Part shown: in pieces, positions 1-64,000 of the stretch
Position numbering within the stretch: position 1 is the stretch's first letter
Layout of the letters: every line of letters starts with the position of its first letter
Assembly: GCF_026968045.1 (NCBI RefSeq)
Contig: NZ_JAPVBQ010000002.1
Coordinates: 298,933 to 362,932 of the forward strand
DNA: 64,000 nt
Source of the DNA: Modestobacter sp. VKM Ac-2977
Lineage (GTDB): Bacteria; Actinomycetota; Actinomycetes; Mycobacteriales; Geodermatophilaceae
Direction of reading: 5' to 3'
Notes under the pieces: generated by a model
The model's database searches: none
What the model was told of the DNA's origin: nothing
What the model saw: the letters and a program-made list of their open reading frames with translations, nothing else
Position numbers and translations under genes: made by a program

Positions 1-128
1 TGACCGAGCAGGCAGTGCACCTCACCGGCCCGGACGTCGAGGTCGACGCCGTCGAGGGCGCGGACGCCGGGGAACTGCTTGACGATGCCGTGCATCTCCA
101 GCAGCGGCGTCGCCGACGGAGCGCTCAC
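1..128 (-). CDS. ABC transporter ATP-binding protein, sugar type (5' end only)
   Basis: Only the first 42 codons are inside the window. Reading from a GTG at 128, the product begins [19 protein letters not shown] and continues [13 protein letters not shown] to a final LLGQ, which is where the Walker A loop of a ribose/xylose-type importer ATPase (RbsA/MglA/XylG class) would start. The 'I.K.FPGV.ALDGV.L' pattern is typical of that class. An overlapping reading from an ATG at 166 ends at a TGA that overlaps the GTG, so a 13-residue leader peptide with coupling is possible. The substrate cannot be told from this fragment. The neighbouring ROK repressor supports a carbohydrate role by inference. 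Confidence 0.75.
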
Positions 129-185
129 GCGGGGACCCCGTGCCGGGCGAACAGGACGCCGGTCATGCCACCACTCCAGACTTAT

Positions 186-199
186 GCTCAGCACTGAAC
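186..199. promoter_or_regulatory. Imperfect palindrome, possible operator
   Basis: GCTCAGCACTGAAC is a 14-bp inverted repeat with one mismatch, about 60 bp upstream of the ABC ATPase GTG start. Its position suits a repressor or activator site. No matching second copy was found nearby, so the call rests on symmetry and position only. Confidence 0.3.
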
Positions 200-336
200 A
201 GAAGTACGTCAGGCGGGACACTATGTCCGTCGTCACACAGGGGTCAAGAGACCGCGGCGGCGTTACCGAACCGCAACGACAGAAGGTCAGCCGCGAGGCC
301 GCCGGCGTCCGGGGCATCCGTGCCGTCGCGCTCGCC

Positions 337-408
337 GGGTCAACCCGGTGCCGGAGGGGTTGACCCGCGTGCGCCTGCGGCTCAACCCCTCACCGTCCGG
401 GTCAACCC
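337..408. repeat. Four phased copies of GGGTCAACCC
   Basis: Copies lie at 337-346 (GGGTCAACCC), 357-366 (the reverse complement GGGTTGACCC), 379-388 (GGCTCAACCC, one mismatch) and 399-408 (exact). Their starts are 20, 22 and 20 bp apart, close to two helical turns. Copies 1 and 2 also form an 11-bp hairpin (336-367) with a 10-base loop. The array could be a cooperative operator for the ABC operon, perhaps bound by the neighbouring ROK protein, or the first pair could terminate the ROK transcript. Confidence 0.65.
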
Positions 409-507
409 GGGCTTGGCGCGCCGATGAGGTCGTCAGCCCGGGCCGACCAGCCGTCGTCCGGGCACGTCGGCCTGGGAACGGACTGCCCGAGGGGACGGAC
501 CCCGAGG

Positions 508-1707
508 TCAGCGGGCGGTCGGGGCCTCGGCGGAGTCGGCGTCGGCGCGCCCCACCTGGTAGGCGGAGTCCTCGTCCAGGAAGCCCTCGATCGCCATCAG
601 CGCGGCACCGAGCCGCCCGGACAGGTCCGGCGCCGCGCTCACCGAGATGTCCAGTGCGCGGGCGGCCAGCGGCAGGGAGCGGCCGTAGACGGCCTCCCGG
701 ATGCCGGCCAGCAGCGGCGGCCCGGCCTGCGCCACCCCACCGGTCATCACGATCCGGTGCGGGTTGAAGAAGTTGACCAGGCTGGCCAGCACGGTGCCGA
801 TCGTCCGGCCGGCGTTGCGGACCAGCTCCAGGGCCGGCCCGTCACCGTGCGCGGCCAGCTGCACCAGCTCGCGCGTCGTCGTCACCGGCAGGCCGGCTGC
901 CAGCGCGTCGCGGAGCAGGGCACCGCCACCGGCGATCGCCTCGAGACAGTTCTCGTTGCCGCACCGGCAGAGGACGGGCTCCCCGTGCGGCGGCGGGACG
1001 GAGATGTGCCCGATGTCGCCGGCGCTGCCCTGCGCACCGCGGTAGACCTGCCCGTCGACGACGATGCCGCAGCCGATCCCGGTGCCGACCTTGATCACCA
1101 GCACGTCCTCGGTCGACCCGGCGATGCCCATCTCGCCCAGCGCCATCACGTTCACGTCGTTGTCGGCGAAGACCGGGCAGTCGTACCGGCCGAAGGCGCT
1201 GGGGATCGGGTGGTCGTGCCAGCCCGGCATGATCGGCGGGTGCACCGGCCGGCCGGTGGAGAACTCCACCGGACCGGGGACGCCGACGCCGACGGCGCAC
1301 ACGTCGGCCGGGGTCAGGCCCGCCTCGGCCAGCACACCCTGGGCCAGCCGGTCGACCTCCGCCAGCACCGGGCCGGGGCCCTCCGCGATGTCGATGGGGT
1401 GGCCCACCGTCGCCAGGATCTCCGCGGAGAGGTCGGTGACCGCGACGTCGACGCTGGTCACGCCCAGGTCGACGGCGAGGACGCACCCGGCCTGGCTGTT
1501 GAAGCGCAGCAGCGTCGGCGGCCGCCCACCGGTGCTCCAGCCGCGGCCGCCCTCCTCGAGCAGGTTGGCCGCGATCAGCTGGTCGACCCGGGCACTCACC
1601 GTGTTCCGGGACGAGCCGGTCAGCGCGACGAGTTCGGCGCGGCTCCGCGCCCGCCCGGTGCGCACGTGGTGCAGCAGTGCGCTGGCCGAGGCGGAGGTGG
1701 AAGCCAC
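508..1707 (-). CDS. ROK family transcriptional regulator
   Basis: A 399-residue protein with an N-terminal winged helix-turn-helix (about residues 8-65, ELVALTGSSRNTVSARVDQL) followed by a ROK sugar-kinase-like fold. The zinc signature CRCGNENC is at 247-254 and the upstream GH is in GDIGHI near 230-234. The kinase-type DND is at 182-184. Length and layout match NagC/XylR-type repressors, which sense a sugar or sugar phosphate and are released from operators. The start is the GTG at 1707, since the ATG nearby is out of frame. It lies behind a sugar ABC gene in the same orientation, so local control of that operon is a reasonable inference. The substrate is unknown. Confidence 0.85.
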   Translation of the reverse strand: MASTSASASALLHHVRTGRARSRAELVALTGSSRNTVSARVDQLIAANLLEEGGRGWSTGGRPPTLLRFNSQAGCVLAVDLGVTSVDVAVTDLSAEILATVGHPIDIAEGPGPVLAEVDRLAQGVLAEAGLTPADVCAVGVGVPGPVEFSTGRPVHPPIMPGWHDHPIPSAFGRYDCPVFADNDVNVMALGEMGIAGSTEDVLVIKVGTGIGCGIVVDGQVYRGAQGSAGDIGHISVPPPHGEPVLCRCGNENCLEAIAGGGALLRDALAAGLPVTTTRELVQLAAHGDGPALELVRNAGRTIGTVLASLVNFFNPHRIVMTGGVAQAGPPLLAGIREAVYGRSLPLAARALDISVSAAPDLSGRLGAALMAIEGFLDEDSAYQVGRADADSAEAPTAR

Positions 1708-1763
1708 GCCGCCATGGTGGCACGCGCGGCGGTGACCCGGCGGCGGTCATCGTGCGCGCGCTG

Positions 1764-2204
1764 TCACAGACCGACCGCGACCGTCGCCGCCAGCTCCCGG
1801 CACGCCTCGAGGTCCTCGGCCCCCGGCGCCCCGGTCAGGCTCAGCGGTGCCGCCACCTGCCGCCAGTCCAGCGCACCGGTGATCCGCTGCACGCTGGTCA
1901 GGGCTCCGGCGGTGTCGTCGTTGCCGTGCACGTAGACCCCGTACGGCAGCCCGGCTGTGGCGTCCAGGCACGGGTAGAAGACCGTGTCGAAGAAGTGCTT
2001 GAGCGCACCGGACATGTACCCGATGTTGGCCGGCGTCCCGAGCAGGACGCCGTCGGCGGCGAGCACGTCCGCCGCCCCCGCCGACAGCGCGGGCCGCACG
2101 GTCAGCTCGACCTCCTCCACCAGCGCGACGCCCTCGCGGACGGCGGTCAGCACCGCCTGCAGGGCCGGCGAGGGCGTGTGGTGGACGACCAGCAGGCGCG
2201 GCAT
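1764..2204 (-). CDS. Flavodoxin-fold NAD(P)H-dependent FMN reductase-like protein
   Basis: A 146-residue single-domain protein starting MPRLLVVHHTPSP. The flavodoxin-like pattern shows an early beta strand followed by a phosphate-loop-like HHTPSPA, then DGVLLGTPANIGYMSG (about residues 51-65) and a KHFFDTVFYP helix typical of FMN-binding quinone or flavin reductases. It is the last gene of a leftward trio with creatininase and RidA, 17 bp after the creatininase stop. It may supply reduced flavin or protect against quinones. A specific substrate cannot be named. Confidence 0.7.
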   Translation of the reverse strand: MPRLLVVHHTPSPALQAVLTAVREGVALVEEVELTVRPALSAGAADVLAADGVLLGTPANIGYMSGALKHFFDTVFYPCLDATAGLPYGVYVHGNDDTAGALTSVQRITGALDWRQVAAPLSLTGAPGAEDLEACRELAATVAVGL

Positions 2205-2221
2205 CCCGGCATCCTCCCCGC

Positions 2222-3025
2222 TCAGGGCAGCGTCCGCACCGCCTCCAGTCGCTGGGTGAAGTGGGCCGCGAGCGCGTCGGCGACCCGCGCCAGGCACAGC
2301 TCGCCGATGGCGGTGGAGAGCCCGTGCGCGTCGCCCATGACCCCGGTGTCGGAGATCGCCCCGATGCCGCCGGTGAACATGCGCTGCAGCAGGGCGTCGT
2401 CGACCGGCCCGGTGTAGCCGCGGACCAGCCGCTCGGTGCGCACCTGCCCAGGCCGGAGGGCGGCGTAGACGGAGGACTCCGCGACGTCGGCGTGCCCACC
2501 GACCCGCTCGGGGTCTCCCCCGGCGTCGGCGACGGCGGACCGCCAGAGGTCGACCAGGCCGAGGAGGTCGGAGTAGACGACCACCCGGCAGTCCGGGCCC
2601 ACTGCGGCGTCCAGCCGTGCCTCCATCTGCGCCAGCGGGGCGAAGTTCCCGCCGTGGGCGGAGAAGCAGAGGATGGACCGGAAGCCGTGCGCGGCCAGGC
2701 TCTGGCAGTAGTCGGTGTAGACCGCCTCGAACGTCTCCGGGCGCAGGCTGATCGTCCCGGCGAAGCCCATGTGGTGCGGCGAGACGCCCACCCGGATGGT
2801 GGGGGCGACCAGCGCCGTCCCGAGCCGCTGTGCCAGCTCCACCGCCAGCCGGTCGGCGTGCACCGCGTCCACGTCCAGCGGCAGGTGCGGGCCGTGCTGT
2901 TCCACCGCGCCGCACGGCACGATGACGTCGCACCGCCCGTCCGCGAGCGCGGCCTGCACCTCGTCGGAGGTCATCGTCTCGAGCAGCACGTCATCTCCTG
3001 AGGGCTCGGCGGGGATCGGGCTCAC
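2222..3025 (-). CDS. Creatininase family amidohydrolase
   Basis: A 267-residue protein with the creatininase hallmark CGAVEQHGPHLPLDVDA near residues 37-53 and the later SAHGGN metal-site motif. The family are metal-dependent amide hydrolases, including creatinine amidohydrolase and formamide hydrolases of the MftE/ArfB kind. No mycofactocin genes are present, so MftE is unlikely. The GTG start at 3025 overlaps the RidA stop (GTGA), which indicates translational coupling. An in-frame ATG about 17 codons in is an alternative start. With RidA and a flavin reductase beside it, hydrolysis of a nitrogenous cyclic compound is likely, but the substrate is not shown. Confidence 0.8.
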   Translation of the reverse strand: MSPIPAEPSGDDVLLETMTSDEVQAALADGRCDVIVPCGAVEQHGPHLPLDVDAVHADRLAVELAQRLGTALVAPTIRVGVSPHHMGFAGTISLRPETFEAVYTDYCQSLAAHGFRSILCFSAHGGNFAPLAQMEARLDAAVGPDCRVVVYSDLLGLVDLWRSAVADAGGDPERVGGHADVAESSVYAALRPGQVRTERLVRGYTGPVDDALLQRMFTGGIGAISDTGVMGDAHGLSTAIGELCLARVADALAAHFTQRLEAVRTLP

Positions 3026-3486
3026 GCGGTGACGCGGACGACGGCCTCGATCTCCACGGCGATGTCGAACGGCAGCTCGGCCATGCCGACGGCCGACCGG
3101 GCACCACGGCCGACGTCGCCGAGCACGTCGACGAAGAGGTCCGAGCAGCCGTCGATCACGGCGGGCGTGCGGTTGAAGCCGGGCCGGCAGTTGACCATCC
3201 CGAAGAGCTTGACCACCTGCTGCACCCGACCGAGGTCGCCGAGCTCGGCGCGCAGCGCCGCGAGCAGCTGCAGCCCGGTGAGCCGCGCGGCCTCCCGCGC
3301 GGTCTCCAGGTCCAGGCCACCCTCGCCGACCTTGCCGGTGACCAGGGTGCCGTCGGGCCGGACCGGGCCCATCCCGGAGAGGAAGACCAGGTCCCCGGCG
3401 GCCATGGCCGGCAGGTAGTTGCCGCCCGGGCCCATCGGCGAGGGCAGTTCCAGTCCGAGCTCGCGGAGCCGTGCGTCGACGTCCAT
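3022..3486 (-). CDS. RidA family protein (YjgF-like)
   Basis: A 154-residue RidA/YjgF-type protein. It begins MDVDARLRELGLELP, then has GGNYLPAMAAGDLVFLSGMGP, the pattern of the longer, roughly 150-residue RidA subgroup, and a C-terminal hydrophobic strand VEIEAVVRVTA. RidA proteins deaminate reactive enamine/imine intermediates, but this subgroup often has other hydrolytic or unknown roles. It opens a leftward operon and overlaps the creatininase gene by four bases. The larger open frame extending upstream of 3486 is on the opposite strand of the DNA ligase gene and is not coding. Confidence 0.85.
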   Translation of the reverse strand: MDVDARLRELGLELPSPMGPGGNYLPAMAAGDLVFLSGMGPVRPDGTLVTGKVGEGGLDLETAREAARLTGLQLLAALRAELGDLGRVQQVVKLFGMVNCRPGFNRTPAVIDGCSDLFVDVLGDVGRGARSAVGMAELPFDIAVEIEAVVRVTA

Positions 3487-3555
3487 GGGCGCATCCTGGC
3501 CTGCGGCAGCCCGCAGCGGGAGCCCTCCGGCCCACCGGACTGGGAACATGACCGG

Positions 3556-5100
3556 GTGCTGCTCGCCGACGTCCTCGCCGCGTCCACCGCGGTCACGGCC
3601 ACCCGGTCCCGCACCGCCAAGGCCGCGGCCATCGCCGCACTGCTGCGGGCCGCCGCCCGCGATGAGGTCGTGCCGGTCACCGGGTGGCTGGCCGGCGAGC
3701 CCCGCCAGGGCCGGCTCGGCGTCGGCTGGCGCACCCTGTCCCGGCTCGGCGGGGGCACCGCGGCCGCGCCGTCGCTGACCGTCGCGGCGGTCGACTCGGC
3801 GCTGACCGAGCTGGGCGGGACGACCGGGGCCGGGTCCGCGGCGCGGCGGGACGCCGTCCTGGGCGGGCTGCTCGACGCGGCGACCCCGGAGGAGCAGCAG
3901 TTCCTGGTCCGGCTGCTCACCGGCGAGCTCCGGCAGGGTGCGCTGGAGGGCGTCGTGCTGGATGCGGTCGCCGCCGCCGCCGAGGTGCCGGCCCCCGTCG
4001 TCCGCCGGGCCTTCATGCTCTCCGGCCGGCTGCCGGAGACCGCCGCGCTCGCGATGGCCGGCGGGGCCCCGGCGCTGGCGGGCGTGCGGCTGGGGGTGGG
4101 CCGCCCGGTGCGGCCGATGCTGGCCAGCCCCGGGTCGTCGCTGGACGCCGCGCTCGACGACCTCGGTGCCGACGTCACCGTCGAGTTCAAGCTCGACGGC
4201 GCCCGGATCCAGGTGCACCGGGACGGCGACGTCGTCCGGGTGTGGACCCGGTCGCTGCGGGAAGTGACCGACGGCGTGCCGGAGCTGGTCGAACGGGTCC
4301 GGGCGCTGCCCTGCGAGACCGCCGTGCTCGACGGGGAGACCCTCGCGCTGGACGACGACGGCCGGCCGCGCGCCTTCCAGGACACGATGAGCCGTTTCGG
4401 CAGCGAGTCGGCCGACGCGGGCGTCCTGCTGAGCCCGTTCCTCTTCGACGTCCTGCACCTGGACGGCCGGGACCTGCTCGACGAGCCGCTCGCGGTGCGG
4501 CTGGACGCGCTGGCCGGGCTGCTGGCCGACGACGCGCACGCGGCGCTGCGGATGCCCGGGGTGCGCCGGCCCACCCCGGAGGAGGCGGCCGGCGTCCTCG
4601 ACGACGCGCTGACCGCTGGGCACGAGGGCGTGGTGGTCAAGGCGCTGGACGCGCCCTACGCGGCCGGTCGCCGCGGCAAGGCGTGGCAGAAGGTCAAGCC
4701 GGTGCACACCCTCGACCTGGTCGTGCTCGGCGCCGAATGGGGGTACGGCAGGCGCGCCGGCTCGCTGTCCAACATCCACCTCGGCGCCCGCGACCCCGAC
4801 GGCGGCGAGCCGGTGATGGTCGGCAAGACGTTCAAGGGGATGACCGACGAACTGCTGGCCTGGCAGACCCGGACGTTCCCCGAGCACGCCGCCGAGCGTC
4901 CCGACTGGGGCGTGCTGCTGCGCCCCGAGCTCGTGGTCGAGATCGCAGTGGACGGCGCCCAGCGCAGCACCCGATACCCCGGCGGCGTGGCGCTGCGGTT
5001 CGCCCGGGTGCTGCGCTACCGCCCGGACAAGACCCCGGCCGAGGCCGACACGATCGACGCGGTGCGCGCCCTGCTCGCCGGTGGCCCGACGGCCGGCTGA
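3556..5100 (+). CDS. ligB: ATP-dependent DNA ligase
   Basis: A 514-residue ATP-dependent ligase. An N-terminal DNA-binding region (about 1-170, starting LLADVLAASTAVTATRSR) is followed by the adenylation motif EFKLDGARIQ with catalytic Lys212, then VLDGETLALD, EGVVVKALDAPY and KVKPVHTLDLVVL, which are nucleotidyltransferase motifs. An OB-fold domain ends the protein. Layout and length match mycobacterial LigB, which seals nicks using ATP beside the essential NAD-dependent LigA. The start is the GTG at 3556; the ATG eight bases upstream is out of frame. No ku or ligD lies nearby, so a role in repair rather than end joining is inferred. Confidence 0.92.
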   Translation: MLLADVLAASTAVTATRSRTAKAAAIAALLRAAARDEVVPVTGWLAGEPRQGRLGVGWRTLSRLGGGTAAAPSLTVAAVDSALTELGGTTGAGSAARRDAVLGGLLDAATPEEQQFLVRLLTGELRQGALEGVVLDAVAAAAEVPAPVVRRAFMLSGRLPETAALAMAGGAPALAGVRLGVGRPVRPMLASPGSSLDAALDDLGADVTVEFKLDGARIQVHRDGDVVRVWTRSLREVTDGVPELVERVRALPCETAVLDGETLALDDDGRPRAFQDTMSRFGSESADAGVLLSPFLFDVLHLDGRDLLDEPLAVRLDALAGLLADDAHAALRMPGVRRPTPEEAAGVLDDALTAGHEGVVVKALDAPYAAGRRGKAWQKVKPVHTLDLVVLGAEWGYGRRAGSLSNIHLGARDPDGGEPVMVGKTFKGMTDELLAWQTRTFPEHAAERPDWGVLLRPELVVEIAVDGAQRSTRYPGGVALRFARVLRYRPDKTPAEADTIDAVRALLAGGPTAG

Positions 5101-5114
5101 CCGGGGCCGGTCAG
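5097..5114. terminator. Stop-codon hairpin between ligB and a convergent gene
   Basis: An 18-bp perfect palindrome, CTGACCGG followed by GG and CCGGTCAG, contains both the ligB TGA (5098-5100) and the convergent gene's stop (5111-5113 on the minus strand). It has no T-run, as is usual in high-GC actinobacteria. It may act as a bidirectional terminator. Confidence 0.45.
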
Positions 5115-5488
5115 CGGCGGTGCCAGTGCGCGGCGCCGGCCGCGGCCAGCCCCAGGACGGTCATCGACAGCCCCACGCTCCGGTCGGCCACGTCACCGCC
5201 GCGCCGACCGACCAGCACGGCGGCGCCGTCCAGCGCGGTGAGCAGCAGGGTGACCTCCGTGGTGCGGCGGGCCTGGGGCACGGGGGTGACCAGCAGGGCC
5301 GCGCCCATCGCGATGTTCCGGGCGGCGATCAGCCGCACCAGCAGCGGCAGTGCGATGTCGTTGCCGGTGGCCCGCTCGTCGACCCCCAGCGCCCGGGTCA
5401 TCGCCCGCGGGGCGAACAGGGCGCCGGTGCCCAGCCAGATCGACAGCGTGCCGATGCTCTTGCGGGTCACGTCCCAGTTCAGCGTCAT
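5111..5488 (-). CDS. Small integral membrane protein (unknown)
   Basis: A 125-residue protein beginning MTLNWDVTRKSIG, with three to four hydrophobic segments: SIGTLSIWLGTGALF, a central ARNIAMGAALLV, TEVTLLLTALDGAAVLV, and SVGLSMTVLGLAAAGAA. Similar small proteins in actinobacteria are often annotated DUF4267-like. Its ATG overlaps the stop of the upstream gene by four bases (ATGA), so it is the last member of a three-gene leftward operon. I cannot assign a function. Confidence 0.7.
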   Translation of the reverse strand: MTLNWDVTRKSIGTLSIWLGTGALFAPRAMTRALGVDERATGNDIALPLLVRLIAARNIAMGAALLVTPVPQARRTTEVTLLLTALDGAAVLVGRRGGDVADRSVGLSMTVLGLAAAGAAHWHRR

Positions 5489-6072
5489 GCCCGGCTGGTG
5501 CCCGGCCGGCCGGCTCGGAAACCGGTGGCCACCAACACCAGCACGAACGCCAGGTACGGCAGCGTGGCCGCGCTGGCCACGACATCGCTGACGGTGGCCA
5601 CCGCGAAGGCACCGACGTCGGGTGAGTCCAGCGGCCCGAGCACCCGGCCGGCGCCCAGTGCGGCGATCGACGCCGGCAGGGTCAACAGCGCCGACACCGC
5701 CCCGCCGGTGACCACCCCGGCCAGCACCGTCCCGGGCGCACGCCGCACGGCCCGCACCGCCAGTGCGGTCCCCCGACGCAGGGCACCGGCAGGGGTGAGC
5801 CGCCCGCCGTCGAGCAGGCCGGCGAGCGCACCGGTCACCCACAGCTGGGCGACCAGTGCGGTCAGGAAGCCGACGACGTCGACGGCGAGGGCGGCCCACA
5901 GGCGGGGGTCGTCCCAGACCAGCACCTGCCGCAGCACGTCGGGGACGGTGTTGACGGCGGTGGCGACGACGGAGGCGAGGAAGGCGGCCGGGGCGTGCCG
6001 GCGGAGCAGCCGGAGGGCGGCGGCGAGCGTGCCGGCCGTGGAGTGCCCGGAGACGTCTCCCGGCGCGGTCAC
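5485..6072 (-). CDS. Integral membrane protein (unknown)
   Basis: A 195-residue hydrophobic protein read from a GTG at 6072 that overlaps the stop of the upstream methyltransferase gene (GTGA). After an N-terminal basic helix (RLLRRHAPAAF) it has about four to five membrane segments, including AALAVDVVGFLTALVAQLWV and GTVLAGVVTGGAVSALL. No family is recognised with confidence. The tight coupling on both sides suggests it works with the methyltransferase and the small membrane protein, perhaps in lipid or envelope modification, but that is inference. Confidence 0.65.
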   Translation of the reverse strand: MTAPGDVSGHSTAGTLAAALRLLRRHAPAAFLASVVATAVNTVPDVLRQVLVWDDPRLWAALAVDVVGFLTALVAQLWVTGALAGLLDGGRLTPAGALRRGTALAVRAVRRAPGTVLAGVVTGGAVSALLTLPASIAALGAGRVLGPLDSPDVGAFAVATVSDVVASAATLPYLAFVLVLVATGFRAGRPGTSRA

Positions 6073-6743
6073 GACCGGGTGGCGACGAGCGCCGTCCAGC
6101 AGCCGGCCAGTCGGGTCTCCTGCGCGGTGACGGTCAGCCCGGCGGCCCGGCACGCCTCCGCCAGGGTCGCGGGGGTGGGGCGGTCGCCGTCAGCCGGATG
6201 TGCGGAGACCGCGCGGAGCACCCGGCTGTCGATGAACCGGGCGGTCATCTCGCAGGAGTAGAAGCGGCCGCCGGGGCGCAGCACCCGCGCGGCCTCGGCG
6301 ACCACCGCCCGCCAGTCCTCGGTGTGGTGCAGCACGTGCCAGCCGAAGACCGCGTCGTAGGCGGCGTCGTCCGCGCTCAGCCGGGTCGCGTCGCCCTGGC
6401 TGACCTGCACCCGGTCGCCGAGGTCGCGCACCGCCGCGCGACAGTCCGCCACGCTGGCCGGGAAGATCTCCACCCCGTCCGCGTGCGCGGCGCCGAAGGT
6501 GTCCAGCGCCGACCGCAGGCCGGTGCCGCGCCGGCCGGTGCCCAGCTCCAGCACCCGGCCGTCGAGCACCGGGCCGCCGAGCCGGCGCAGCAGCCGGGCC
6601 TCGATGCGCGCCTGGACCAGCGCGCGCAGGCGGGCGTCGACCCACAGCCGGGTGCCGTCGACGAAGGTGGGTGGGACGCCGGGCGCCCGGCCGCTGCGTG
6701 CGGTGGCCGGGCCGGACGGGGAGTGTTCGGGGAGGTCACGCAC
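6069..6743 (-). CDS. Class I SAM-dependent methyltransferase
   Basis: A 224-residue methyltransferase. Motif I is VLELGTGRRGTGL, followed by an acidic post-I strand DGVEIFPAS. QGDATRLSADDAAYDAVFGW is motif II with the HVLHHTEDW that follows it, and VLRPGGRFYSCEM is motif III. This is the pattern of ubiquinone/sterol-type or small-molecule C- and O-methyltransferases. The GTG at 6743 is chosen because it leaves a short leader before the conserved region, but the true start is uncertain. It heads the leftward trio with two membrane proteins. The acceptor substrate cannot be seen. Confidence 0.8.
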   Translation of the reverse strand: MRDLPEHSPSGPATARSGRAPGVPPTFVDGTRLWVDARLRALVQARIEARLLRRLGGPVLDGRVLELGTGRRGTGLRSALDTFGAAHADGVEIFPASVADCRAAVRDLGDRVQVSQGDATRLSADDAAYDAVFGWHVLHHTEDWRAVVAEAARVLRPGGRFYSCEMTARFIDSRVLRAVSAHPADGDRPTPATLAEACRAAGLTVTAQETRLAGCWTALVATRS

Positions 6744-6810
6744 GCCAGCCCGTGTGCCCGCCGGGGACCGCCCGAAACGGGACGGCGCCGTCCCGGGCCG
6801 GTCGCGCGGG

Positions 6811-7947
6811 TCAGCTCGCGGGGGTGTCGGCGTGCCGGCGGCGACCCCCGCGCGCCGTGGAGCCCGGGTCGGCCAGGAGGAGCAACGCCCCGATCCCGAC
6901 GAGCAGCCAGAGGCTGACCAGTCGGTAGACGAGCACGGCCGGCACCGCTTGGCTGGCCGGGAGGCCGACGGCGACCAGCGCCGAGGCAAGCGCCGCCTCC
7001 ACGACCCCGATGCCGCCCGGGGTGAGCCGCGCCGAGGAGACCAGCGCGCCGGCACCCCAGGCGAGCAGCAGCCCCTGCCACGGGACGGGCGCGCCGACGG
7101 CCACCAGGGCCAGCGCCAGCGCGGCGACGTCCAGCACCCAGTTGGCCAGCGCGAGCAGGCCGGCGGCGGACGCGGCACCGAAGGACAACCGGAAGGCACC
7201 CAGGGAGGTCAGCAGCTCCTCGATCCGCCGCTCCACCTGCCTGCCCCGCAGCGCGCGCACCCAGCGGGACAGCGCGGTGACGACGCCGGTGGCCAGCCGG
7301 ACGACGACGGTGCGCGACCGCTCGTGCCGGAGGACCAGCACCAGCCCCACCACCGGCAGGACGCCGGCCGCCGTGGCGAGGAAGGCACCGAGGGAGCCCC
7401 AGAGCGAGCCGGTGGCTGCGGACCCGACGGCCAGGACCACCGCCAGCGTGGCCGTGGCCGCGATCCCGGAGACCGCGAGTGCCCAGCCCACGAGAGCGGG
7501 GCCGTTGCCCAGCGCGTGCAGCCGGCGGTAGGTGTACGCCGCGCTCGCCGCGGCTCCGGCGACCGGGACCGTGGAGGCGATGGTGTTGCCGGCGTAGATG
7601 GTGGTCGAGGCGTGACGCAGCGGGACGTCGCCGCCACCTGCGCGTATGAGCACGCGCTGCTGCAGCGCCAGGCAGTGCAGGGACAGCAACTGGGTCAGCG
7701 CGGCGAGCACGACCCAGGACCAGGCGACGCCCACCAGGCCGTCCCACCACTCGGCGAGCCGGTCCCGGAAGACGACGACCGCGGCACCGACCGCGGCCAG
7801 CAGGACGACCCTGAGCAGAGCGGCGATCACCCGCCGGCGACGATTCCGCAGGCCCGCCGGTGAGGCACCGGAGGCACGGTCTGGCGCCGGTGGCGCTCCC
7901 GACCCTCCTCCCTCACCCACCCACACATGGTCCCCGCCGACGCACAT
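6811..7947 (-). CDS. Lysylphosphatidylglycerol synthase-type flippase domain protein (YbhN-like)
   Basis: A multi-pass membrane protein of 378 residues if read from the ATG at 7947. It has about eight hydrophobic segments and the family's C-terminal signature LTPGGIGVVEAALASALVA followed by VYRLVSLWLLVGIGALL, known from the transmembrane half of MprF and from AglD/YbhN. There is no soluble aminoacyl-transferase domain, so it probably moves a lipid or polyprenol-linked group rather than lysinylating one. In-frame GTGs at 7926 and 7920 are equally possible starts. It faces the same way as the methyltransferase trio, 67 bp upstream. Confidence 0.75.
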   Translation of the reverse strand: MCVGGDHVWVGEGGGSGAPPAPDRASGASPAGLRNRRRRVIAALLRVVLLAAVGAAVVVFRDRLAEWWDGLVGVAWSWVVLAALTQLLSLHCLALQQRVLIRAGGGDVPLRHASTTIYAGNTIASTVPVAGAAASAAYTYRRLHALGNGPALVGWALAVSGIAATATLAVVLAVGSAATGSLWGSLGAFLATAAGVLPVVGLVLVLRHERSRTVVVRLATGVVTALSRWVRALRGRQVERRIEELLTSLGAFRLSFGAASAAGLLALANWVLDVAALALALVAVGAPVPWQGLLLAWGAGALVSSARLTPGGIGVVEAALASALVAVGLPASQAVPAVLVYRLVSLWLLVGIGALLLLADPGSTARGGRRRHADTPAS

Positions 7948-8065
7948 CGGGCACACAGCAGGGGTCGGAACCCGGCCGCACACAACTGAACCGGGCCGGA
8001 CCGGGAGCCCACAGACCGTCCCAGCCGGCACGCACCCGGCCCGGCCGCCCCCACGGTTGACCGGG

Positions 8066-9094
8066 TCAGGCGTCGGCGACCTTCGGTGCCACCTCGGTGC
8101 CGAGCAGCTCGATGCCGCGCAGCAGGTCGGCGTGCGCCAGCCGGGGGTTGGTCATCTGCAGCGAGATCCGGTCGACCCCGCCGACCTGCCCGGAGATCCG
8201 CACCAGCTTCTCGGCCACGGTGTCCGGGTCGCCCATGAAGAAGGCCCCGTTCGGCCCGCTGGTGGCGTCGAACTGCGCCCGGGACGGCTGGGAGAAGCCG
8301 CGCTCGCGGGAGATCTTGGCGAACATCTCGTGCCACCCCGGGTAGATGGTGTCCGCGGCGGCCTGGTTGCTGTCGGCGACGTACCCGAACACGTGCAGCC
8401 CCACCTGCAGCTTCTCCGGCGCGTGCCCGGCCTGGGCACCGGCGCGGCGGTAGAGGTCGATCAGCGGCGCGAACTGGCGGGGCTCGCCGCCGATGATCGC
8501 GACCATGAGCGGCAGCCCGAGCAGCCCGGCCCGAGCGAAGGACTCGGGGCTGCCCCCGACGCCCACCCAGATCGGCAGCGGGTCCTGCAGCGGCCGCGGG
8601 TACACGCCCTGGCCGCTCAGCGCCGGGCGGTGCCGGCCGGACCAGGTGACCTGCTCGGAGTCGCGGATCTGCAGCAGCAGGTCGAGCTTCTCGCTGAAGA
8701 GCGTGTCGTAGTCGCCCAGGGAGAGCCCGAACAGCGGGAAGGCCTCGGTGAACGAACCGCGCCCCACGACCAGGTCGATCCGGCCCTTGGCGATCAGGTC
8801 GAGGGTGGCGAACTGCTGGAAGACCCGCACCGGGTCGGCGGCGCTGAGCACGGTCACCGCGCTGCCCAGCCGGATCCGGGAGGTCCGCGCCGCGGCGGCC
8901 GCCAGGATGACCGCCGGCGCCGAGTCGTAGTACTCGCTGCGGTGGTGCTCGCCGATCCCGAAGGAGTACAGCCCCACGCGGTCGGCGAGCTCGATCTCCT
9001 CGAGCAGGTCCGCCATCCGCTCCTCGGGGCCGACGAGGCGCTCCGTGGTCGGGTCGGTCACTGCTGAGACGAAGCTGTCGACGCCGAGGTGCAT
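8066..9094 (-). CDS. LLM class flavin-dependent oxidoreductase
   Basis: A 342-residue luciferase-like monooxygenase-fold protein. N-terminal VGLYSFGIGEHHRSEYYDS contains the conserved EHH of the family. RIRLGSAVTVLSAADPVRVFQQ and RIDLVVGRGSF follow, with late PLPIWVGVGGSPES. These enzymes use FMN or F420 supplied by a reductase. EHH with a long form of about 340 residues is typical of the LLM group common in actinobacteria. A strong AGGAGG precedes the ATG at 9094. It stands alone, divergent from an M20 amidohydrolase. The substrate is not apparent. Confidence 0.85.
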   Translation of the reverse strand: MHLGVDSFVSAVTDPTTERLVGPEERMADLLEEIELADRVGLYSFGIGEHHRSEYYDSAPAVILAAAAARTSRIRLGSAVTVLSAADPVRVFQQFATLDLIAKGRIDLVVGRGSFTEAFPLFGLSLGDYDTLFSEKLDLLLQIRDSEQVTWSGRHRPALSGQGVYPRPLQDPLPIWVGVGGSPESFARAGLLGLPLMVAIIGGEPRQFAPLIDLYRRAGAQAGHAPEKLQVGLHVFGYVADSNQAAADTIYPGWHEMFAKISRERGFSQPSRAQFDATSGPNGAFFMGDPDTVAEKLVRISGQVGGVDRISLQMTNPRLAHADLLRGIELLGTEVAPKVADA

Positions 9095-9217
9095 GGGGTC
9101 CTCCTGGGGGCTCGCGGACGACGCGGGTCGGCGTCCGTCAAGCGCTCAACCAACTGCCGACCGAGATCGTTCCCCACCGGACCTCCCGGGTGCCCCGGCA
9201 CCGGGTAGACACGGTCC

Positions 9218-10555
9218 ATGACCGACCACGCCGACGCCCGGCTCCCCCGCCCGGCGGACCCCGCCCACCTGGACCAGCTGCGGGCGGCCACCGACCGCGC
9301 GGCCGCCACCGCCGAGCCGCTCGCCTCGGCCCACGACGGCGCCCCCGAGGAGCTGCTGGCCCGGGCCGAGCAGGCGATCGAGTCGGCGTCGGCGGACCTG
9401 CTGGGGCTCAGCCACGACCTGCACGCCCATCCCGAGGAGGGGTACGCCGAGCACCGCTCGGCCCGGGCGGTGGCCGACCTGCTCGCCCGCTCCGGGATCG
9501 AGGCCGAGGTCGGCGTGTTCGGCCTGGAGACGGCGCTGCGGGCCGGCGTGGGCAGCGGCGGGCCGACGGTGGCGGTGCTGGCCGAGTACGACGCGCTGCC
9601 CGGCATCGGCCACGGCTGCGGCCACAACGTCATCTGCGCGTCCGCCGTGGGCGCCTTCCTCGGCCTGGCCGCCGTGCTGGCCGACGGCGAGGTGCCCGGG
9701 ACGGCGCTGCTGCTGGGCACCCCCGCCGAGGAGGGCGGCGGCGGCAAGGAGGTGATGGCCCGCGCCGGCGCGTTCGACGGCGTCGACGCCGTGGTGATGC
9801 TGCACCCGTTCTCCTACGACGCCGCGGTGCAGCCCTTCCTCGGCCGCCGCCAGCTGCGCGCCGTCTACACCGGCATCGCCGCGCACGCCTCGGCCCAGCC
9901 GTTCATGGGCCGCAACGCACTGGACGCCGTGGTCGCCGGCTACAACGGCGTGGCGATGCTGCGCCAGCACGTCCCGGACACCGACCGGGTGCACGGCGTC
10001 ATCACCGACGGCGGGCAGCGGCCCAACGTCGTCCCGGAGACCGCCGAGGCGCTCTACTACGTGCGCTCCGCCACGCCGGAGACGCTGGCCGACCTCAGCC
10101 GCCGGGTGGAGGCGGTCATGGCCGCCGCCGCGGAGATGACCGGCTGCGGGTACGAGCTGTTCTGGGACGAGCTGCCGGCCTACCTGCCGATCCGGGCCAA
10201 CCTGGAGCTCGCCGCCCGGTGGACCCGGCACCAGGCCCGCCGGGGCCGCACCGCCCTCCCGCCCGGCGTGACCCCGGCGTCGCTTGCCGGGTCGACCGAC
10301 CTGGGCAACGTGAGCGTCCGGGTGCCCTCGATCCACCCGATGATCGCCATCGCCGGGCCGGACACCTCCATGCACACCACCGGCTTCGCCGAGGCCGCCG
10401 CCTCCCCGGCCGGTGACAAGGGGGTGCTGGACGGCGCGGTGGGCCTGGCGCTCACCGCGCTGGACGCGCTGGTCGACCCGGCCGTGCTGGCCGCGGCGAG
10501 GGCGGAGTTCGAAGCGGACGGCGGCGTCCTGGAGCTCACCGACCTGCTGGGGTGA
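9218..10555 (+). CDS. M20 family amidohydrolase/peptidase (AbgB-like)
   Basis: A 445-residue M20 metallohydrolase. An N-terminal helical leader (residues 1-60) precedes HAHPEEGYAEHRSA and then GIGHGCGHNVICASAVG, which carries the metal-binding HGCGH pattern. TPAEEGGGGKEVM and a dimerisation domain around AHASAQPFMGRNALDAVV follow. The C terminus has DLGNVS and the metal-binding HTTGFAEAA. This is the p-aminobenzoyl-glutamate hydrolase / amidohydrolase subgroup, which cleaves N-acyl amino acids or dipeptides. It is divergent from the LLM oxidoreductase, and 95 bp separate it from the phosphoketolase gene. The exact substrate is unknown. Confidence 0.85.
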   Translation: MTDHADARLPRPADPAHLDQLRAATDRAAATAEPLASAHDGAPEELLARAEQAIESASADLLGLSHDLHAHPEEGYAEHRSARAVADLLARSGIEAEVGVFGLETALRAGVGSGGPTVAVLAEYDALPGIGHGCGHNVICASAVGAFLGLAAVLADGEVPGTALLLGTPAEEGGGGKEVMARAGAFDGVDAVVMLHPFSYDAAVQPFLGRRQLRAVYTGIAAHASAQPFMGRNALDAVVAGYNGVAMLRQHVPDTDRVHGVITDGGQRPNVVPETAEALYYVRSATPETLADLSRRVEAVMAAAAEMTGCGYELFWDELPAYLPIRANLELAARWTRHQARRGRTALPPGVTPASLAGSTDLGNVSVRVPSIHPMIAIAGPDTSMHTTGFAEAAASPAGDKGVLDGAVGLALTALDALVDPAVLAAARAEFEADGGVLELTDLLG

Positions 10556-10650
10556 CGGGACCTTCGACCCGGGCGCCCGGCGGCCCGGTCCGCGCACGAT
10601 CGGACCGCGCCGACCCCCGGCGTTCACCCGCGACCGACAGTGTGGAGCGC

Positions 10651-13053
10651 ATGACCGAGCAGGCGACCGCGACGGTGCACTACCCCGACGACGAACTCGA
10701 CCTGGACCTGCGGTGGTGGGCCGCGGCCAACTACCTCACCGTCGGCCAGATCTACCTGCGGGACAACGCGCTGCTCCGCCGGCCGCTCGCACACGCCGAC
10801 GTCAAGCCGAGGCTGCTCGGTCACTGGGGCACCAGCCCCGGCCTGTCGGCGCTGTACGTGCAGCTCAACCGGCTGATCCGGCGTACCGGCACCCCGTGCC
10901 TCTACGTCGCCGGGCCCGGTCACGGCGGCCCGGCGCTGGTCGCCGCCACCTACCTGGAGGGCACCTACAGCGAGGTCTACCCGCAGGTGGGCGGGGACGC
11001 CGAGGGGCTGCTGCGGCTGTTCCGGCAGTTCTCCAGCCCCGGCGGCATCCCGAGCCACGTGAGCGTGCAGACCCCGGGCAGCATCCACGAGGGCGGGGAG
11101 CTGGGCTACGCGCTGGTGCACGCCGCCGGGGCCGCCTTCGACTCCCCCGACCTGCTGGTGGCCTGTGTGGTCGGGGACGGCGAGGCGGAGACCGGCCCGC
11201 TGTCCGGCTCCTGGAAGATCCCCGCCTTCCTGGACGCCCGCCGGGACGGCGCCGTCCTGCCGGTGCTGCACCTGAACGGCTACAAGATCAACAGCCCGAC
11301 GGTCTGGGGCCGGTCGTCGGACGGGGAGATCGCCGACTACCTGAGCAGCCAGGGCTGGGCGCCGGTGTTCGTCGCCGGCGACGACCCGCGCACCGTGTTC
11401 CGGGACCTGGAGGCCGCCGTGCGCACCTCGCACGACCGGATCCGGGAGATCCAGGCCGCCGCCCGCGGCGGGGCCGAGGACGTGCGCCCGGGCTGGCCGG
11501 CGATCGTGCTGCGCACGCCCAAGGGCTGGACCGGCCCCCACGAGGTGGACGGCGTGCAGATCGAGGACACCTTCCGCGCCCACCAGGTGCCGCTGTCGGG
11601 GGTGCAGACCGACGGCGCGCACCTGGCCCTGCTGGAGGACTGGCTGCGCTCCTACTCCCCCGAGACCCTCTTCACCGCCGAGGGCGCGCTGGTGCCCGAG
11701 CTGGCCGCGCTGGCCCCCGGCGGCGACCTGCGGATGGGCGCGACGCCGTACGCGAACGGCGGGCGCCGCCGCACCCCGCTGGACCTGCCCCCGCTGGAGC
11801 CCTACGCCGTCGACGTCCCGGCACCGGGGACCACCTACGCCCAGACCACCCACCCGCTCGGTGAGCTGCTGCGCGACGTCTACACCCGCACGACCACCGA
11901 CGACGGCGGCGGGACCTTCCGATTGTTCTGTCCCGACGAGACGGCCAGCAACCGGCTCCAGTCGGTGTTCGAGGTGACCGACCGCTGCCTGCAGTCCGAG
12001 GTGCTGCCCACCGACGACCACCTCTCCCCGCACGGCCGGGTCATGGAGGTGCTGTCGGAGCACCTGTGCCAGGGATGGCTGGAGGGCTACCTGCTGTCCG
12101 GCCGGCACGGCCTCTTCGCCACCTACGAGGCCTTCGCCATGGTGAGCGCCTCGATGGTCATCCAGCACGTGAAGTGGCTGCAGCACGCCGCGACGCTGCC
12201 CTGGCGGGCGCCGGTCTCCTCGCTGACGATCCTGCTGACCAGCACCTGCTGGCGCAACGACCACAACGGCTTCAGCCACCAGGGCCCCGGCCTGCTGGAC
12301 ACCGTCATCCCGCTCTCCCCGCAGGTGGTGCGGGTGTGGCTGCCGCCGGACGCGAACACCCTGCTGTCGGTGGCCGAGCACTGCCTGCAGAGCACCGACC
12401 ACGTGAACCTGCTGATCGCCGACAAGCAGCCGCACCTGCAGTACCTGACGCTGGAGCAGGCGCACGCCCACGCGGCGGCCGGGGCGTCGGTGTGGGAGTG
12501 GGCCGGCACCGAGGACGACGGGCAGGCGGAGCCCGACGTGGTGCTGGCCGCCGCCGGCGACGTCCCGACGATGGAGACCCTGGCGGCCGCCGAACTGCTG
12601 CGGGAGTGGGTGCCCGCGCTGCGGGTCCGGATGGTGAACGTGATCGACCTGATGGGCCTGCTCCCCCCGGACGACCACCCGCACGGGTTCTCCGAGCAGC
12701 ACTTCGACCAGCTGTTCACCGCCGACACCGACGTCGTCTTCGCCTTCCACGGCTACCCGCGCGCGGTGCACCAGCTGCTGCACGGCCGCCCCGACCCGGG
12801 CCGCTTCCACGTGCGCGGCTTCGAGGAGCAGGGGACGACGACCACCCCCTTCGACATGGTGGTGCTCAACCGGATGAGCCGGTACCACCTGGTGATCGAG
12901 GCGCTGCGCCGCTCCCGGCGGGCGCCGGAGCGGGGCGCGGAGCTGGTCCAGTTCTGCCGCGCGCAGCTCGACCGGCACCACGGGTACGTGCGCGAGCACC
13001 TGGAGGACATGCCGGAGGTCCGGGACTGGACCTGGGGGGCGGGGCGCGGATGA
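10651..13053 (+). CDS. xfp: Phosphoketolase (xylulose-5-P / fructose-6-P)
   Basis: An 800-residue thiamine-diphosphate enzyme that splits xylulose 5-phosphate (or fructose 6-phosphate) with phosphate to acetyl phosphate plus glyceraldehyde 3-phosphate (or erythrose 4-phosphate). Family signatures are HWGTSPGLSALY, YVAGPGHGGPAL, EGTYSEVYP, the ThDP-binding GDGEAETGPLSGSWK and LNGYKINSPT, with DDHNGFSHQ in the second half. Length equals the usual 790-830 residues. The ATG at 10651 is preferred to the upstream in-frame ATG at 10552, which would add a non-conserved leader overlapping the previous gene. Its stop overlaps the acetate kinase ATG, so acetyl phosphate production and use are coupled. 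Confidence 0.95.
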   Translation: MTEQATATVHYPDDELDLDLRWWAAANYLTVGQIYLRDNALLRRPLAHADVKPRLLGHWGTSPGLSALYVQLNRLIRRTGTPCLYVAGPGHGGPALVAATYLEGTYSEVYPQVGGDAEGLLRLFRQFSSPGGIPSHVSVQTPGSIHEGGELGYALVHAAGAAFDSPDLLVACVVGDGEAETGPLSGSWKIPAFLDARRDGAVLPVLHLNGYKINSPTVWGRSSDGEIADYLSSQGWAPVFVAGDDPRTVFRDLEAAVRTSHDRIREIQAAARGGAEDVRPGWPAIVLRTPKGWTGPHEVDGVQIEDTFRAHQVPLSGVQTDGAHLALLEDWLRSYSPETLFTAEGALVPELAALAPGGDLRMGATPYANGGRRRTPLDLPPLEPYAVDVPAPGTTYAQTTHPLGELLRDVYTRTTTDDGGGTFRLFCPDETASNRLQSVFEVTDRCLQSEVLPTDDHLSPHGRVMEVLSEHLCQGWLEGYLLSGRHGLFATYEAFAMVSASMVIQHVKWLQHAATLPWRAPVSSLTILLTSTCWRNDHNGFSHQGPGLLDTVIPLSPQVVRVWLPPDANTLLSVAEHCLQSTDHVNLLIADKQPHLQYLTLEQAHAHAAAGASVWEWAGTEDDGQAEPDVVLAAAGDVPTMETLAAAELLREWVPALRVRMVNVIDLMGLLPPDDHPHGFSEQHFDQLFTADTDVVFAFHGYPRAVHQLLHGRPDPGRFHVRGFEEQGTTTTPFDMVVLNRMSRYHLVIEALRRSRRAPERGAELVQFCRAQLDRHHGYVREHLEDMPEVRDWTWGAGRG

Positions 13054-14132
13054 CCGACGGAGCCGTCCTGGCCGTCAACCCCGGCTCCCGGTCCCTGAAG
13101 GCCGCCGTGCACGACGCGGCCGGGCACCGGCTGCTCGACGTGCACGTCACCCGGCCGGTCGACGACGCCCGCACCGCGGTCGCCGAGCTGGCCGACCGGG
13201 TGGCCGCCGAGGGCATCCAGCTCATCGCCGTCGCCCACCGGGTGGTGCACGGCGGGCCGGAGCACGTCCGGCCGGCGCTGGTGGACGACGAGCTGCTCGC
13301 GTCGCTGCGGGCGCTGGCGCCCTTCGCCCCGCTGCACCTGCCCGGGGACGTCGCGGAGATCGCGGCCGCCCGGGCGCAGTGGCCCGACCTGCCGCAGGTC
13401 GCCTGCTTCGACACCGCGTTCCACGCCGACCTGCCCGCGGAGGCCCGGCGGCTGCCGCTGCCCGCCGAGGTCGACGCCCTCGGGGTGCGGCGCTACGGCT
13501 TCCACGGGCTCAACCTCGAGCACGTGGTCGACACCGTCCCCGAGCTCGGCCGGGCGGTGATCGCCCACCTGGGCGGCGGCTGCAGCGTCACCGCGGTGGC
13601 CGAGGGCCGATCGGTGGCGACCTCGATGAGCTTCTCCCCCACCGGCGGCGTCCTGTCGGCGAGCCGCAGCGGCGACCTGGACCCCGACGCGCTGCTGTTC
13701 CTGGCCGACCGAGGCTGGTCGGTCGAGGAGCTGCGCGACCTGGTCGACCACCGCTCGGGGCTGGCCGGGATCGCCGGCTCCACCGACGTCCGGGAGATCA
13801 CCGAGCGGGCAGACGCCGGGGACGCCGACAGCCGGTTGGCCCTCGACGTCCTCAGCCGATCGGTGGCGGTCGCCGTCGCCGGGTACACCGCGGTGCTCGG
13901 CGGCCTGGACACCCTGGTGTTCACCGGCGGCGTGGGCGAGCACTCGGCGCCCGTGCGCGCCGCCGTCGCCGACCGGCTGACCCACCTCGGCGTCGTCCTG
14001 GACCCCGCGGCGACCGCGCCCGGGGACCTGTCCGCCGCGGGGGCGGCGGTGCGCACCCTCGTCGTCCCGGCCGACGAGGAGGTCGTGCTGGACCGGCAGG
14101 CCCGCCGGGTGCTCCGCGAGCTCAGCCGCTGA
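13050..14132 (+). CDS. ackA: Acetate kinase (divergent)
   Basis: A 360-residue ASKHA-fold kinase converting acetyl phosphate plus ADP to acetate plus ATP. Visible motifs are VLAVNPGSRSLK (N-terminal phosphate loop), AHRVVHGG, CFDTAFH with the catalytic Asp, YGFHGLN, HLGGGCSV, SRSGDLDPD with the conserved Arg, FTGGVGEHS and VVPADEE with the C-terminal Glu. It is about 35-40 residues shorter than typical AckA. The usual HLGNG and DTSMG read HLGGG and ATSMS here, so kinetics or substrate may differ. The ATG overlaps the xfp stop (ATGA). The 3' end overlaps the convergent mug gene by 11 bp. Confidence 0.85.
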   Translation: MTDGAVLAVNPGSRSLKAAVHDAAGHRLLDVHVTRPVDDARTAVAELADRVAAEGIQLIAVAHRVVHGGPEHVRPALVDDELLASLRALAPFAPLHLPGDVAEIAAARAQWPDLPQVACFDTAFHADLPAEARRLPLPAEVDALGVRRYGFHGLNLEHVVDTVPELGRAVIAHLGGGCSVTAVAEGRSVATSMSFSPTGGVLSASRSGDLDPDALLFLADRGWSVEELRDLVDHRSGLAGIAGSTDVREITERADAGDADSRLALDVLSRSVAVAVAGYTAVLGGLDTLVFTGGVGEHSAPVRAAVADRLTHLGVVLDPAATAPGDLSAAGAAVRTLVVPADEEVVLDRQARRVLRELSR

Positions 14133-14661
14133 CCTCGGGGGCGTCGCGCAGCTCCCGGTACAGCCGGGCCAGGTCGGGCAGCTGGTGGTGGGCGTTGAGC
14201 CCGCTGGGGTTCGGCGCGACCCAGGTGGTCACCCCGCCGACCCGCTCGGGCTGGCGCCCCAGCGTGGCCCGCGGCCGGTCGAACGCCTGTCGCCAGGCGG
14301 TGACCCCGAGGACGGCGAGCACCCGCGGCCGGTACCGGGCCACCAGCGCCTCGAGCGCCTCTGCGCCGGCGCGCAGCTCGGCGGGGTCCAGCTCGGCCGC
14401 CGTCCGGGTCGGCCGGTCGACGACGTTGGTCACCCCGAGCCCGTGGCGCAGCAGCTCCGGGCCCTCCGCCGGGGTCAGCCGGCGCGGGGTGAGGCCGGCC
14501 AGGTGCAGCGCGGGCCAGAACCGGTTGCCCGGCCGGGCGAAGTGCTGACCGGTCTCCGCCGAGCGCAGCGACGGGTTGATCCCGCAGAACAGCACGTCCA
14601 GGCCAGGGGCGATCAGGTCGGGCACCGGTTTCGACCCTCCGTGCGCTGTCATGGCGGCCAT
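14122..14661 (-). CDS. mug: G/U mismatch-specific uracil/thymine DNA glycosylase
   Basis: A 179-residue member of the Mug/TDG branch of the uracil-DNA glycosylase superfamily. It has FCGINPSLRSAETGQHFARP (motif A region) followed by GNRFWPALHLAGL, and the C-terminal NPSGLNAHH. The family excises uracil, thymine or ethenocytosine opposite guanine by binding the flipped base. The start at 14661 has a purine-rich GGGGCGGGA upstream, and the internal ATG at 14652 is an alternative. It converges on ackA with an 11-bp coding overlap, so the two transcripts must be antisense at their ends. Confidence 0.88.
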   Translation of the reverse strand: MAAMTAHGGSKPVPDLIAPGLDVLFCGINPSLRSAETGQHFARPGNRFWPALHLAGLTPRRLTPAEGPELLRHGLGVTNVVDRPTRTAAELDPAELRAGAEALEALVARYRPRVLAVLGVTAWRQAFDRPRATLGRQPERVGGVTTWVAPNPSGLNAHHQLPDLARLYRELRDAPEVSG

Positions 14662-14751
14662 GATCCCGCCCCGGTGTGCGGCCGGGCCCGGCACGGGTGA
14701 GGCTGTCCCGGGCACATCGCCCGAAGGACAGTCGAAGGACAGAGGAGCACC

Positions 14752-15612
14752 ATGGCGCGGGCAGCGGTCACCGGCAGCAGCGGGAAGCTCGGCCGGGCGG
14801 TGGTCACCCACCTGGTCGAGCAGGGCTGGGACGTCCTCGCCCTGGACCGGGTGCCCAGCCCGCGGGCCGACGTCGAGTCCGCGGTCGTCGACCTCACCGA
14901 TTCCGGCCAGGCGGTCGAGGCGCTGGCCGGCTTCGACGAGCACCGCGCGCCGATCGACGCCCTGGTGCACCTCGCCGCCGTCCCCGCGCCCGGCCTGCTG
15001 CCGAACGCGGCCACCTTCGCCAACAACGTGACCGCCTCCTACAACGTCTACAGCGCCGCGCTGCGGGCCGGCGTCCGGAAGATCGTCTGGGCCTCCAGCG
15101 AGACGGTGCTGGGCCTGCCCTTCGACGAGGCCCCGCCCTACGTCCCGGTCGACGAGGAGTACGCGCCCCGGCCGACGACCACGTACTCGCTGGTCAAGAC
15201 GCTGGAGGAGGAGCTGGCCCGGCAGCTGTGCCGCTGGCACCCGGACCTGTCGATGACCGGGCTGCGGTTCAGCAACGTCATGTACCCCGAGGACTACGCC
15301 GCCTTCCCCGGCTACGACGCCGACCCGGCCGTGCGGCGCTGGAACCTGTGGGGCTACATCGACGCCCGCGACGGCGCCCAGGCGGTGCGGCGGGGCCTGG
15401 AGCACCGCGAGCCGGGGGCCGACGTGTTCATCGTGGCCAACGCCGACACGGTCTCCGCCCGGCCGAACGACGAGCTGCTGGACGCGCAGTTCCCCGGCGT
15501 CCCGCGCCGCCGGGAGGTCGGCGAGCACGAGACGCTGCTGTCGATCGACAAGGCCCGCCGGGTGCTCGGCTTCGCGCCCGAGCACTCCTGGCGGGACTCC
15601 GTCGGCCGGTGA
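14752..15612 (+). CDS. NAD-dependent epimerase/dehydratase (extended SDR)
   Basis: A 286-residue extended short-chain dehydrogenase. The dinucleotide loop is TGSSGKLGRAVV near residues 7-18, ALVHLAAVPAPG follows, the catalytic Ser is in WASSETVLG, and the Tyr-Lys pair is in TYSLVKTLEEEL. The layout resembles nucleotide-sugar epimerases and uronate dehydrogenases. There is no clear sugar-nucleotide pocket to decide between them. A GGAGCACC precedes the ATG. The stop overlaps the GTG of the next gene (GTGA), tying it to a glucose-6-phosphate dehydrogenase-like enzyme, so a sugar or sugar-acid substrate is likely. Confidence 0.82.
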   Translation: MARAAVTGSSGKLGRAVVTHLVEQGWDVLALDRVPSPRADVESAVVDLTDSGQAVEALAGFDEHRAPIDALVHLAAVPAPGLLPNAATFANNVTASYNVYSAALRAGVRKIVWASSETVLGLPFDEAPPYVPVDEEYAPRPTTTYSLVKTLEEELARQLCRWHPDLSMTGLRFSNVMYPEDYAAFPGYDADPAVRRWNLWGYIDARDGAQAVRRGLEHREPGADVFIVANADTVSARPNDELLDAQFPGVPRRREVGEHETLLSIDKARRVLGFAPEHSWRDSVGR

Positions 15613-16922
15613 TCAGCCGGCTGCTCCTGCTCGGCGCCACCGGCGACCTCGCCGGCCGCTTCCTGCTGCCCGCCCTCGCCGAGTCGCTCGCGGCGGGCCG
15701 GCTGCCGGCAGGGCTGCAGCTGCTGGGGGCCGCCGAGCAGGACTGGGACGACGCCCGGTTCGCCGAGCACGTCGCCACCCGGCTGCGGGAGCACGCCGGT
15801 GACCTGCCGGCGACCGCCCGGCAGGCGCTGGTGGACGCCGCCCGCTACCGCCGGGTCGACCTGGCCGAGCCGGACACCGTCGCGGCCGCGGTGACCGCCT
15901 TCACCGGGACCGGGCCGGTCGCCGGGTACCTGGCGCTGCCGCCCGTGCTGTTCCCCGCGGCCGTCCGGGCCCTGGGGGCCGCCGGACTCCCGCCGGGCAG
16001 CCGGATCGCGGTGGAGAAGCCGTTCGGCCGGGACCTGCCCGACGCACAGGCGCTGAACGCGCTGCTCGCGGAGGCGACCGGCGACGTCGCGGAGGCGGCC
16101 TTCCGGGTCGACCACTTCCTGGGCATGCCGGCGGTGGCCGCCCTGCTCGAGCTCCGGCAGCCCGGCGGCGTCCTGGCCGGGCGGTGGAGCGCGGAGCACC
16201 TCGCCCGGGTCGACGTCGTCTGGGAGGAGACCCTGGACGTCGAGGGCCGGGCCGGCTTCTACGACCGGACCGGCGCGCTGCGCGACGTGCTGCAGAACCA
16301 CCTGGTCCAGGTGCTGACCGTGCTGGCGATGGAGCCGCCCGCGACGTCGGCCGAGGCCGACCTGCACCGGGTACGGCTGGACCTGCTCCGGGCGGTGCGG
16401 GTGCCCGAGGTGGCGGCCACCCGCCGGGCGCGCTACACGGCCGGCCCGTCCACCCGGGCCTACGTCGACGAGGACGGCGTCGACCCGGCCCGGTGCACCG
16501 AGACCTTCGCCGAGCTGGAGTTGACGGTGGACACGCCGCGGTGGGCCGGCACCCGGTTCGTGCTGCGCACCGGCAAGGCCCTGGCCACCGACCGCAAGCA
16601 CGTGGCGCTGCACCTCCGGGCGCCCGCGCCCGCGGAGTGCCCGCCGGGGGTCGAGCGGGTCGCCGAGGACCGGCTGCACGTCCCGCTGGACGGCGCCCGG
16701 CAGGCCGGCGCCGGGGTGGCGGTGCACGCACCGGGCGAGCGCAGCGCCTACAGCGCGGTGCTCACCGACGTGCTGTCCGGCAGCAGCCGCACCGCGGTCA
16801 GCGCCGCGGAGGCGGAGGAGGCCTGGCGATTCGTCGACCCGGTGCTGCGGGCCTGGGCCGGCGGCGAGCCGCCGCTGCTGGAGCACCCCGCCGGCTCCGC
16901 CGGGCCGCCCGGGGAACGCTGA
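15609..16922 (+). CDS. Glucose-6-phosphate 1-dehydrogenase-like protein
   Basis: A 437-residue protein with the fold and key motifs of G6PD. The N-terminal dinucleotide loop is LLGATGDLAGRFLLPAL, EKPFGRDLPDAQ matches the family's EKPxGxDL, and RVDHFLGM aligns with the substrate-binding RIDHYLGK. LQNHLVQVLTVLAMEPP and RTGKALATDRK are also canonical. It is 50-70 residues shorter than standard Zwf, and the LGK lysine is Met here. It may therefore use a different sugar or sugar phosphate, so I give no zwf symbol. The GTG at 15609 overlaps the epimerase stop. Confidence 0.78.
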   Translation: MISRLLLLGATGDLAGRFLLPALAESLAAGRLPAGLQLLGAAEQDWDDARFAEHVATRLREHAGDLPATARQALVDAARYRRVDLAEPDTVAAAVTAFTGTGPVAGYLALPPVLFPAAVRALGAAGLPPGSRIAVEKPFGRDLPDAQALNALLAEATGDVAEAAFRVDHFLGMPAVAALLELRQPGGVLAGRWSAEHLARVDVVWEETLDVEGRAGFYDRTGALRDVLQNHLVQVLTVLAMEPPATSAEADLHRVRLDLLRAVRVPEVAATRRARYTAGPSTRAYVDEDGVDPARCTETFAELELTVDTPRWAGTRFVLRTGKALATDRKHVALHLRAPAPAECPPGVERVAEDRLHVPLDGARQAGAGVAVHAPGERSAYSAVLTDVLSGSSRTAVSAAEAEEAWRFVDPVLRAWAGGEPPLLEHPAGSAGPPGER

Positions 16923-16951
16923 CCACGGCCCACCGCCCAGAGCGCCGGCGC

Positions 16952-16977
16952 GACTCGGTGGGGGTCCACCGAGTCGT
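16952..16977 (+). terminator. Hairpin downstream of the G6PD-like gene
   Basis: An 11-bp perfect stem (16952-16962 with 16967-16977) closes a GGGT loop 30 bp after the G6PD-like stop. It could terminate that operon. Its right arm is also the first unit of the 12-bp repeat array that follows, so it may instead be an operator. Confidence 0.45.
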
Positions 16978-17012
16978 CCACCGCCCGGTCCACCTGGTGA
17001 TCCACGAGTGGC
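16965..17012. repeat. Four tandem 12-bp units beginning (G/A)TCCAC
   Basis: Units start at 16965, 16977, 16989 and 17001, an exact 12-bp period. The first three open with GTCCACC and the last with ATCCACG. The last unit ends 127 bp upstream of the flavohaemoprotein start. A regular tandem array in a promoter region suggests a multi-site regulator. Nothing in the window identifies which one. Confidence 0.6.
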
Positions 17013-17139
17013 ATCGCCCGTGCGGAGCGACCAGACTCGCCGTCGTGTCCGTGGCCCTTCGGCTACCGGCGGTGAGCACGGCAGGCAGCGCCGGCACTGA
17101 GGGGCGCACCGAACGCCGACCAGGAGGAGGACCGAGCGA

Positions 17140-18279
17140 GTGGACATCCCCGCGATGCGGGCGAGCTTCAGCAAGGCGGCCGCCCACGGAGACCAGGTCC
17201 CGCTGTGGTTCTACTCCCACCTGTTCCTGACCCACCCGGAGACGCGGGACATGTTCCCGGTGTCCATGGCGACCCAGCGCGACCGGCTGTTCGCCGCCCT
17301 GGGTGAGGTCATGGCCCGGGTCGACGACCTCGACGCCCTGGTGCCGATCCTGCAGCAGCTCGGGCGCGATCACCGCAAGTTCGGTGCGCTGGCCGCCCAC
17401 TACCCCGCGGTCGGGGCCAGCCTGCTGGCCACCCTCGAGCACTTCGACGACGAGTGGGACGACGAGCTGGCCGCCTCCTGGACCGAGGCCTACGGCCTGA
17501 TCGCCGACGTCATGATCGGCGCGGCCGACGAGGCAGCCGAGCAGCCGGCCTGGTGGGAGGCCGAGGTGGTCGCGCACGAGCGGCGCACCCTGGACGTCGC
17601 CGTCGTGCACGTGCGCCCGCGGACGCCGCTGGAGTACCTGCCCGGGCAGGCGATCTCGCTGGAGATCGACCAGCGCCCGCGACTGTGGCGGTGGTACTCC
17701 CCCGCCAACGCCCCCCGCCCCGACGGCGTGCTGGAACTGCACGTCAAGGCCCGCGACGGCGGCCCGGTCAGCTCCGCGCTCGTCCGGCTGACCCAGGTGG
17801 GCGACGTGATGCGGCTCGGGCCCCCGGTCGGGCACCTCAGCCTGGACACCGACTCCGACCGCGACCTGCTGCTGGTCGCCGGCGGCACCGGGCTGGCGCC
17901 GCTGAAGGCGGTCGTCGACCAGGTCGCCCGGCACGGACCGGCCCGGCGGGTCGACCTCTTCGTCGGCGCCCGGACCGAGGACGCGTTCTACGACCGGGCC
18001 GACCTGCGCCGCCTGGAGCAGGAGCACCCGTGGCTGACGGTGACGCCGGCGGTCTCCCAGGAGAAGGGGTCGCCCTCCGAGCACGGGGACATCGGCGACG
18101 TCGTCCTCCGGCACGGTCCCTGGAACAGCCGGGACGTGTACGTCGCCGGCAACCCGGCCATGATCGAGGACACCGTGACCCGTCTCATCCACTCGGGGGT
18201 GCCCATGTCGCGCATCCGCACCGAGGTGTTCGCCCCCAGCCGACCGAGCCCGACTCTCGACGGGAAGGTGACCGAATGA
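17140..18279 (+). CDS. Flavohaemoprotein-like globin/FAD/NAD oxidoreductase
   Basis: A 379-residue protein with an N-terminal globin (about 1-130) and a ferredoxin-NADP reductase-like half. The proximal haem His is His78 in RDHRKFG, spaced from AHYPAVG as KHCS is from EHYP in Hmp. The FAD motif RWYS is at 184-187 and the NAD motif GGTGLAP at 248-254. Such proteins oxidise NO to nitrate using O2 and NAD(P)H, or handle other reactive species. A strong AGGAGGAGG precedes the GTG at 17140. It is preceded by the 12-bp array and coupled to a DivIVA-like gene. It is slightly shorter than Hmp (about 395-400). Confidence 0.88.
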   Translation: MDIPAMRASFSKAAAHGDQVPLWFYSHLFLTHPETRDMFPVSMATQRDRLFAALGEVMARVDDLDALVPILQQLGRDHRKFGALAAHYPAVGASLLATLEHFDDEWDDELAASWTEAYGLIADVMIGAADEAAEQPAWWEAEVVAHERRTLDVAVVHVRPRTPLEYLPGQAISLEIDQRPRLWRWYSPANAPRPDGVLELHVKARDGGPVSSALVRLTQVGDVMRLGPPVGHLSLDTDSDRDLLLVAGGTGLAPLKAVVDQVARHGPARRVDLFVGARTEDAFYDRADLRRLEQEHPWLTVTPAVSQEKGSPSEHGDIGDVVLRHGPWNSRDVYVAGNPAMIEDTVTRLIHSGVPMSRIRTEVFAPSRPSPTLDGKVTE

Positions 18280-19055
18280 CCACCAGCCACTCCGGGTCCG
18301 GCTACGAGGCGGGGCCGCCCACGGCCGACGACCTCCGCGCCGTCCACTTCACCCCGGCGAGCATGCTGCACCCCGGCTACACCGACCGCGAGGTCGACGC
18401 CTTCGTGACCCGGGCGGCCGACGGGCTGGCCCAGCTCACCGACGAGAACGGCCGGCTCGCGCGGGAGAACGTCCAGCTCGCCGAGGAGAACGCCCAGCTG
18501 CGCGCCCACCTGCAGGCGCTGCAGGAGCAGGTGGACGCCGCGGCGTCCCGGCCCTCCCCCAGCGACCAGGCCGTCGGCATCCTGGCGACAGCGCAGCTGA
18601 CCGCCGACGAGTACGTGGCCGAGGCGGAGGACTTCAGCCGGCAGATGACCAGCGAGGCGCGCGCCCAGTACGAGGAGCAGCTCACCGCGGCGCGGGAGAA
18701 GGCCGGCGCGATCATCGAGGCGGCACAGGAGGCCGCCGTGGCGATGCGGGGCAACGGCGTCCCGATGGGCGACACGCGCCTGCCGGAGTCCGAGGAGCTG
18801 CAGGAGCAGGTCGCCTACCTCAAGGCCTTCAGCCAGGCCTGCCGGGTGCAGCTGCGCTCCTACCTCGAGGCGCTGCTCAGCGACGTGGAGACGGAGTGGG
18901 GACGAGCGCACCCCGGCGCGCTGCCCACGCCGCCGCGCGGCACCCGGCCCCAGCAGCTGGAGCGCGGCCGGCCGGAGGTGGCGTTCTCCGCCAACGCGAC
19001 CGCCGACGACACCGAGCCCGCCGGCGCCGTCCCGGCGTCCCGCTCCTCTTCCTGA
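18276..19055 (+). CDS. DivIVA/Wag31-like coiled-coil protein
   Basis: A 259-residue protein. An N-terminal DivIVA-type domain (about residues 18-60, FTPASMLHPGYTDREVDAF) runs into a heptad-rich coiled coil (LTDENGRLARENVQLAEENA onward). A second helical stretch has ADEYVAEAEDFSRQMTSEAR, the pattern conserved in Wag31/SepIVA-type proteins, and the C-terminal tail is low-complexity. Members localise to poles or septa and organise wall growth. It lies outside any ftsZ cluster and its ATG overlaps the flavohaemoprotein stop (ATGA), an unusual partner. It is probably a secondary SepIVA-like paralogue rather than the essential Wag31. Confidence 0.82.
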   Translation: MTTSHSGSGYEAGPPTADDLRAVHFTPASMLHPGYTDREVDAFVTRAADGLAQLTDENGRLARENVQLAEENAQLRAHLQALQEQVDAAASRPSPSDQAVGILATAQLTADEYVAEAEDFSRQMTSEARAQYEEQLTAAREKAGAIIEAAQEAAVAMRGNGVPMGDTRLPESEELQEQVAYLKAFSQACRVQLRSYLEALLSDVETEWGRAHPGALPTPPRGTRPQQLERGRPEVAFSANATADDTEPAGAVPASRSSS

Positions 19056-19060
19056 GCCGA

Positions 19061-19094
19061 GACGCCCCGCGGCCAGAGCCGGCCGCGGGGCGTC
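19061..19094. terminator. Strong bidirectional terminator hairpin
   Basis: A perfect 14-bp GC stem (19061-19074 with 19081-19094) and a 6-base loop sit directly between the converging DivIVA-like and gdhA genes. There is no T-tract. Position and strength favour termination of both transcripts. Confidence 0.8.
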
Positions 19095-19113
19095 GGTCAG
19101 ACGAGGGATCCGG

Positions 19114-20520
<1,407 letters not shown>

Positions 20521-20564
20521 TCAACCCGCGCCCTCCGGCAGCGGGCTGCGACACGCTCGCTCCG

Positions 20565-21296
20565 TCAGGCCCCGCGGGCCGTCCGCAGCTGCTCGGCCAG
20601 GGCGGTGGCGAGCGCGGTGGTGTCCATGGCCGCGGTGACGATCGTGGCCCCCTGCGCCGCGTGGGACGCCGCCCCGGTGCCGTCGAAGGCGTGCACGCCG
20701 ACGGGCACGCCCGCGGCCCGGGACCGCGTGATGACCGAGTAGAGGACCTCCTGCAGCTGCGCCGGGTCGCCGGCCAGCCCGAGGGACGAGGCCAGGTCGA
20801 CCGGCCCGACGTAGACCCCGTCGAGGCCGTCGACGGCCAGGACGGCGTCGAGCTCGGCCAGTGCCTGCGCGGTCTCCAGGACGACCAGCACCAGCGGTTC
20901 GTCCACCCCGCCGGACAGCCGCCCGGCCGACCTGTTGCCCCGCGGCGCGTAGCGGCAGGCGGCGACGACCTCCCGCACGTGGTCGGCACCGAGCACGTTC
21001 GGCACCAGGACGCCGTGGGCACCGAGGTCCAGCGGCCGGCCGACGTCGGCGAACTGCGCGCTCCGGGTGCGGACCAGCGGTACCGAGCCGGCCGCCGTCA
21101 CCGCCGCGGTCACCCCGGGCAGCTCTGCCTCGGCGAGCGCGCCGTGCTGCAGGTCCAGCACGACGAAGTCCGCCCCGGTGCGGGCCAGCAGCTCCGCGGT
21201 CATCGCGCCCGGCAGCTGGCTCCAGAGCCCGTGGCAGGCCTCCCCGGCCGCCCACCGCTCCCGGAGGACGCCGACTCCGCCCAGCTCCGCGCTCAC
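20565..21296 (-). CDS. HpcH/HpaI aldolase family protein
   Basis: A 243-residue TIM-barrel class II aldolase-like protein. It has GLWSQLPGAMTAELLARTGAD, then FVVLDLQHGALAEAE with the metal-ligand region, LVRTRSAQFADVGRPLDLGA, and LETAQALAELDAV, GVYVGPVDLASSLG near the C terminus. This is the 2-keto-3-deoxy-L-rhamnonate / 2,4-dihydroxyhept-2-ene-1,7-dioate aldolase pattern, which cleaves hydroxy keto acids to pyruvate and an aldehyde. The GTG at 21296 suits the usual N-terminal length. It is divergent from the AtoE-type carrier. The substrate is not shown by context. Confidence 0.82.
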   Translation of the reverse strand: MSAELGGVGVLRERWAAGEACHGLWSQLPGAMTAELLARTGADFVVLDLQHGALAEAELPGVTAAVTAAGSVPLVRTRSAQFADVGRPLDLGAHGVLVPNVLGADHVREVVAACRYAPRGNRSAGRLSGGVDEPLVLVVLETAQALAELDAVLAVDGLDGVYVGPVDLASSLGLAGDPAQLQEVLYSVITRSRAAGVPVGVHAFDGTGAASHAAQGATIVTAAMDTTALATALAEQLRTARGA

Positions 21297-21493
21297 GTGT
21301 CCCGCCCCATGTCCCGCTCCACGACCAGCACGGCCACCAGTCTGCCGCCCGACCTCTTGCGTCCGACGGCGATGCGGGTGCCAAGATCCCTGGATCGCGA
21401 CTGCCGTCGGTGGGGTCCCCCGTCGTGCGGCCGGCGCGAGGACAGCCTTCCCGGCGTGGCCCCGGCCACCTGCCTCCACGAGAGCGAGAACTG
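21297..21493. promoter_or_regulatory. Divergent promoter region, aldolase / AtoE
   Basis: This 197-bp gap separates two divergent genes and must hold both promoters. The only symmetric element I see is GATCCCTGGATC at 21385-21396, a 5+5 inverted repeat. No clear -35/-10 pair is recognised. Confidence 0.4.
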
Positions 21494-22891
21494 ATGACCA
21501 GGCCTCCGAAGACCGAGTCCGACTCCAGCTCCCCGGACCGGTCGAGCGGCCTCTCCTCGCTGATGCGGCCGGTCAACGCCGTCGTCGAGCGCTACATCCC
21601 CAGCGCGCTCGTCTTCGCCGTCGTGCTGACGTTCGTCGTGGCCGCACTCGCCCTGCTGCTCACCGACGCCGGTCCGGTCGCCGTCCTGGACGGCTGGGGC
21701 GACGGGCTGTCGGGGCTGCTGGCCTTCATGACCCAGATGGCGCTGATCCTGCTGCTGGGGCACACCCTGGCCAACACCGCGCCGGTGCGGCGGCTGCTCA
21801 CCCGGCTGGCCGCCGTCCCCAGGACGGCGCTGCAGGCCTACCTCTACGTCTTCGTGATCGCGGCGCTGGCCTCGCTGATCACCTGGGGGCTGGGCCTGGT
21901 GGTCGGTGCGCTGCTGGCGCGCGAGCTGGCCGTCCAGGGGCGGGAGCGGGGTCTGCGCCTGCACTTCCCGCTGCTGGTGGCCGCCGGGTACTCCGGCTAC
22001 GTCATCTGGCACATGGGCTACTCCGGCTCCGGTCCGCTGACCGCCGCCACCGAGGACTCCTTCCTCGCCGAGACCCTCGGCGGCACCATCCCGGTCAGCG
22101 AGACCATCTTCACCTGGTGGAACATCACCGCCGCCGTGGCCACGATCGTGGTCGTCGGCCTCGCCCTGGCCGCGGTCGCACCCCGCGGCGGTGACCGGGT
22201 GGTCGAGCTCCCGGCGGACGTGCGCGACTCCGACGGCGTGGCGCTGGACGACGAGGTGGTCACCCCGGCCGACCGGGTCGACGCCAGCCGGCTGGTGACC
22301 ACCCTGGTCGGCCTGGCGTTGGTCGCCTACCTGGTGCACCACTACGTCGACGGCGGCACCGCCACCCTGGACATCGTCAACTGGACGTTCCTGGCGCTGA
22401 TCTTCCTGCTCGTCCGCAACCCGTTCGAGCTCATCGCGCTGGTGAAGAACGCGGCCGCCAACGTCGGGGAGATCCTGCTCCAGTTCCCGCTCTACGCCGG
22501 GATCATGGGGATCATGTCGACGACCGGCCTGATCGCCGTGTTCTCCGACGCCGTCGTCGACATCTCCACACCGGCGACGTTCGGCCTGCTGGCCTTCCTC
22601 TCCGCCGGCCTGGTCAACTTCTTCGTCCCCTCCGGCGGTGGCCAGTTCGCCGTCCAGGGGCCGGTGATGCTCGACGCGGCACAGAGCCTGGGGGTCGACC
22701 CGGCGGTGGCGATCATGGCGATCGCCTACGGCGACCAGTGGACCAACATGATCCAGCCGTTCTGGGCGCTCCCGGTACTGGCCATCGCCGGGCTCAAGAT
22801 GCGCGACATCCTCGGGTACACGACGGTCACGCTGATCGCCTCGGGCCTGGTCTTCGGCACCGTGACGCTGCTGCTCGGGGTGCTGGCCTAG
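21494..22891 (+). CDS. atoE: Short-chain fatty acid transporter, AtoE family
   Basis: A 465-residue membrane protein with about ten hydrophobic segments. Family features are VNAVVERYIPSALVFAVVLT at the N terminus, WGDGLSGLLAFMTQMALILL, GYSGYVIWHMGYSGSGPL, the LQFPLYAGIMGIM segment and FVPSGGGQFAVQGPVML, which is diagnostic of AtoE/TIGR00366 carriers. These carry short-chain fatty acids such as acetoacetate or butyrate across the membrane. No ato CoA-transferase genes are adjacent. It faces away from the HpcH/HpaI aldolase and ends at a hairpin. Confidence 0.88.
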   Translation: MTRPPKTESDSSSPDRSSGLSSLMRPVNAVVERYIPSALVFAVVLTFVVAALALLLTDAGPVAVLDGWGDGLSGLLAFMTQMALILLLGHTLANTAPVRRLLTRLAAVPRTALQAYLYVFVIAALASLITWGLGLVVGALLARELAVQGRERGLRLHFPLLVAAGYSGYVIWHMGYSGSGPLTAATEDSFLAETLGGTIPVSETIFTWWNITAAVATIVVVGLALAAVAPRGGDRVVELPADVRDSDGVALDDEVVTPADRVDASRLVTTLVGLALVAYLVHHYVDGGTATLDIVNWTFLALIFLLVRNPFELIALVKNAAANVGEILLQFPLYAGIMGIMSTTGLIAVFSDAVVDISTPATFGLLAFLSAGLVNFFVPSGGGQFAVQGPVMLDAAQSLGVDPAVAIMAIAYGDQWTNMIQPFWALPVLAIAGLKMRDILGYTTVTLIASGLVFGTVTLLLGVLA

Positions 22892-22913
22892 GGCCGGCCG
22901 GCGACGGCCGGCC
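22892..22913. terminator. Hairpin after atoE
   Basis: A perfect 9-bp stem GGCCGGCCG (22892-22900) with 22905-22913 and a GCGA loop follows the atoE TAG immediately. It ends two bases before the convergent small gene's stop. It probably terminates both directions. Confidence 0.7.
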
Positions 22914-22915
22914 GG

Positions 22916-23140
22916 TCAGCTCCAGGGCGACCGGCCGCGCCGTTCCCGGTTGGCGGCGTCCAGCCGGGCCAGGGTGCGCACCCCGCGGCCGACGTCGCCG
23001 GCCAGCTGCACCACGGCGTCGACCACCCCGTCCAGCCAGGTGTCGGTGCGCGGCCGGGCCGGCGGGGACTCCGGCCGGGAGCCCCGACCCAGGGCACGGA
23101 ACAGCAGGAAGCCGAAGGCCAGGAACAGGACCAGCTCCAC
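22916..23140 (-). CDS. Small membrane-anchored protein (unknown)
   Basis: A 74-residue protein starting VELVLFLAFGFLLFRALG, one N-terminal membrane helix, followed by a Pro/Arg linker (SRPESPPARPRT) and an amphipathic helix DTWLDGVVDAVVQLAGDVG. The GTG at 23140 has GGGGGAG just upstream. No family is recognised. It lies between atoE and an Lrp gene and could be a single-gene unit. Confidence 0.5.
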   Translation of the reverse strand: MELVLFLAFGFLLFRALGRGSRPESPPARPRTDTWLDGVVDAVVQLAGDVGRGVRTLARLDAANRERRGRSPWS

Positions 23141-23261
23141 CGGGCTCCCCCGTCCAGCAGGTCGGCGCCCCGGGTGGGGTGCCGTGCCTCCACGATGACC
23201 CCGTCGGCCGCAGAGGGCCAGTGGCAGGCGAGCCACCGACCGCCGGAGGACTGCCAGTCCG

Positions 23262-23717
23262 TCAGACCCGGGCGCAGGCCAGCGGCGGCGGCTCCTCGAA
23301 CACCAGCAGCGTGCGCGAGCTCAGCACGCCGGGCATGCCCTGGATCTCGTCGAGAACCAGCCGCCGCAGGTCGGCGTTGTCCCGGGCGCGGACCAGCAGG
23401 ATGACGTCGAACTCGCCGCCGACCAGGCCGATGTGCGCGATGCCCGGCAGGGCGCGCAGCCGTTCCCGCACGTGCCGCCAGTCGGCCTGCCGGGTGTTCA
23501 GCGTGACGTAGGCCGAGGTGCCCAGCCCGGCCGCGACCGGGTCGACGTCGACACAGAACCCCCGGATCACCCCGGAGGTCCGCAGCCGCTCGACCCGGGC
23601 GTAGGCGTTGGCCCGGGAGATGTGCAGCTTCTCGGCCAGGGCCCGCATGGGCATCCGGCCGTCGGCGGTCAGCTCGTCCAGGATGCGGCGGTCGATCTCG
23701 TCCAGGGCACTGGCCAC
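23262..23717 (-). CDS. Lrp/AsnC family transcriptional regulator
   Basis: A 151-residue Lrp/AsnC protein. The N-terminal helix-turn-helix (DEIDRRILDELTADGRMPMR, then ALAEKLHISRANAYARVERL) is followed by a RAM/ligand-binding domain with HIGLVGGEFDVILLVRARD. The GTG at 23717 is preferred because GGAGGAGAAG lies at correct spacing and the length matches the family; an ATG at 23759 is possible. It is divergent from the 2-oxo-acid dehydrogenase operon, the usual position of BkdR-type regulators that respond to branched-chain amino acids. That target is inferred from position. Confidence 0.88.
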   Translation of the reverse strand: MASALDEIDRRILDELTADGRMPMRALAEKLHISRANAYARVERLRTSGVIRGFCVDVDPVAAGLGTSAYVTLNTRQADWRHVRERLRALPGIAHIGLVGGEFDVILLVRARDNADLRRLVLDEIQGMPGVLSSRTLLVFEEPPPLACARV

Positions 23718-23848
23718 GTGTCTTCTCCTCCGGGTGTTTCGCGGTCGGGCGCTGGACATCTGGCTCGATCCAAGCTGGTTCGACGCGACGTCCTCTCGCA
23801 TCTGGCCAGCTCCTGGCGCGCAGATGACGCCTGATCCACGATCCCACC
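23718..23848. promoter_or_regulatory. Divergent promoter region, lrp / 2-oxo-acid dehydrogenase operon
   Basis: The 131-bp gap contains CATCTGG twice (23758-23764 and 23799-23805) and an inverted CAGATG at 23821-23826, giving a loose CATCTG...CAGATG symmetry. Lrp-type proteins bind degenerate repeats over long DNA, so this is the expected site of control. The motif itself is weak. Confidence 0.35.
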
Positions 23849-24940
23849 ATGACACGTGACCTGGATCTCCTCCTGCCGTCACCTCACCCGGTCGAGCTGA
23901 TCGACCCCACCGGCCAGACCGTGGCCGAGGCCGCGCACGAGCTGCCCGACGACGCCGCCCTGCTGCGCGCCTTCGCCGGGTTGACCACCGCCCGCCGGAT
24001 CAACGACCAGGCCGGCGCGCTCGCCCGCCAGGGCCGGCTCGCCGTCTACCCCTCGTCGCACGGGCAGGAGGCGTGCCAGGTGGCCGCCGCCCAGGTGCTC
24101 TCCGACGACGACTGGCTCTTCCCCACCTACCGGGACACCGCCGCCGTGGTGATCCGGGGCGTCGACGTGGCCGAGGCCTTCCTGCCGCTGCAGGGGGCCT
24201 GGCACTCCGGCTACGACCCCCACCGGTACAAGGTCGCGCCCCAGGCGACCCCGCTGGCCACCCAGCTGCTGCACGCGGTCGGCGTCGCGCACGCCGCCCG
24301 GCTGCGCGGCGAGCCGACCGTCGCGCTCGCGCTGTGCGGTGACGGCGCGACCAGCGAGGGCGACTTCCACGAGGCGCTGAACTTCGCCGCGGTGTTCCGG
24401 GCGCCGGTGGTGTTCCTGGTGCAGAACAACCAGTACGCGATCTCGGTGCCGCTCGCCCGGCAGTCGGTCGCCCCCTCCCTGGCGCACAAGGGCATCGGCT
24501 ACGGGGTGCCCGGCGAGCGGGTGGACGGCAACGACGTCGCAGCCCTGCTCACCGTGCTCGGCGCCGCCATGGCGCGGGCCCGGGCCGGGGAGGGCCCGCA
24601 GCTCGTCGAGGCGCACACCTACCGGATGCAGCCGCACACCAACGCCGACGACTCCCGGCGCTACCGGCAGGACGACGAGGTGGCGGGCTGGGTGCAGCGC
24701 GACCCGCTGGCCCGGCTGGAGACCTGGCTGCGCCAGCACGACCTGCTCGACGACGCCCAGCTGGCCGCCGTCACCGCCGACGCCGACCAGCTCGCCGCCC
24801 GGATGCGCACGGAGCTGGCCCAGGACTCGACGCCCGAGCCGGCCGAGCTGTTCGCGCACGTCTACGCCACCCCGACACCGCAGCTGGTCGAGCAGGCCGC
24901 CGTCGTGGCCGACGAGCTGAGCCGAGAGGACGAGCACTGA
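23849..24940 (+). CDS. 2-oxo-acid dehydrogenase E1 component, alpha subunit
   Basis: A 363-residue thiamine-diphosphate E1 alpha subunit. SSHGQEACQVAAAQVLSDDD and LFPTYRDTAAVVIRG precede the ThDP/Mg motif GDGATSEGDFHEALNFAAVF, then VQNNQYAISVPL and the phosphorylation-loop-like THTYRMQPHTNADDS equivalent, YRMQPHTNADDSRRYR. The THTxxDD style is that of branched-chain or pyruvate E1 alpha in Gram-positives. It decarboxylates the 2-oxo acid and passes the acyl group to E2 lipoate. It is the first gene of the operon, and its TGA shares a base with the E1 beta ATG. Confidence 0.9.
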   Translation: MTRDLDLLLPSPHPVELIDPTGQTVAEAAHELPDDAALLRAFAGLTTARRINDQAGALARQGRLAVYPSSHGQEACQVAAAQVLSDDDWLFPTYRDTAAVVIRGVDVAEAFLPLQGAWHSGYDPHRYKVAPQATPLATQLLHAVGVAHAARLRGEPTVALALCGDGATSEGDFHEALNFAAVFRAPVVFLVQNNQYAISVPLARQSVAPSLAHKGIGYGVPGERVDGNDVAALLTVLGAAMARARAGEGPQLVEAHTYRMQPHTNADDSRRYRQDDEVAGWVQRDPLARLETWLRQHDLLDDAQLAAVTADADQLAARMRTELAQDSTPEPAELFAHVYATPTPQLVEQAAVVADELSREDEH

Positions 24941-25953
24941 TGACCAGCACCGCGACGACGGGGACCGTCGGGCACGAGAAGCTCACCATGGCCCAGGCGC
25001 TGAACCGCGCCCTGCGGGAGTCGATGGCCGAGGACGACTCGGTGGTCGTCTTCGGCGAGGACGTCGGCGCCCTGGGCGGGGTCTTCCGGATCACCGACGG
25101 GCTCACCGCCGAGTTCGGCGACACCCGCTGCTTCGACACCCCGCTGGCCGAGTCCGGCATCGTCGGCATGGCCGTCGGCATGGCGATGAACGGCATGCGG
25201 CCGGTGGTGGAGATGCAGTTCGACGCCTTCGCCTATCCGGCGTTCGAGCAGATCACCAGCCACGTGGCCAAGATGCGCAACCGCACCCGCGGCGCGGTCT
25301 CCCTGCCGATGGTCATCCGGATCCCCTACGCCGGCGGGATCGGCGGGGTCGAGCACCACTGCGACTCCTCCGAGGCCTACTACGCGCACACCCCCGGCCT
25401 GCACGTCGTCACCCCGGCCAACGCCGCGGACGCCCACCGGCTGCTGCGCGCGGCCATCGCCTCGCCGGATCCGGTGGTCTTCATGGAGCCCAAGAAGCTC
25501 TACTGGACCAAGGAAGAGGTCGACCTCGGCGCCGAGCTGCCCGGCATCGGCCGGGCGATGGTCCGCCGCGAGGGCACCGACGCCACGCTGATCGCCTACG
25601 GCCCCTCCGTCCCGGTCGCCCTGGAGGCCGCGGAGGTCGCCGCCCAGGAGGGGCGCAGCCTGCAGGTCGTCGACCTCCGCTCGATCGTGCCGTTCGACGA
25701 CGAGACGGTCTGCGCCGCGGTCCGCTCCACCGGGCGCGCCGTCGTGGTGGCCGAGGCCCCCGGCTTCGCCAGCGTCGCCTCGGAGATCGTCGCCCGGGTC
25801 ACCGAGCGCTGCTTCCACTCCCTGGCCGCACCGGTCCGCCGGGCCGTCGGCTTCGACATCCCCTTCCCGGCCCCCAAGCTCGAACACGTCCAGCTGCCCG
25901 GGGTCGACCGGGTGCTCGACGCCGTCGACGACCTGCAGTGGGACCTGTCGTGA
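24940..25953 (+). CDS. 2-oxo-acid dehydrogenase E1 component, beta subunit
   Basis: A 337-residue transketolase-like beta subunit. It has MAQALNRALRESMAEDDSVV, VFGEDVGALGGVFRITDGL, FDTPLAESGIVGMAVGMAM and the GGIGGVEHHCDSSEAYYAHT segment typical of branched-chain/pyruvate E1 beta. It forms the alpha2beta2 active site with the upstream product. Its stop overlaps the GTG of the E2 gene (GTGA). Sequence alone does not decide between pyruvate and branched-chain 2-oxo acids. The Lrp neighbour and lack of an E3 gene favour the branched-chain type. Confidence 0.9.
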   Translation: MTSTATTGTVGHEKLTMAQALNRALRESMAEDDSVVVFGEDVGALGGVFRITDGLTAEFGDTRCFDTPLAESGIVGMAVGMAMNGMRPVVEMQFDAFAYPAFEQITSHVAKMRNRTRGAVSLPMVIRIPYAGGIGGVEHHCDSSEAYYAHTPGLHVVTPANAADAHRLLRAAIASPDPVVFMEPKKLYWTKEEVDLGAELPGIGRAMVRREGTDATLIAYGPSVPVALEAAEVAAQEGRSLQVVDLRSIVPFDDETVCAAVRSTGRAVVVAEAPGFASVASEIVARVTERCFHSLAAPVRRAVGFDIPFPAPKLEHVQLPGVDRVLDAVDDLQWDLS

Positions 25954-27344
25954 GCGCGGAGACCTTCCTGCTGCCCGACCTGGGCGAGGGCCTCACCGAC
26001 GTCGAGGTGGTCCGCTGGCTGGTGGCCGAGGGCGACGTCGTGGCCGTCGACCAGATCGTGGTGGAGGTCGAGACGGCGAAGTCGGTGGTCGACGTCCCCA
26101 CCCCGTTCGCCGGGCGGGTGGCCACGCTGCACGCCGCGGAGGGCGAGACCGTGCTGACCGGCAAGCCGCTGATCACCGTGACCGCGGCGGAGTCGGCACC
26201 CGAGCCGGCCGCCGCGCCGGTCCAGCCCGGCGCCGCCGACTCCCCCGAGGCCGAGGCCTACCGGGAGGAGGAGCAGGCCGGCTCCGGCAACGTGCTGATC
26301 GGCTACGGCACGCCGGTCAGCACCGGCTCGGGACGGCGGCGCCGCCCCCGGCCGTCCCGACAGACGGACCCCGCACCGGCCAGCGCCACCCCCGCCCCCG
26401 ATCCTGCGCCGGCCGCCGCACCCGCTGACGCTCCCGCCGCCGCTGCCGTCGAGGAGCCCGGTGCCCGTCGCGGGGTGCCGCAGGTCGTCTCCCCGCTGGT
26501 CCGCCGGCTGGCGCGGGAGAAGGGCGTGGACCTGCACGGGCTGGCCGCGGCGAACGGCGGTGGGGTGATCACCCGCGCCCACGTGGAGCTGGCCTCCACC
26601 GCACCGGCCGCCGTCGAGGCCGCGCCCCCGGCGCCGTCCGCCGCCCCGGTCGACGGCGAGCGTCGGATCCCGCTGAACGGGTTCCGCCGGGCGGTGTCGG
26701 CCGCGCTGTCCCGCAGCCGGGCGGAGATCCCCGAGGCGACCGTCTGGGTCGACGTGGACGCCACGCCGCTGGTGGAGCTGCGGGAGAGCGCGCGCACCGC
26801 GAGCGACCCCGGGCCGGGGCTGCTGGCCTACCTGGCCCGGTTCGTCGTCGCCGGCCTGCGCCAGTACCCGGTGCTCAACTCCCGGCTGGACACCGAGCGC
26901 CAGGAGATCGTCGAGCAGGACCGGGTCAACCTGGGGCTGGCGGTGCAGAGCGACCGCGGGCTCGTCGTCCCGGCGGTGCTGGGCGCGGAGACGATGACCA
27001 CCGAGCAGCTCGACCGGGAGATCCGGGCGCTCACCGCCCGGGCGCGCGAAGGTCGCGCCAGCGCCGAGGAGCTCAGCGCCGGCACCTTCACGCTGAACAA
27101 CTACGGCGGGTTCCGGGTCGACGGCAGCGCGGCGATCATCAACCACCCGCAGGTGGCGATCCTCGGCTTCGGCCGCATCCTCGACCGGCCGTGGGTGGTG
27201 GACGGCGAGATCGTGGTCCGGAAGATCACCCAGATGTCGTTCGTCTTCGACCACCGGGTGTGCGACGGCGGGACGGCGTCGGGGTTCATCCGGGCGGTGG
27301 CCGACGCGATCGAGGACCCGGCGTCGGCCATCCCCCGGCTGTGA
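25950..27344 (+). CDS. 2-oxo-acid dehydrogenase E2 (dihydrolipoamide acyltransferase)
   Basis: A 464-residue E2. One N-terminal lipoyl domain carries the modified Lys in VEVETAKSVVDVPTP (about residue 44). A long Ala/Pro and Arg-rich linker follows, then an E3/E1-binding domain (about 175-215, VVSPLVRRLAREKGVDLHGL) and a CoA-acyltransferase domain ending with active-site FDHRVCDGGTASGF. HRVCDGG is the branched-chain-type variant of the usual HRVxDG. The GTG at 25950 overlaps the E1 beta stop and begins SAETFLLPDLGEGLTD. No E3 gene is nearby, so a shared lipoamide dehydrogenase must be encoded elsewhere. Confidence 0.9.
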   Translation: MSAETFLLPDLGEGLTDVEVVRWLVAEGDVVAVDQIVVEVETAKSVVDVPTPFAGRVATLHAAEGETVLTGKPLITVTAAESAPEPAAAPVQPGAADSPEAEAYREEEQAGSGNVLIGYGTPVSTGSGRRRRPRPSRQTDPAPASATPAPDPAPAAAPADAPAAAAVEEPGARRGVPQVVSPLVRRLAREKGVDLHGLAAANGGGVITRAHVELASTAPAAVEAAPPAPSAAPVDGERRIPLNGFRRAVSAALSRSRAEIPEATVWVDVDATPLVELRESARTASDPGPGLLAYLARFVVAGLRQYPVLNSRLDTERQEIVEQDRVNLGLAVQSDRGLVVPAVLGAETMTTEQLDREIRALTARAREGRASAEELSAGTFTLNNYGGFRVDGSAAIINHPQVAILGFGRILDRPWVVDGEIVVRKITQMSFVFDHRVCDGGTASGFIRAVADAIEDPASAIPRL

Positions 27345-27418
27345 CCGGCCGCCCGCTGCCCACCCGCCCGGCGGGGACCCCCGCGGTCCCCGCCGGCCCC
27401 GCTGCCCGAGGAGGGCCC

Positions 27419-27862
27419 GTGCCCGACGTCCCTGTGCTCGACATCCCCGTGGGGGCGACCGCGACGCTGGAGGTCGTCGTCACCCCCGAGCTCACCGTGC
27501 ACTTCGACGAACTGGGCCCCGTACACCCGGTCTACGCGACGTACAGCATGGCCAAGCACTTCGAGGAGGCCGGCCGCAAGCTGCTGCTCCAGCACCTCGC
27601 ACCCGGCTCGGCGGGGATCGGCCGGTCGGTGGCGGTCGAGCACCTGGGGCCCAGCTGGGTCGGGGACACCGTCACGGTGGTGGCCCGCTGCACGGAGGTC
27701 TCGGGCAACCGGCTGACCTGCGCGTGCACGGCCACCGACGCCCAGGGCCGGGAGCTGGGCCGCGGGACGACGGTGCAGGTGGTGCTGCCCGAGGAGCTGC
27801 TGGAGCAACGGATCGGCCCGGCCGCGCGGTCGGCCCGGGACACAGCAGCCCAGCCCCGCTGA
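27419..27862 (+). CDS. Thioesterase-like hotdog protein (FlK-like)
   Basis: A 147-residue hotdog-fold protein. It contains GATATLEVVVTPELTVHFDE, TYSMAKHFEEAGRKLLLQHL and GSAGIGRSVAVEHLGPSWVG followed by DTVTVVARCTEV, which resembles fluoroacetyl-CoA thioesterase FlK and related acyl-CoA hydrolases. GAGGAGGG precedes the GTG at 27419, while a GTG at 27341 overlaps the E2 stop and would give 173 residues. As the fourth gene after the 2-oxo-acid dehydrogenase it may hydrolyse the acyl-CoA product or clear a toxic by-product. Confidence 0.72.
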   Translation: MPDVPVLDIPVGATATLEVVVTPELTVHFDELGPVHPVYATYSMAKHFEEAGRKLLLQHLAPGSAGIGRSVAVEHLGPSWVGDTVTVVARCTEVSGNRLTCACTATDAQGRELGRGTTVQVVLPEELLEQRIGPAARSARDTAAQPR

Positions 27863-27893
27863 GCTGCCCCCGGGCCGCGCCCCGGCTCAGCGG
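27856..27893. terminator. Stop-codon hairpin, thioesterase / hydroxy-acid dehydrogenase
   Basis: A perfect 9-bp stem CCGCTGAGC (27856-27864) and 27885-27893 encloses both convergent stop codons, with a 20-base GC-rich loop. It is a likely bidirectional terminator without a T-run. Confidence 0.55.
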
Positions 27894-29086
27894 CGGCGCA
27901 GCACCGAGCGGTCGAGCTGCGCCACGTCGGTGACCCCGAGCAGCTGCAGCGCCCGGCGCAGCTCGGCGGCGAGCAGGTCGACCGCCCGCTCGACCCCGGC
28001 CTGACCGCCGACGGCGAGTCCGTAGAGCTGCGGTCGGCCCAGCAGCACGGCACGAGCGCCCAGCGCCAGCGCCTTGGCGACGTCGGTTCCCCGCCGGAAG
28101 CCGGAGTCGACCAGCACCTCGAGGTCGGCGCCGACGGCGTCCACGACCTCGCTCAGCGCGGTCAGCGTCGCCCCGACGTGGTCCAGCTGCCGGCCACCGT
28201 GGTTGGACACCACGACGGCGTCCACCCCGGCCGCCGCGGCGCGCCGGGCGTCGGCCGCGGTCAGCACGCCCTTCACCACGAACGGCCCGCCCCACGCCTC
28301 GACCATCCACGCGATGTCGTCCCAGGTGACGGTCGGGTCGAACTGCCGGCCGACGAACTCCATCACCGCCTGCGGCCCGCCGGCCACGTGCCGCACGTTG
28401 GCGAAGGTGACCGCCTCCGAACGCAGCAGCCCCCACCACCAGTGCGGCCGCCGGGCGCCGTCGGCCAGCGTGCGCAGGCCGAGCTCCGGTGGGATGGTCA
28501 GCCCGTTGCGCAGGTCGCGCTCCCGCGCACCGGGCACCGGGGTGTCCACGGTCAGCACCAGCGCGCGGTACCCGGCCTCCCGGGCCCGGCTGATCAGCTC
28601 CTTGCACAGCCCACGGTCCCGCCAGACGTAGAGCTGGAACCACTGCGGCGGGCTGCCCGCAGCGGCGATGTCCTCGAGCGACGTCGTGCCCAGGGTGGCC
28701 GCGGTGTACGGGATGCCACGGGCCGCGGCCGCCCGGGCCACCGCCAGCTCGCCGTCCGGGTGGACCATCCGGGTGAACCCGGTCGGGCCCAGCACCAGCG
28801 GCAGGGCCGAGCGGGCACCGAGCACCTCGGTGCCGAGCTCCACCTCCCCGACGTCGCAGAGCACCGAGGGCATGAGCTCCCACTCGTCGAAGGCGGTGCG
28901 GTTGCGGCGCATCGTGACCTCGTCCTCGGCGGCGCCGTCGACGTAGTCGAAGACCGCGCGCGGCAGCCGCCGGCGGGCCGTCGTCCGCAGGTCCGCGACC
29001 GTGTGGCAGCGGGCCAGCCGGCGCCGGTCGCCGTCCAGCTCCGGCCGCTGCACCCGCAGCAGCGCGACCATCTCCGCCGGCGTCAC
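27887..29086 (-). CDS. lldD: FMN-dependent alpha-hydroxy-acid dehydrogenase (L-lactate type)
   Basis: A 399-residue FMN TIM-barrel enzyme oxidising L-2-hydroxy acids to 2-oxo acids. Seen are RRLPRAVFDYVDGAAEDEVT, LPLVLGPTGFTRMVHPDGEL, QLYVWRDRGLCKELI, LTVDTPVPGARERDLRNG and the active-site His in VVSNHGGRQLD, with a late LVDSGFRRGTDVAKALALGA. The layout is that of LldD and of mycofactocin-associated dehydrogenases; no mycofactocin gene is present. The GTG start at 29086 overlaps the livF stop (GTGA). This coupling to a branched-chain-type importer suggests the imported substrate or a product of it may be a hydroxy acid. Confidence 0.82.
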   Translation of the reverse strand: MTPAEMVALLRVQRPELDGDRRRLARCHTVADLRTTARRRLPRAVFDYVDGAAEDEVTMRRNRTAFDEWELMPSVLCDVGEVELGTEVLGARSALPLVLGPTGFTRMVHPDGELAVARAAAARGIPYTAATLGTTSLEDIAAAGSPPQWFQLYVWRDRGLCKELISRAREAGYRALVLTVDTPVPGARERDLRNGLTIPPELGLRTLADGARRPHWWWGLLRSEAVTFANVRHVAGGPQAVMEFVGRQFDPTVTWDDIAWMVEAWGGPFVVKGVLTAADARRAAAAGVDAVVVSNHGGRQLDHVGATLTALSEVVDAVGADLEVLVDSGFRRGTDVAKALALGARAVLLGRPQLYGLAVGGQAGVERAVDLLAAELRRALQLLGVTDVAQLDRSVLRRR

Positions 29087-29919
29087 GTCCGCTCGGTCGC
29101 CCGGGTCGCACCGCTCCCCGAACCGGGGGCCACCGGGGTCCCGCCGGGAGCCTCGGCAGCAGCGGCGCCATCGGCGTCGACGTCGGCATCGGCGTCGGCT
29201 GCGAAGCCACCGCCCAGGAAGCCGCCGGAGACCCGCGGGTCGGTCGACAGCGCCGCGGGGTCGCCCTCCAGCACCACCCGCCCGCGGTCCATCACCGAGA
29301 CCCGGTCGGCGACGGCGAAGGCGGCCCGGGCGTTCTGCTCCACGACCACCAGGGTCAGCCCGTCGTCGCGGAGCTTGCCGAGGGCGGAGAAGATCTCCCC
29401 CACCAGCCGCGGCGCCAGCCCGACGCTGGGCTCGTCCAGCACCAGGACCCGGGGCTGGGCCATCAGCCCCCGCGCGATCGCCAGCATCTGCTGCTCACCG
29501 CCGGACAGCGTCCCGGCCGCCTGCTCCAGCCGCGGCTCCAGCCGCGGGAACAGCGCCATCGCCCGGTCGCGGGCCTCCTTGCGGGCGGCCGCCGGCCCCC
29601 GCCGCCGGGTGTAGCCACCCAGCACCAGGTTGTCGGCGACGCTCAGCGACGGGAACACCAGCCGGTTCTCCGGCACGTGCGCCAGCCCGGTGCGGGCCAG
29701 CTTCTCCGGCCCGTACCCGGTGACGTCGGTGCCGGCCAGGTGCACCGTGCCGTCGGTGACCGGCAGCAGCCCGGACAGCGCCCGCAGCAGGGTCGTCTTG
29801 CCCGCACCGTTCGCGCCGATCACCGCGACCAGCTCGCCGTCCCCCGCGCTCAGGTCGATGCCGTGCAGCACCGCCAGCCGGCCGTAGCCGGCGTGCAGCC
29901 GTCCGACCTCCAGGCTCAT
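29083..29919 (-). CDS. livF: Branched-chain amino acid-type ABC transporter ATPase
   Basis: A 278-residue ATPase with Walker A GANGAGKTTLLRAL, the LivF-type HVPENRLVFPSLSV, signature LSGGEQQMLAIARGL and Walker B RVLVLDEPSVGLAP, all in the first 235 residues. The last 40 residues are an unusual Asp/Ala-rich tail (ADADADVDADGAAAAEAP) not seen in standard LivF. It forms a heterodimer with the ATPase half of the fused LivMG protein. Its stop overlaps the lldD start. It reads leftward from livK-livH-livMG. Confidence 0.88.
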   Translation of the reverse strand: MSLEVGRLHAGYGRLAVLHGIDLSAGDGELVAVIGANGAGKTTLLRALSGLLPVTDGTVHLAGTDVTGYGPEKLARTGLAHVPENRLVFPSLSVADNLVLGGYTRRRGPAAARKEARDRAMALFPRLEPRLEQAAGTLSGGEQQMLAIARGLMAQPRVLVLDEPSVGLAPRLVGEIFSALGKLRDDGLTLVVVEQNARAAFAVADRVSVMDRGRVVLEGDPAALSTDPRVSGGFLGGGFAADADADVDADGAAAAEAPGGTPVAPGSGSGATRATERT

Positions 29920-29971
29920 GGCCGTCCCTCCTCGGGGACCGGGTGGGCCGGTCCGTCCGTGTCCGGCCGGG

Positions 29972-31882
29972 TCACGGGGCGCCCGCCTCGGCGACCGCGG
30001 CCGCGGCACCGTCCTCCGGCTCGACGCCCAGGTAGGCCGCGATCACCGCCGGGTCGTGCCGCACCTCGTCGGGCGTGCCCAGCGCGATGCGGACGCCGTC
30101 CTCCAGCACGGCGACCCGGTCGGCGAGGGCGAGCACCGCCTCCACGTCGTGCTCGACCAGCACGATCGCCATGCCGCCGGCGCGGAGCCGACGCAGCAAC
30201 CGGGCCAGCTCGCGCCGCTCGGTGCCGGACAGGCCGGCCATCGGCTCGTCGAGGAGCAGCAGGTCGGGGTCCAGGGCCAGCGCCCGGGCGATCTCGACCA
30301 GCCGCTGCCGGCCGAAGGGCAGGTCGGCGGCGAGCCGGTCGGCGTCCTCCCCCAGGCCGAGCAGCTCCAGCAGCTCGCGCGCCGACTCCTCGACGGCGCG
30401 CTCCTCCCGCCGGGCCGGCAGCACCAGCGCGGCCCCGAGCATCCCGGAGCGGCTGCGCAGGTGGCGGCCGACCATCACGTTGCCCAGCACGGTGGCCGAG
30501 GTGAAGATCTGCAGGTTCTGGAACGTGCGGGTCGCCCCGGCGCGGGCGAACACGTGCGGCTTGCGCCCCTCGACCCGGGTGCCGGCCATGGTGACCTCGC
30601 CCGCGGTCGGGGTGACCGCACCGCTGATCATGTTGAAGGCGGTGGTCTTGCCGGCACCGTTGGGCCCGATCAGCGCCACGATCTCCCCCGCCGAGACGGT
30701 GAGGTCGAAGTCGTCGACGGCGGTGACGCCACCGAAGCGCTTGGTCAGCCCGCGCACCTCCAGCAACGGCGTGCCCGGGGCCGGCCGGCCCTCCCGCGCC
30801 AGCAGCGGCACGTCGTCGGCCACCGGCTCCAGGTGGATCTCCTCCTCGTCGCCGTCCGGCTCGGGCGCGCTGCCGGCCATCCGTCGCCGCGCCCCGGTCC
30901 ACAGCTGGTGCAGGCCACCGGGCAGGAAGATCATGATCGTGGTGAGCAGGATGCCGAAACCGATCAGCTGCACCTCGCCGACGGCGCCGGGCAGCAGCTC
31001 CGGGATCAGCCGGCGCAGCCCGTCGTCCAGCCCCTCCACGGCGAAGGCCCCGACGACCGCGCCGTAGACGCTGCCCACGCCGCCGAGGACCGCCATCAGC
31101 AGGAACTTCACCGACAGCGGGAAGTTGGCCGCGTTCGGGTTGATCACCCCGAGCCAGTGGGCGAACGCCGTCCCGGCGACGCTGGCGTAGGCGGCCGAGA
31201 GCACGAAGACCTGCACCCGCAGCCGGAAGGTGTCCACGCCGAGGGACTCCGCGGCCACCTCCGAGTCGTTGACCGCGCCCAGCGCACGGCCGATGCGGCT
31301 CTCCACGATGTTGCGGGCCAGCCACAGGCCCAGCAGTACGACCGGGACCAGCAGCAGGTAGTACTCGGTCGGCGAGTTGTAGGTGCGGCCGTTCATCTCC
31401 GGCTTGGTGATGCCGTAGATGCCCGACGTGGCGCCCAGGAAGTCGGACTCGGTGGCCAGCACGGTGACGATGACGCCGAAACCGAGGGTGGCCAGGGCGA
31501 GGTAGTGGCCGCGCAGCCGCAGCAGCGGGAGCCCGACCAGCAGCGCCGCCAGCATCGTCACCCCGACCGCGAGGACCGACGCCGGCAGCCCGCTCCACTC
31601 GTACCGGGTGACCAGCACCGCCTGGGTGTAGGCCCCGATCGCGAAGAAGCCGGCCTGCCCCAGGCTGACCTGGCCGGCCAGCCCCATCAGCAGCGAGAGC
31701 CCGAGCGCGGCGAGGGCGTAGATGAGCGCGTACACCCCGACGTTGATGACGCTGGAGGAGGCGACCAGGGGCAGCGCCAGCATCAGCAGCGCCACGACGG
31801 CGATGCCGATGACGTCGCCGCGGCGGCTGCGGCGGCTGCGGGCCCCGATGCGGGGCAGTCGACGGACCGGTCGACCGACCAT
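29972..31882 (-). CDS. Fused LivM permease and LivG ATPase
   Basis: A 636-residue single polypeptide. Residues about 20-330 are a LivM permease with eight to ten membrane helices (NVGVYALIYALAALGLSLLM, GLAGQVSLGQAGFFAIGAYT, FLLMAVLGGVGSVYGAVVGA). An acidic linker (about 335-370, PEPDGDEEEIHLEP) follows. Residues about 375-620 are a LivG ATPase with Walker A GPNGAGKTTAFNMISG, FQNLQIFTSATVLGNV, Walker B LLLLDEPMAGLS and H-loop LVEHDVEAV. The ATPase signature reads LPFGRQRLVEIARAL. The fusion is continuous, with no frameshift sign, and fixes the subunit ratio of one permease to its ATPase. Confidence 0.92.
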   Translation of the reverse strand: MVGRPVRRLPRIGARSRRSRRGDVIGIAVVALLMLALPLVASSSVINVGVYALIYALAALGLSLLMGLAGQVSLGQAGFFAIGAYTQAVLVTRYEWSGLPASVLAVGVTMLAALLVGLPLLRLRGHYLALATLGFGVIVTVLATESDFLGATSGIYGITKPEMNGRTYNSPTEYYLLLVPVVLLGLWLARNIVESRIGRALGAVNDSEVAAESLGVDTFRLRVQVFVLSAAYASVAGTAFAHWLGVINPNAANFPLSVKFLLMAVLGGVGSVYGAVVGAFAVEGLDDGLRRLIPELLPGAVGEVQLIGFGILLTTIMIFLPGGLHQLWTGARRRMAGSAPEPDGDEEEIHLEPVADDVPLLAREGRPAPGTPLLEVRGLTKRFGGVTAVDDFDLTVSAGEIVALIGPNGAGKTTAFNMISGAVTPTAGEVTMAGTRVEGRKPHVFARAGATRTFQNLQIFTSATVLGNVMVGRHLRSRSGMLGAALVLPARREERAVEESARELLELLGLGEDADRLAADLPFGRQRLVEIARALALDPDLLLLDEPMAGLSGTERRELARLLRRLRAGGMAIVLVEHDVEAVLALADRVAVLEDGVRIALGTPDEVRHDPAVIAAYLGVEPEDGAAAAVAEAGAP

Positions 31883-31885
31883 GGG

Positions 31886-32755
31886 TCAGACCCTCGCTTC
31901 CGCAGAACGCCCGAAGATCCCGGCGGGCCGGGCGACGAGCACGATGATCAGGAGCAGGAACGCCACCGCGTCCCGCAGGCCGGTGCTGATGTAACCGGCG
32001 GTGAGCGTCTCCAGCACGCCCAGCAGGAGCCCACCGAGCACGGCACCGCGCACCGAGATCAGCCCGCCCAGGGTGGCCGCGACGAAGCCCTTGAGCCCGA
32101 GGGTGAGCCCGGACTCCCAGCTGGTGAAGAAGATCGGGCTGGCCAGCACCCCGGCGATCGCGCCCACGGTCCCGGCGATCAGGAAGCTGATCAGCGAGGC
32201 CTTGGTCAGCGAGATGCCGACCAGACGGGCGGCCACCGGCTGCTCCGCGCAGGCGCGCAGCGACTTGCCGGCCAGGGTGCGCTCGTAGAACCAGTAGACG
32301 GCCAGCGAGACGATCCCGGCGATCAGCAGGATCCACAGCTCCTGGTACCGGATGCTCACCCCGGCGACGGAGAAGCCGCCCGGGGTCAGCGGGGTCAGCC
32401 CCTCCGCGTTCGGGCCGTAGACCAGCAGCATCAGGGCCTTGAGCCCGGTGGAGACACCCAGCGTGAGGATCAACGACACCAGGGTCGTCATCCGCTTGAC
32501 CGGGAAGATGACCAGCCGCTCCATGATCACGGCGACCAGGGCGACCGACACCACGGCGAGGACCACCGCGGCGAGCAGCGGGAGCCCGCTGCTCACCGCG
32601 GAGATGGCCACCAGACCGGCCAGGGCGGCGAACTCGCCCTGGGCCAGGTTGATGACCCCGCTGACGGTGAAGATCGCCACGAAGCCGATGGCGACGAGTG
32701 CGTAGACCGCACCCTGGCTGAGCCCGGCGAACAGCAGCTGCAGCAGGTCGGTCAC
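31886..32755 (-). CDS. livH: Branched-chain amino acid-type ABC transporter permease
   Basis: A 289-residue LivH permease with eight hydrophobic segments. MTDLLQLLFAGLSQGAVYAL and VAIGFVAIFTVSGVINLAQG at the N terminus and the conserved LGLKGFVAATLGGLISVRGAV loop identify the family. It pairs with the LivM half of the fused product to form the channel. It ends three bases before the fused gene starts, in the same operon. A hairpin separates it from livK upstream. Confidence 0.92.
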   Translation of the reverse strand: MTDLLQLLFAGLSQGAVYALVAIGFVAIFTVSGVINLAQGEFAALAGLVAISAVSSGLPLLAAVVLAVVSVALVAVIMERLVIFPVKRMTTLVSLILTLGVSTGLKALMLLVYGPNAEGLTPLTPGGFSVAGVSIRYQELWILLIAGIVSLAVYWFYERTLAGKSLRACAEQPVAARLVGISLTKASLISFLIAGTVGAIAGVLASPIFFTSWESGLTLGLKGFVAATLGGLISVRGAVLGGLLLGVLETLTAGYISTGLRDAVAFLLLIIVLVARPAGIFGRSAEARV

Positions 32756-32806
32756 CGACCCACCACCTCACCGCTGTACGCCGGGCACCCGCCGACCGGC
32801 TGGACC

Positions 32807-32822
32807 GGGGGCAACAGCCCCC
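32807..32822 (-). terminator. Intra-operon hairpin between livK and livH
   Basis: GGGGGC (32807-32812) pairs with GCCCCC (32817-32822) around an AACA loop in the only sizeable gap of the liv operon. Such stem-loops commonly sit after binding-protein genes and raise their mRNA relative to the transporter genes. Its role here is inferred. Confidence 0.5.
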
Positions 32823-32855
32823 TGCAGGACCTGGCGACGACGTCCACGGCGGGCG

Positions 32856-34058
32856 TCAGTCGCCCTGGTCCGGGACGAGCTGCCACTGACCGTTCTCCAC
32901 GGTGACCAGCGCGAGGGCCTCCTTCGACAGCCCCGCGTGGTCCTCCGGGGTCATCGTGAAGACCCCGCTGATGCCGGTGAAGTCGGTGATGCTCTCCAGG
33001 TGGTCGCGGATGGCCTGGGGGTCGGTGCCCTCCTCGCTCAAGGCGTCGACGGCGAGCTGCCAGGCGTCGTAGGCGTGCCCGGAGAAGGTGGAGGGCCCGG
33101 CCCCGTACTCGGCGGTGTAGTCGTCGATGAAGGAGGTGATGATCTCCTTCTGCGGGTCGTCCTCGGGCAGCTGCTCGGCGACGACGAGGCGGCCCAGCGG
33201 CGCGACCATGCCCTCGGCGGCGTCCCCGGCGGTGTCCAGGAAGACCTGGTTGCCGATGCCGTGGCTCTGCATCACCGGCGTCTCGATGCCCAGCTGGTCG
33301 TAGGCCCGCTGCGCCAGACCGGCGGCCGGCGGGATCCCCCAGATCACGTTGACGTCGGCACCGGCGTCGCGCAGGTTCACCATCTGCGCGGTGAAGTCGG
33401 TGGCGTCCGGGGCGAACTTCTCCGTCGCGACGACGGAGATGCCCTTCTCCGCGCCGATCTCGTCGAACATCTCGGCGACGCCCTCACCGAAGCCGGAGGC
33501 GTCGCGGGCCAGGCCGATGGTGCTCCAGCCCTGCTCGGCCATGTAGTCGATCATGCGCTCGATCACGACCCGGTCGTTCTGGGCGGTCTTGAAGACCCAC
33601 TCCGAGTCCTCGACGATCGCCTGGTTCGCGGCCAGGGAGATCATCGGCGTCTCGGTGGACTCCGCGATCGGCCGCATCGCCAGGCTGGGGCCGGTGCGGC
33701 TGGCGCCCAGGACGATGTCGACCTCGTCCTCGTTCACCAGCTTGTTCATCGCCTTGGCGGCGCCGTCCTCGGTGGACTGGTTGTCCTCGATGATCAGCTC
33801 GACCTCGCGGCCGTCGATGCCGCCCTCCTCCTCCAGCTGCCCGGCGAGCAGCTCGAGGGCCTGGCGCTCGGGCACCCCGAGCGACGCCCCGGCGCCGGTG
33901 ATGTCGAGGACCGCACCGATCTTGATCGGGCCCGTCTCGTCGGCGCTGCCCCCGCCGCCACCACCACCGCCGTCGTCGGACTCGGCGCAGGCCGCCAGGC
34001 TGAGGGTCATCGCCGCCAGCAGTGCGGCGGTGCGCGTCGTCGCGGTCCTTCGTCCCAT
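32856..34058 (-). CDS. livK: ABC transporter substrate-binding lipoprotein (LivK type)
   Basis: A 400-residue exported lipoprotein. The signal segment TAALLAAMTLSLAAC ends in a lipobox with Cys near residue 24, followed by an Asp/Gly linker. The mature part is a type I periplasmic-binding fold: PIKIGAVLDITGAGASLGVP, VDIVLGASRTGPSLAMRPIA, TPMISLAANQAIV and VFKTAQNDRVVIERMIDYMA. It captures the ligand for the LivH/LivMG/LivF channel. AAAGGAGACCTC precedes the ATG at 34058. The coupled lldD gene hints that the ligand might not be a plain amino acid. Confidence 0.92.
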   Translation of the reverse strand: MGRRTATTRTAALLAAMTLSLAACAESDDGGGGGGGGSADETGPIKIGAVLDITGAGASLGVPERQALELLAGQLEEEGGIDGREVELIIEDNQSTEDGAAKAMNKLVNEDEVDIVLGASRTGPSLAMRPIAESTETPMISLAANQAIVEDSEWVFKTAQNDRVVIERMIDYMAEQGWSTIGLARDASGFGEGVAEMFDEIGAEKGISVVATEKFAPDATDFTAQMVNLRDAGADVNVIWGIPPAAGLAQRAYDQLGIETPVMQSHGIGNQVFLDTAGDAAEGMVAPLGRLVVAEQLPEDDPQKEIITSFIDDYTAEYGAGPSTFSGHAYDAWQLAVDALSEEGTDPQAIRDHLESITDFTGISGVFTMTPEDHAGLSKEALALVTVENGQWQLVPDQGD

Positions 34059-34077
34059 GAGGTCTCCTTTGACCGCA

Positions 34078-34092
34078 GCTCGATGATCGAGC
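34078..34092. promoter_or_regulatory. 15-bp palindrome upstream of livK
   Basis: GCTCGAT-G-ATCGAGC is a perfect palindrome with a central G, ending about 20 bp before the livK start codon. It is well placed for a repressor in the 5' region of the liv operon. The regulator is unknown. Confidence 0.45.
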
Positions 34093-34191
34093 GCTTCGTT
34101 CGAAGTCCGCCACAGGCTAGCCACCATGTGGTCCCGATCACAAGGACCGCGGCGCCCAGCACCCGGCGACTCCGATGGAGCCCGAGGACCC

Positions 34192-34231
34192 GAGAGGACC
34201 AAGGACCTCAGGAGAGGACCAAGGACACCGG
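34192..34231. promoter_or_regulatory. Two tandem 20-bp repeats upstream of the PNPOx-devS operon
   Basis: Two directly abutting 20-bp units (34192-34211 and 34212-34231) both begin GAGAGGACCAAGGAC and agree at 17 of 20 positions. They end 80 bp upstream of the PNPOx-like gene. GGACC-type half sites spaced this way resemble DosR boxes (GGGAC half sites in mycobacteria), so autoregulation by the DosR-like protein is possible. This is inference from position and partial similarity. Confidence 0.45.
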
Positions 34232-34259
34232 CACCGATCGACCCGGCTCTGGACGATGA

Positions 34260-36573
<2,314 letters not shown>

Positions 36574-36579
<6 letters not shown>

Positions 36580-37251
36580 CCGGGACGTGGTGGGGCCCGA
36601 TCCCCGGAGCTCGGTCGCCAGGATCGCGGCCTGGGTCCGCCGCTCCAGCCCCAGCTTGGCAAGCAGGTGCGAGACGTAGTTCTTCACCGTCTTCTCGGCC
36701 AGGAACATCCGCTCGCCGATCTGCCGGTTCGTCAGCCCCTCCCCGATCAGCTCGAGCACCGTCCGCTCCTGGTCGCTGAGCTTGGCCAGCGGGCCGCTGG
36801 GCTCGGCCGCCCGGCGCATCCGCTGCATGACCGCGGCCGCCGCGGCCGGGTCCAGCAGCGACCCGCCACCGGCCACCGTGCGCACCGCGCTCACCAGGTC
36901 CTGCCCCAGGATCTGCTTGAGCAGGTAGCCCGAGGCCCCGGCCATGATCGCCTCGAACAGCGCCTCGTCGTCGCTGTAGCTGGTGAGCATGACCGCCTTG
37001 AGGTCGGGCAGCCGGGACCGCAGCTCCCGGCAGACCGAGACGCCGTCACCGTCGGGGAGCCGCACGTCCAGGACGGCGACGTCCGGGCGGAGCGCCGGCA
37101 CCCGGGCCAGTGCCTCGGCGGCGTTCTTCGCCTCGCCCACCACGGTGATGCCCGGGTCGGTCTCCAGCACGTCAGCGACACCGCGCCGGACGATCTCGTG
37201 GTCGTCGAGGAGGAACACCCGGATGGGGCCGGACGCAGCGTCCGTGGTCAC
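36574..37251 (-). CDS. devR: DosR/DevR-like NarL-family response regulator
   Basis: A 225-residue response regulator very close to mycobacterial DosR throughout. The receiver domain has [16 protein letters not shown], phospho-acceptor Asp62 in [13 protein letters not shown] and [20 protein letters not shown]. The C-terminal LuxR helix-turn-helix has [20 protein letters not shown] and [20 protein letters not shown]. The protein would switch on a dormancy/hypoxia regulon after phosphorylation by the adjacent DosS-like kinase. The GTG at 37251 gives a short N-terminal extension over mycobacterial DosR (217 residues). It is convergent with devS and divergent from the copper-storage gene. Confidence 0.92.
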
Positions 37252-37365
37252 GCGGTACCTCGTGCTCTCCGCCGGGTCGTGGCGACGCGGCTGGGTCGTC
37301 GTTGCCGGCGCGCTCCGACGCACGCCTCCGGAGCGAATCTAGGCGGCCGGGCCGGTGGCCGGTGC

Positions 37366-37380
37366 AGGGCCCACGGTCCT
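37366..37380. promoter_or_regulatory. DosR-box-like palindrome
   Basis: AGGGCCCACGGTCCT (reverse complement AGGACCGTGGGCCCT) resembles the mycobacterial DosR site GGGACYTTNGGCCCT at most positions. It lies in the 253-bp divergent gap, about 125 bp from the copper-storage start and 115 bp from the devR start. It may serve either or both genes. The assignment is inferred from similarity and context. Confidence 0.45.
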
Positions 37381-37504
37381 GCGGCGGCATCGGACGGTGC
37401 CGGATGACGACTTCATGACGCACGTGACCACGTCGTCGGTGGCGGGTAGGCGGCGGGGAGCGAGTGGCGGCAACCGGCCGCCCGGACGACCGGGAGGAAG
37501 CGAC

Positions 37505-37912
37505 ATGACCGCAGCAGCACAGATGCTGGAGACGTACCCGCAGGACCTCGGGGGCATCGACCGGGAGAAGCTCATCGCCTGCATCGAGGCGTGCCTGGAG
37601 TGTGCGCAGGCCTGCACCGCGTGCGCGGACGCCTGCCTGGCCGAGGACATGGTCGCCGACCTGCGGACGTGCATCCGGACGAACCTGGACTGCGCCGACG
37701 TCTGCGAGGCCACCGGGCGGGTGCTGTCCCGGCACACCGGGTACGACGCCAACCTCACCCGGGCTGTCCTCGAGGCATGCGCGGCCGCCTGCAAGGCGTG
37801 CGGGGACGAGTGCAGCGGCCACGCCGAGATGCACGAGCACTGCCGGGTCTGTGCGGAGTCCTGCCGCCGCTGTGAGCAGGCCTGCCGCGAGCTGATCAGC
37901 TCGCTGGGCTGA
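37505..37912 (+). CDS. Four-helix-bundle copper-storage protein (Csp/DUF326-like)
   Basis: A 135-residue helical protein with 18 cysteines in CxxxC and CxxC spacing: CIEACLECAQACTACADAC, then CIRTNLDCADVC, CEATG, CAAACKACGDEC, and CRVCAESCRRCEQAC. This is the pattern of cytosolic Csp3-type proteins, whose helices line a core that holds many Cu(I) ions. There is no signal peptide, so it is cytosolic. AGGAAG precedes the ATG at 37505. A DosR-like box lies upstream and the DosS/R pair is adjacent, suggesting copper buffering during hypoxic or stressed states. Confidence 0.88.
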   Translation: MTAAAQMLETYPQDLGGIDREKLIACIEACLECAQACTACADACLAEDMVADLRTCIRTNLDCADVCEATGRVLSRHTGYDANLTRAVLEACAAACKACGDECSGHAEMHEHCRVCAESCRRCEQACRELISSLG

Positions 37913-37946
37913 CCGTCCGGGCACGCCGCCGACCGGGGACGGTCAG
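37909..37946. terminator. Stop-codon hairpin after the copper-storage gene
   Basis: A perfect 10-bp stem CTGACCGTCC (37909-37918) with 37937-37946 includes both convergent stop codons and an 18-base loop. It is a likely bidirectional terminator. Confidence 0.6.
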
Positions 37947-38155
37947 GAGCGGGCGATCCACTCGTGCCCGCAGGCGCGACACAGCATGGTCGCCCACCAA
38001 CTGTGGTCCTCGGTCGGCTGCGTGGCGTCCACCAGGTCGCGGGAGGTGCAGCCGGGACACCGCAGCAGGACGGCGAGCGCACCGCCCAGCCGTCCCCCGC
38101 TCCGCCGCCCACCGTCGGTGGTGGTCGGGCCCGCCGGTGCGATCGAGAGGGTCAT
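37943..38155 (-). CDS. Small zinc-ribbon-like protein (unknown)
   Basis: A 70-residue protein with two cysteine knuckles, LLRCPGCTSRDL and MLCRACGHEWI, about 30 residues apart, as in a rubredoxin-like zinc ribbon. The N terminus is unconserved. It lies seven bases downstream of another small cysteine-rich gene in the same orientation, so they form an operon. Such proteins may be metal-binding accessory or RNA/DNA-binding factors. No specific function can be given. Confidence 0.6.
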   Translation of the reverse strand: MTLSIAPAGPTTTDGGRRSGGRLGGALAVLLRCPGCTSRDLVDATQPTEDHSWWATMLCRACGHEWIARS

Positions 38156-38162
38156 CGCCGGC

Positions 38163-38456
38163 TCACGCGTCGGCCAGCGGCGCACCGGCCGCCACCAGCT
38201 GGACGTCAGTGGAGGTCGGGGGTGCGACCTCCCGGACGGTCGCCGTCCGGGCGTGGCCGCGCTGCTCCCGGTGCGCGTACAGCTCGTGCCGGCTGGGCAG
38301 CGGGTGCCCACCCCGGCAGCACAGCGTGCCGACCTCTCCCACGAGGACCGGGCGCGGGCGGCCGGGCACGTCGAACCGGCCGGCGCGCTCGATCAGCCGG
38401 GTGTCGCACTCCGGGCAGTGGAGGTTGTGCAGAGAGAGGATCCAGACGGAGACCAT
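38163..38456 (-). CDS. Small cysteine-containing protein (unknown)
   Basis: A 97-residue protein with LHCPECDTRLIERAG near the N terminus and a later LCCRGGHPL, which could ligate zinc, followed by a His/Arg-rich segment. The ATG at 38456 is used; a GTG at 38501 would add 15 residues but would almost abut the upstream regulatory element. It is followed by the zinc-ribbon gene. It has the 20-bp element shared with the response-regulator operon at 41.6 kb, so a stress role is inferred. No family is recognised. Confidence 0.55.
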   Translation of the reverse strand: MVSVWILSLHNLHCPECDTRLIERAGRFDVPGRPRPVLVGEVGTLCCRGGHPLPSRHELYAHREQRGHARTATVREVAPPTSTDVQLVAAGAPLADA

Positions 38457-38514
38457 GCGCACACCCTGAGTGACGAACTCCCTCCGCGGTAGGTCAGCCA
38501 CTGCGTGTCCGGAG

Positions 38515-38534
38515 AACCGTCACAGGATCGCAAA
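38515..38534 (-). promoter_or_regulatory. Shared 20-bp promoter element, copy A
   Basis: Read on the minus strand this is TTTGCGATCCTGTGACGGTT, identical at 18 of 20 positions to copy B at 41607-41626. It lies 58 bp before the ATG of the small cysteine-containing gene. Similar placement at both sites argues for a real operator or alternative-sigma promoter. Confidence 0.6.
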
Positions 38535-38556
38535 ACGGCCCGCCGACGCCCAGCGG

Positions 38557-39096
38557 TCAGGCCGACTCGTCCCCCGCAGCGCCGGCCTCGGCACCGGCGA
38601 CGCCCTCGAACGCCGACCAGTTCCCGATCTTGCTCCGCGGGATGACGCTGAAAGAGCCGTCGGTCTCCAGCACCACGGCGGCGACGTCGGCCAGGTCGCC
38701 GGAGCCGGTGGCCCGGACGGCCTGCCGGATCTCGTCGACCGTCACCCGCTGCTCCTCCATGGGCCCCGGCAGCGGCCGCCCCTCGCGGAGCAGCAGCGTC
38801 GGCCGCGCGGTCAGGACGCTGCGCACCCCGCCCCAGCGGGCCGAGGCCCAGGCGACCAACGCCTGCAGTGCGGCCAGCAGGGCCAGTGCGGTGAAGCCCT
38901 CGGCCCAGGAGACGTCGGAGCTCAGCAGGATCGTGGCCAGGGTCGAGCCGAGCGCGACGGTGACGACCAGGTCGTAGGCGTTCAGCTTCGCCAGCGTCCG
39001 CTTGCCGGAGAAACGCAGCACCACCACCAGGGTGACGTAGGCCGCTGCCCCCACCGCCAGGATCCGGCCCAGGTCCGCCCACGAGTCCCACCACAT
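38557..39096 (-). CDS. DUF421 membrane protein (YetF-like)
   Basis: A 179-residue protein with three N-terminal membrane segments (ILAVGAAAYVTLVVVLRFSG, YDLVVTVALGSTLATILL, GFTALALLAALQALVAW). The DUF421 hallmark RFSGKRTLAKLNAYDLVV comes first, followed by a soluble domain with LLLREGRPLPGPMEEQRVTV and ETDGSFSVIPRSK. YetF/YkjA-type proteins are associated with spore or stress physiology in Firmicutes; biochemical function is not settled. AGGAGAG precedes the ATG at 39096. It is divergent from a STAS gene. Confidence 0.85.
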   Translation of the reverse strand: MWWDSWADLGRILAVGAAAYVTLVVVLRFSGKRTLAKLNAYDLVVTVALGSTLATILLSSDVSWAEGFTALALLAALQALVAWASARWGGVRSVLTARPTLLLREGRPLPGPMEEQRVTVDEIRQAVRATGSGDLADVAAVVLETDGSFSVIPRSKIGNWSAFEGVAGAEAGAAGDESA

Positions 39097-39432
39097 GCCG
39101 CTCTCCTCGTCCTGTTCGCCCGCTCGGCCCGCTCCCCTCCAGCCGTGGGGTTCGCAGGGACGCAGCAGCTGCGCCCGACTGATCCCGCCCCCCGTAGCCA
39201 GACCGCCCCGGCCGGAAACACCCCGGCCGGCGCCCCTCGATGACGCCGGTCGACGGCGGCAATGTGACGGGTCCGTGACGGTCCACCCGCAGACCTGTCG
39301 GCCACACCGGTCGGGTGCCACTCTCAGATCCCGGCGCGGGTCCGGTGGCCACCACCACTCCCTGCGTCGCCTGCCATCCGCCCCCGCGACCCGTTCCAGA
39401 CCAGCCCGATGCCGACACACCCGGAGGACGAC
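39097..39432. promoter_or_regulatory. Divergent intergenic region, DUF421 / STAS, with 11-bp GTGACGG repeats
   Basis: This 336-bp stretch has no gene I can support. It contains GTGACGG at 39264-39270 and again at 39275-39281, an 11-bp direct repeat. TGTGACGGGTCC at 39263-39274 is also found at 41617-41628 within and just after the shared element copy B. This is the most likely control region for the STAS gene at 39433. Confidence 0.45.
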
Positions 39433-39732
39433 GTGACCGCCCAGCGCTCACCGCACCCGCTCCCCGGCCCCTCGCTCACCGAGGTGGTCGACGGCCACAC
39501 CGGCCGGGTCCGGGTCAGCGGGCACCTCACCCCCCAGGGCGCCGACCTGCTCCGGGGCACCGTCGAGGGCCTCCGCCGACTCGGGCACTCGACCGTGGTC
39601 CTGGACCTGGCCGACGTGCAGGCCGCCGACGCCGTCGGTCTGCACGTCCTCTCCGACCTGCGCACGACGATGCGGGCCTCCGGTGACGAACTGCTCGTCC
39701 GGAACGCACCGCGGGAGGCCGCCGTCCGCTGA
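39433..39732 (+). CDS. STAS domain protein without the phospho-acceptor serine
   Basis: A 99-residue STAS/anti-sigma-antagonist fold: GHTGRVRVSGHLTPQGADLL, then STVVLDLADVQAADAVGLHV, SDLRTTMRASGDELLVRNAP. In SpoIIAA/RsbV the loop reads DSSG, with the first Ser phosphorylated; here it reads DAVG. It therefore cannot be switched off by the usual kinase and may be constitutively active or structural. The GTG at 39433 has GGAGG five bases upstream; an in-frame ATG at 39409 is possible. No RsbW-type kinase gene is adjacent. Confidence 0.78.
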   Translation: MTAQRSPHPLPGPSLTEVVDGHTGRVRVSGHLTPQGADLLRGTVEGLRRLGHSTVVLDLADVQAADAVGLHVLSDLRTTMRASGDELLVRNAPREAAVR

Positions 39733-39744
39733 CGCCGGGGACGG

Positions 39745-41103
39745 TCAGCCCACCTCGGCCGGCCAGCTCCCGGCCAGCGCCTGGCGCACCTTCTGCCGCC
39801 AGGCCCGGGTCTCGGACTCGGGGACGCTGGTGGACTCCAGCGCCCGCTCGGCCACCGCGTCGACGTACCGGCACACCAGGTCGTCGACGCCGCGGCCCTG
39901 GGCCCGCCAGGCGAACTCCCGCAACAGCCCCGCCAGCCGGCGGAGCACCGTGGGCTGGCCCTCGGCGAACTGCAACGGCTCCTCGACGGCCAACTGCAGC
40001 AGCTCCGGCAGCTGCCACGGCGGCACCACCAGCCGGATGCGCTCCTCCTCGTCCCGGCAGGTGCGGGGCGGCACGGGGCAGTCCGCGAACCGCCCCAGCA
40101 GCGACGAGGCGTGCGAGAGGGCATGCACCGCGGTGGTCGGGTCGTTGGTTCCCGGGGACAGCGCGCGGACACAGATGTCGACGACCTTGCGCAGTCCGTA
40201 GGCGAGGTCCTGGTCGGGCGTGCGCTCGTAGTGCAGCTGGAAGCTGCGGTGCAGCGCCGCCTCCAGGGGTGCGGTGTCCGGGGCGCCCCCGGGTGCCAGC
40301 GCCCAGGCATGGGCCACCGGTGTCCCCTCGACGACGGAGTCACCGATCCGCACGGCCAGCTCGACGGTCACACCGGCTTCGCGGGCCGCGGCGACGGCCA
40401 CCCGTTCGTCGACGCCGGTCAGGAAGCCGCTGGAGCGCGCCACCAGGGGAAGCGGCTGACCGCCGCCGCGCGGGCCCACCGCCTCGCGGTCGGCTTCCCC
40501 CGGGTCGTCGAGCTCCCGCGCGATGGTCTGGGTGGCCTCGTCGTGCACGTCCCGCAACATCGTCTCGACCCGCAGCAGCCGGGACAGGTGGCCCAGGAAG
40601 AGCACCAGCCCCAGCACACTGCCCAACGTCAACAGGTAGGCCACCGTGATCGACAGCCGGGGCACGAACGCGCTGTCGTCCTCGGTGGCGCTCTCGGCCC
40701 GCACGGTCCGCAGCACGGTGAGGGCGTAGACGAAGGTCAGCACCAACTGGGCCAGGGTCAGCTGTACGACACGGTCGGTGACGAACGTCTGGAGCAGCCG
40801 CGGCGTGTACTGGCTGCTGCTCAGCTGCAGCGCGACGACGGTGAGCGAGAAGGTCACGCCGGTCACCGAGATGAGCGAGCCGGCGATCGCGGCCAGCAGG
40901 TCCCGCGCGGCCGAGGCGCCGCCACCGAAGGCGAAGGCCAGCGGGTGCCGCCCGGTCGCCCAGTGCTGGTCGAGCTCCGGGAGCGTGGTCCCCAGGACGA
41001 TGGCCAGCAGGACGCCCAGCGCCGGGATGGGCCACAGTGCACCCCGCAGCTTGCCGGCCAGCCGGCTCAGCAACCCGCCCCGCCGCGAGTCCGAAGTCCG
41101 CAT
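39745..41103 (-). CDS. DUF2254 predicted membrane protein
   Basis: A 452-residue protein. Four hydrophobic segments occur in the N-terminal 200 residues: WPIPALGVLLAIVLGTTL, LLAAIAGSLISVTGVTFSLT, VVQLTLAQLVLTFVYAL, and VAYLLTLGSVLGLVLFLGHL. The DUF2254 hallmark VVALQLSSSQYTPRLLQTFV and a soluble C-terminal half with RTPDQDLAYGLRKVVDICVR, ALSPGTNDPTTAVHAL follow. The family is widespread and of unknown function. The ATG at 41103 is taken; a GTG at 41121 is possible. It is convergent with the STAS gene. Confidence 0.82.
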   Translation of the reverse strand: MRTSDSRRGGLLSRLAGKLRGALWPIPALGVLLAIVLGTTLPELDQHWATGRHPLAFAFGGGASAARDLLAAIAGSLISVTGVTFSLTVVALQLSSSQYTPRLLQTFVTDRVVQLTLAQLVLTFVYALTVLRTVRAESATEDDSAFVPRLSITVAYLLTLGSVLGLVLFLGHLSRLLRVETMLRDVHDEATQTIARELDDPGEADREAVGPRGGGQPLPLVARSSGFLTGVDERVAVAAAREAGVTVELAVRIGDSVVEGTPVAHAWALAPGGAPDTAPLEAALHRSFQLHYERTPDQDLAYGLRKVVDICVRALSPGTNDPTTAVHALSHASSLLGRFADCPVPPRTCRDEEERIRLVVPPWQLPELLQLAVEEPLQFAEGQPTVLRRLAGLLREFAWRAQGRGVDDLVCRYVDAVAERALESTSVPESETRAWRQKVRQALAGSWPAEVG

Positions 41104-41154
41104 GCCGGGAGTCTCCCGCACGTCGCCGTCCCGCGACGGCAGGGACCGACGCGG

Positions 41155-41523
41155 TCAGTGCCCGGGGTGCTCGGCCGGGTCCTCCAGCTGCATGACCCGC
41201 CACAGACCCGTGCGGTGCAGGAGGTCCTCGGTGCGCCGGTTCACCCCGCGCAGGACGACGGCGCCGCCGCGGGCCCGGCAGGTCCGGTGCGCCCACAGGA
41301 AGCTGGCCACCGCCGTGCTGGACAGCTGCCGGACGTCGGTGAGGTCCACGACCAGCCGGCGCGCACCGGACAGCAGCGCGTCGTGCAGCAGCCAGCGCAG
41401 GTCGGCGAGCCCGTCGGCCAGCAGGTCGTCGGAGAGCCGCACGACCACCTGCCCGTCCCGGCCGGGACGCGCGGGTGCGGCGTCCGAGCCCGTCGGTGGA
41501 CGGTGGACGGCGGTGGCGGTCAT
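41155..41523 (-). CDS. STAS domain protein (anti-anti-sigma-like)
   Basis: A 122-residue protein. A 25-residue Pro/Arg-rich leader precedes a STAS fold with QVVVRLSDDLLADGLADLRW, ARRLVVDLTDVRQLSSTAVA and SFLWAHRTCRARGGAVVLRG. Unlike its neighbour at 39.4 kb it keeps serines in the phosphorylation loop (LSSTAV), so control by a serine kinase is possible. It lies just upstream of DUF2254 in the same orientation (51-bp gap) and is divergent from a two-component operon. The partner kinase is not in the window. Confidence 0.78.
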   Translation of the reverse strand: MTATAVHRPPTGSDAAPARPGRDGQVVVRLSDDLLADGLADLRWLLHDALLSGARRLVVDLTDVRQLSSTAVASFLWAHRTCRARGGAVVLRGVNRRTEDLLHRTGLWRVMQLEDPAEHPGH

Positions 41524-41606
41524 CGGCAGTGCTCCCCGCGGCTCTGCGTGGTCGGGTGGACCCCTCCGAGGATGGGTGTCGCACCTTGCGATCCCCCGCT
41601 CGTTGG

Positions 41607-41626
41607 TTTGCGATCGTGTGACGGGT
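41607..41626 (+). promoter_or_regulatory. Shared 20-bp promoter element, copy B
   Basis: TTTGCGATCGTGTGACGGGT lies 39 bp before the response-regulator start at 41666. It matches copy A (38515-38534, minus strand) at 18 of 20 positions. A further TTGCGATC occurs 22 bp upstream at 41586-41593, so the site may be a tandem. Confidence 0.6.
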
Positions 41627-41665
41627 CCCCGACCGGTTCGGGGCGCGCACCGCGGCGATGGCAGC

Positions 41666-42382
41666 ATGGGCCGCGTGTCGCCGCGTCTGCTGCTGGTCGA
41701 GGACGACGACCACATCCGCATGCCCCTGCGCTGGGCCCTCGAGGACGAGGGCTACGAGGTCGCCGAGGCGGCCAGCGGCGAGGATGCCTGCCGGCAGGTG
41801 GCGATCGCCGCGCCCGACCTGATGATCGTCGACCTGATGCTCGGCGCCATGGACGGTTACGCCGTCATCCGCGAGGTCCGCCGCGCCAACGACCTGCCGA
41901 TCGTGGTGGTCAGCGCCCGGGCCGACACGCACGACATCGTCGCCGCGCTCGAGGCCGGCGCCGACGACTACGTGACCAAGCCGTTCCAGGTCAAGGAGAT
42001 CACCGCCCGGCTGCGCGCTCTGCGTCGCCGGATCGGCGCCAGCTCGGGTGCGGACGAGCGACCGCAGGAACTGGTGCTCGACGGTGACCCGGCGGCACCG
42101 CTGGTCCTCCGGCCGGACCGCGGCACGGTGCACCGCGGCACCGAGCAGCTGCACCTGACCCTGACCGAGTTCCGGCTGCTGTGCGAGCTCGCCGCCTCCC
42201 CCGGCCGGGTGCTCAGCCGGCAGGCGCTGCTGGAGCGGGTGTGGGAGCACGGGTTCTTCGGCGACGAGCGGCTGGTGGACGTGCACGTGCGCCGGCTCCG
42301 GACGAAGGTGGAGCGGGACCCGGGCGCACCGACGCTCGTGGTGACCGTGCGGGGCCTGGGCTACCGGCTGGACCCGCAGTGA
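41666..42382 (+). CDS. OmpR/PhoB-family response regulator
   Basis: A 238-residue regulator. The receiver domain has LLLVEDDDHIRMPLRWALED, phospho-acceptor Asp56 in MIVDLMLGAMDG and Lys105 in DDYVTKPFQVKE. The C-terminal winged helix has LTLTEFRLLCELAASPGRVL and DVHVRRLRTKVERDPGAPTL. It begins the operon with its kinase and a GerMN lipoprotein, like a compact mtrA. The ATG at 41666 is used; an in-frame GTG at 41675 is possible. The stop overlaps the kinase start (GTGA). The 20-bp shared element precedes it. Confidence 0.9.
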   Translation: MGRVSPRLLLVEDDDHIRMPLRWALEDEGYEVAEAASGEDACRQVAIAAPDLMIVDLMLGAMDGYAVIREVRRANDLPIVVVSARADTHDIVAALEAGADDYVTKPFQVKEITARLRALRRRIGASSGADERPQELVLDGDPAAPLVLRPDRGTVHRGTEQLHLTLTEFRLLCELAASPGRVLSRQALLERVWEHGFFGDERLVDVHVRRLRTKVERDPGAPTLVVTVRGLGYRLDPQ

Positions 42383-43752
42383 GGCTGGCGCTCGCGCCGA
42401 GACGGCTGCGGGCGCGGATCGTGCTCGCCTTCGCCGTCGGCGCGCTGCTGGTCTCCGCCGTCCTGGTGACCACCACCTTCGCGCTCGCCCGCAGCTACCT
42501 GCTGGACCAGCGGGAGAGCGCCGCCACCCGGCAGGCGTTCGCCGACGCCAACGTGCTGGCCAGCCGGCTCTCCACGGCGGGCAGCGAGGTCGGTGACGAG
42601 CTCGACGACCTCGTCCCCTCCGGTGGCGCTGACGTCGTGGTGCGCAGCGGCGGCGCCTGGTACTCCTCACGGCTGGACGTCGGCGCCCGCGACGTCCCGG
42701 GTCCGTTGCAGGAGCTGGTGGCCTCGGGGACGGCCAGCACCACCCGGGTCAGCAGCCCGACCGGACCGCACCTGGTGATCGGCATCCCGATCGCCGCGGC
42801 GGGTATCGAGTTCTACGAGGTCGCCCCGCTGGTCGAGCTGCAGACCGCGCTGCGCACGCTGGCCGCGGTCCTGGGCGCCGGCGCGGCGACCGCCACCGCG
42901 GCCGGGGCGCTGTTCGGGGCCTGGGCGAGCCGGCGCGTCGTCCAGCCGCTGGAGCAGGTCGCCGGGGCGGCGACCCGGATCGCCGGGGGTGAGCTGGACA
43001 TCCGGCTACCGCCCACGGAGGACCCCGATCTGCTGGCCATCGTCGCGAGCTTCAACAGCATGGTCGATGCGCTGGCCTCCCGGATCGAGCGGGACACCCG
43101 GTTCGTCGGCGACGTCAGCCACGAGCTGCGCAGTCCGCTGACCAGCCTGGTCACCAGCGTCGAGGTGCTGGGTGCGCGCCGCGAGGAGCTCTCCCCACGC
43201 GGCCAGCAGGCGCTGACGCTCATCCAGGGGGAGCTCGGCCGGTTCCGCCGGATGCTGGACGACCTGCTGGAGCTGGCCCGGGTGGACGGGGACCCGGTGA
43301 CGGCGCTGGACGAGCCCGTCTCGCTGTCCGCGCTCGTCCGCGAGGTCCTGGCGCACCGCGGCGGGCCGGAGGTCGTGCTCTCCGCCGACCCGGACGAGGA
43401 GACGGTCGTGCAGGGTGACAAGAACCGGCTGGAACGGGCGGTGACCAACCTGCTGGACAACGCCGACCGGCACGCCGGCGGGGCGGCGGCGGTGCTGGTG
43501 GAGCGTCGGGAGGGCTCGGTGGTCGTGATGGTCGACGACGCCGGCCCCGGTGTGCCCCTCGTCGAGCGGGAGCGGGTGTTCGAGCGGTTCGCCCGGGGCC
43601 CGCGGGCGGCCCGGGGCTCGCTGCCCGGCGCCGGTCTGGGGCTGGCGATCGTGGAGGAGACCGCGACCGGGCACGGCGGCGGCGCCTGGTGCTCCGAGAG
43701 CCCGTTCGGCGGCGCGCGCTTCACCCTCTCCCTCCCCGGCGCAGCGCAGTGA
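42379..43752 (+). CDS. Membrane sensor histidine kinase (MtrB-like)
   Basis: A 457-residue kinase with two membrane helices (about 12-38 and 152-180) flanking a roughly 110-residue extracytoplasmic sensor region. A HAMP segment (about 182-235) follows, then the H-box VSHELRSPLTSLV with His248, and a HATPase domain with LERAVTNLLDNADRHAGGAA, VDDAGPGVP and GAGLGLAIVEETATGHGG. It phosphorylates the upstream regulator. Start and stop overlap both neighbours by four bases, so the three genes are translationally coupled. The layout is that of MtrB with a smaller sensor domain. Confidence 0.9.
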   Translation: MRLALAPRRLRARIVLAFAVGALLVSAVLVTTTFALARSYLLDQRESAATRQAFADANVLASRLSTAGSEVGDELDDLVPSGGADVVVRSGGAWYSSRLDVGARDVPGPLQELVASGTASTTRVSSPTGPHLVIGIPIAAAGIEFYEVAPLVELQTALRTLAAVLGAGAATATAAGALFGAWASRRVVQPLEQVAGAATRIAGGELDIRLPPTEDPDLLAIVASFNSMVDALASRIERDTRFVGDVSHELRSPLTSLVTSVEVLGARREELSPRGQQALTLIQGELGRFRRMLDDLLELARVDGDPVTALDEPVSLSALVREVLAHRGGPEVVLSADPDEETVVQGDKNRLERAVTNLLDNADRHAGGAAAVLVERREGSVVVMVDDAGPGVPLVERERVFERFARGPRAARGSLPGAGLGLAIVEETATGHGGGAWCSESPFGGARFTLSLPGAAQ

Positions 43753-44384
43753 GCCGGGTCCGCACCCTGCATCGGTCCGGCCCGCTGCGCTGGCCCGGCG
43801 CGCTGCTGCTGGCCGGCACGCTGGCGGCCTGCGGCGTCCCGACCGGCGGCGCGCCCGAGCCGATCCCCACCTCGCAGGTGCCCTACGACCTCGGCTCCCC
43901 CAGCCCGACGGCCACCGGCGCCCCCTCTGCGTCCGCGCGGATCGACGAGCCGCGCGTCTACCTCGTGGCCGAGGACGGTGCCCTGGTCCCGCGCGGCCGG
44001 TCGCTCAGCTCCGGGGCGCTGTCGGAACGGCTCGACCAGCTGCTCGACGACCTGGCGACCGGTCCGACGACCCGTGAGCTGACCGACCGGCTGTCCACCG
44101 CGCTGCGGCCGGAGACGTCGCTGTCGGTGGACGAGCTGTCAGACGGGACGGTGACGATCGAGCTGGGTGGGGACGCCGAGGCGCCGGCCGGGCAGGAGAG
44201 CCGCCGGGCGGTGGCCCAGATCGTGCTGACGGCGACCAGCCTGCCGGAGGTCGAGGAGGTCCTGCTCACCCGGGCCGGGCAGCCGGTCGAGGCCCCCCTT
44301 CCCTCGGGTGAGCTGACCTCCCGCCCCCTCTCAGCCACCGACTACCAGCCCCTGCTCACCCCGACGGCCTCACCCACCACCTGA
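43749..44384 (+). CDS. GerMN-domain lipoprotein (LpqB-like)
   Basis: A 211-residue secreted lipoprotein. The signal segment ends in LAGTLAACGVPTGG with the lipobox Cys at about residue 27, followed by a Pro/Ser/Thr linker. A GerMN domain (about 70-190) follows, with RVYLVAEDGALVPRGRSL, LLDDLATGPTTRELTDRLST and VAQIVLTATSLPEVEEVLLT. GerMN domains are shared by GerM and LpqB. LpqB, the partner of MtrAB, is larger and has a beta-propeller that is missing here. It probably modulates the coupled kinase at the outside face of the membrane. Confidence 0.85.
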   Translation: MSRVRTLHRSGPLRWPGALLLAGTLAACGVPTGGAPEPIPTSQVPYDLGSPSPTATGAPSASARIDEPRVYLVAEDGALVPRGRSLSSGALSERLDQLLDDLATGPTTRELTDRLSTALRPETSLSVDELSDGTVTIELGGDAEAPAGQESRRAVAQIVLTATSLPEVEEVLLTRAGQPVEAPLPSGELTSRPLSATDYQPLLTPTASPTT

Positions 44385-44397
44385 CCGTGCGCCGGCG

Positions 44398-44862
44398 TCA
44401 CAGCTGCGGACGGACGCCGGCCTCCTCGGCCAGGGACGCAGGCTCCAGCGGCCCGTCGCCGTCCATCGCGGCCCGACCGGGACCCCGCCGACCGACCGGC
44501 AGCACCGTGCTCTCCTGCGCCCCCTCCAACTCGAGGGCCAGCGCGGTGTAGAAGGCCACCGCGGCCAGCAGGATGCCGACCCATCCGGCCACGGCCTCCC
44601 AGGCGGCCGAGCCGGTCATCTCGTACACGCCGGTCGTGATGAACCGCGTGCCCGCGACGGTCATCACCAGCGCGGGCATGACCTTGCTCTTGATGGCGGC
44701 GGCAGCGGGCACCAGCATCGCGATGCCGGCGACCACCAGCAGCACCCCTAGCCCTGGGCTGGTGCTGCCCGGCGGGATGGTCAGCGTGGTGAAGCCGGCC
44801 ACCGCCCACGTACCGCTGAGCACGCCCATGCCGGTCGCGGCGACCGGGTCCCGGGTGAGGAC
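44398..44862 (-). pseudogene. GPR1/FUN34/YaaH-like membrane protein, 5'-truncated
   Basis: Homology begins abruptly at VLTRDPVAATGMGVLSGTWA and runs to the natural end of the family with AAWEAVAGWVGILLAAVAFY, TVLPVGRRGPGRA and a final EEAGVRPQL. These actinobacterial acetate/succinate-carrier-like proteins normally have about 75-80 residues more at the N terminus, carrying the first membrane helices. Only 73 bp separate the homology start from the next gene's stop, so the missing part cannot fit in any frame. The first usable start is the ATG at 44829, which would give 143 residues. I read it as a deletion remnant; a short functional form is less likely. Confidence 0.6.
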
Positions 44863-44935
44863 CCGAGGGCCGTGCGGGCCGGTGCCCGCCTCGTCGGCAC
44901 GGGCCTGCCGACCGACGGGCCCGTCCGTCGGCGGA

Positions 44936-45517
44936 TCAGCGGCGCAGCGCCCGGGCCAGCCGTCGGACGACCACTGCGCCGACGCCGGCCCCGGCCACCC
45001 ACGGGCCGGCCACCAGCAGCGGGTCCACCAGGTGGTGGCGCCGGTCGGAGCGCCCGGCACGGGAGCGCAGGCCGCCGTGCGACACCTCGGTGTGCACTCC
45101 GGTCGCCGGCACGTCCGGTCGGGTGGAGCCGAAGGACCGCAGGTGGCTGCCCCAGGCGTCGACCCGGTCACCGGCGACCAGCAGCAGCCAGTGCGCCAGC
45201 CGCGCCTCGCTGAACCGCTCGTAGGCCAGCCGCCGGATCGCCCCGGACGGGCCGTGCAGTGGTTGTGCGGTGCCGAACACCGGGGTCACGAACGCGTGCT
45301 CGACCGAGCGCTCCCGCCCGGCGGACCCCGGCTGCCGGTCCGGGAAGTCCCAGTGGGCACCGGTGTCGGCGGAGTACTGCAGCTTCGGGGACGACGGCCG
45401 GTCGGCGGGATCGAGGTCGACGCCCCAGCCGGGGATGCGGGCACGCAGCTCCTCCCGGCTGGGGGGCGGGGTGCGCCTGTCCCGGACGTAGGCACTGGGG
45501 ATGTCGGGCTCGGTCAT
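44936..45517 (-). CDS. Conserved hypothetical protein with C-terminal membrane segment
   Basis: A 193-residue protein. The N-terminal 140 residues are soluble and rich in aromatic and charged residues (IPSAYVRDRRTPPPSREEL, GAHWDFPDRQPGS, AYERFSEARLAHWLLLVAGD). One C-terminal hydrophobic segment, HLVDPLLVAGPWVAGAGVGAV, is followed by Arg residues. GAGGGAGC precedes the ATG. It sits 12 bp downstream of the zinc alcohol dehydrogenase gene and is probably co-transcribed with it. I do not recognise a functional family. Confidence 0.6.
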   Translation of the reverse strand: MTEPDIPSAYVRDRRTPPPSREELRARIPGWGVDLDPADRPSSPKLQYSADTGAHWDFPDRQPGSAGRERSVEHAFVTPVFGTAQPLHGPSGAIRRLAYERFSEARLAHWLLLVAGDRVDAWGSHLRSFGSTRPDVPATGVHTEVSHGGLRSRAGRSDRRHHLVDPLLVAGPWVAGAGVGAVVVRRLARALRR

Positions 45518-45529
45518 CGTGGTGCTCCC

Positions 45530-46678
45530 TCAGTTCGCGTTCGGCACGACGAGCGGCTTGATGCAGCCGTCGAGCTTGGCGGAGAAGACGTGGTACGCCT
45601 CGGCGATGTCCTCCAGCGGGAACCGGTGGGTGACCATCTGCCGCGGGGTCAGGTGACCGTTGCGCACGTGCTCGAACATCCGGGGCCACTGCCGCTTCAC
45701 CGGGGTCTGGTTCATCCGCAGGGTCAGGCCCTTGTTCATCGCGTCGCCGAACTTGACCGCGTTCGGGATCGGGCCGTAGGCGCCCACCACCGCGATGGTG
45801 CCGCCCTTGCGTGCGGCGTCGATCGCCCAGTTCAGCGCGGTGGCCGACCCGCCCTGCAGCTTGAGCTTGGGCCCGGTGAACTGCTGGAGGGCGTTGCCGT
45901 CGGCCTCCGCCCCCACCGCGTCGATGACGACGTCGGCGCCGAGGAAGTCGGTCTGCTGCTTCAGCTCGACCACGACGTCGTCCAGTTCGTCGTAGTCCAG
46001 CGTCTCGGCGTGGGCCATCTCCCGGGCCTTGGCCAGCCGCTCGGTGAGGTGGTCGACGACGATGACCCGGCCGGCGCCCATCAGCCACGAGGACTGGGCG
46101 GCGATCAGGCCCACCGGCCCGGCGCCCAGGACCACCACGGTGTCGCCCTCGACGATCTCGCCCAGCTGCGCCCCGAAGTACCCGGTCGCGGCGGCGTCGG
46201 TGAGCAGCACCGCGTCCTCGTCGTGCATCCACTCCGGGATCAGCACCGGCCCGACGTCGGCGAAGGGCACCCGCACGTACTCCGCCTGGCCGCCGTCGTA
46301 GCCGCCGGTGGTGTGTGAGTAGCCGTAGATGCCCCCGACCGCGGTCGCGTTCGGGTTCACGTTGTGGCAGTTGGAGTAGAGGCCGCGGGCGCAGAACCAG
46401 CACGAGCCGCAGAAGACGTTGAACGGCACCATCACCCGGTCGCCGACCTGCAGGTGCTGCACCGACGGGCCCACCTCGTCGACGACGCCGATGAACTCGT
46501 GGCCGAAGGTGTGGCCGATCCGGGTGTCCGGCATCAACCCGTGGTAGAGGTGCAGGTCGGAGCCGCAGATCGCGGCCAGCGTCACCCGGACGATCGCGTC
46601 GTTCGGGTGCTCGATCCGGGGGCGGTCCTTCTCCTCGACCCGCAGCTTGTACGGGCCTCGGTACGTCATCGCGCGCAT
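45530..46678 (-). CDS. Zinc-dependent alcohol dehydrogenase family protein
   Basis: A 382-residue medium-chain dehydrogenase. The catalytic zinc region has ICGSDLHLYHGLMP and GHEFIGVVDEVG. The structural-zinc lobe CGSCWFCARGLYSNC is present. The NAD-binding loop is VVVLGAGPVGLIAAQSSWLM. The extended loops and length put it with glutathione-independent formaldehyde dehydrogenase-like enzymes (FdhA type) rather than simple ADHs. CAGGAGG precedes the ATG at 46678; an internal ATG at 46669 is also in frame. It is divergent from the YciI-like gene. The substrate alcohol or aldehyde is unknown. Confidence 0.87.
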   Translation of the reverse strand: MRAMTYRGPYKLRVEEKDRPRIEHPNDAIVRVTLAAICGSDLHLYHGLMPDTRIGHTFGHEFIGVVDEVGPSVQHLQVGDRVMVPFNVFCGSCWFCARGLYSNCHNVNPNATAVGGIYGYSHTTGGYDGGQAEYVRVPFADVGPVLIPEWMHDEDAVLLTDAAATGYFGAQLGEIVEGDTVVVLGAGPVGLIAAQSSWLMGAGRVIVVDHLTERLAKAREMAHAETLDYDELDDVVVELKQQTDFLGADVVIDAVGAEADGNALQQFTGPKLKLQGGSATALNWAIDAARKGGTIAVVGAYGPIPNAVKFGDAMNKGLTLRMNQTPVKRQWPRMFEHVRNGHLTPRQMVTHRFPLEDIAEAYHVFSAKLDGCIKPLVVPNAN

Positions 46679-46759
46679 GGTGCCTCCTGGGGCGGCTCGT
46701 CCGCCCGTGGTGCCCCGCGCGCGGCGCCGGCAACCGCCGGGTGTGTGAGGGTGGCCGGC

Positions 46760-47032
46760 ATGCACCTGCTGCTGGAGTACACGCTGGCCGAGGACTACCT
46801 GGAGCGCCGGGCGGCCCTGCGGGACGACCATCTCGGCCTGGCCCGGGCTGCCCACGAGCGGGGTGAGCTGCTGCTCGCCGGCGCGCTGCCGGACCCCTTC
46901 GACCGGGCGCTGCTGGTGTGGACCGCACCCCGCGAGGTCGTCGAGCGGTTCGTCGAGGCCGACCCCTACGTCGTGCACGGCCTGGTGACCGGGTGGACCA
47001 TCCGGCCCTGGAACGTGGTCATCGGCGGCTGA
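46760..47032 (+). CDS. YciI-like protein
   Basis: A 90-residue ferredoxin-like-fold protein: MHLLLEYTLAEDYLERRAAL, RDDHLGLARAAHERGELLLA, then FVEADPYVVHGLVTGWTIRP. The conserved His of the family lies in RDDHLGLA, and DPYVVHGL matches the DPY motif. YciI proteins are small dimeric enzymes or accessory proteins of unclear reaction. It stands alone between a zinc dehydrogenase and the phytase-like gene. Confidence 0.8.
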   Translation: MHLLLEYTLAEDYLERRAALRDDHLGLARAAHERGELLLAGALPDPFDRALLVWTAPREVVERFVEADPYVVHGLVTGWTIRPWNVVIGG

Positions 47033-47052
47033 GCCGCACCGCGACCTGGCGC

Positions 47053-47085
47053 GTTCACGGGCTCATCACGGGACGGTCACAGGGA
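47053..47085 (+). promoter_or_regulatory. PHO-box-like array of three 11-bp repeats
   Basis: Three consecutive 11-bp units (47053-47063, 47064-47074, 47075-47085) read GTTCACGGGCT, CATCACGGGAC and GGTCACAGGGA, with TCAC at the same place in each. Actinobacterial PhoP boxes are tandem 11-bp repeats starting GTTCACC. The array ends 73 bp before a phytase-like secreted protein, so phosphate control is plausible. Confidence 0.55.
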
Positions 47086-47158
47086 CGCCGGGCCCCGTCC
47101 GTCTCACCCCGGCACGGTCAGCGGGCCCCACCCCCGCCGCCCGATCCAGGGAGACCCC

Positions 47159-48397
47159 GTGCGCCGTCCATCCCGCCGTGCCGCTCTGACCCTCACCACC
47201 GCCGGCCTGCTCGCCGCCGTCGCCGTCCCGGCTCTCGCCGGCCCCGCCCCCACCGTGCCCCAGGGCAACGGCACGCAGCAGGCCGAGCTGGTCGGCCGCT
47301 CGGTCCTGCCGTCGGCCACCTTCGGGGAGCAGGTCCCCTCCGGCGCGCTGGCCAACCCCGCCAACGGCGTCACCCCGCCGTTCGCCGCCCAGCCGATCCA
47401 GGGCTTCTCCGGCCTGCTCCGGGACGGCGCGGACTGGCTGGTTCTGGAGGACAACGGCTACGGCACCAAGGCCAACAGCGGCGACTTCCTGCTCCGCGTC
47501 ATCCGCGTGCACATCGACACCACCACCCAGCAGACGACGGTGCTCGAGGGCGGGTTCAGCCTCTCCGACCCCGACCGCAAGCTGCCCTTCCCGCTGACCC
47601 GCAGCGACCGCCGGCTCACCGGCGCCGACCTCGACCCCGAGTCGTTCCAGCGGATGCCCGACGGCACCTTCTGGATCGGTGAGGAGTTCGGCCCCAGCCT
47701 GGTGCACGTCGATGCGCAGGGCCGGGTGCTCTCGGCACCGGTCCAGCCCGACGGCGTCCGTGCCCCCGAGGCATGGGACCTGGGCGGCGCGGCCCCGACG
47801 CTGGGCGGCAGCAAGGGCTTCGAGGGCATGGCCCTCGGGGTCGACGGCCACACGCTCTACCCGATGCTCGAGGGCGCCGTCGCCGGCGACGACCCGGCCA
47901 CCCGCCGCATGTACAGCTTCGACACCCGGCGCGGCACGTACACCGGTCTGAAGGCCAAGGTGCGGTTCGAGGTCCCGGGCGACGCCCTCGGCGACATGGT
48001 CGCGCTGGACCAGAACCGCTTCCTCATCCTGGAGCGGGACAACGCGCAGGGCCCGGCCTCGCAGCTCAAGGCCGTCTACCTGATCGACACCCGGGACATC
48101 GACCGGGACGGCTACGCCGACAAGCGGCTGCTGGTGAACCTGATGGCCATGCCCGACCCGCAGGGCGTGGCCGGCCCGAAGGGCACCTTCGCCACCTTCC
48201 CGTTCGTCACCATCGAGCAGATCGCCGTGCTCGACGACCACCACATCATCGTCGGCAACGACAACAACTACCCGGGCTCGGCCGGGCGCACCGCCGGCGT
48301 GCCCGACGACAACGAGCACGTCGTCATCCAGGTGGACGAGGACCTGCAGGTCGACCCGGCCCTGGCGTCGATCACCGCCCGCGGCAGCCGCCGCTGA
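47159..48397 (+). CDS. Secreted esterase-like phytase family protein
   Basis: A 412-residue exported protein. A Sec/Tat-like signal (RRPSRRAALTLTTAGLLAAV, cleaved near ALAGPA) precedes a phytase-esterase-like beta-propeller. Family features are GFSGLLRDGADWLVLEDNGY, DPESFQRMPDGTFWIGEEFG, SKGFEGMALGVDGHTLYPML, DALGDMVALDQNRFLILERD and a late GNDNNYPGS. Such proteins act on phosphate esters outside the cell or are bound to its surface. The RR-containing signal may use Tat. The start is the GTG at 47159. A PHO-box-like array upstream supports a phosphate-scavenging role. The gene ends at a strong hairpin. Confidence 0.85.
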   Translation: MRRPSRRAALTLTTAGLLAAVAVPALAGPAPTVPQGNGTQQAELVGRSVLPSATFGEQVPSGALANPANGVTPPFAAQPIQGFSGLLRDGADWLVLEDNGYGTKANSGDFLLRVIRVHIDTTTQQTTVLEGGFSLSDPDRKLPFPLTRSDRRLTGADLDPESFQRMPDGTFWIGEEFGPSLVHVDAQGRVLSAPVQPDGVRAPEAWDLGGAAPTLGGSKGFEGMALGVDGHTLYPMLEGAVAGDDPATRRMYSFDTRRGTYTGLKAKVRFEVPGDALGDMVALDQNRFLILERDNAQGPASQLKAVYLIDTRDIDRDGYADKRLLVNLMAMPDPQGVAGPKGTFATFPFVTIEQIAVLDDHHIIVGNDNNYPGSAGRTAGVPDDNEHVVIQVDEDLQVDPALASITARGSRR

Positions 48398-48403
48398 CCA
48401 CCC

Positions 48404-48437
48404 GCCGTCCGGTCCCGCTCCCCCGGGACCGGACGGC
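48404..48437. terminator. Strong bidirectional terminator hairpin
   Basis: A perfect 14-bp stem (48404-48417 with 48424-48437) and the loop CTCCCC lie between the phytase-like gene and the end of the leftward nine-gene run. It should end both transcripts. Confidence 0.8.
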
Positions 48438-48449
48438 AGGAGGACCTGC

Positions 48450-49052
48450 TCAAGGCACCTGCACCGTCGTCGTCACCCGCACCACCGACGGCCGCGGGGG
48501 CACCGAACCGAACCCGAAGGTGACCGGCGGCCGCACCGGCGACACCGCGCCCAGCGGCTCGCCGTCCCACGTCGCGTCGACCGCGGCCAGGGTGTGCAGG
48601 TCCTGCACGCCGTACCACTCGGTGCGCCCGTTGCCGGCCGACCCCGTGGTGCGCAGCCCGGTCAACAGCCGCGCCGGCCGGTCGAGCAGCCCGACCCAGC
48701 CGGGCCGCCGGGCCAGCGGCGCGGGCACCGCACGCAGCAGCCGGCCCAGCCCGGGCCGGCGGCCGACCCGGACCGACATCGCCAGCGGGCCGGCGTGCAC
48801 CGTCCAGGCCGCGCCGTGGTGGGTCACCACCACGTCCACCAGCCGCACCTCGTCGAAGGCGTAGGTCGACCCGACGAACTCGGCGACCTGTCCGCTCGGC
48901 GCGAGCAGCACCCGGTGCCCATCGGGCCGCTGCACCATGACGTCGGAGAACGCCCCCAGCGGCGAGGACGGCCAGTGCCCGAGCACGATCCGGGTGCCCG
49001 AGGTGGTGCCGGTCCCGAGGATCCAGCCGTCGAACCGCAGCCGCGTCGTCAC
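48450..49052 (-). CDS. Conserved hypothetical protein
   Basis: A 200-residue soluble protein starting VTTRLRFDGWILGTGTTSGT, with RIVLGHWPSSPLGAFSDVMV, LLAPSGQVAEFVGSTYAFDE, then AWTVHAGPLAMSVRVGRRPG and a beta-rich C terminus TFGFGSVPPRPSVVRVTTTV. I recognise no catalytic motif and cannot name a family. It is the last gene of the leftward hexarate/mqo/glcD run, 29 bp after the glcD-like stop, and ends at a strong terminator. The GTG at 49052 is chosen by length and by the gap to the upstream gene. Confidence 0.65.
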   Translation of the reverse strand: MTTRLRFDGWILGTGTTSGTRIVLGHWPSSPLGAFSDVMVQRPDGHRVLLAPSGQVAEFVGSTYAFDEVRLVDVVVTHHGAAWTVHAGPLAMSVRVGRRPGLGRLLRAVPAPLARRPGWVGLLDRPARLLTGLRTTGSAGNGRTEWYGVQDLHTLAAVDATWDGEPLGAVSPVRPPVTFGFGSVPPRPSVVRVTTTVQVP

Positions 49053-49081
49053 CGGTGGTCCCTGTCCACGGCCGCGTCCGC

Positions 49082-50515
49082 TCAACCCGCCGGCAGCACC
49101 TTCCCGGGGTTCATCAGCCCCGCCGGGTCGAGCAACGCCTTGACCCCGCGCATCAACTCCAGTTCCAGCGGGTCCTCGTAGTCGGTGAGCAGGTCCCGCT
49201 TGGCCACCCCGACGCCGTGCTCGGCGCTGATGCTGCCTGCGAAGGAGGCGGTCGAGTCGTAGACCACCCGGGCCAGTTCGTCGGCCCGGGCGCGGAACGC
49301 CGCGTCGTCGGTGCCCTCCGGCTTGCTCAGGTTGTAGTGCAGGTTGCCGTCGCCCACGTGCCCGTAGGCGACCACCCGGACGCCGGGGACGGCGGCGGCC
49401 AGCGCGCGGTCGGTCTGCTCGACGAACGCCGGGATGCGGCTGACCGGCACGGTGACGTCGTGCTTGAGGCTGGGGCCCTCCTGGTTCTGCGCCTCGGAGA
49501 TCCCCTCGCGCAGCGCCCAGAGCGCGGCCACCTGCGCCGAGCCCGAGGCGATGACGGCGTCCAGCGCGAGGTCCCGCTCGAACGCCTCGCCCAGCGCGGT
49601 CTCGACCACCTCGTCCAGCCCGGCGTCGGGCAGGGTGTCGCTGAGCTCGACCAGCGCGTACCAGGGGTGCACCTCGGCGAACGGGTCGCGGGCACCGGTC
49701 GCGTGCGCGAGCACGAACTCCACGCTCTGCCGGCTCATCACCTCGAAGCCGGTCAGCCGGTCGCCGGCCAACGCGCGCACCACCTCGATCAGCTCGACCG
49801 CCGCCGCCGGCCCGGGCAGCGCCACCCAGGCGGTGGCCCGGCTGCGGACGGCGGGGAAGAGCTTGAGCACCGCGGCGGTGATGATGCCGAGCGTGCCCTC
49901 GGCTCCGACGAACAGGTGCTTGAGGTCGTAGCCGGTGTTGTCCTTGCGCAGGCCTCGCAGCCCGTGCCAGATGCGCCCGTCGGGGAGGACCACCTCCAGA
50001 CCCAGCACCAGGTCGCGCATGGTGCCGTAGCGGAGCACCGCCGTGCCGCCGGCGTTGGTGGCCAGGTTGCCGCCGATCGTGCAGCTGCCCTCCGCGCCCA
50101 GCGACAGCGGGAACAGCCGGTCGGCGGCCGCAGCGGCCTCCTGCACCGACTGCAGCACCACGCCGGCCTCCACGGTGATCGTCTGGTTGGCCGGGTCGAG
50201 CTCCCGGATCCGGCGCATCCGGGTCAGCGACAGCACCACCTGCCGACCCGAGGCGTCCGGCACCGCGCCCCCGCACAGGCCGGTGTTGCCGCCCTGCGGC
50301 ACCACGCCGACCCCGGCGTCCCGGCACAGCAGGACCACCGCGGCGACCTCGTCGGTGCTGGCCGGTCGGACCACGGCTGCGGCCTCGCCGGAGTACGCGC
50401 CGCGCCAGTCGGTCAGGTGGCTGCGCACCTGGTCGGGGTCGGTGACCAGGCCGGCCGGGCCGACGGCGTCGTGCAGCGCCGCGAGCAGGGCCGGGAGGGC
50501 ATCCGGCGTGGTCAT
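49082..50515 (-). CDS. FAD-binding oxidoreductase, GlcD / D-2-hydroxyacid dehydrogenase type
   Basis: A 477-residue FAD enzyme. The PCMH FAD-binding domain (about 40-220) has VVPQGGNTGLCGGAVPD, LFPLSLGAEGSCTIGGNLAT and NAGGTAVLRYGTMRDLVLGL. The C-terminal FAD-oxidase domain has AYGHVGDGNLHYNL and ISAEHGVGVAKRDLL with the metal/substrate-site His. This matches GlcD, D-lactate dehydrogenase and D-2-hydroxyglutarate dehydrogenases. No glcE/glcF subunits are present, favouring the single-subunit D-2-hydroxyglutarate type. Its ATG overlaps the mqo stop (ATGA). Being in the hexarate run, it may clear a 2-hydroxy acid near 2-oxoglutarate. Confidence 0.86.
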   Translation of the reverse strand: MTTPDALPALLAALHDAVGPAGLVTDPDQVRSHLTDWRGAYSGEAAAVVRPASTDEVAAVVLLCRDAGVGVVPQGGNTGLCGGAVPDASGRQVVLSLTRMRRIRELDPANQTITVEAGVVLQSVQEAAAAADRLFPLSLGAEGSCTIGGNLATNAGGTAVLRYGTMRDLVLGLEVVLPDGRIWHGLRGLRKDNTGYDLKHLFVGAEGTLGIITAAVLKLFPAVRSRATAWVALPGPAAAVELIEVVRALAGDRLTGFEVMSRQSVEFVLAHATGARDPFAEVHPWYALVELSDTLPDAGLDEVVETALGEAFERDLALDAVIASGSAQVAALWALREGISEAQNQEGPSLKHDVTVPVSRIPAFVEQTDRALAAAVPGVRVVAYGHVGDGNLHYNLSKPEGTDDAAFRARADELARVVYDSTASFAGSISAEHGVGVAKRDLLTDYEDPLELELMRGVKALLDPAGLMNPGKVLPAG

Positions 50516-52017
50516 GCGGTGGCCTCTCCGGGCCGGACCGGGGTCAGCTGCAGGACGGCGCGGGCGTGGTGCACGTTCGCCGCGAGCTGGGCGGAGTCCC
50601 AGCCGTGCACGGTGTCCGCCGACGGGGCCAGCTCGCGGAGCCGGGGCCCCCACGCCGCCGTCCGCGCCGGGAAGCTCGCCGCCAGCACGTCCACCATGGT
50701 CGCCGCGGCGGTCGAGGCCCCGGGCGAGGCGCCGAGCAGCGCCGCCAGGGAGCCGCCGGCCGAGGTCACCAGCTCGGTCCCGAAGCCGACCATGCTGCCG
50801 CGGCCCTCCGTGGTCTTGAGCACCTGCACCCGCTGCCCGGCGGTGATCAGCTCCCAGTCCTCGGCACGGACCGACGGGACGAACTCCGCGAGCGCCGCGA
50901 TCCTGTCCTGCGGGGTCTGGCGCAGCTGTCGCACCAGGTAGGCCATCAGGCTCCGGTTGTCCCGGGCGGCGGCCAGCAGGGTCGGCAGGTTGCCCCGCCG
51001 CACGGAGCGCACCAGGTCGGTGAGCCGACCCTGGGTGAGGAACCGCGGGGAGAAGGCGGCGAACGGCCCGAAGAGCAGGTGGTCGCGGCCCTCCACGACC
51101 CGCCGGTCCAGGTGGGGCACCGAGATCGGCGGCGCACCCGGCGCCGCGTGGCCGTACAGCTTGGCCCGGTGGGCGGCGACCAGCTCGGGCCGGTCGGTGC
51201 GCAGGAACTGGCCGCTGATCGGGAAGACGCCGTACCGGCGCACCTCGGGCACCCGAGCCGCCTGCAGCAGCGGGAGGGTCCCGCCGCCGGCACCCACGAA
51301 GACGTACGGGGTGCGCAGCTGCCGCCGTGCCCCGGTGCGCCGGTCGCGCACGTCCAGGTGCCACCGGTCCCCGCTCCGCCGCAGCCCCCGCGTCTCCCGG
51401 CCGAACCGGACGTCCGCGCCCCGTGCGGCCAGCGCGGACAGCAGCCGGCGGGTGAGCACGCCGAAGTCGACGTCGGTGCCCTGGGCCGAGCGGGTCGCCG
51501 CGATCGGCTGACCCGGGGTCCGCTGGTCGAACACCAGCGGCAGCCACCCGGCGAGCACCGCCGGGTCGTCGGAGAACTCCTGGCCGGCGAACAGCGGGTG
51601 GTCGCGCAGGGCCTCCCAGCGCGCCCGCAGGTACGCCACCCCCTCGTCGCCCCGCCCCAGCCCCAGGTGCGGCACCGAGCGGATGAAGTCCCCCGGTGCG
51701 CCGAGGAGCCCGCGCTCGACCAGGTGGGCCCACAGGGTCAGCGAGGTGAGGAACTGTGCGCCGATCTGCACCGCGGCCGACACGTCGACGGTCCCGTCGG
51801 GACGGAGGGGCGTGTAGTTGAACTCGCAGAGCCCGGCGTGCCCCGTGCCGGCGTTGTTCCAGGCGCTCGAGCTCTCCAGGCCCGCGGCGTCCAGCCGCTC
51901 GACCACGGTGATCGTCCAGTCCGGCTCCAGCTCGCTGAGCAGCACGCCCAGCGTCGCGCTCATCACCCCGCCACCGACCAGGACGACGTCCCGGTCCTCT
52001 GGTCCAGCGTCGGTCAT
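50512..52017 (-). CDS. mqo: Malate:quinone oxidoreductase
   Basis: A 501-residue FAD-dependent membrane-associated enzyme oxidising malate to oxaloacetate and passing electrons to quinone. DVVLVGGGVMSATLGVLLSE is the FAD loop, and VERLDAAGLESSSAWNNAGT with GHAGLCEFNYTP are diagnostic of Mqo. FVGAGGGTLPLLQAARVPEV and FPISGQFLRTD follow. GAGAGGGAGAAC precedes the ATG at 52017; an upstream ATG at 52032 overlaps the AEC carrier stop. It is in the same run as the hexarate genes, placing a TCA-cycle electron-feeding step directly after 2-oxoglutarate formation. Confidence 0.93.
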   Translation of the reverse strand: MTDAGPEDRDVVLVGGGVMSATLGVLLSELEPDWTITVVERLDAAGLESSSAWNNAGTGHAGLCEFNYTPLRPDGTVDVSAAVQIGAQFLTSLTLWAHLVERGLLGAPGDFIRSVPHLGLGRGDEGVAYLRARWEALRDHPLFAGQEFSDDPAVLAGWLPLVFDQRTPGQPIAATRSAQGTDVDFGVLTRRLLSALAARGADVRFGRETRGLRRSGDRWHLDVRDRRTGARRQLRTPYVFVGAGGGTLPLLQAARVPEVRRYGVFPISGQFLRTDRPELVAAHRAKLYGHAAPGAPPISVPHLDRRVVEGRDHLLFGPFAAFSPRFLTQGRLTDLVRSVRRGNLPTLLAAARDNRSLMAYLVRQLRQTPQDRIAALAEFVPSVRAEDWELITAGQRVQVLKTTEGRGSMVGFGTELVTSAGGSLAALLGASPGASTAAATMVDVLAASFPARTAAWGPRLRELAPSADTVHGWDSAQLAANVHHARAVLQLTPVRPGEATA

Positions 52018-52028
52018 CGTTCTCCCTC

Positions 52029-52958
52029 TCATCTCAGCAACACCGCCACACCGAGCAGCACCGGCACCGACAGCACGGTGGTCAGCAGCACCACGTCGCG
52101 AGCCACCGCACTGCCCCGGTCGTAGGTCGTGGCGTAGACGAACACGTTCTGCGCGGTGGGCAGGGCGGAGGTGAGCGTGACCGCCAGCAACGGCACCCCC
52201 GCCAACCCGACCCCCCAGCGGCCCAGCGCGTAGGCCAGCGCCGGCTGCACCGCCGTCTTGAGCGTGACGGCCAGCCAGACCTGGCCTCCGCCGTCCCCGG
52301 ACGCCGGCCGCGGCGCCCCGTGCAGACTCGACCCGAAGGCGAGCAGCGCCGCGGGGACGGCGAGGGCGGCGAGCAGCTCGACCGGCTGGAGCACGACCGC
52401 GGGCAGCCGCCACCCGGTCTCGGCCAGCAGCAGGCCGACCAGGCAGCCGAGCACCACCGGCGTGCGCACCGGCTGGGTGAGCACCTGCCAGCGGGACGGC
52501 GCGCCCGCATCCGGCCCGCGCGAGCCGGCGAGCACCGCGAGCCCCACCGGGGCCATGACCAGCACCTGGAAGAGCAGCACCGGCGCCACGTAGGTGGCGT
52601 CACCGAGCACGTAGACGGCGATCGGGAGGCCGAGGTTCCCGGCGTTGACGTAGGAGGACGCGAGCGCGCCGGTCGTCAGCGAGGCCGGGCGCAACCGCCA
52701 CCACCAGCGGGCGAGCCCGGCGTACAGCGCAGCAGCGAGCAGGGCACTGCCACCGGTGGCCACCAGCGCGGCGGTGAACAGCCCGGCCGGGTCGGCCTCG
52801 GCCAACGTCAGCAGCAGCAACGCCGGCGTCGCGACGAAGTAGGACAGCCGGGACAGCACCCCGGCGGCGTCGGGGCCCAGTGCACCGGTGCGGCCGGTGA
52901 GCCAGCCGACGGCGATGACCGCGGCCAGGGCGGCGAACCCGCTCAGGACCGCGGTCAC
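52029..52958 (-). CDS. AEC family transporter (auxin efflux carrier-like)
   Basis: A 309-residue membrane protein with about nine to ten segments. VLSGFAALAAVIAVGWLTGR and LSRLSYFVATPALLLLTLAE start the protein, with SYVNAGNLGLPIAVYVLGDA in the first half and VLGCLVGLLLAETGW, LPTAQNVFVYATTYDRG in the second. These are typical of AEC carriers such as MdcF and malate permeases. It probably moves an organic anion. Lying inside the hexarate run, malate or an intermediate acid is likely but unproven. The GTG at 52958 is 25 bp after the ATP-grasp stop. Confidence 0.85.
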   Translation of the reverse strand: MTAVLSGFAALAAVIAVGWLTGRTGALGPDAAGVLSRLSYFVATPALLLLTLAEADPAGLFTAALVATGGSALLAAALYAGLARWWWRLRPASLTTGALASSYVNAGNLGLPIAVYVLGDATYVAPVLLFQVLVMAPVGLAVLAGSRGPDAGAPSRWQVLTQPVRTPVVLGCLVGLLLAETGWRLPAVVLQPVELLAALAVPAALLAFGSSLHGAPRPASGDGGGQVWLAVTLKTAVQPALAYALGRWGVGLAGVPLLAVTLTSALPTAQNVFVYATTYDRGSAVARDVVLLTTVLSVPVLLGVAVLLR

Positions 52959-52983
52959 GTGGCCGCAGGCCGCACCGTGGCGG

Positions 52984-53847
52984 TCACCGGATCGCGTCCT
53001 CCACCGCGGACACCAGCTGGGCGAGGGCGCCGTCCGGGGCCTGCGGGAGGAAGAGGCTCGGCTCGGCCAGCTCCAGCTCGAGCACCACCGGGGAGCCGCC
53101 CGCATCGGCGACCAGGTCGATCCGGGCGTACAGCACCGGGGCGGCGCCGGGCACGAGCGACGGCACCGCGTCGAACACCGCCTGGGCGACCGCCCGCTGC
53201 TCCGGGGTCGGCTCGACCGCGCGCAGGTCGCCGCGGCTGTCCCGGTCCTGGCGCACCCCTTCGCCGCGCTGCAGCAGCGGGCCCTTGCGCACGGCGTGGG
53301 AGAACCGTCCGCCGAGGAAGAGCATCGCGGTCTCCCCGGCGTCGTCCACGCTGGCCAGGTAGGGCTGCACCATCGCCGTCCGGCCGGCCGCGGTCAGCTC
53401 GGCGACGTGCCCGAGCACCGCCGTCGGCTCGGTCCACCGGGCGGTGTCCCGGGAGCCGGCCGAGATCGACGGCTTCACCACCCACTCCCCCGCCTCCGGC
53501 AGCGCGGCGACGTCGGTGGGGTCCCAGACGGTCGGGACGACGGGCAGCCCGGCGGCGACGAGGTCCCGCAGGTGGGCCTTGTCGGTGTTCCAGGCCAGCA
53601 CCTCGACCGGGTTGCGCAGCCGCGGGACGGCGGCGGCCCAGGCCAGGAACTCCGCCCGCCGCCAGGCGTAGTCCCAGCACGAGCGGACGACGGCCAGGTC
53701 GTAGCCCGCCCAGTCGACCTCCGGGTCGTCCCAGCGCACCAGGTCGACGGCGAGCCCCGCCGACCGCAGCGCAGGCGCCGCGATCGGCAGGTCGGGGTCG
53801 ACCCGCAGCCCCCGCTCGCTGCTGACCAGCGCGACCCGCGCGCTCAC
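52984..53847 (-). CDS. ATP-grasp domain protein (unknown ligase)
   Basis: A 287-residue ATP-grasp-fold protein. A pre-ATP-grasp domain has VALVSSERGLRVDPDLPIAA and LAVVRSCWDYAWRRAEFLAW, followed by RLRNPVEVLAWNTDKAHLRD. The ATP-binding part has GEWVVKPSISAGSRDTARW and MVQPYLASVDDAGETAMLFL, and the metal-binding end is VLELELAEPSLFL. It joins a carboxylate to an amine or thiol with ATP in family members. The start (GTG at 53847) overlaps the semialdehyde dehydrogenase stop (GTGA). A ligase in a hexarate catabolic run is unexpected. Confidence 0.8.
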   Translation of the reverse strand: MSARVALVSSERGLRVDPDLPIAAPALRSAGLAVDLVRWDDPEVDWAGYDLAVVRSCWDYAWRRAEFLAWAAAVPRLRNPVEVLAWNTDKAHLRDLVAAGLPVVPTVWDPTDVAALPEAGEWVVKPSISAGSRDTARWTEPTAVLGHVAELTAAGRTAMVQPYLASVDDAGETAMLFLGGRFSHAVRKGPLLQRGEGVRQDRDSRGDLRAVEPTPEQRAVAQAVFDAVPSLVPGAAPVLYARIDLVADAGGSPVVLELELAEPSLFLPQAPDGALAQLVSAVEDAIR

Positions 53848-55358
53848 GCCGGCAGCTGGAGGACGCCGTCGATCCGCCGCGGGATGCTCGTGTGGTCGTC
53901 GGTGAGCTCGGCCGGGAGCACGTCGGCCGGGGCGCCCTGCCAGGTGACCGGGCGGAGGAACCGGCGGATCGCCGAGGTGCCGACCGAGGTGTGCTGGGAG
54001 TTCGTCGACGGCCACGGCCCACCGTGGTGCTGCGCCCAGGACACCGCGACACCGGTCGGGTAGGCGTCGTAGACGATGCGGCCGGCCCGGGTGCGGAGCT
54101 CCTGGGAGACCGCCAGCGGCAGCTGGGTCTCCCCTGCGCCCCGCAGCACCGTGGCGGTGAGCGAGGAGGGCATCTTCGCCAGCGCGGCGAAGAGGTCCGG
54201 CTCGCCGTCGTACCGGGCCACGACCGCGACCGGGCCGAAGACCTCCTCGGTGACCTGCTCGGGCAGCCCGGCGGCCGAGGTGCTCAGCAGCAGCGGCGTC
54301 GCGGCGAAACCGGTGCCGTCGCCCTCGGTGCCACGGGCGACAGCGGTGACCCCCGGCGCCTCGGCGATGGCGGCGGACAGCTTCCCGAACGACGCCGCGA
54401 TGCCCTCGTTGAGCAACACCTGCGGGCTGCTGCCGCGCACCGCCTCGGCCATCGCGTCGACGACCTGGTCCCCCTCCGGACCGGTGGGCACGAGCACCAG
54501 GCCGGGCTTGGTGCAGAACTGACCGGCGCCGAGGGTGAAGGACCCGACGAGCTCCTGCCCGAGCTGGCTGCCGCGCTCGGCGGCGGCCTGCGTGGTGACC
54601 ACCACCGGGTTCAGGCTGCTCAGCTCACCGAAGAACGGGATCGGGTCCGGGCGCTGCTCGATGATCTGCAGCAGCGCCCGGCCGCCGTTCACCGAGCCGG
54701 TGAAGCCGACCGCGCGGATGGCCGGATGGGCGACCAGGGTCGCGCCGGCCTGCAGGCCGTGCACCAGGCCGAGCGTCCCCTCGGGGGCGCCGGCCTCGCG
54801 GGCCGCGGCCACGAACACCTCGAAGACCAGCTGGGAGGTGGCCGGGTGCGAGCCGTGCGCCTTCACCACCACCGGGCAGCCGGCCGCCAGGGCCGAGGCG
54901 GTGTCGCCGCCGGGCACGGAGAAGGCGAGCGGGAAGTTGCTGGCGCCGAAGACGGCGACCGGGCCGATCGGGAGCAGCATCCGGCGCAGGTCCGGGCGCG
55001 GGCCCATGGGGGTGTCACCGGCGTGGTCGATGGTGGCCTCGAGGTAGCTGCCCTCTCCGAGCACCTCGGCGAAGAGCCGCAGCTGGTAGGCGGTGCGGGT
55101 CAGCTCGCCGTTCAGCCGGCCGGTGCCCAGGGCGGTCTCCCGGTCGGCGACGGCGACGACGTCCTCCCGCCGGGCCTCCAGCGCGTCCGCGAGGGCCCGC
55201 AGCAGGCCGGCCCGGCCCTCCCGCCCCATCTCCTCCAGGGCCGGGGCAGCGGCCAGGGCCGCCTCGCACAGCCGGGCCACCTCCTCGGGGGTGGTCTCCT
55301 GCGCGACCACCTCGGCCGCCTGTCCGGTGCGCGGGTCGATGCTCACGACGTCGGTCAT
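53844..55358 (-). CDS. 2,5-dioxovalerate (alpha-ketoglutarate semialdehyde) dehydrogenase
   Basis: A 504-residue aldehyde dehydrogenase oxidising 2-oxoglutarate semialdehyde to 2-oxoglutarate, the last step of hexarate breakdown. The KGSADH subgroup markers are FGASNFPLAFSVPGGDTASA, LAAGCPVVVKAHGSHPATSQ, FTGSVNGGRALLQI and FGELSSLNPVVV with the general base Glu. The catalytic Cys is in GAGQFCTKPG. It uses NAD(P)+. The ATG at 55358 begins MTDVVSIDPRTGQAAEVVAQ. It follows the galactarate/talarate dehydratase gene by 41 bp and overlaps the ATP-grasp gene. Confidence 0.92.
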   Translation of the reverse strand: MTDVVSIDPRTGQAAEVVAQETTPEEVARLCEAALAAAPALEEMGREGRAGLLRALADALEARREDVVAVADRETALGTGRLNGELTRTAYQLRLFAEVLGEGSYLEATIDHAGDTPMGPRPDLRRMLLPIGPVAVFGASNFPLAFSVPGGDTASALAAGCPVVVKAHGSHPATSQLVFEVFVAAAREAGAPEGTLGLVHGLQAGATLVAHPAIRAVGFTGSVNGGRALLQIIEQRPDPIPFFGELSSLNPVVVTTQAAAERGSQLGQELVGSFTLGAGQFCTKPGLVLVPTGPEGDQVVDAMAEAVRGSSPQVLLNEGIAASFGKLSAAIAEAPGVTAVARGTEGDGTGFAATPLLLSTSAAGLPEQVTEEVFGPVAVVARYDGEPDLFAALAKMPSSLTATVLRGAGETQLPLAVSQELRTRAGRIVYDAYPTGVAVSWAQHHGGPWPSTNSQHTSVGTSAIRRFLRPVTWQGAPADVLPAELTDDHTSIPRRIDGVLQLPA

Positions 55359-55399
55359 GGGTGCTCCTGTCGGTTCTGGGGGCGGGTCAGTGGGGCAGG

Positions 55400-56572
55400 T
55401 CAGTGGGGCGCGTCGACGTGGACGCGGTCCACGGTCCAGGCGCGCGCCTGCTCGGTCAGGGTGACACCGAGACCGGGGCGGTCGGACAGGTGCATCCGGC
55501 CGTCGCGGGTCTCCAGTCGCTCGTTGAACAGCGGGTGCAGCCAGTCGAAGTGCTCGACCCACGGCTCGTGCGGGTAGGCCGCGGCCAGGTGCACGTGGAT
55601 CTCCATCGCGAAGTGCGGCGCGATCTGCAGGTTCGCGTCGTCGGCGAGCGCGGCCAGCTTCAGGAACTGCGTGATGCCGCCGATCCGGGGGGCGTCGGGC
55701 TGCAGGATGTCGACCGAGCCGGCCCGGATGAGCTCGCGGTGCTCGGCGACGCTGGTGAGCATCTCCCCGGTGGCGATCGCGGTGTCCAGCGAGCGGGCGA
55801 GCTGGGCGTGCCCCTCGGCGTCGTAGGCGTCCAGCGGCTCCTCGATCCACACCAGGTCGAACTCCTCCAGCCGGCGGCTGACCCGCATGGCCGTGGGCCG
55901 GTCCCACTGCTGGTTGGCGTCGACCATGAACGGCACGCCGTCACCCAGGTGCTCGCGGACGGCGCGCACCCGGCGCAGGTCCTCCGCCGAGTCCGGCAGC
56001 CCGACCTTGATCTTGATGCCGCCGACGCCGCTCTCCAGCGTCCGCGTGGCGTTGTCCTTGACCTGCTCGACCGTCTCGTGCAGGAAGCCGCCGGAGGTGT
56101 TGTAGCAACGCACCGAGTCGCGGTGCGCGCCCAGCAGCTTGGCCAGGGGCAGCCCGGCGCGCTTGGCCTTGAGGTCCCACAGCGCCACGTCGATCGCGGC
56201 GATCGCCTGCGTCGAGGCCCCGCTGCGGCCGACCGACGCCCCCGCCCAGACCAGCTTGGTCCACAGCCGGGCGATGTCGTTGGGGTCCTCGCCGATCAGG
56301 CCGGGGGCGACCTCCCGGGCATGGGCGAACTGGGCGGGCCCGCCGGCCCGCTTGGAGTAGCTGAACCCCACGCCCTCGTGGCCGGCCTCGGTACGGATCT
56401 CGGCGAACAGGAACGCGACCTCGGTCATCGGCCGCTGCCGGCCGGTGAACACCTTCGCGTCGCTGATCGGGTTGGGCAGCGGCAGCGTGACCGAGGAGAG
56501 GGAGATCGACTCGATCCGGTCCAGGACGGCCGGGGCGGAGGTGGTCGGGGTCGGGGCGGATGTCGTCGTCAT
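55400..56572 (-). CDS. Enolase-superfamily dehydratase, L-talarate/galactarate type
   Basis: A 390-residue mandelate racemase/muconate lactonising enzyme. The capping domain starts VLDRIESISLSSVTLPLPNP, and the barrel has AIAAIDVALWDLKAKRAGLP, the general-base KxK in GGIKIKVGLP, metal ligands in FMVDANQQWD and WIEEPLDAYD, and the other base in APHFAMEIHVHLAAAYP. The KxK/His pair and HFAMEIHVHL match talarate/galactarate dehydratase. It dehydrates meso-galactarate (and talarate) to 5-keto-4-deoxy-glucarate. An ATG at 56587 is also in frame. It follows gudD by 20 bp. Confidence 0.87.
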   Translation of the reverse strand: MTTTSAPTPTTSAPAVLDRIESISLSSVTLPLPNPISDAKVFTGRQRPMTEVAFLFAEIRTEAGHEGVGFSYSKRAGGPAQFAHAREVAPGLIGEDPNDIARLWTKLVWAGASVGRSGASTQAIAAIDVALWDLKAKRAGLPLAKLLGAHRDSVRCYNTSGGFLHETVEQVKDNATRTLESGVGGIKIKVGLPDSAEDLRRVRAVREHLGDGVPFMVDANQQWDRPTAMRVSRRLEEFDLVWIEEPLDAYDAEGHAQLARSLDTAIATGEMLTSVAEHRELIRAGSVDILQPDAPRIGGITQFLKLAALADDANLQIAPHFAMEIHVHLAAAYPHEPWVEHFDWLHPLFNERLETRDGRMHLSDRPGLGVTLTEQARAWTVDRVHVDAPH

Positions 56573-56592
56573 GTCAGCTCCAGGCATCGGGG

Positions 56593-57924
56593 TCAGCGCA
56601 CCAGGCAGGGACGCTTGGGGTCGAAGCCCCAGTCGGGCACGAGGTACTGCATGGCGACCGCGTCGTCCCGGGCGCCGAGCCCGTGCTCGCGGTAGAGCTC
56701 GTGGGCCGCGGCCAGGGCGTCCCGGTCCAGCTCGACGCCGAGCCCCGGCGCGGTGGGGACGGCGATCGCCCCGTCCCGGATCTGCAACGGCGACCGGGTG
56801 AGCGCCTGGCCGTCCTGCCAGATCCAGTGGGTGTCCAGCGCGGTGATCTCCCCCGGCGCGGCAGCCCCGACCTGGGTGAACATCGCCAGCGAGATGTCGA
56901 AGTGGTTGTTGGAGTGCGATCCCCAGGTCAGGCCGAAGTCGGCGCACAGCTGGGCCACCCGCACCGAACCGCGCATGGTCCAGAAGTGCGGGTCGGCCAG
57001 CGGGATGTCCACGGCGTGCGACCGGACGGCGTGTGCCATCTGCCGCCAGTCGGTGGCGATCATGTTGGTGGCCGTCGGCAGCCCGGTGGCCTGCCGGAAC
57101 TCCGCCATGACCTCCCGCCCGGAGAAGCCGCCCTCGGCCCCGACCGGGTCCTCGGCGTAGGCGAGCACCCCGTGCAGGTCGCCGAGCAGCCGGACGGCGT
57201 CGGCGAGCAGCCAGCCCCCGTTGGGGTCCAGCGTGATCCGGGCGTCGGGGAACCGCTGCGCCAGTGCGCGGACGGCGGCGACCTCCTGCTCGCCGGCGAG
57301 CACGCCGCCCTTGAGCTTGAAGTCGGTGAAGCCGTAGCGGGCCTGGGCCGCCTCGGCCAGGGCGACGACCGCCTCGGGGGTGAGCGCGGGCTCCCGACGG
57401 AGCCGCTCCCAGTCGTCGGCCGGGGTCGGCTCGGCGACGTAGGGCAGGTCGGTCGCCGTCCGGTCCCCGACGTAGAAGAGGTAGCCCAGCATCGGCACCG
57501 CGTCGCGCTGCTGCCCGTCGCCCAGCAGCTCGGCGACCGGGACCCCCAGGTGCTGCCCGAGCAGGTCCAGCAGCGCGGACTCCAGCCCGGTCACCGCGTG
57601 GACGGTCGTCCGGAGGTCGAAGGTCTGCAGACCCCGGCCGCCGGCGTCCCGGTCGGCGAAGGTGTCCGCGACCGAGCGGAGCAGCCGGCCGAAGGCGGCC
57701 ACCGGCCGGCCGACGAGCAGCGGGCCCGCGTCGGCCACCGTCCGCCGGATGTCCTCACCGCCGGGCACCTCCCCCACGCCTTCGCGGCCCTCGCTGTCGG
57801 TGACGATCACGATGTTGCGGGTGAAGAACGGGCCGTGCGCGCCGCTGAGGTTCAGCAGCATGCTGTCGTGCCCGGCGACGGGCACCACCTCGACGCGGGC
57901 GACGGTCGGCGTGGTGCCGGTCAT
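56593..57924 (-). CDS. gudD: Glucarate dehydratase
   Basis: A 443-residue enolase-superfamily dehydratase converting D-glucarate (and L-idarate) to 5-keto-4-deoxy-D-glucarate. Seen are [20 protein letters not shown] at the N terminus and [33 protein letters not shown] carries the KxK base, [15 protein letters not shown] and [13 protein letters not shown] carry metal ligands, and [20 protein letters not shown] carries the His base. The C terminus has [20 protein letters not shown]. All match GudD, including length. It lies 48 bp after kdgD, and both 5-keto-4-deoxyglucarate-forming enzymes feed KdgD. Confidence 0.95.
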
Positions 57925-57972
57925 CGGGTTCCTCTCAGCAGACGGCGGGCAGCGGGTCCGGGAGACCGGGGT

Positions 57973-58887
57973 TCAGGAGAGCTTGGAGACCAGCGTGGTC
58001 AGCTCGCCGAGCTCGGCCTCGGTCAGGTCGGTGAGCGGCGGGCGCACCCGGCCGCCGTCCCGGCCCACCGCGGTGAGACCGGCCTTCACGATCGAGACCG
58101 CGTAGCCGCGGGCCCGGTCGCGGATGTCCAGGTACGGGAGGACGAAGTCGTTGAGCATCCCGTACACCGCCACGCGGTCCTGCGCGCGGACGGCGGCGTA
58201 GAACCGGAGCGCGAACTCGGGCACGAAGTTGTACAGCGCCGAGGAGTACGTGCTCACGCCCAGCTGCAGCAGCGGGAGCGCGAACGTCTCGGCGGTGGGG
58301 AGGCCACCGACGTAGATGAGCCGGTCGCCGACCTTGGCGTAGGTGCGGGTCATCTGCTCGATGTCGCCGACGCCGTCCTTGAGCCCGATGAGGTTGGGGT
58401 TCCGGTCGGCGAGCTCGGCGACGGCGCCGTCGGTGAGCACGGCGTTGGCCCGGCTGTAGACGACCACACCGAGGTCGGTGGCCCGGCAGACGGCGCTGAC
58501 GTGCTCGACCAGACCGGCCTGGCTGGCCTCGGTGAGGTAGGGCGGGAAGAGCAGCAGGCCGTCTGCGCCGGCGGCCTGGGCGGCCTGGGCCTGGGCGATC
58601 GAGACGGCGGTGCCGCCGGTGGCCGGGGCGATGACGGGCACCCGGCCGGCCACCTCGTCGACGGCCACCCGGACCACCCGGTCGATCTCGGCGGGGGTGA
58701 GCGAGAAGCCCTCCCCGGTGCCGCCCGCGGCGAAGAGGCCGGCCACGTCGAAGCTCGACTGCCAGGCCAGGTGCTCGCGGTAGCGGGGTTCGTCGAACTG
58801 CAGCTCGGCGTCGAAGTGGGTGACCGGGAAGGACAGCAGACCGGACTTCAGCCGGTCAGCGAGAGCATCCGGGGGCAGCAGCGTCAC
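57973..58887 (-). CDS. kdgD: 5-dehydro-4-deoxyglucarate dehydratase
   Basis: A 304-residue class I aldolase-fold enzyme that dehydrates and decarboxylates 5-keto-4-deoxy-D-glucarate to 2,5-dioxopentanoate. [20 protein letters not shown] and [20 protein letters not shown] are family-specific. The Schiff-base Lys lies in [10 protein letters not shown] and the catalytic Tyr in [10 protein letters not shown]. It is the first gene of the nine-gene leftward run, with a GTG start at 58887. It is under the mirrored promoter module at 58957-59011. The product is passed to the semialdehyde dehydrogenase. Confidence 0.94.
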
Positions 58888-58956
58888 AGGTCGTGTCCTT
58901 GGGTTCGACGGGTCCGCGCACTGGTCGACCGGAGGTCGCGGGCGGTGGTCGACGTC

Positions 58957-59011
58957 ACCCTAGAAACGGCTGGCGATGCCTGTCCAAGAGCAGTTCCGCA
59001 TCGCTCGATGC
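58957..59011 (-). promoter_or_regulatory. kdgD promoter/operator, mirror copy of the tctC module
   Basis: On the minus strand, a perfect palindromic box GCATCGAGCGATGC (59011-58998) is followed by 10 bp. TTGGACAGGCAT (58987-58976) comes next, then TAGGGT (58962-58957), a plausible -10 with a 19-bp spacer to TTGGAC. The tctC module has the same boxes at the same distances. A LysR-type regulator encoded between them is the expected binder. Confidence 0.75.
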
Positions 59012-59021
59012 GCGCAGGGCA

Positions 59022-59915
59022 TCATGAAAGCGCTTGCCCGCCCGCCAGGACGTCCAGCGCGCGCCACAGCGCCGGGTTCTTCGACTCCCGAGCCCAGAGC
59101 AGGTGCAGCTCGACCGGCTCGGGCACCGGGGTCTCCAGGCGCACGAGCCCGACCCCCGCGATGGTCAGCCCGGCTGCCGACTCCGGGACGAACGCGATCC
59201 CCCGGCCGGCGGCGACGAGCCAGAGCATGGTGAGCACCTGACTGACGGTGTGCACCGCGTTCTCCGAGGCTGCCGGCACCAACCCGACCACCAGGTCGTA
59301 GAAGTACCGCGCCTGGGTCGGCGAGTGCATCACCACCGGCTCACCGGCCAGGTCGGCCGCGGTGACCGACCGGTCCAGTGCGAGCAGCCGGTGCCCCAGC
59401 GGGGCGGCGACCAGCAGGGACTCGCAGTGCAGCAGCCGGGAGCCGAACCGCTCGGCGTCGAACGGCGGCCGGGCCAGCCCGAGGTCGATCTCCTCGGCCA
59501 GCAGGCCCGCCACCTGCTCCCTGGTCACCATCTCGGCGAGGTCGACGTCCACGTCGGGCAGGGCGGCACCCAGGTCGTCGAGCAGCCGGCCGAGCACGCC
59601 GTAGGCGGACGCCGCGGTGAAGCCGATCCGCAGCACGCCACTGGACCCGGAGGAGACCCGGCGCGCCAGCTCCGGCGCGACGTCGGCCAGGGTGAGCAGT
59701 CGGCGGGCCTCGACCAGGAAGACCTCACCGGCGGCGGTGAGGTCGACCCGCCGGTTGTCCCGCTCGAGCAGCTGCGCGCCGACGACCCGCTCCAGCTTCT
59801 GGATCTGCCGGCTGAGCGGTGGCTGGGTCATCTGGAGCCGCTCCGCCGCGCGACCGAAGTGGAGCTCCTCGGCGACGGCGACGAAACCGCGGAGCTGCTC
59901 CAAGGTGAACGCCAT
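59022..59915 (-). CDS. LysR family regulator of the hexarate/tct locus
   Basis: A 297-residue LysR protein. The N-terminal helix-turn-helix has AVAEELHFGRAAERLQMTQP, PLSRQIQKLERVVGAQLLER. The effector domain (about 90-290) has IGFTAASAYGVLGRLLDDLG and VAAGRGIAFVPESAAGL. LysR proteins are tetramers that bind upstream of promoters and activate with a small-molecule inducer. It lies between the kdgD run and tctCBA, and identical operator modules flank it on both sides, one next to its own start. It probably induces uptake and breakdown together and regulates itself. A hexarate or intermediate is the likely inducer. Confidence 0.9.
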   Translation of the reverse strand: MAFTLEQLRGFVAVAEELHFGRAAERLQMTQPPLSRQIQKLERVVGAQLLERDNRRVDLTAAGEVFLVEARRLLTLADVAPELARRVSSGSSGVLRIGFTAASAYGVLGRLLDDLGAALPDVDVDLAEMVTREQVAGLLAEEIDLGLARPPFDAERFGSRLLHCESLLVAAPLGHRLLALDRSVTAADLAGEPVVMHSPTQARYFYDLVVGLVPAASENAVHTVSQVLTMLWLVAAGRGIAFVPESAAGLTIAGVGLVRLETPVPEPVELHLLWARESKNPALWRALDVLAGGQALS

Positions 59916-59924
59916 GCAGCCAAG

Positions 59925-59979
59925 GTATCAATCAATGCCGCAATGGATTTGGACAGGCATGAGCGGGCGTTCCTACTCT
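59925..59979 (+). promoter_or_regulatory. tctC promoter/operator module
   Basis: GTATCAATCAATGC (59925-59938), 10 bp, TTGGACAGGCAT (59949-59960) and TACTCT (59974-59979) reproduce the kdgD module's order and spacing. The operator box starts 10 bp from the lysR start codon, so lysR itself is probably controlled from here as well. Confidence 0.75.
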
Positions 59980-60056
59980 TCGGTCGTCCCCGCGTTCGTG
60001 ACGGCACTCACAGCACCCCAGGCCGGACCGACGGCTTCTCGAAGAGGAGAACCACC

Positions 60057-61067
60057 ATGACCACGAACCACCGCGCCCGTCGTTGGGCTCTGTCCGGCGC
60101 CGGACTCACCCTGGCCCTCTCCCTCACCGCCTGCGGGGGGAACGTCGGCGGCGGGTCGGACTCCGACGAAGAGTTCCCGGGCGGCGACCCGATCACGATG
60201 CTGGTCGGGCAGGACCCCGGCGGCAGCACCGACCTGATCGCCCGCGCGGCGGCCGACGGCCTCTCCGACGAGCTCGGCGTCCCGGTGACCGTGGAGAACC
60301 GGCCCGGCGCCAACGGTGCGCTGGCCGCCCAGCAGCTGGCCGGCGAGGACCCGGACGGCCACACCCTGATGGTCTACAACGGCAGCCTGGCCTACATCAC
60401 CCCGCTCGCGGTGGGCGAGGGCGAGGCCCCCGACATCGCCGACTTCGACATCGTCACGGGCCTCTCCCTGGACGACTACGTCCTGGTGACCGCGCCGGGC
60501 TCCGGCTTCAGCTCGGTCGAGGACCTGGCCGCGGCCGGTCGCCCGATCACCTTCGGCACCACCGGGGTGGGCACCGGCAGCCAGCTGTCCCAGGAGCTGC
60601 TGTTCGCCCAGGCCGACATCGACGCCACCGCCGTCCCGTTCGACGGCGGTTCGCCCACGCTGACCGCCGTGCTCGGCGGGCAGGTGGACGTCGGCTCCGT
60701 CCAGCTCGGTGAGGCCATCGAGCAGATCGAGTCCGGCGGCCTCACCCCGATCGTGACCTTCGCCGAGGAGCGTCCGAGCTACCTGCCCGACACCCCGACC
60801 GCGGTCGAGGCCGGCTACGACGTGCCGGTGCAGCAGTCGCGCGCTGTCTTCGCCCCCCAGGGCGTGCCGGACGACGTCATGCAGACGCTGCGCGACGGTT
60901 TCGAGGCCGCGTTCGAGACCGAGGCCTACCAGCAGCTCAACGAGGACAACCTGCTCACCCCCCTCGAGGTCGACGGTGAGGAGATCCGGGAGCGGTGGAC
61001 CGAGAACCTGGACAACTACCGTGCCGTGGTCGAGGAGTACGGCATCGACCTCGGTGGAGATGCGTGA
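60057..61067 (+). CDS. tctC: Tripartite tricarboxylate transporter binding protein
   Basis: A 336-residue exported lipoprotein. The signal segment RRWALSGAGLTLALSLTAC has its lipobox Cys near residue 26. The mature TctC/Bug fold has PITMLVGQDPGGSTDLIARA, VTVENRPGANGALAAQQLAG and TFGTTGVGTGSQLSQELLFA followed by FDGGSPTLTAVLGGQVDVG. It binds a di- or tricarboxylate outside the membrane and hands it to TctAB. GAGGAGAACC precedes the ATG at 60057. Its position next to the hexarate genes suggests glucarate/galactarate as ligand, by inference. Confidence 0.92.
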   Translation: MTTNHRARRWALSGAGLTLALSLTACGGNVGGGSDSDEEFPGGDPITMLVGQDPGGSTDLIARAAADGLSDELGVPVTVENRPGANGALAAQQLAGEDPDGHTLMVYNGSLAYITPLAVGEGEAPDIADFDIVTGLSLDDYVLVTAPGSGFSSVEDLAAAGRPITFGTTGVGTGSQLSQELLFAQADIDATAVPFDGGSPTLTAVLGGQVDVGSVQLGEAIEQIESGGLTPIVTFAEERPSYLPDTPTAVEAGYDVPVQQSRAVFAPQGVPDDVMQTLRDGFEAAFETEAYQQLNEDNLLTPLEVDGEEIRERWTENLDNYRAVVEEYGIDLGGDA

Positions 61068-61137
61068 TCCTCGGGTCCCCGATGGTCCGGGACGCGACCT
61101 GCGTCCCGACGACCCCGAGCAGGAGCGAGGAGAACTC

Positions 61138-61770
61138 GTGAGCTCTGCGCACGACGGGGCGCACACCCCGGGGAGCCCCGGCGGCCGCACGGCCGCCGGG
61201 GCCACCCCCCAGGGGAACGTGGCCCCCCACCCGACCGACACCGCACCCGCGACCACCGACACCCCCTCGACGCTGCACGACCTCGAGGACCTGACGCAGG
61301 AGGTCGAGGAGGAGGCCGAGCACCGCCCGCCACCGGCCGGCCCGGCCACGAACCTGGTGATCGCGGCGCTCGTGGTCGCACTGGGGGCGGCTGCGGCCGT
61401 CGGCGCCCTGGCGCTCGGCGCCGGCACCGCCCGCACGCCGGGACCGGGCATCTGGCCCTTGATCCTCGGCGTGCTGCTGGTCGTGCTGGGTGTAGGACTG
61501 GCGGCCACCGCCCGCCGGACCAGCGACACCGAGCAGTTCTCGAGGTCGTCCTGGCTGGTCCTCGCCGGGCTGGCCACGATGCTCGTCTTCGTCGCCCTCA
61601 TCGGCACCATCGGCTTCGAGATCCCTGCCGTGCTGCTGGCCTTCGTCTGGCTCCGCTTCCTGGGCGGCGAGAGCTGGCGGACGTCCGCCATCGTCAGCAT
61701 CGCCGTGGTGGTCGCCTTCTACCTCGTCTTCGTCGCGGCCCTCTCGGTCCCCGTCCCGCACCTCTTCTGA
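61138..61770 (+). CDS. tctB: Tripartite tricarboxylate transporter small membrane subunit
   Basis: A 210-residue protein. An unusually long hydrophilic N-terminal region (about 65 residues, Pro/Thr-rich then DLEDLTQEVEEEAEH) precedes four membrane helices: NLVIAALVVALGAAAAVGAL, IWPLILGVLLVVLGVGLAA, SSWLVLAGLATMLVFVALIG and TSAIVSIAVVVAFYLVFVAA. The helix pattern and TPGPGIWPLILG fit TctB. GAGCGAGGAGAAC precedes the GTG at 61138. An ATG at 61060 overlaps tctC and would add an unconserved leader. Confidence 0.85.
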   Translation: MSSAHDGAHTPGSPGGRTAAGATPQGNVAPHPTDTAPATTDTPSTLHDLEDLTQEVEEEAEHRPPPAGPATNLVIAALVVALGAAAAVGALALGAGTARTPGPGIWPLILGVLLVVLGVGLAATARRTSDTEQFSRSSWLVLAGLATMLVFVALIGTIGFEIPAVLLAFVWLRFLGGESWRTSAIVSIAVVVAFYLVFVAALSVPVPHLF

Positions 61771-61780
61771 GGAGAGTCCG

Positions 61781-63310
61781 TTGGACCTCGCCCCGGTGCT
61801 CGACGGCTTCGCCGTCGTCCTGGAACCGACCAATCTGCTCTACTGCCTGATCGGCGTCGTCGTCGGGATGCTGGTCGGCGTGCTGCCGGGCCTCGGCCCC
61901 GCCGCCACCATCGCGATCCTGCTGCCGATCACCATCGGCATCGAGCCGGTGACCGCGATCATCATGCTGGCCGGCATCTTCTACGGCGCCCAGTACGGCG
62001 GCACGATCACCTCCGTCCTGCTCAAGCTGCCGGGCGAGGCGTCGTCGGTGGTCACCGTCTTCGACGGCTACGCCATGGCCCGCCAGGGCCGGGCGGGGAC
62101 CGCGCTCGGGATCGCGGCGATCGGCTCGTTCGCCGGCGGCACGATCTCGATCGTCGCCCTGTCCTTCCTGGCTCCGCTCGTGGCCAGCTTCGCGCTGGAC
62201 TTCGGGCCGCCGGAGTACACCGCCCTGGCGCTGCTCGGCATCCTGCTGGTCGCCACCGTCAGCAGTGGCAGCCGGCTCAAGGCGGTCGTCGCGGCCTGTG
62301 TCGGCCTGCTGCTCGCCACGGTCGGCCGCGACGGCTTCACCGCCACCGAGCGGTTCACCTTCGGCAACCTGAACCTGGCCGACGGCCTGGACTTCGTGCC
62401 GATCGCGATGGGCCTCTTCGGTCTCGGCGAGATCCTCTACAACCTGGAGCAGCGGCACAACGCCACCCAGGCGCCGACCAAGGTCGCCAACGTCTGGCCC
62501 TCCCGCCAGGACCTGCGCCAGTCCTCGGGCGCGATCGGCCGCGGGTCGGTGATCGGCTTCTTCCTCGGCATCCTCCCCGGGGGTGGTGCGACCCTCTCCT
62601 CGCTCGCCGCCTACGCGGTGGAGAAGCGGCGCTCCAAGACGCCGGAGCGCTTCGGCAAGGGGGCGGTCGAGGGCGTGGCCGGGCCCGAGACGGCGAACAA
62701 CGCCGCCGCGACGTCGTCCTTCATCCCGCTGCTCACGCTGGGCATCCCGGCCAACGCGACCATGGCGGTGATCTTCGGCGCCCTGCTGGTGGTGGGGGTC
62801 ACCCCCGGCCCGCAGCTGGTCACCGAGGAGCCGGAGCTGTTCTGGGGCGTCGTCAACTCGATGTACATCGGCAACATCCTGTTGCTGATCATGAGCATCC
62901 CGCTGGTCGGGCTGTTCGTGAAGATCCTCCGGGTGCGGCCGGCCATCCTGGCGCCGATCACCGTGCTCATCACGTTGATCGGCGTCTACACGGTCAACAA
63001 CAGCGTCTTCGACATCGTGCTGGTCATCGTCTTCGGCGTGCTCGGCTACCTGATGAAGAAGGCCGGCTTCGACCCCGGCCCGCTGTTGCTGGCCTTCGTG
63101 CTGGGTGCTCTGCTGGAGGACGGGTTGCGCCGTTCGCTGCTGATCTTCGACGGCGACGCGACCGGCTTCTTCACCCGTCCCATCTCCGGCACCCTGCTCG
63201 TCGTCTTCCTGGTCGTGGCGGTGTACCCCTTCGTGGCGAGCCTGCGGAGCCGCCGGCGGCAGGAGCCGGCCCAGGACACCTCCGACCCGAACACCAAGGA
63301 GCTCGTGTGA
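61781..63310 (+). CDS. tctA: Tripartite tricarboxylate transporter large membrane subunit
   Basis: A 509-residue permease with 11-12 hydrophobic segments. LVGVLPGLGPAATIAILLPI, FYGAQYGGTITSVLLKLPGE and GFFLGILPGGGATLSSLAAY, the two matching loops of TctA, are clear, with AAATSSFIPLLTLGIPANAT between. It is the main proton- or sodium-coupled channel. Translation begins at a rare TTG (61781), with GAGGAGAG upstream. The stop overlaps the GTG of the universal stress protein gene. Confidence 0.93.
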   Translation: MDLAPVLDGFAVVLEPTNLLYCLIGVVVGMLVGVLPGLGPAATIAILLPITIGIEPVTAIIMLAGIFYGAQYGGTITSVLLKLPGEASSVVTVFDGYAMARQGRAGTALGIAAIGSFAGGTISIVALSFLAPLVASFALDFGPPEYTALALLGILLVATVSSGSRLKAVVAACVGLLLATVGRDGFTATERFTFGNLNLADGLDFVPIAMGLFGLGEILYNLEQRHNATQAPTKVANVWPSRQDLRQSSGAIGRGSVIGFFLGILPGGGATLSSLAAYAVEKRRSKTPERFGKGAVEGVAGPETANNAAATSSFIPLLTLGIPANATMAVIFGALLVVGVTPGPQLVTEEPELFWGVVNSMYIGNILLLIMSIPLVGLFVKILRVRPAILAPITVLITLIGVYTVNNSVFDIVLVIVFGVLGYLMKKAGFDPGPLLLAFVLGALLEDGLRRSLLIFDGDATGFFTRPISGTLLVVFLVVAVYPFVASLRSRRRQEPAQDTSDPNTKELV

Positions 63311-63711
63311 CCGTCCTCGTCGGTTTCGTCCCCACGCCCGAGGGCGAGGCGGCCTTCGCGGCCGGTCTCGCCGAGGCCCGCCGCCGGCAGGAGGGGCTGC
63401 TGGTGCTCAACACCCCGCGGGGCGGGGCACCGGTCAGCGCGGACGTCGCACCACCGGAGCTGGTCCGCTCGCTGACCTCCCGCGCCGAGGCCGACGGCGT
63501 CGCCCTGGAGCTGCGGCAGACCCCGCACACCGGCGACCTGGCCGACGAGCTGCTCCGGGTGGCCGAGTCCGTGGACGCCTCGGTGATCGTGATCGGCCTG
63601 CGCCGCCGCTCCCCCGTCGGCAAGCTGCTGATGGGCAGCAGCGCCCAGCGGATCCTGCTGGACGCCGACCGGCCGGTCCTGGCGGTCAAGCCGCACCCCA
63701 CCGCTGGCTGA
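63307..63711 (+). CDS. Universal stress protein (UspA family)
   Basis: A 134-residue single-domain UspA protein. The N-terminal strand VTVLVGFVPTPEGEAAFAAG and the C-terminal GLRRRSPVGKLLMGSSAQRI carry the ATP-binding G-x2-G-x9-G(S/T)-like motif, followed by LLDADRPVLAVK. The GTG at 63307 overlaps the tctA stop (GTGA), making it the fourth gene of the tct operon. Coupled Usp proteins often regulate or sit on the transporter; that is inference here. It ends just before a 40-bp palindromic terminator. Confidence 0.88.
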   Translation: MTVLVGFVPTPEGEAAFAAGLAEARRRQEGLLVLNTPRGGAPVSADVAPPELVRSLTSRAEADGVALELRQTPHTGDLADELLRVAESVDASVIVIGLRRRSPVGKLLMGSSAQRILLDADRPVLAVKPHPTAG

Positions 63712-63724
63712 CCCACCCGGGACG

Positions 63725-63764
63725 GCACGAGGCCCGCCAGGAGATCTCCTGGCGGGCCTCGTGC
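63725..63764. terminator. Perfect 40-bp palindromic terminator
   Basis: Positions 63725-63744 and 63745-63764 are exact reverse complements, with AGATCT at the centre. It lies between the tct operon end and a convergent desaturase-like gene, and should terminate both. Confidence 0.88.
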
Positions 63765-63781
63765 TGTGTGGGGCCGGTCTG

Positions 63782-64000
63782 TCAGGCGGCGGCCTGGAGC
63801 GCGCGCCGCACCTTCGGGCCACCGGTGGTCATCTTGTACAGCTTGACGACCTGGGCCGGGGCGTTCGCCGGGGTGGTCTGGGCCAGCCAGCCGTTGGGCA
63901 GCGAGAGCCGGATGACCTTGTGCCACGCCGAGCCGACCTGACGGGGCAGGGACGCGGAGTGGTACCGCAGCCCGTAGCGGGCGAAGAGGTCGCGGATCTG
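63782..64000 (-). CDS. Fatty acid desaturase-like protein (3' end only)
   Basis: The last 72 codons are inside the window. The fragment begins QIRDLFARYGLRYHSASLPR, then QVGSAWHKVIRLSLPNGWLA, and ends GPKVRRALQAAA. 'ICERYGIPYNTGxLxRQLGxVxRKIxRLALP' is the usual C terminus of acyl-CoA desaturases in actinobacteria, and this fits. The iron-binding His boxes lie outside the window, so the call rests on the tail alone. Confidence 0.55.
   Translation of the reverse strand, partial: QIRDLFARYGLRYHSASLPRQVGSAWHKVIRLSLPNGWLAQTTPANAPAQVVKLYKMTTGGPKVRRALQAAA

Follow-up and report, generated by a model that had tools for sequence, protein, structure and literature searches.

PHO boxes upstream of phosphate-scavenging genes are well known (PMC4415409), and several are described in the parts of the literature covered here. 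In Streptomyces coelicolor, the pstS PHO box reads gttcacccggc gttcatttacg (PMC3004843) and PhoP has been reported to bind it, while the PhoP operators of glpQ1 and glpQ2 comprise four or five units, some of them poorly conserved (PMC7866108). In Actinosynnema pretiosum, PhoP sites GTTCACGC lie in flaD, and mutation of the motif severely cut PhoP binding (PMC9019756).

For the PF13449 family, the evidence on function in the literature covered is indirect. In a Nodularia study, the genes induced by P limitation include one for a protein named after an 'esterase-like activity of phytase' (5.53 and 3.82) and another whose product has a 'phytase domain' (4.63 and 5.45), values that we take as log2 fold changes, and the same study reports that no conserved P-box was found (PMC9846622). 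A study on three Pseudomonas strains gives no evidence for PhoBR regulation of phytases (PMC5082522). PhoX and Psip1 are described as propeller phosphatases needing iron and calcium, and psip1 as phosphate-regulated (PMC11098088). Among the best-ranked titles of the literature, none dealt with an actinobacterial PF13449 gene under the control of PhoP.

The triple repeat and its conservation in Modestobacter

We analyzed a window of 64,000 nucleotides (64 kb, the whole stretch of DNA) from Modestobacter sp. VKM Ac-2977, for which an earlier note had proposed three TCAC motifs at exact 11-bp spacing, a first unit close to the actinobacterial PhoP repeat, and a secreted esterase-like phytase encoded downstream. 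The region is organized as follows.

47053 to 47063, + strand: repeat unit 1 (GTTCACG-GGCT), the nearest of the three to the actinobacterial PhoP unit
47064 to 47074, + strand: repeat unit 2 (CATCACG-GGAC), TCAC in 10 of 11 Modestobacter orthologues
47075 to 47085, + strand: repeat unit 3 (GGTCACA-GGGA), TCA in 9 of 11 Modestobacter orthologues
47086 to 47107, + strand: two more 11-bp steps, CGCCGGGCCCC and GTCCGTCTCAC, matching, in an ungapped alignment, the degenerate and GTCCAYC steps of the pstS promoter
47113 to 47118, + strand: putative -10 hexamer CACGGT, 5 nt past the last 11-bp step, in a conserved block
47159 to 48397, + strand: gene for a PF13449 ('Phytase-like') protein of 412 aa with a GTG start (E 9.9e-51, residues 78-371, full profile)
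48404 to 48437, no strand assigned: hairpin with a 14-bp stem and no T-run (-37.9 kcal/mol, z -5.25), between the convergent PF13449 and 48450-49052 genes

Both claims on the repeat itself were borne out. Positions 47053-47085 read GTTCACGGGCT / CATCACGGGAC / GGTCACAGGGA, with TCAC at 47055, 47066, and 47077 in 11-bp steps, and this was the sole match to TCAC-N7-TCAC-N7-TCAC on both strands of the window (shuffle mean, 0.01). Unit 1, GTTCACG, differs from GTTCACC by one base, and a triple opening with GTTCAC likewise had a single match in the window at up to one mismatch versus 0.04 expected. Furthermore, a PhoP-unit model trained without phytase sequences ranked the site top of 127,944 window positions, with scores of 10.9 for unit 1 and of 1.3 and 4.4 for units 2 and 3. 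In the whole genome, TCAC triples numbered 3 exact matches (this site included) and 15 in total at up to one mismatch, versus 0 for the reversed-pattern control; the triple is therefore non-random, yet not exclusive to the PF13449 gene. The putative -10 hexamer lacks the usual first T, and scanning 46900-48600 for sigma-70 promoters gave no hit.

Orthologues of the PF13449 gene were present in 11 of 23 Modestobacter genomes and in 13 of 112 genomes of the family. Their distribution is patchy and the neighboring genes vary between genomes, suggesting repeated loss or transfer; by manual reading of the alignment, the genes upstream also differ. GTTCACG of unit 1 was invariant in all 11 Modestobacter orthologues, which are mutually related, so that these and the following counts are non-independent events. 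All three TCACs were intact in 8 of them, and one unit was altered in two more, namely unit 3 in L005 (TCAT) and in L007 (CCAC). In the most distant orthologue, L012, unit 1 alone was intact, and unit 3 carried GCAC. The base preceding TCA in unit 2 was C in 8 orthologues, A in 2, and G in 1, and the hexamer read CACGGT in 10 of the 11 and CAGCGT in L012. Unit 1 took the form GTTCACGCGGC in L003 and L004, and the same form occurs as a pstS unit in L139 and L144. The site holds at least two direct repeat units of 11 bp, as a PHO box should, and these are conserved in the orthologues; the resemblance to GTTCACC is evident for unit 1 in every one of the 11 orthologues, and weak for units 2 and 3.

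Pairwise identity among 10 orthologues was 0.79 for the repeat units, 0.72 and 0.79 for the two steps that follow, 0.89 in the -10 block, 0.75 in the leader past the -10, and 0.47 directly upstream of the repeat. Because the leader is fairly conserved too, conservation by itself fails to single out the repeat units. Judged by its sequence, the triple repeat forms a conserved element of the promoter.

The PF13449 protein

The proposal of a secreted esterase-like phytase stood only in part. The protein belongs to PF13449, with 173.7 bits against the Pfam gathering cut-off of 27.6 (E 9.9e-51), and is the sole PF13449 match in the genome at E<=0.001. Its N terminus was read manually as a typical signal peptide with a twin arginine, and the protein is probably secreted. 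The word 'phytase', on the other hand, is the Pfam family title only and is unproven for this protein, whose predicted propeller fold is common to lactonases and DFPase. We could not assign it to the Bacillus-type beta-propeller phytases, since PF13449 was its sole Pfam match at E<=0.001. A PDB sequence search gave no match at E<=1.

An AlphaFold2 model built from 28 sequences (pLDDT 83.1, pTM 0.84) was recognized as a beta-propeller by fold match. The best solved fold among the matches listed was YjiK (3qqz; Z 18.7, rmsd 2.9, 227 aligned). Near Z 15 were galactanases, a propeller lactonase, and DFPase. PhoX and Bacillus phytase were absent among the 50 matches listed in each fold search, which is no evidence of their absence. 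The acidic residues that are invariant in the 28 sequences include D98, D137, D157, D159, E161, E176, E222, E238, E292, D294, E353, and D368, a set that would suit a metal site. We consider the protein a likely phosphoesterase. The hairpin past its gene is a possible transcription end for both convergent genes; the terminator scan did not list it.

Shared architecture with the pstS promoter

We compared the region with the Modestobacter pstS promoters, whose units are similar to those of the PHO box before pstS in S. coelicolor. From 29 pstS matches, 27 loci were read, and GTTCA-N6-GTTCA was found in 21 of the 23 primary copies; L147, L154, and four second pstS copies were without the pair. 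In 11-bp steps, the pstS promoter reads weak / GTTCAYN / GTTCAYC / degenerate / GTCCAYC, followed by 5 nt and a hexamer that is mostly TAGCGT. The phytase promoter reads GTTCACG / NNTCACR / GGTCACR / degenerate / GTCCGTC or GGCTGCC and similar, followed by 5 nt and CACGGT. The repeat block aligns without gaps to the promoter of pstS, the standard PhoP target, and in this respect is placed as in an established Pho promoter of its own organism.

A 68-bp matrix was derived from 19 of the 21 paired pstS sequences, L151 and L153 being omitted for their atypical -10. With this matrix, the repeat register was the best offset in 9 of the 11 phytase promoters. The downstream half alone placed it 1st of 270 offsets in 6 of the 11 and 5th to 7th in 3, the remaining two, L005 and L006, being weak (ranks 21 and 24 of 270). 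Four other positions of the reference pool, which includes the window itself and consists of loci partly picked by TCAC patterns, scored above the window site, and the pstS matrix is thus supportive, not decisive.

In the same genome, GTTCAY pairs numbered 21 at up to one mismatch and 2 when exact (one of them at pstS), versus 2 in the control; by manual reading, about half of the matches lie inside predicted reading frames. The PhoD-family genes L183 and L184 had no PHO pair upstream, and a single GTTCACG precedes L183.

Orthologues in other actinobacterial genera

The cross-genus set comprised 31 orthologues, 29 from actinobacterial non-Modestobacter loci (out of 79) and 2 from the family search. 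A full NNTCAY-N5 unit separated by exactly 5 nt from TANNNT occurred upstream of 20 of the 31, versus 0 to 3 at 11 other spacings, a count for which no matrix was used; the other 11 orthologues were without the 5-nt arrangement. Since the members of the set are related, 20 of 31 denotes strong conservation and not 20 independent origins. PhoP-unit triples reached p<=0.05 in 12 of the 31 versus 1.6 expected, and p<=0.01 in 4 (median, 0.07).

Scored tests were performed on 27 regions, 4 of the 31 being excluded because they had no usable hexamer. Two units followed by 5 nt and TANN[GC]T reached a score of at least 3 in 11 of the 27, whereas none of the 27 did so at any of 14 other spacings. Similarly, a single scored unit at 5 nt passed in 9 of 27 regions versus 1 of 1,064 random stretches from the same loci, while at other spacings 0 or 1 passed with TANN[GC]T and up to 3 with TANNNT.

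The proximal units of these genera carried TCAT in 13 of 20 cases, compared to 10 of 38 pstS units and 0 of 24 units from the M23 peptidase promoters described below. The base before TCA was G in 14 of 20 and T in 6, and the base after TCA[CT] was C in 10 and A in 4. The PhoP model scored higher than a model derived from the M23 promoters at 11 of the 20 proximal units (means, 4.40 versus 2.49), a modest edge. In Kineococcus L048, tandem 11-bp units GGGCACCGAGC / GAGCACCGAGC / AGGCACCCAGC / GTTCACCCGGG lie upstream of the orthologue. Both here and in Kineococcus L049, the tandem units end in GTTCACC and TAGCGT lies one base further, a 6-nt variant that is outside the 20.

We regard it as an even question whether the PF13449 protein belongs, unrecognized so far, to the core of the Pho regulon throughout Actinobacteria, with a TCA[CT] PhoP unit at a strict 5 nt from the -10. 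The range proposed for this core regulon covers Modestobacter, Streptomyces, Nonomuraea and its relatives, Phytohabitans, Spirilliplanes, and, with the 6-nt variant, Kineococcus. If true, PhoP would fill the -35 position in a fixed contact geometry, and a main phosphate-scavenging enzyme would be a secreted propeller that is widespread but has no solved structure.

Candidate regulators

The genome encodes several regulators of interest. phoU is divergent from phoR-phoP, so the cognate system of a PHO box is present; the nearest solved relative of this PhoP (L122) is RegX3 (2oqr, 370.7 bits), and GTTCACC occurs twice in the phoU-phoR intergenic region, at a distance of two steps and on the strand of phoU. 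L123 and L126 are regulators nearest to Mycobacterium tuberculosis PhoP (344 and 280 bits), L124 is MtrA (379.7 bits versus the NF040689 cut-off of 300), and L121, which adjoins pst, was called GlnR-like from its degenerate receiver domain and location.

At about 41650-44384 of the window, the genes for a response regulator (L125), a HAMP histidine kinase, and a Germane-domain (PF10646) protein that is lipoprotein-like are consecutive. We take this layout to be like that of MtrAB-LpqB, the NF040689-level MtrA (L124) being located elsewhere.

TCAC triples with at most one mismatch also precede genes for an M23 peptidase, a BCCT transporter, a succinate dehydrogenase subunit, a Peripla_BP_2 binding protein, and an AMP-binding enzyme, and this looks like a separate MtrA-like regulon. 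The footprint before the M23 peptidase gene (L185) has the consensus ATCACGAACCGATCACGGCGTGTTTACATGGGC and lies 67 bp before the start in the same genome. It was read in 12 Modestobacter genomes out of 23 with matches; unit 1 is ATCTC in three of these, with other bases variable. We consider it a candidate MtrA operator.

Control of the PF13449 gene by MtrA, through RTCAC-like units at 11-bp steps and together with cell-envelope and osmotic genes, would be independent of phosphate, and we find it doubtful. The regulator is encoded in the genome, and two of the gene types preceded by TCAC triples at up to one mismatch, M23 peptidases and BCCT transporters, are targeted by MtrA in corynebacteria. 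The TCAC repeat of the M23 promoter is conserved in all 12 Modestobacter genomes read, and MtrA stays a rival, the strongest one, because the unit model derived from it fits the PF13449 site well. This model scored the site 23.9 versus 16.6 for the PhoP model, on scales that differ, and with either model the site ranked first in the window. The unit sum was nominally higher with the MtrA-like model in 7 of the 11 Modestobacter orthologues, again on differing scales. However, the M23 site is only a putative MtrA site, and the mtrA promoter region, read for 11-bp repeats, had none, a result that is neutral for MtrA control. The individual units argue both ways. The Corynebacterium glutamicum consensus (A/G)TAACAAT has a purine before TNAC (PMC3353115), and of the three units only unit 3 fits (A/G)TNAC at 11-bp steps, TCAC being preceded by T in all 11 copies of unit 1 and by C in 8 of the 11 copies of unit 2. 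The S. coelicolor MtrA consensus permits a T at the start of the first half-site (PMC5650626), which slightly weakens the case for PhoP and strengthens that for MtrA. In the Streptomyces venezuelae MtrA motif, by contrast, T1 and C4 are conserved and needed (PMC13189361); we interpret C4 as the C of TNAC, and this C is replaced in the TCAT of 13 of the 20 proximal units from other genera and in none of the 24 M23 units. With the pstS matrix, four M23 promoters reached -42 to -58 at best versus -21 to -53 for the phytase promoters, ranges that overlap.

A regulator of the M. tuberculosis PhoP or C. glutamicum PhoR type (L123 or L126), acting on TCACAG(C/G) direct repeats with or without a phosphate signal, seems to us quite unlikely. 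Two such regulators exist in the genome, and most Modestobacter orthologues have TCAC[AG]G in units 2 and 3, in agreement with a TCACAGC direct repeat with a 4-bp spacer as the M. tuberculosis PhoP motif (PMC4832192) and with CCTGTGAAaatCCTGTGAA as the best C. glutamicum PhoR site (PMC3353115). In the other genera, on the contrary, the base following TCA[CT] in the proximal unit is mostly not the A of this motif (C in 10 of 20, A in 4). Neither the L123 nor the L126 gene has a TYAY pair at 11 bp within 500 bp upstream, which we regard as neutral in the overall weighing. That the repeat serves as a conserved part of the promoter with no PhoP-family regulator bound, or as a GlnR site under nitrogen control, is very unlikely. 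GlnR sites are also 11-bp repeats, with half-sites that require GTNAC and GNAAC, and the GlnR-like gene L121 adjoins pst; however, the PF13449 promoter site has no GNAAC unit, and an exact 11-bp triple with an invariant unit 1 is unexpected for a plain promoter.

Probable PhoP control of the PF13449 gene

The conserved repeat, its pstS register, the cross-genus 5-nt register, and the presence of phoU / phoR-phoP together make a PHO box with PhoP control of the PF13449 gene the best explanation of the triple repeat, and, on sequence grounds, we consider it probable. The idea of a PHO box, already raised in the earlier note, is upheld by unit 1 in 11 of 11 orthologues, by the pstS register, by the phoU / phoR-phoP locus, and by 20 of 31 cross-genus orthologues. 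It is qualified by units 2 and 3, which stray from GTTCAC and are fitted by the MtrA-like and TCACAGC motifs, the MtrA-like model fitting at least equally well within the species, and by the base before TCA in other genera, mostly G, unlike the T of GTTCA. The Nodularia proteins induced by P limitation are independent evidence in its favor; the Pseudomonas result, the lack of a P-box in Nodularia, the two PhoD-family genes without a PHO pair, the missing first T of the hexamer, and the 11 of 31 orthologues without the 5-nt arrangement weigh against it.

In the scheme that we infer, which covers PhoP binding, activation at low phosphate, the -10, secretion, and the enzyme substrate, phosphorylated PhoP (RegX3-type, from the phoU / phoR-phoP locus) would bind head to tail, with one subunit per 11-bp unit. 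It would sit upstream of the -35 element, partly replacing it, and at low phosphate would recruit RNA polymerase to the putative -10 (47113-47118). The result would be more of the secreted PF13449 beta-propeller protein, probably a phosphomonoesterase or phosphodiesterase freeing phosphate from organic esters. The fixed 5-nt register offers a hypothesis for contact between PhoP and RNA polymerase without a -35 element.

Comparison with known systems

The PF13449 promoter is a good new example of an established type of control, with a register shared across genera. In several actinobacterial families, orthologues follow a conserved PHO-box-like promoter, which suggests that the PF13449 protein scavenges phosphate. 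Modestobacter deserti is reported to dissolve phytin and to have a RAST phyC call (PMC8602919), which may or may not stand for the PF13449 gene; given this phytin dissolution, a PF13449-type enzyme may be of importance where phosphorus is released in desert soil crusts.

The Nodularia spumigena protein has the same family name and responds to the same stimulus as the one inferred here, but it is cyanobacterial, a putative member of the family, and has no conserved P-box reported. PhoX and Psip1 share the predicted propeller, but the matches listed by the fold search show YjiK, lactonases, and DFPase instead. The flaD sites of A. pretiosum have similar GTTCACG units; however, the target gene is a different one and does not serve phosphate scavenging. 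The PhoP operators of S. coelicolor are alike in their 11-bp direct repeats, 7-nt conserved part, GTTCAC core (here in unit 1), and position before a gene. Unlike in the S. coelicolor PHO box, unit 1 alone is a near-perfect GTTCACC here, units 2 and 3 being CATCACG and GGTCACA. The Modestobacter pstS promoter has the same 11-bp phase across five steps and the same 5-nt gap to the -10 hexamer, but its strong units are steps 2 and 3 and its -10 is mostly TAGCGT, whereas the phytase promoter has its strong unit at step 1 and CACGGT as its -10.
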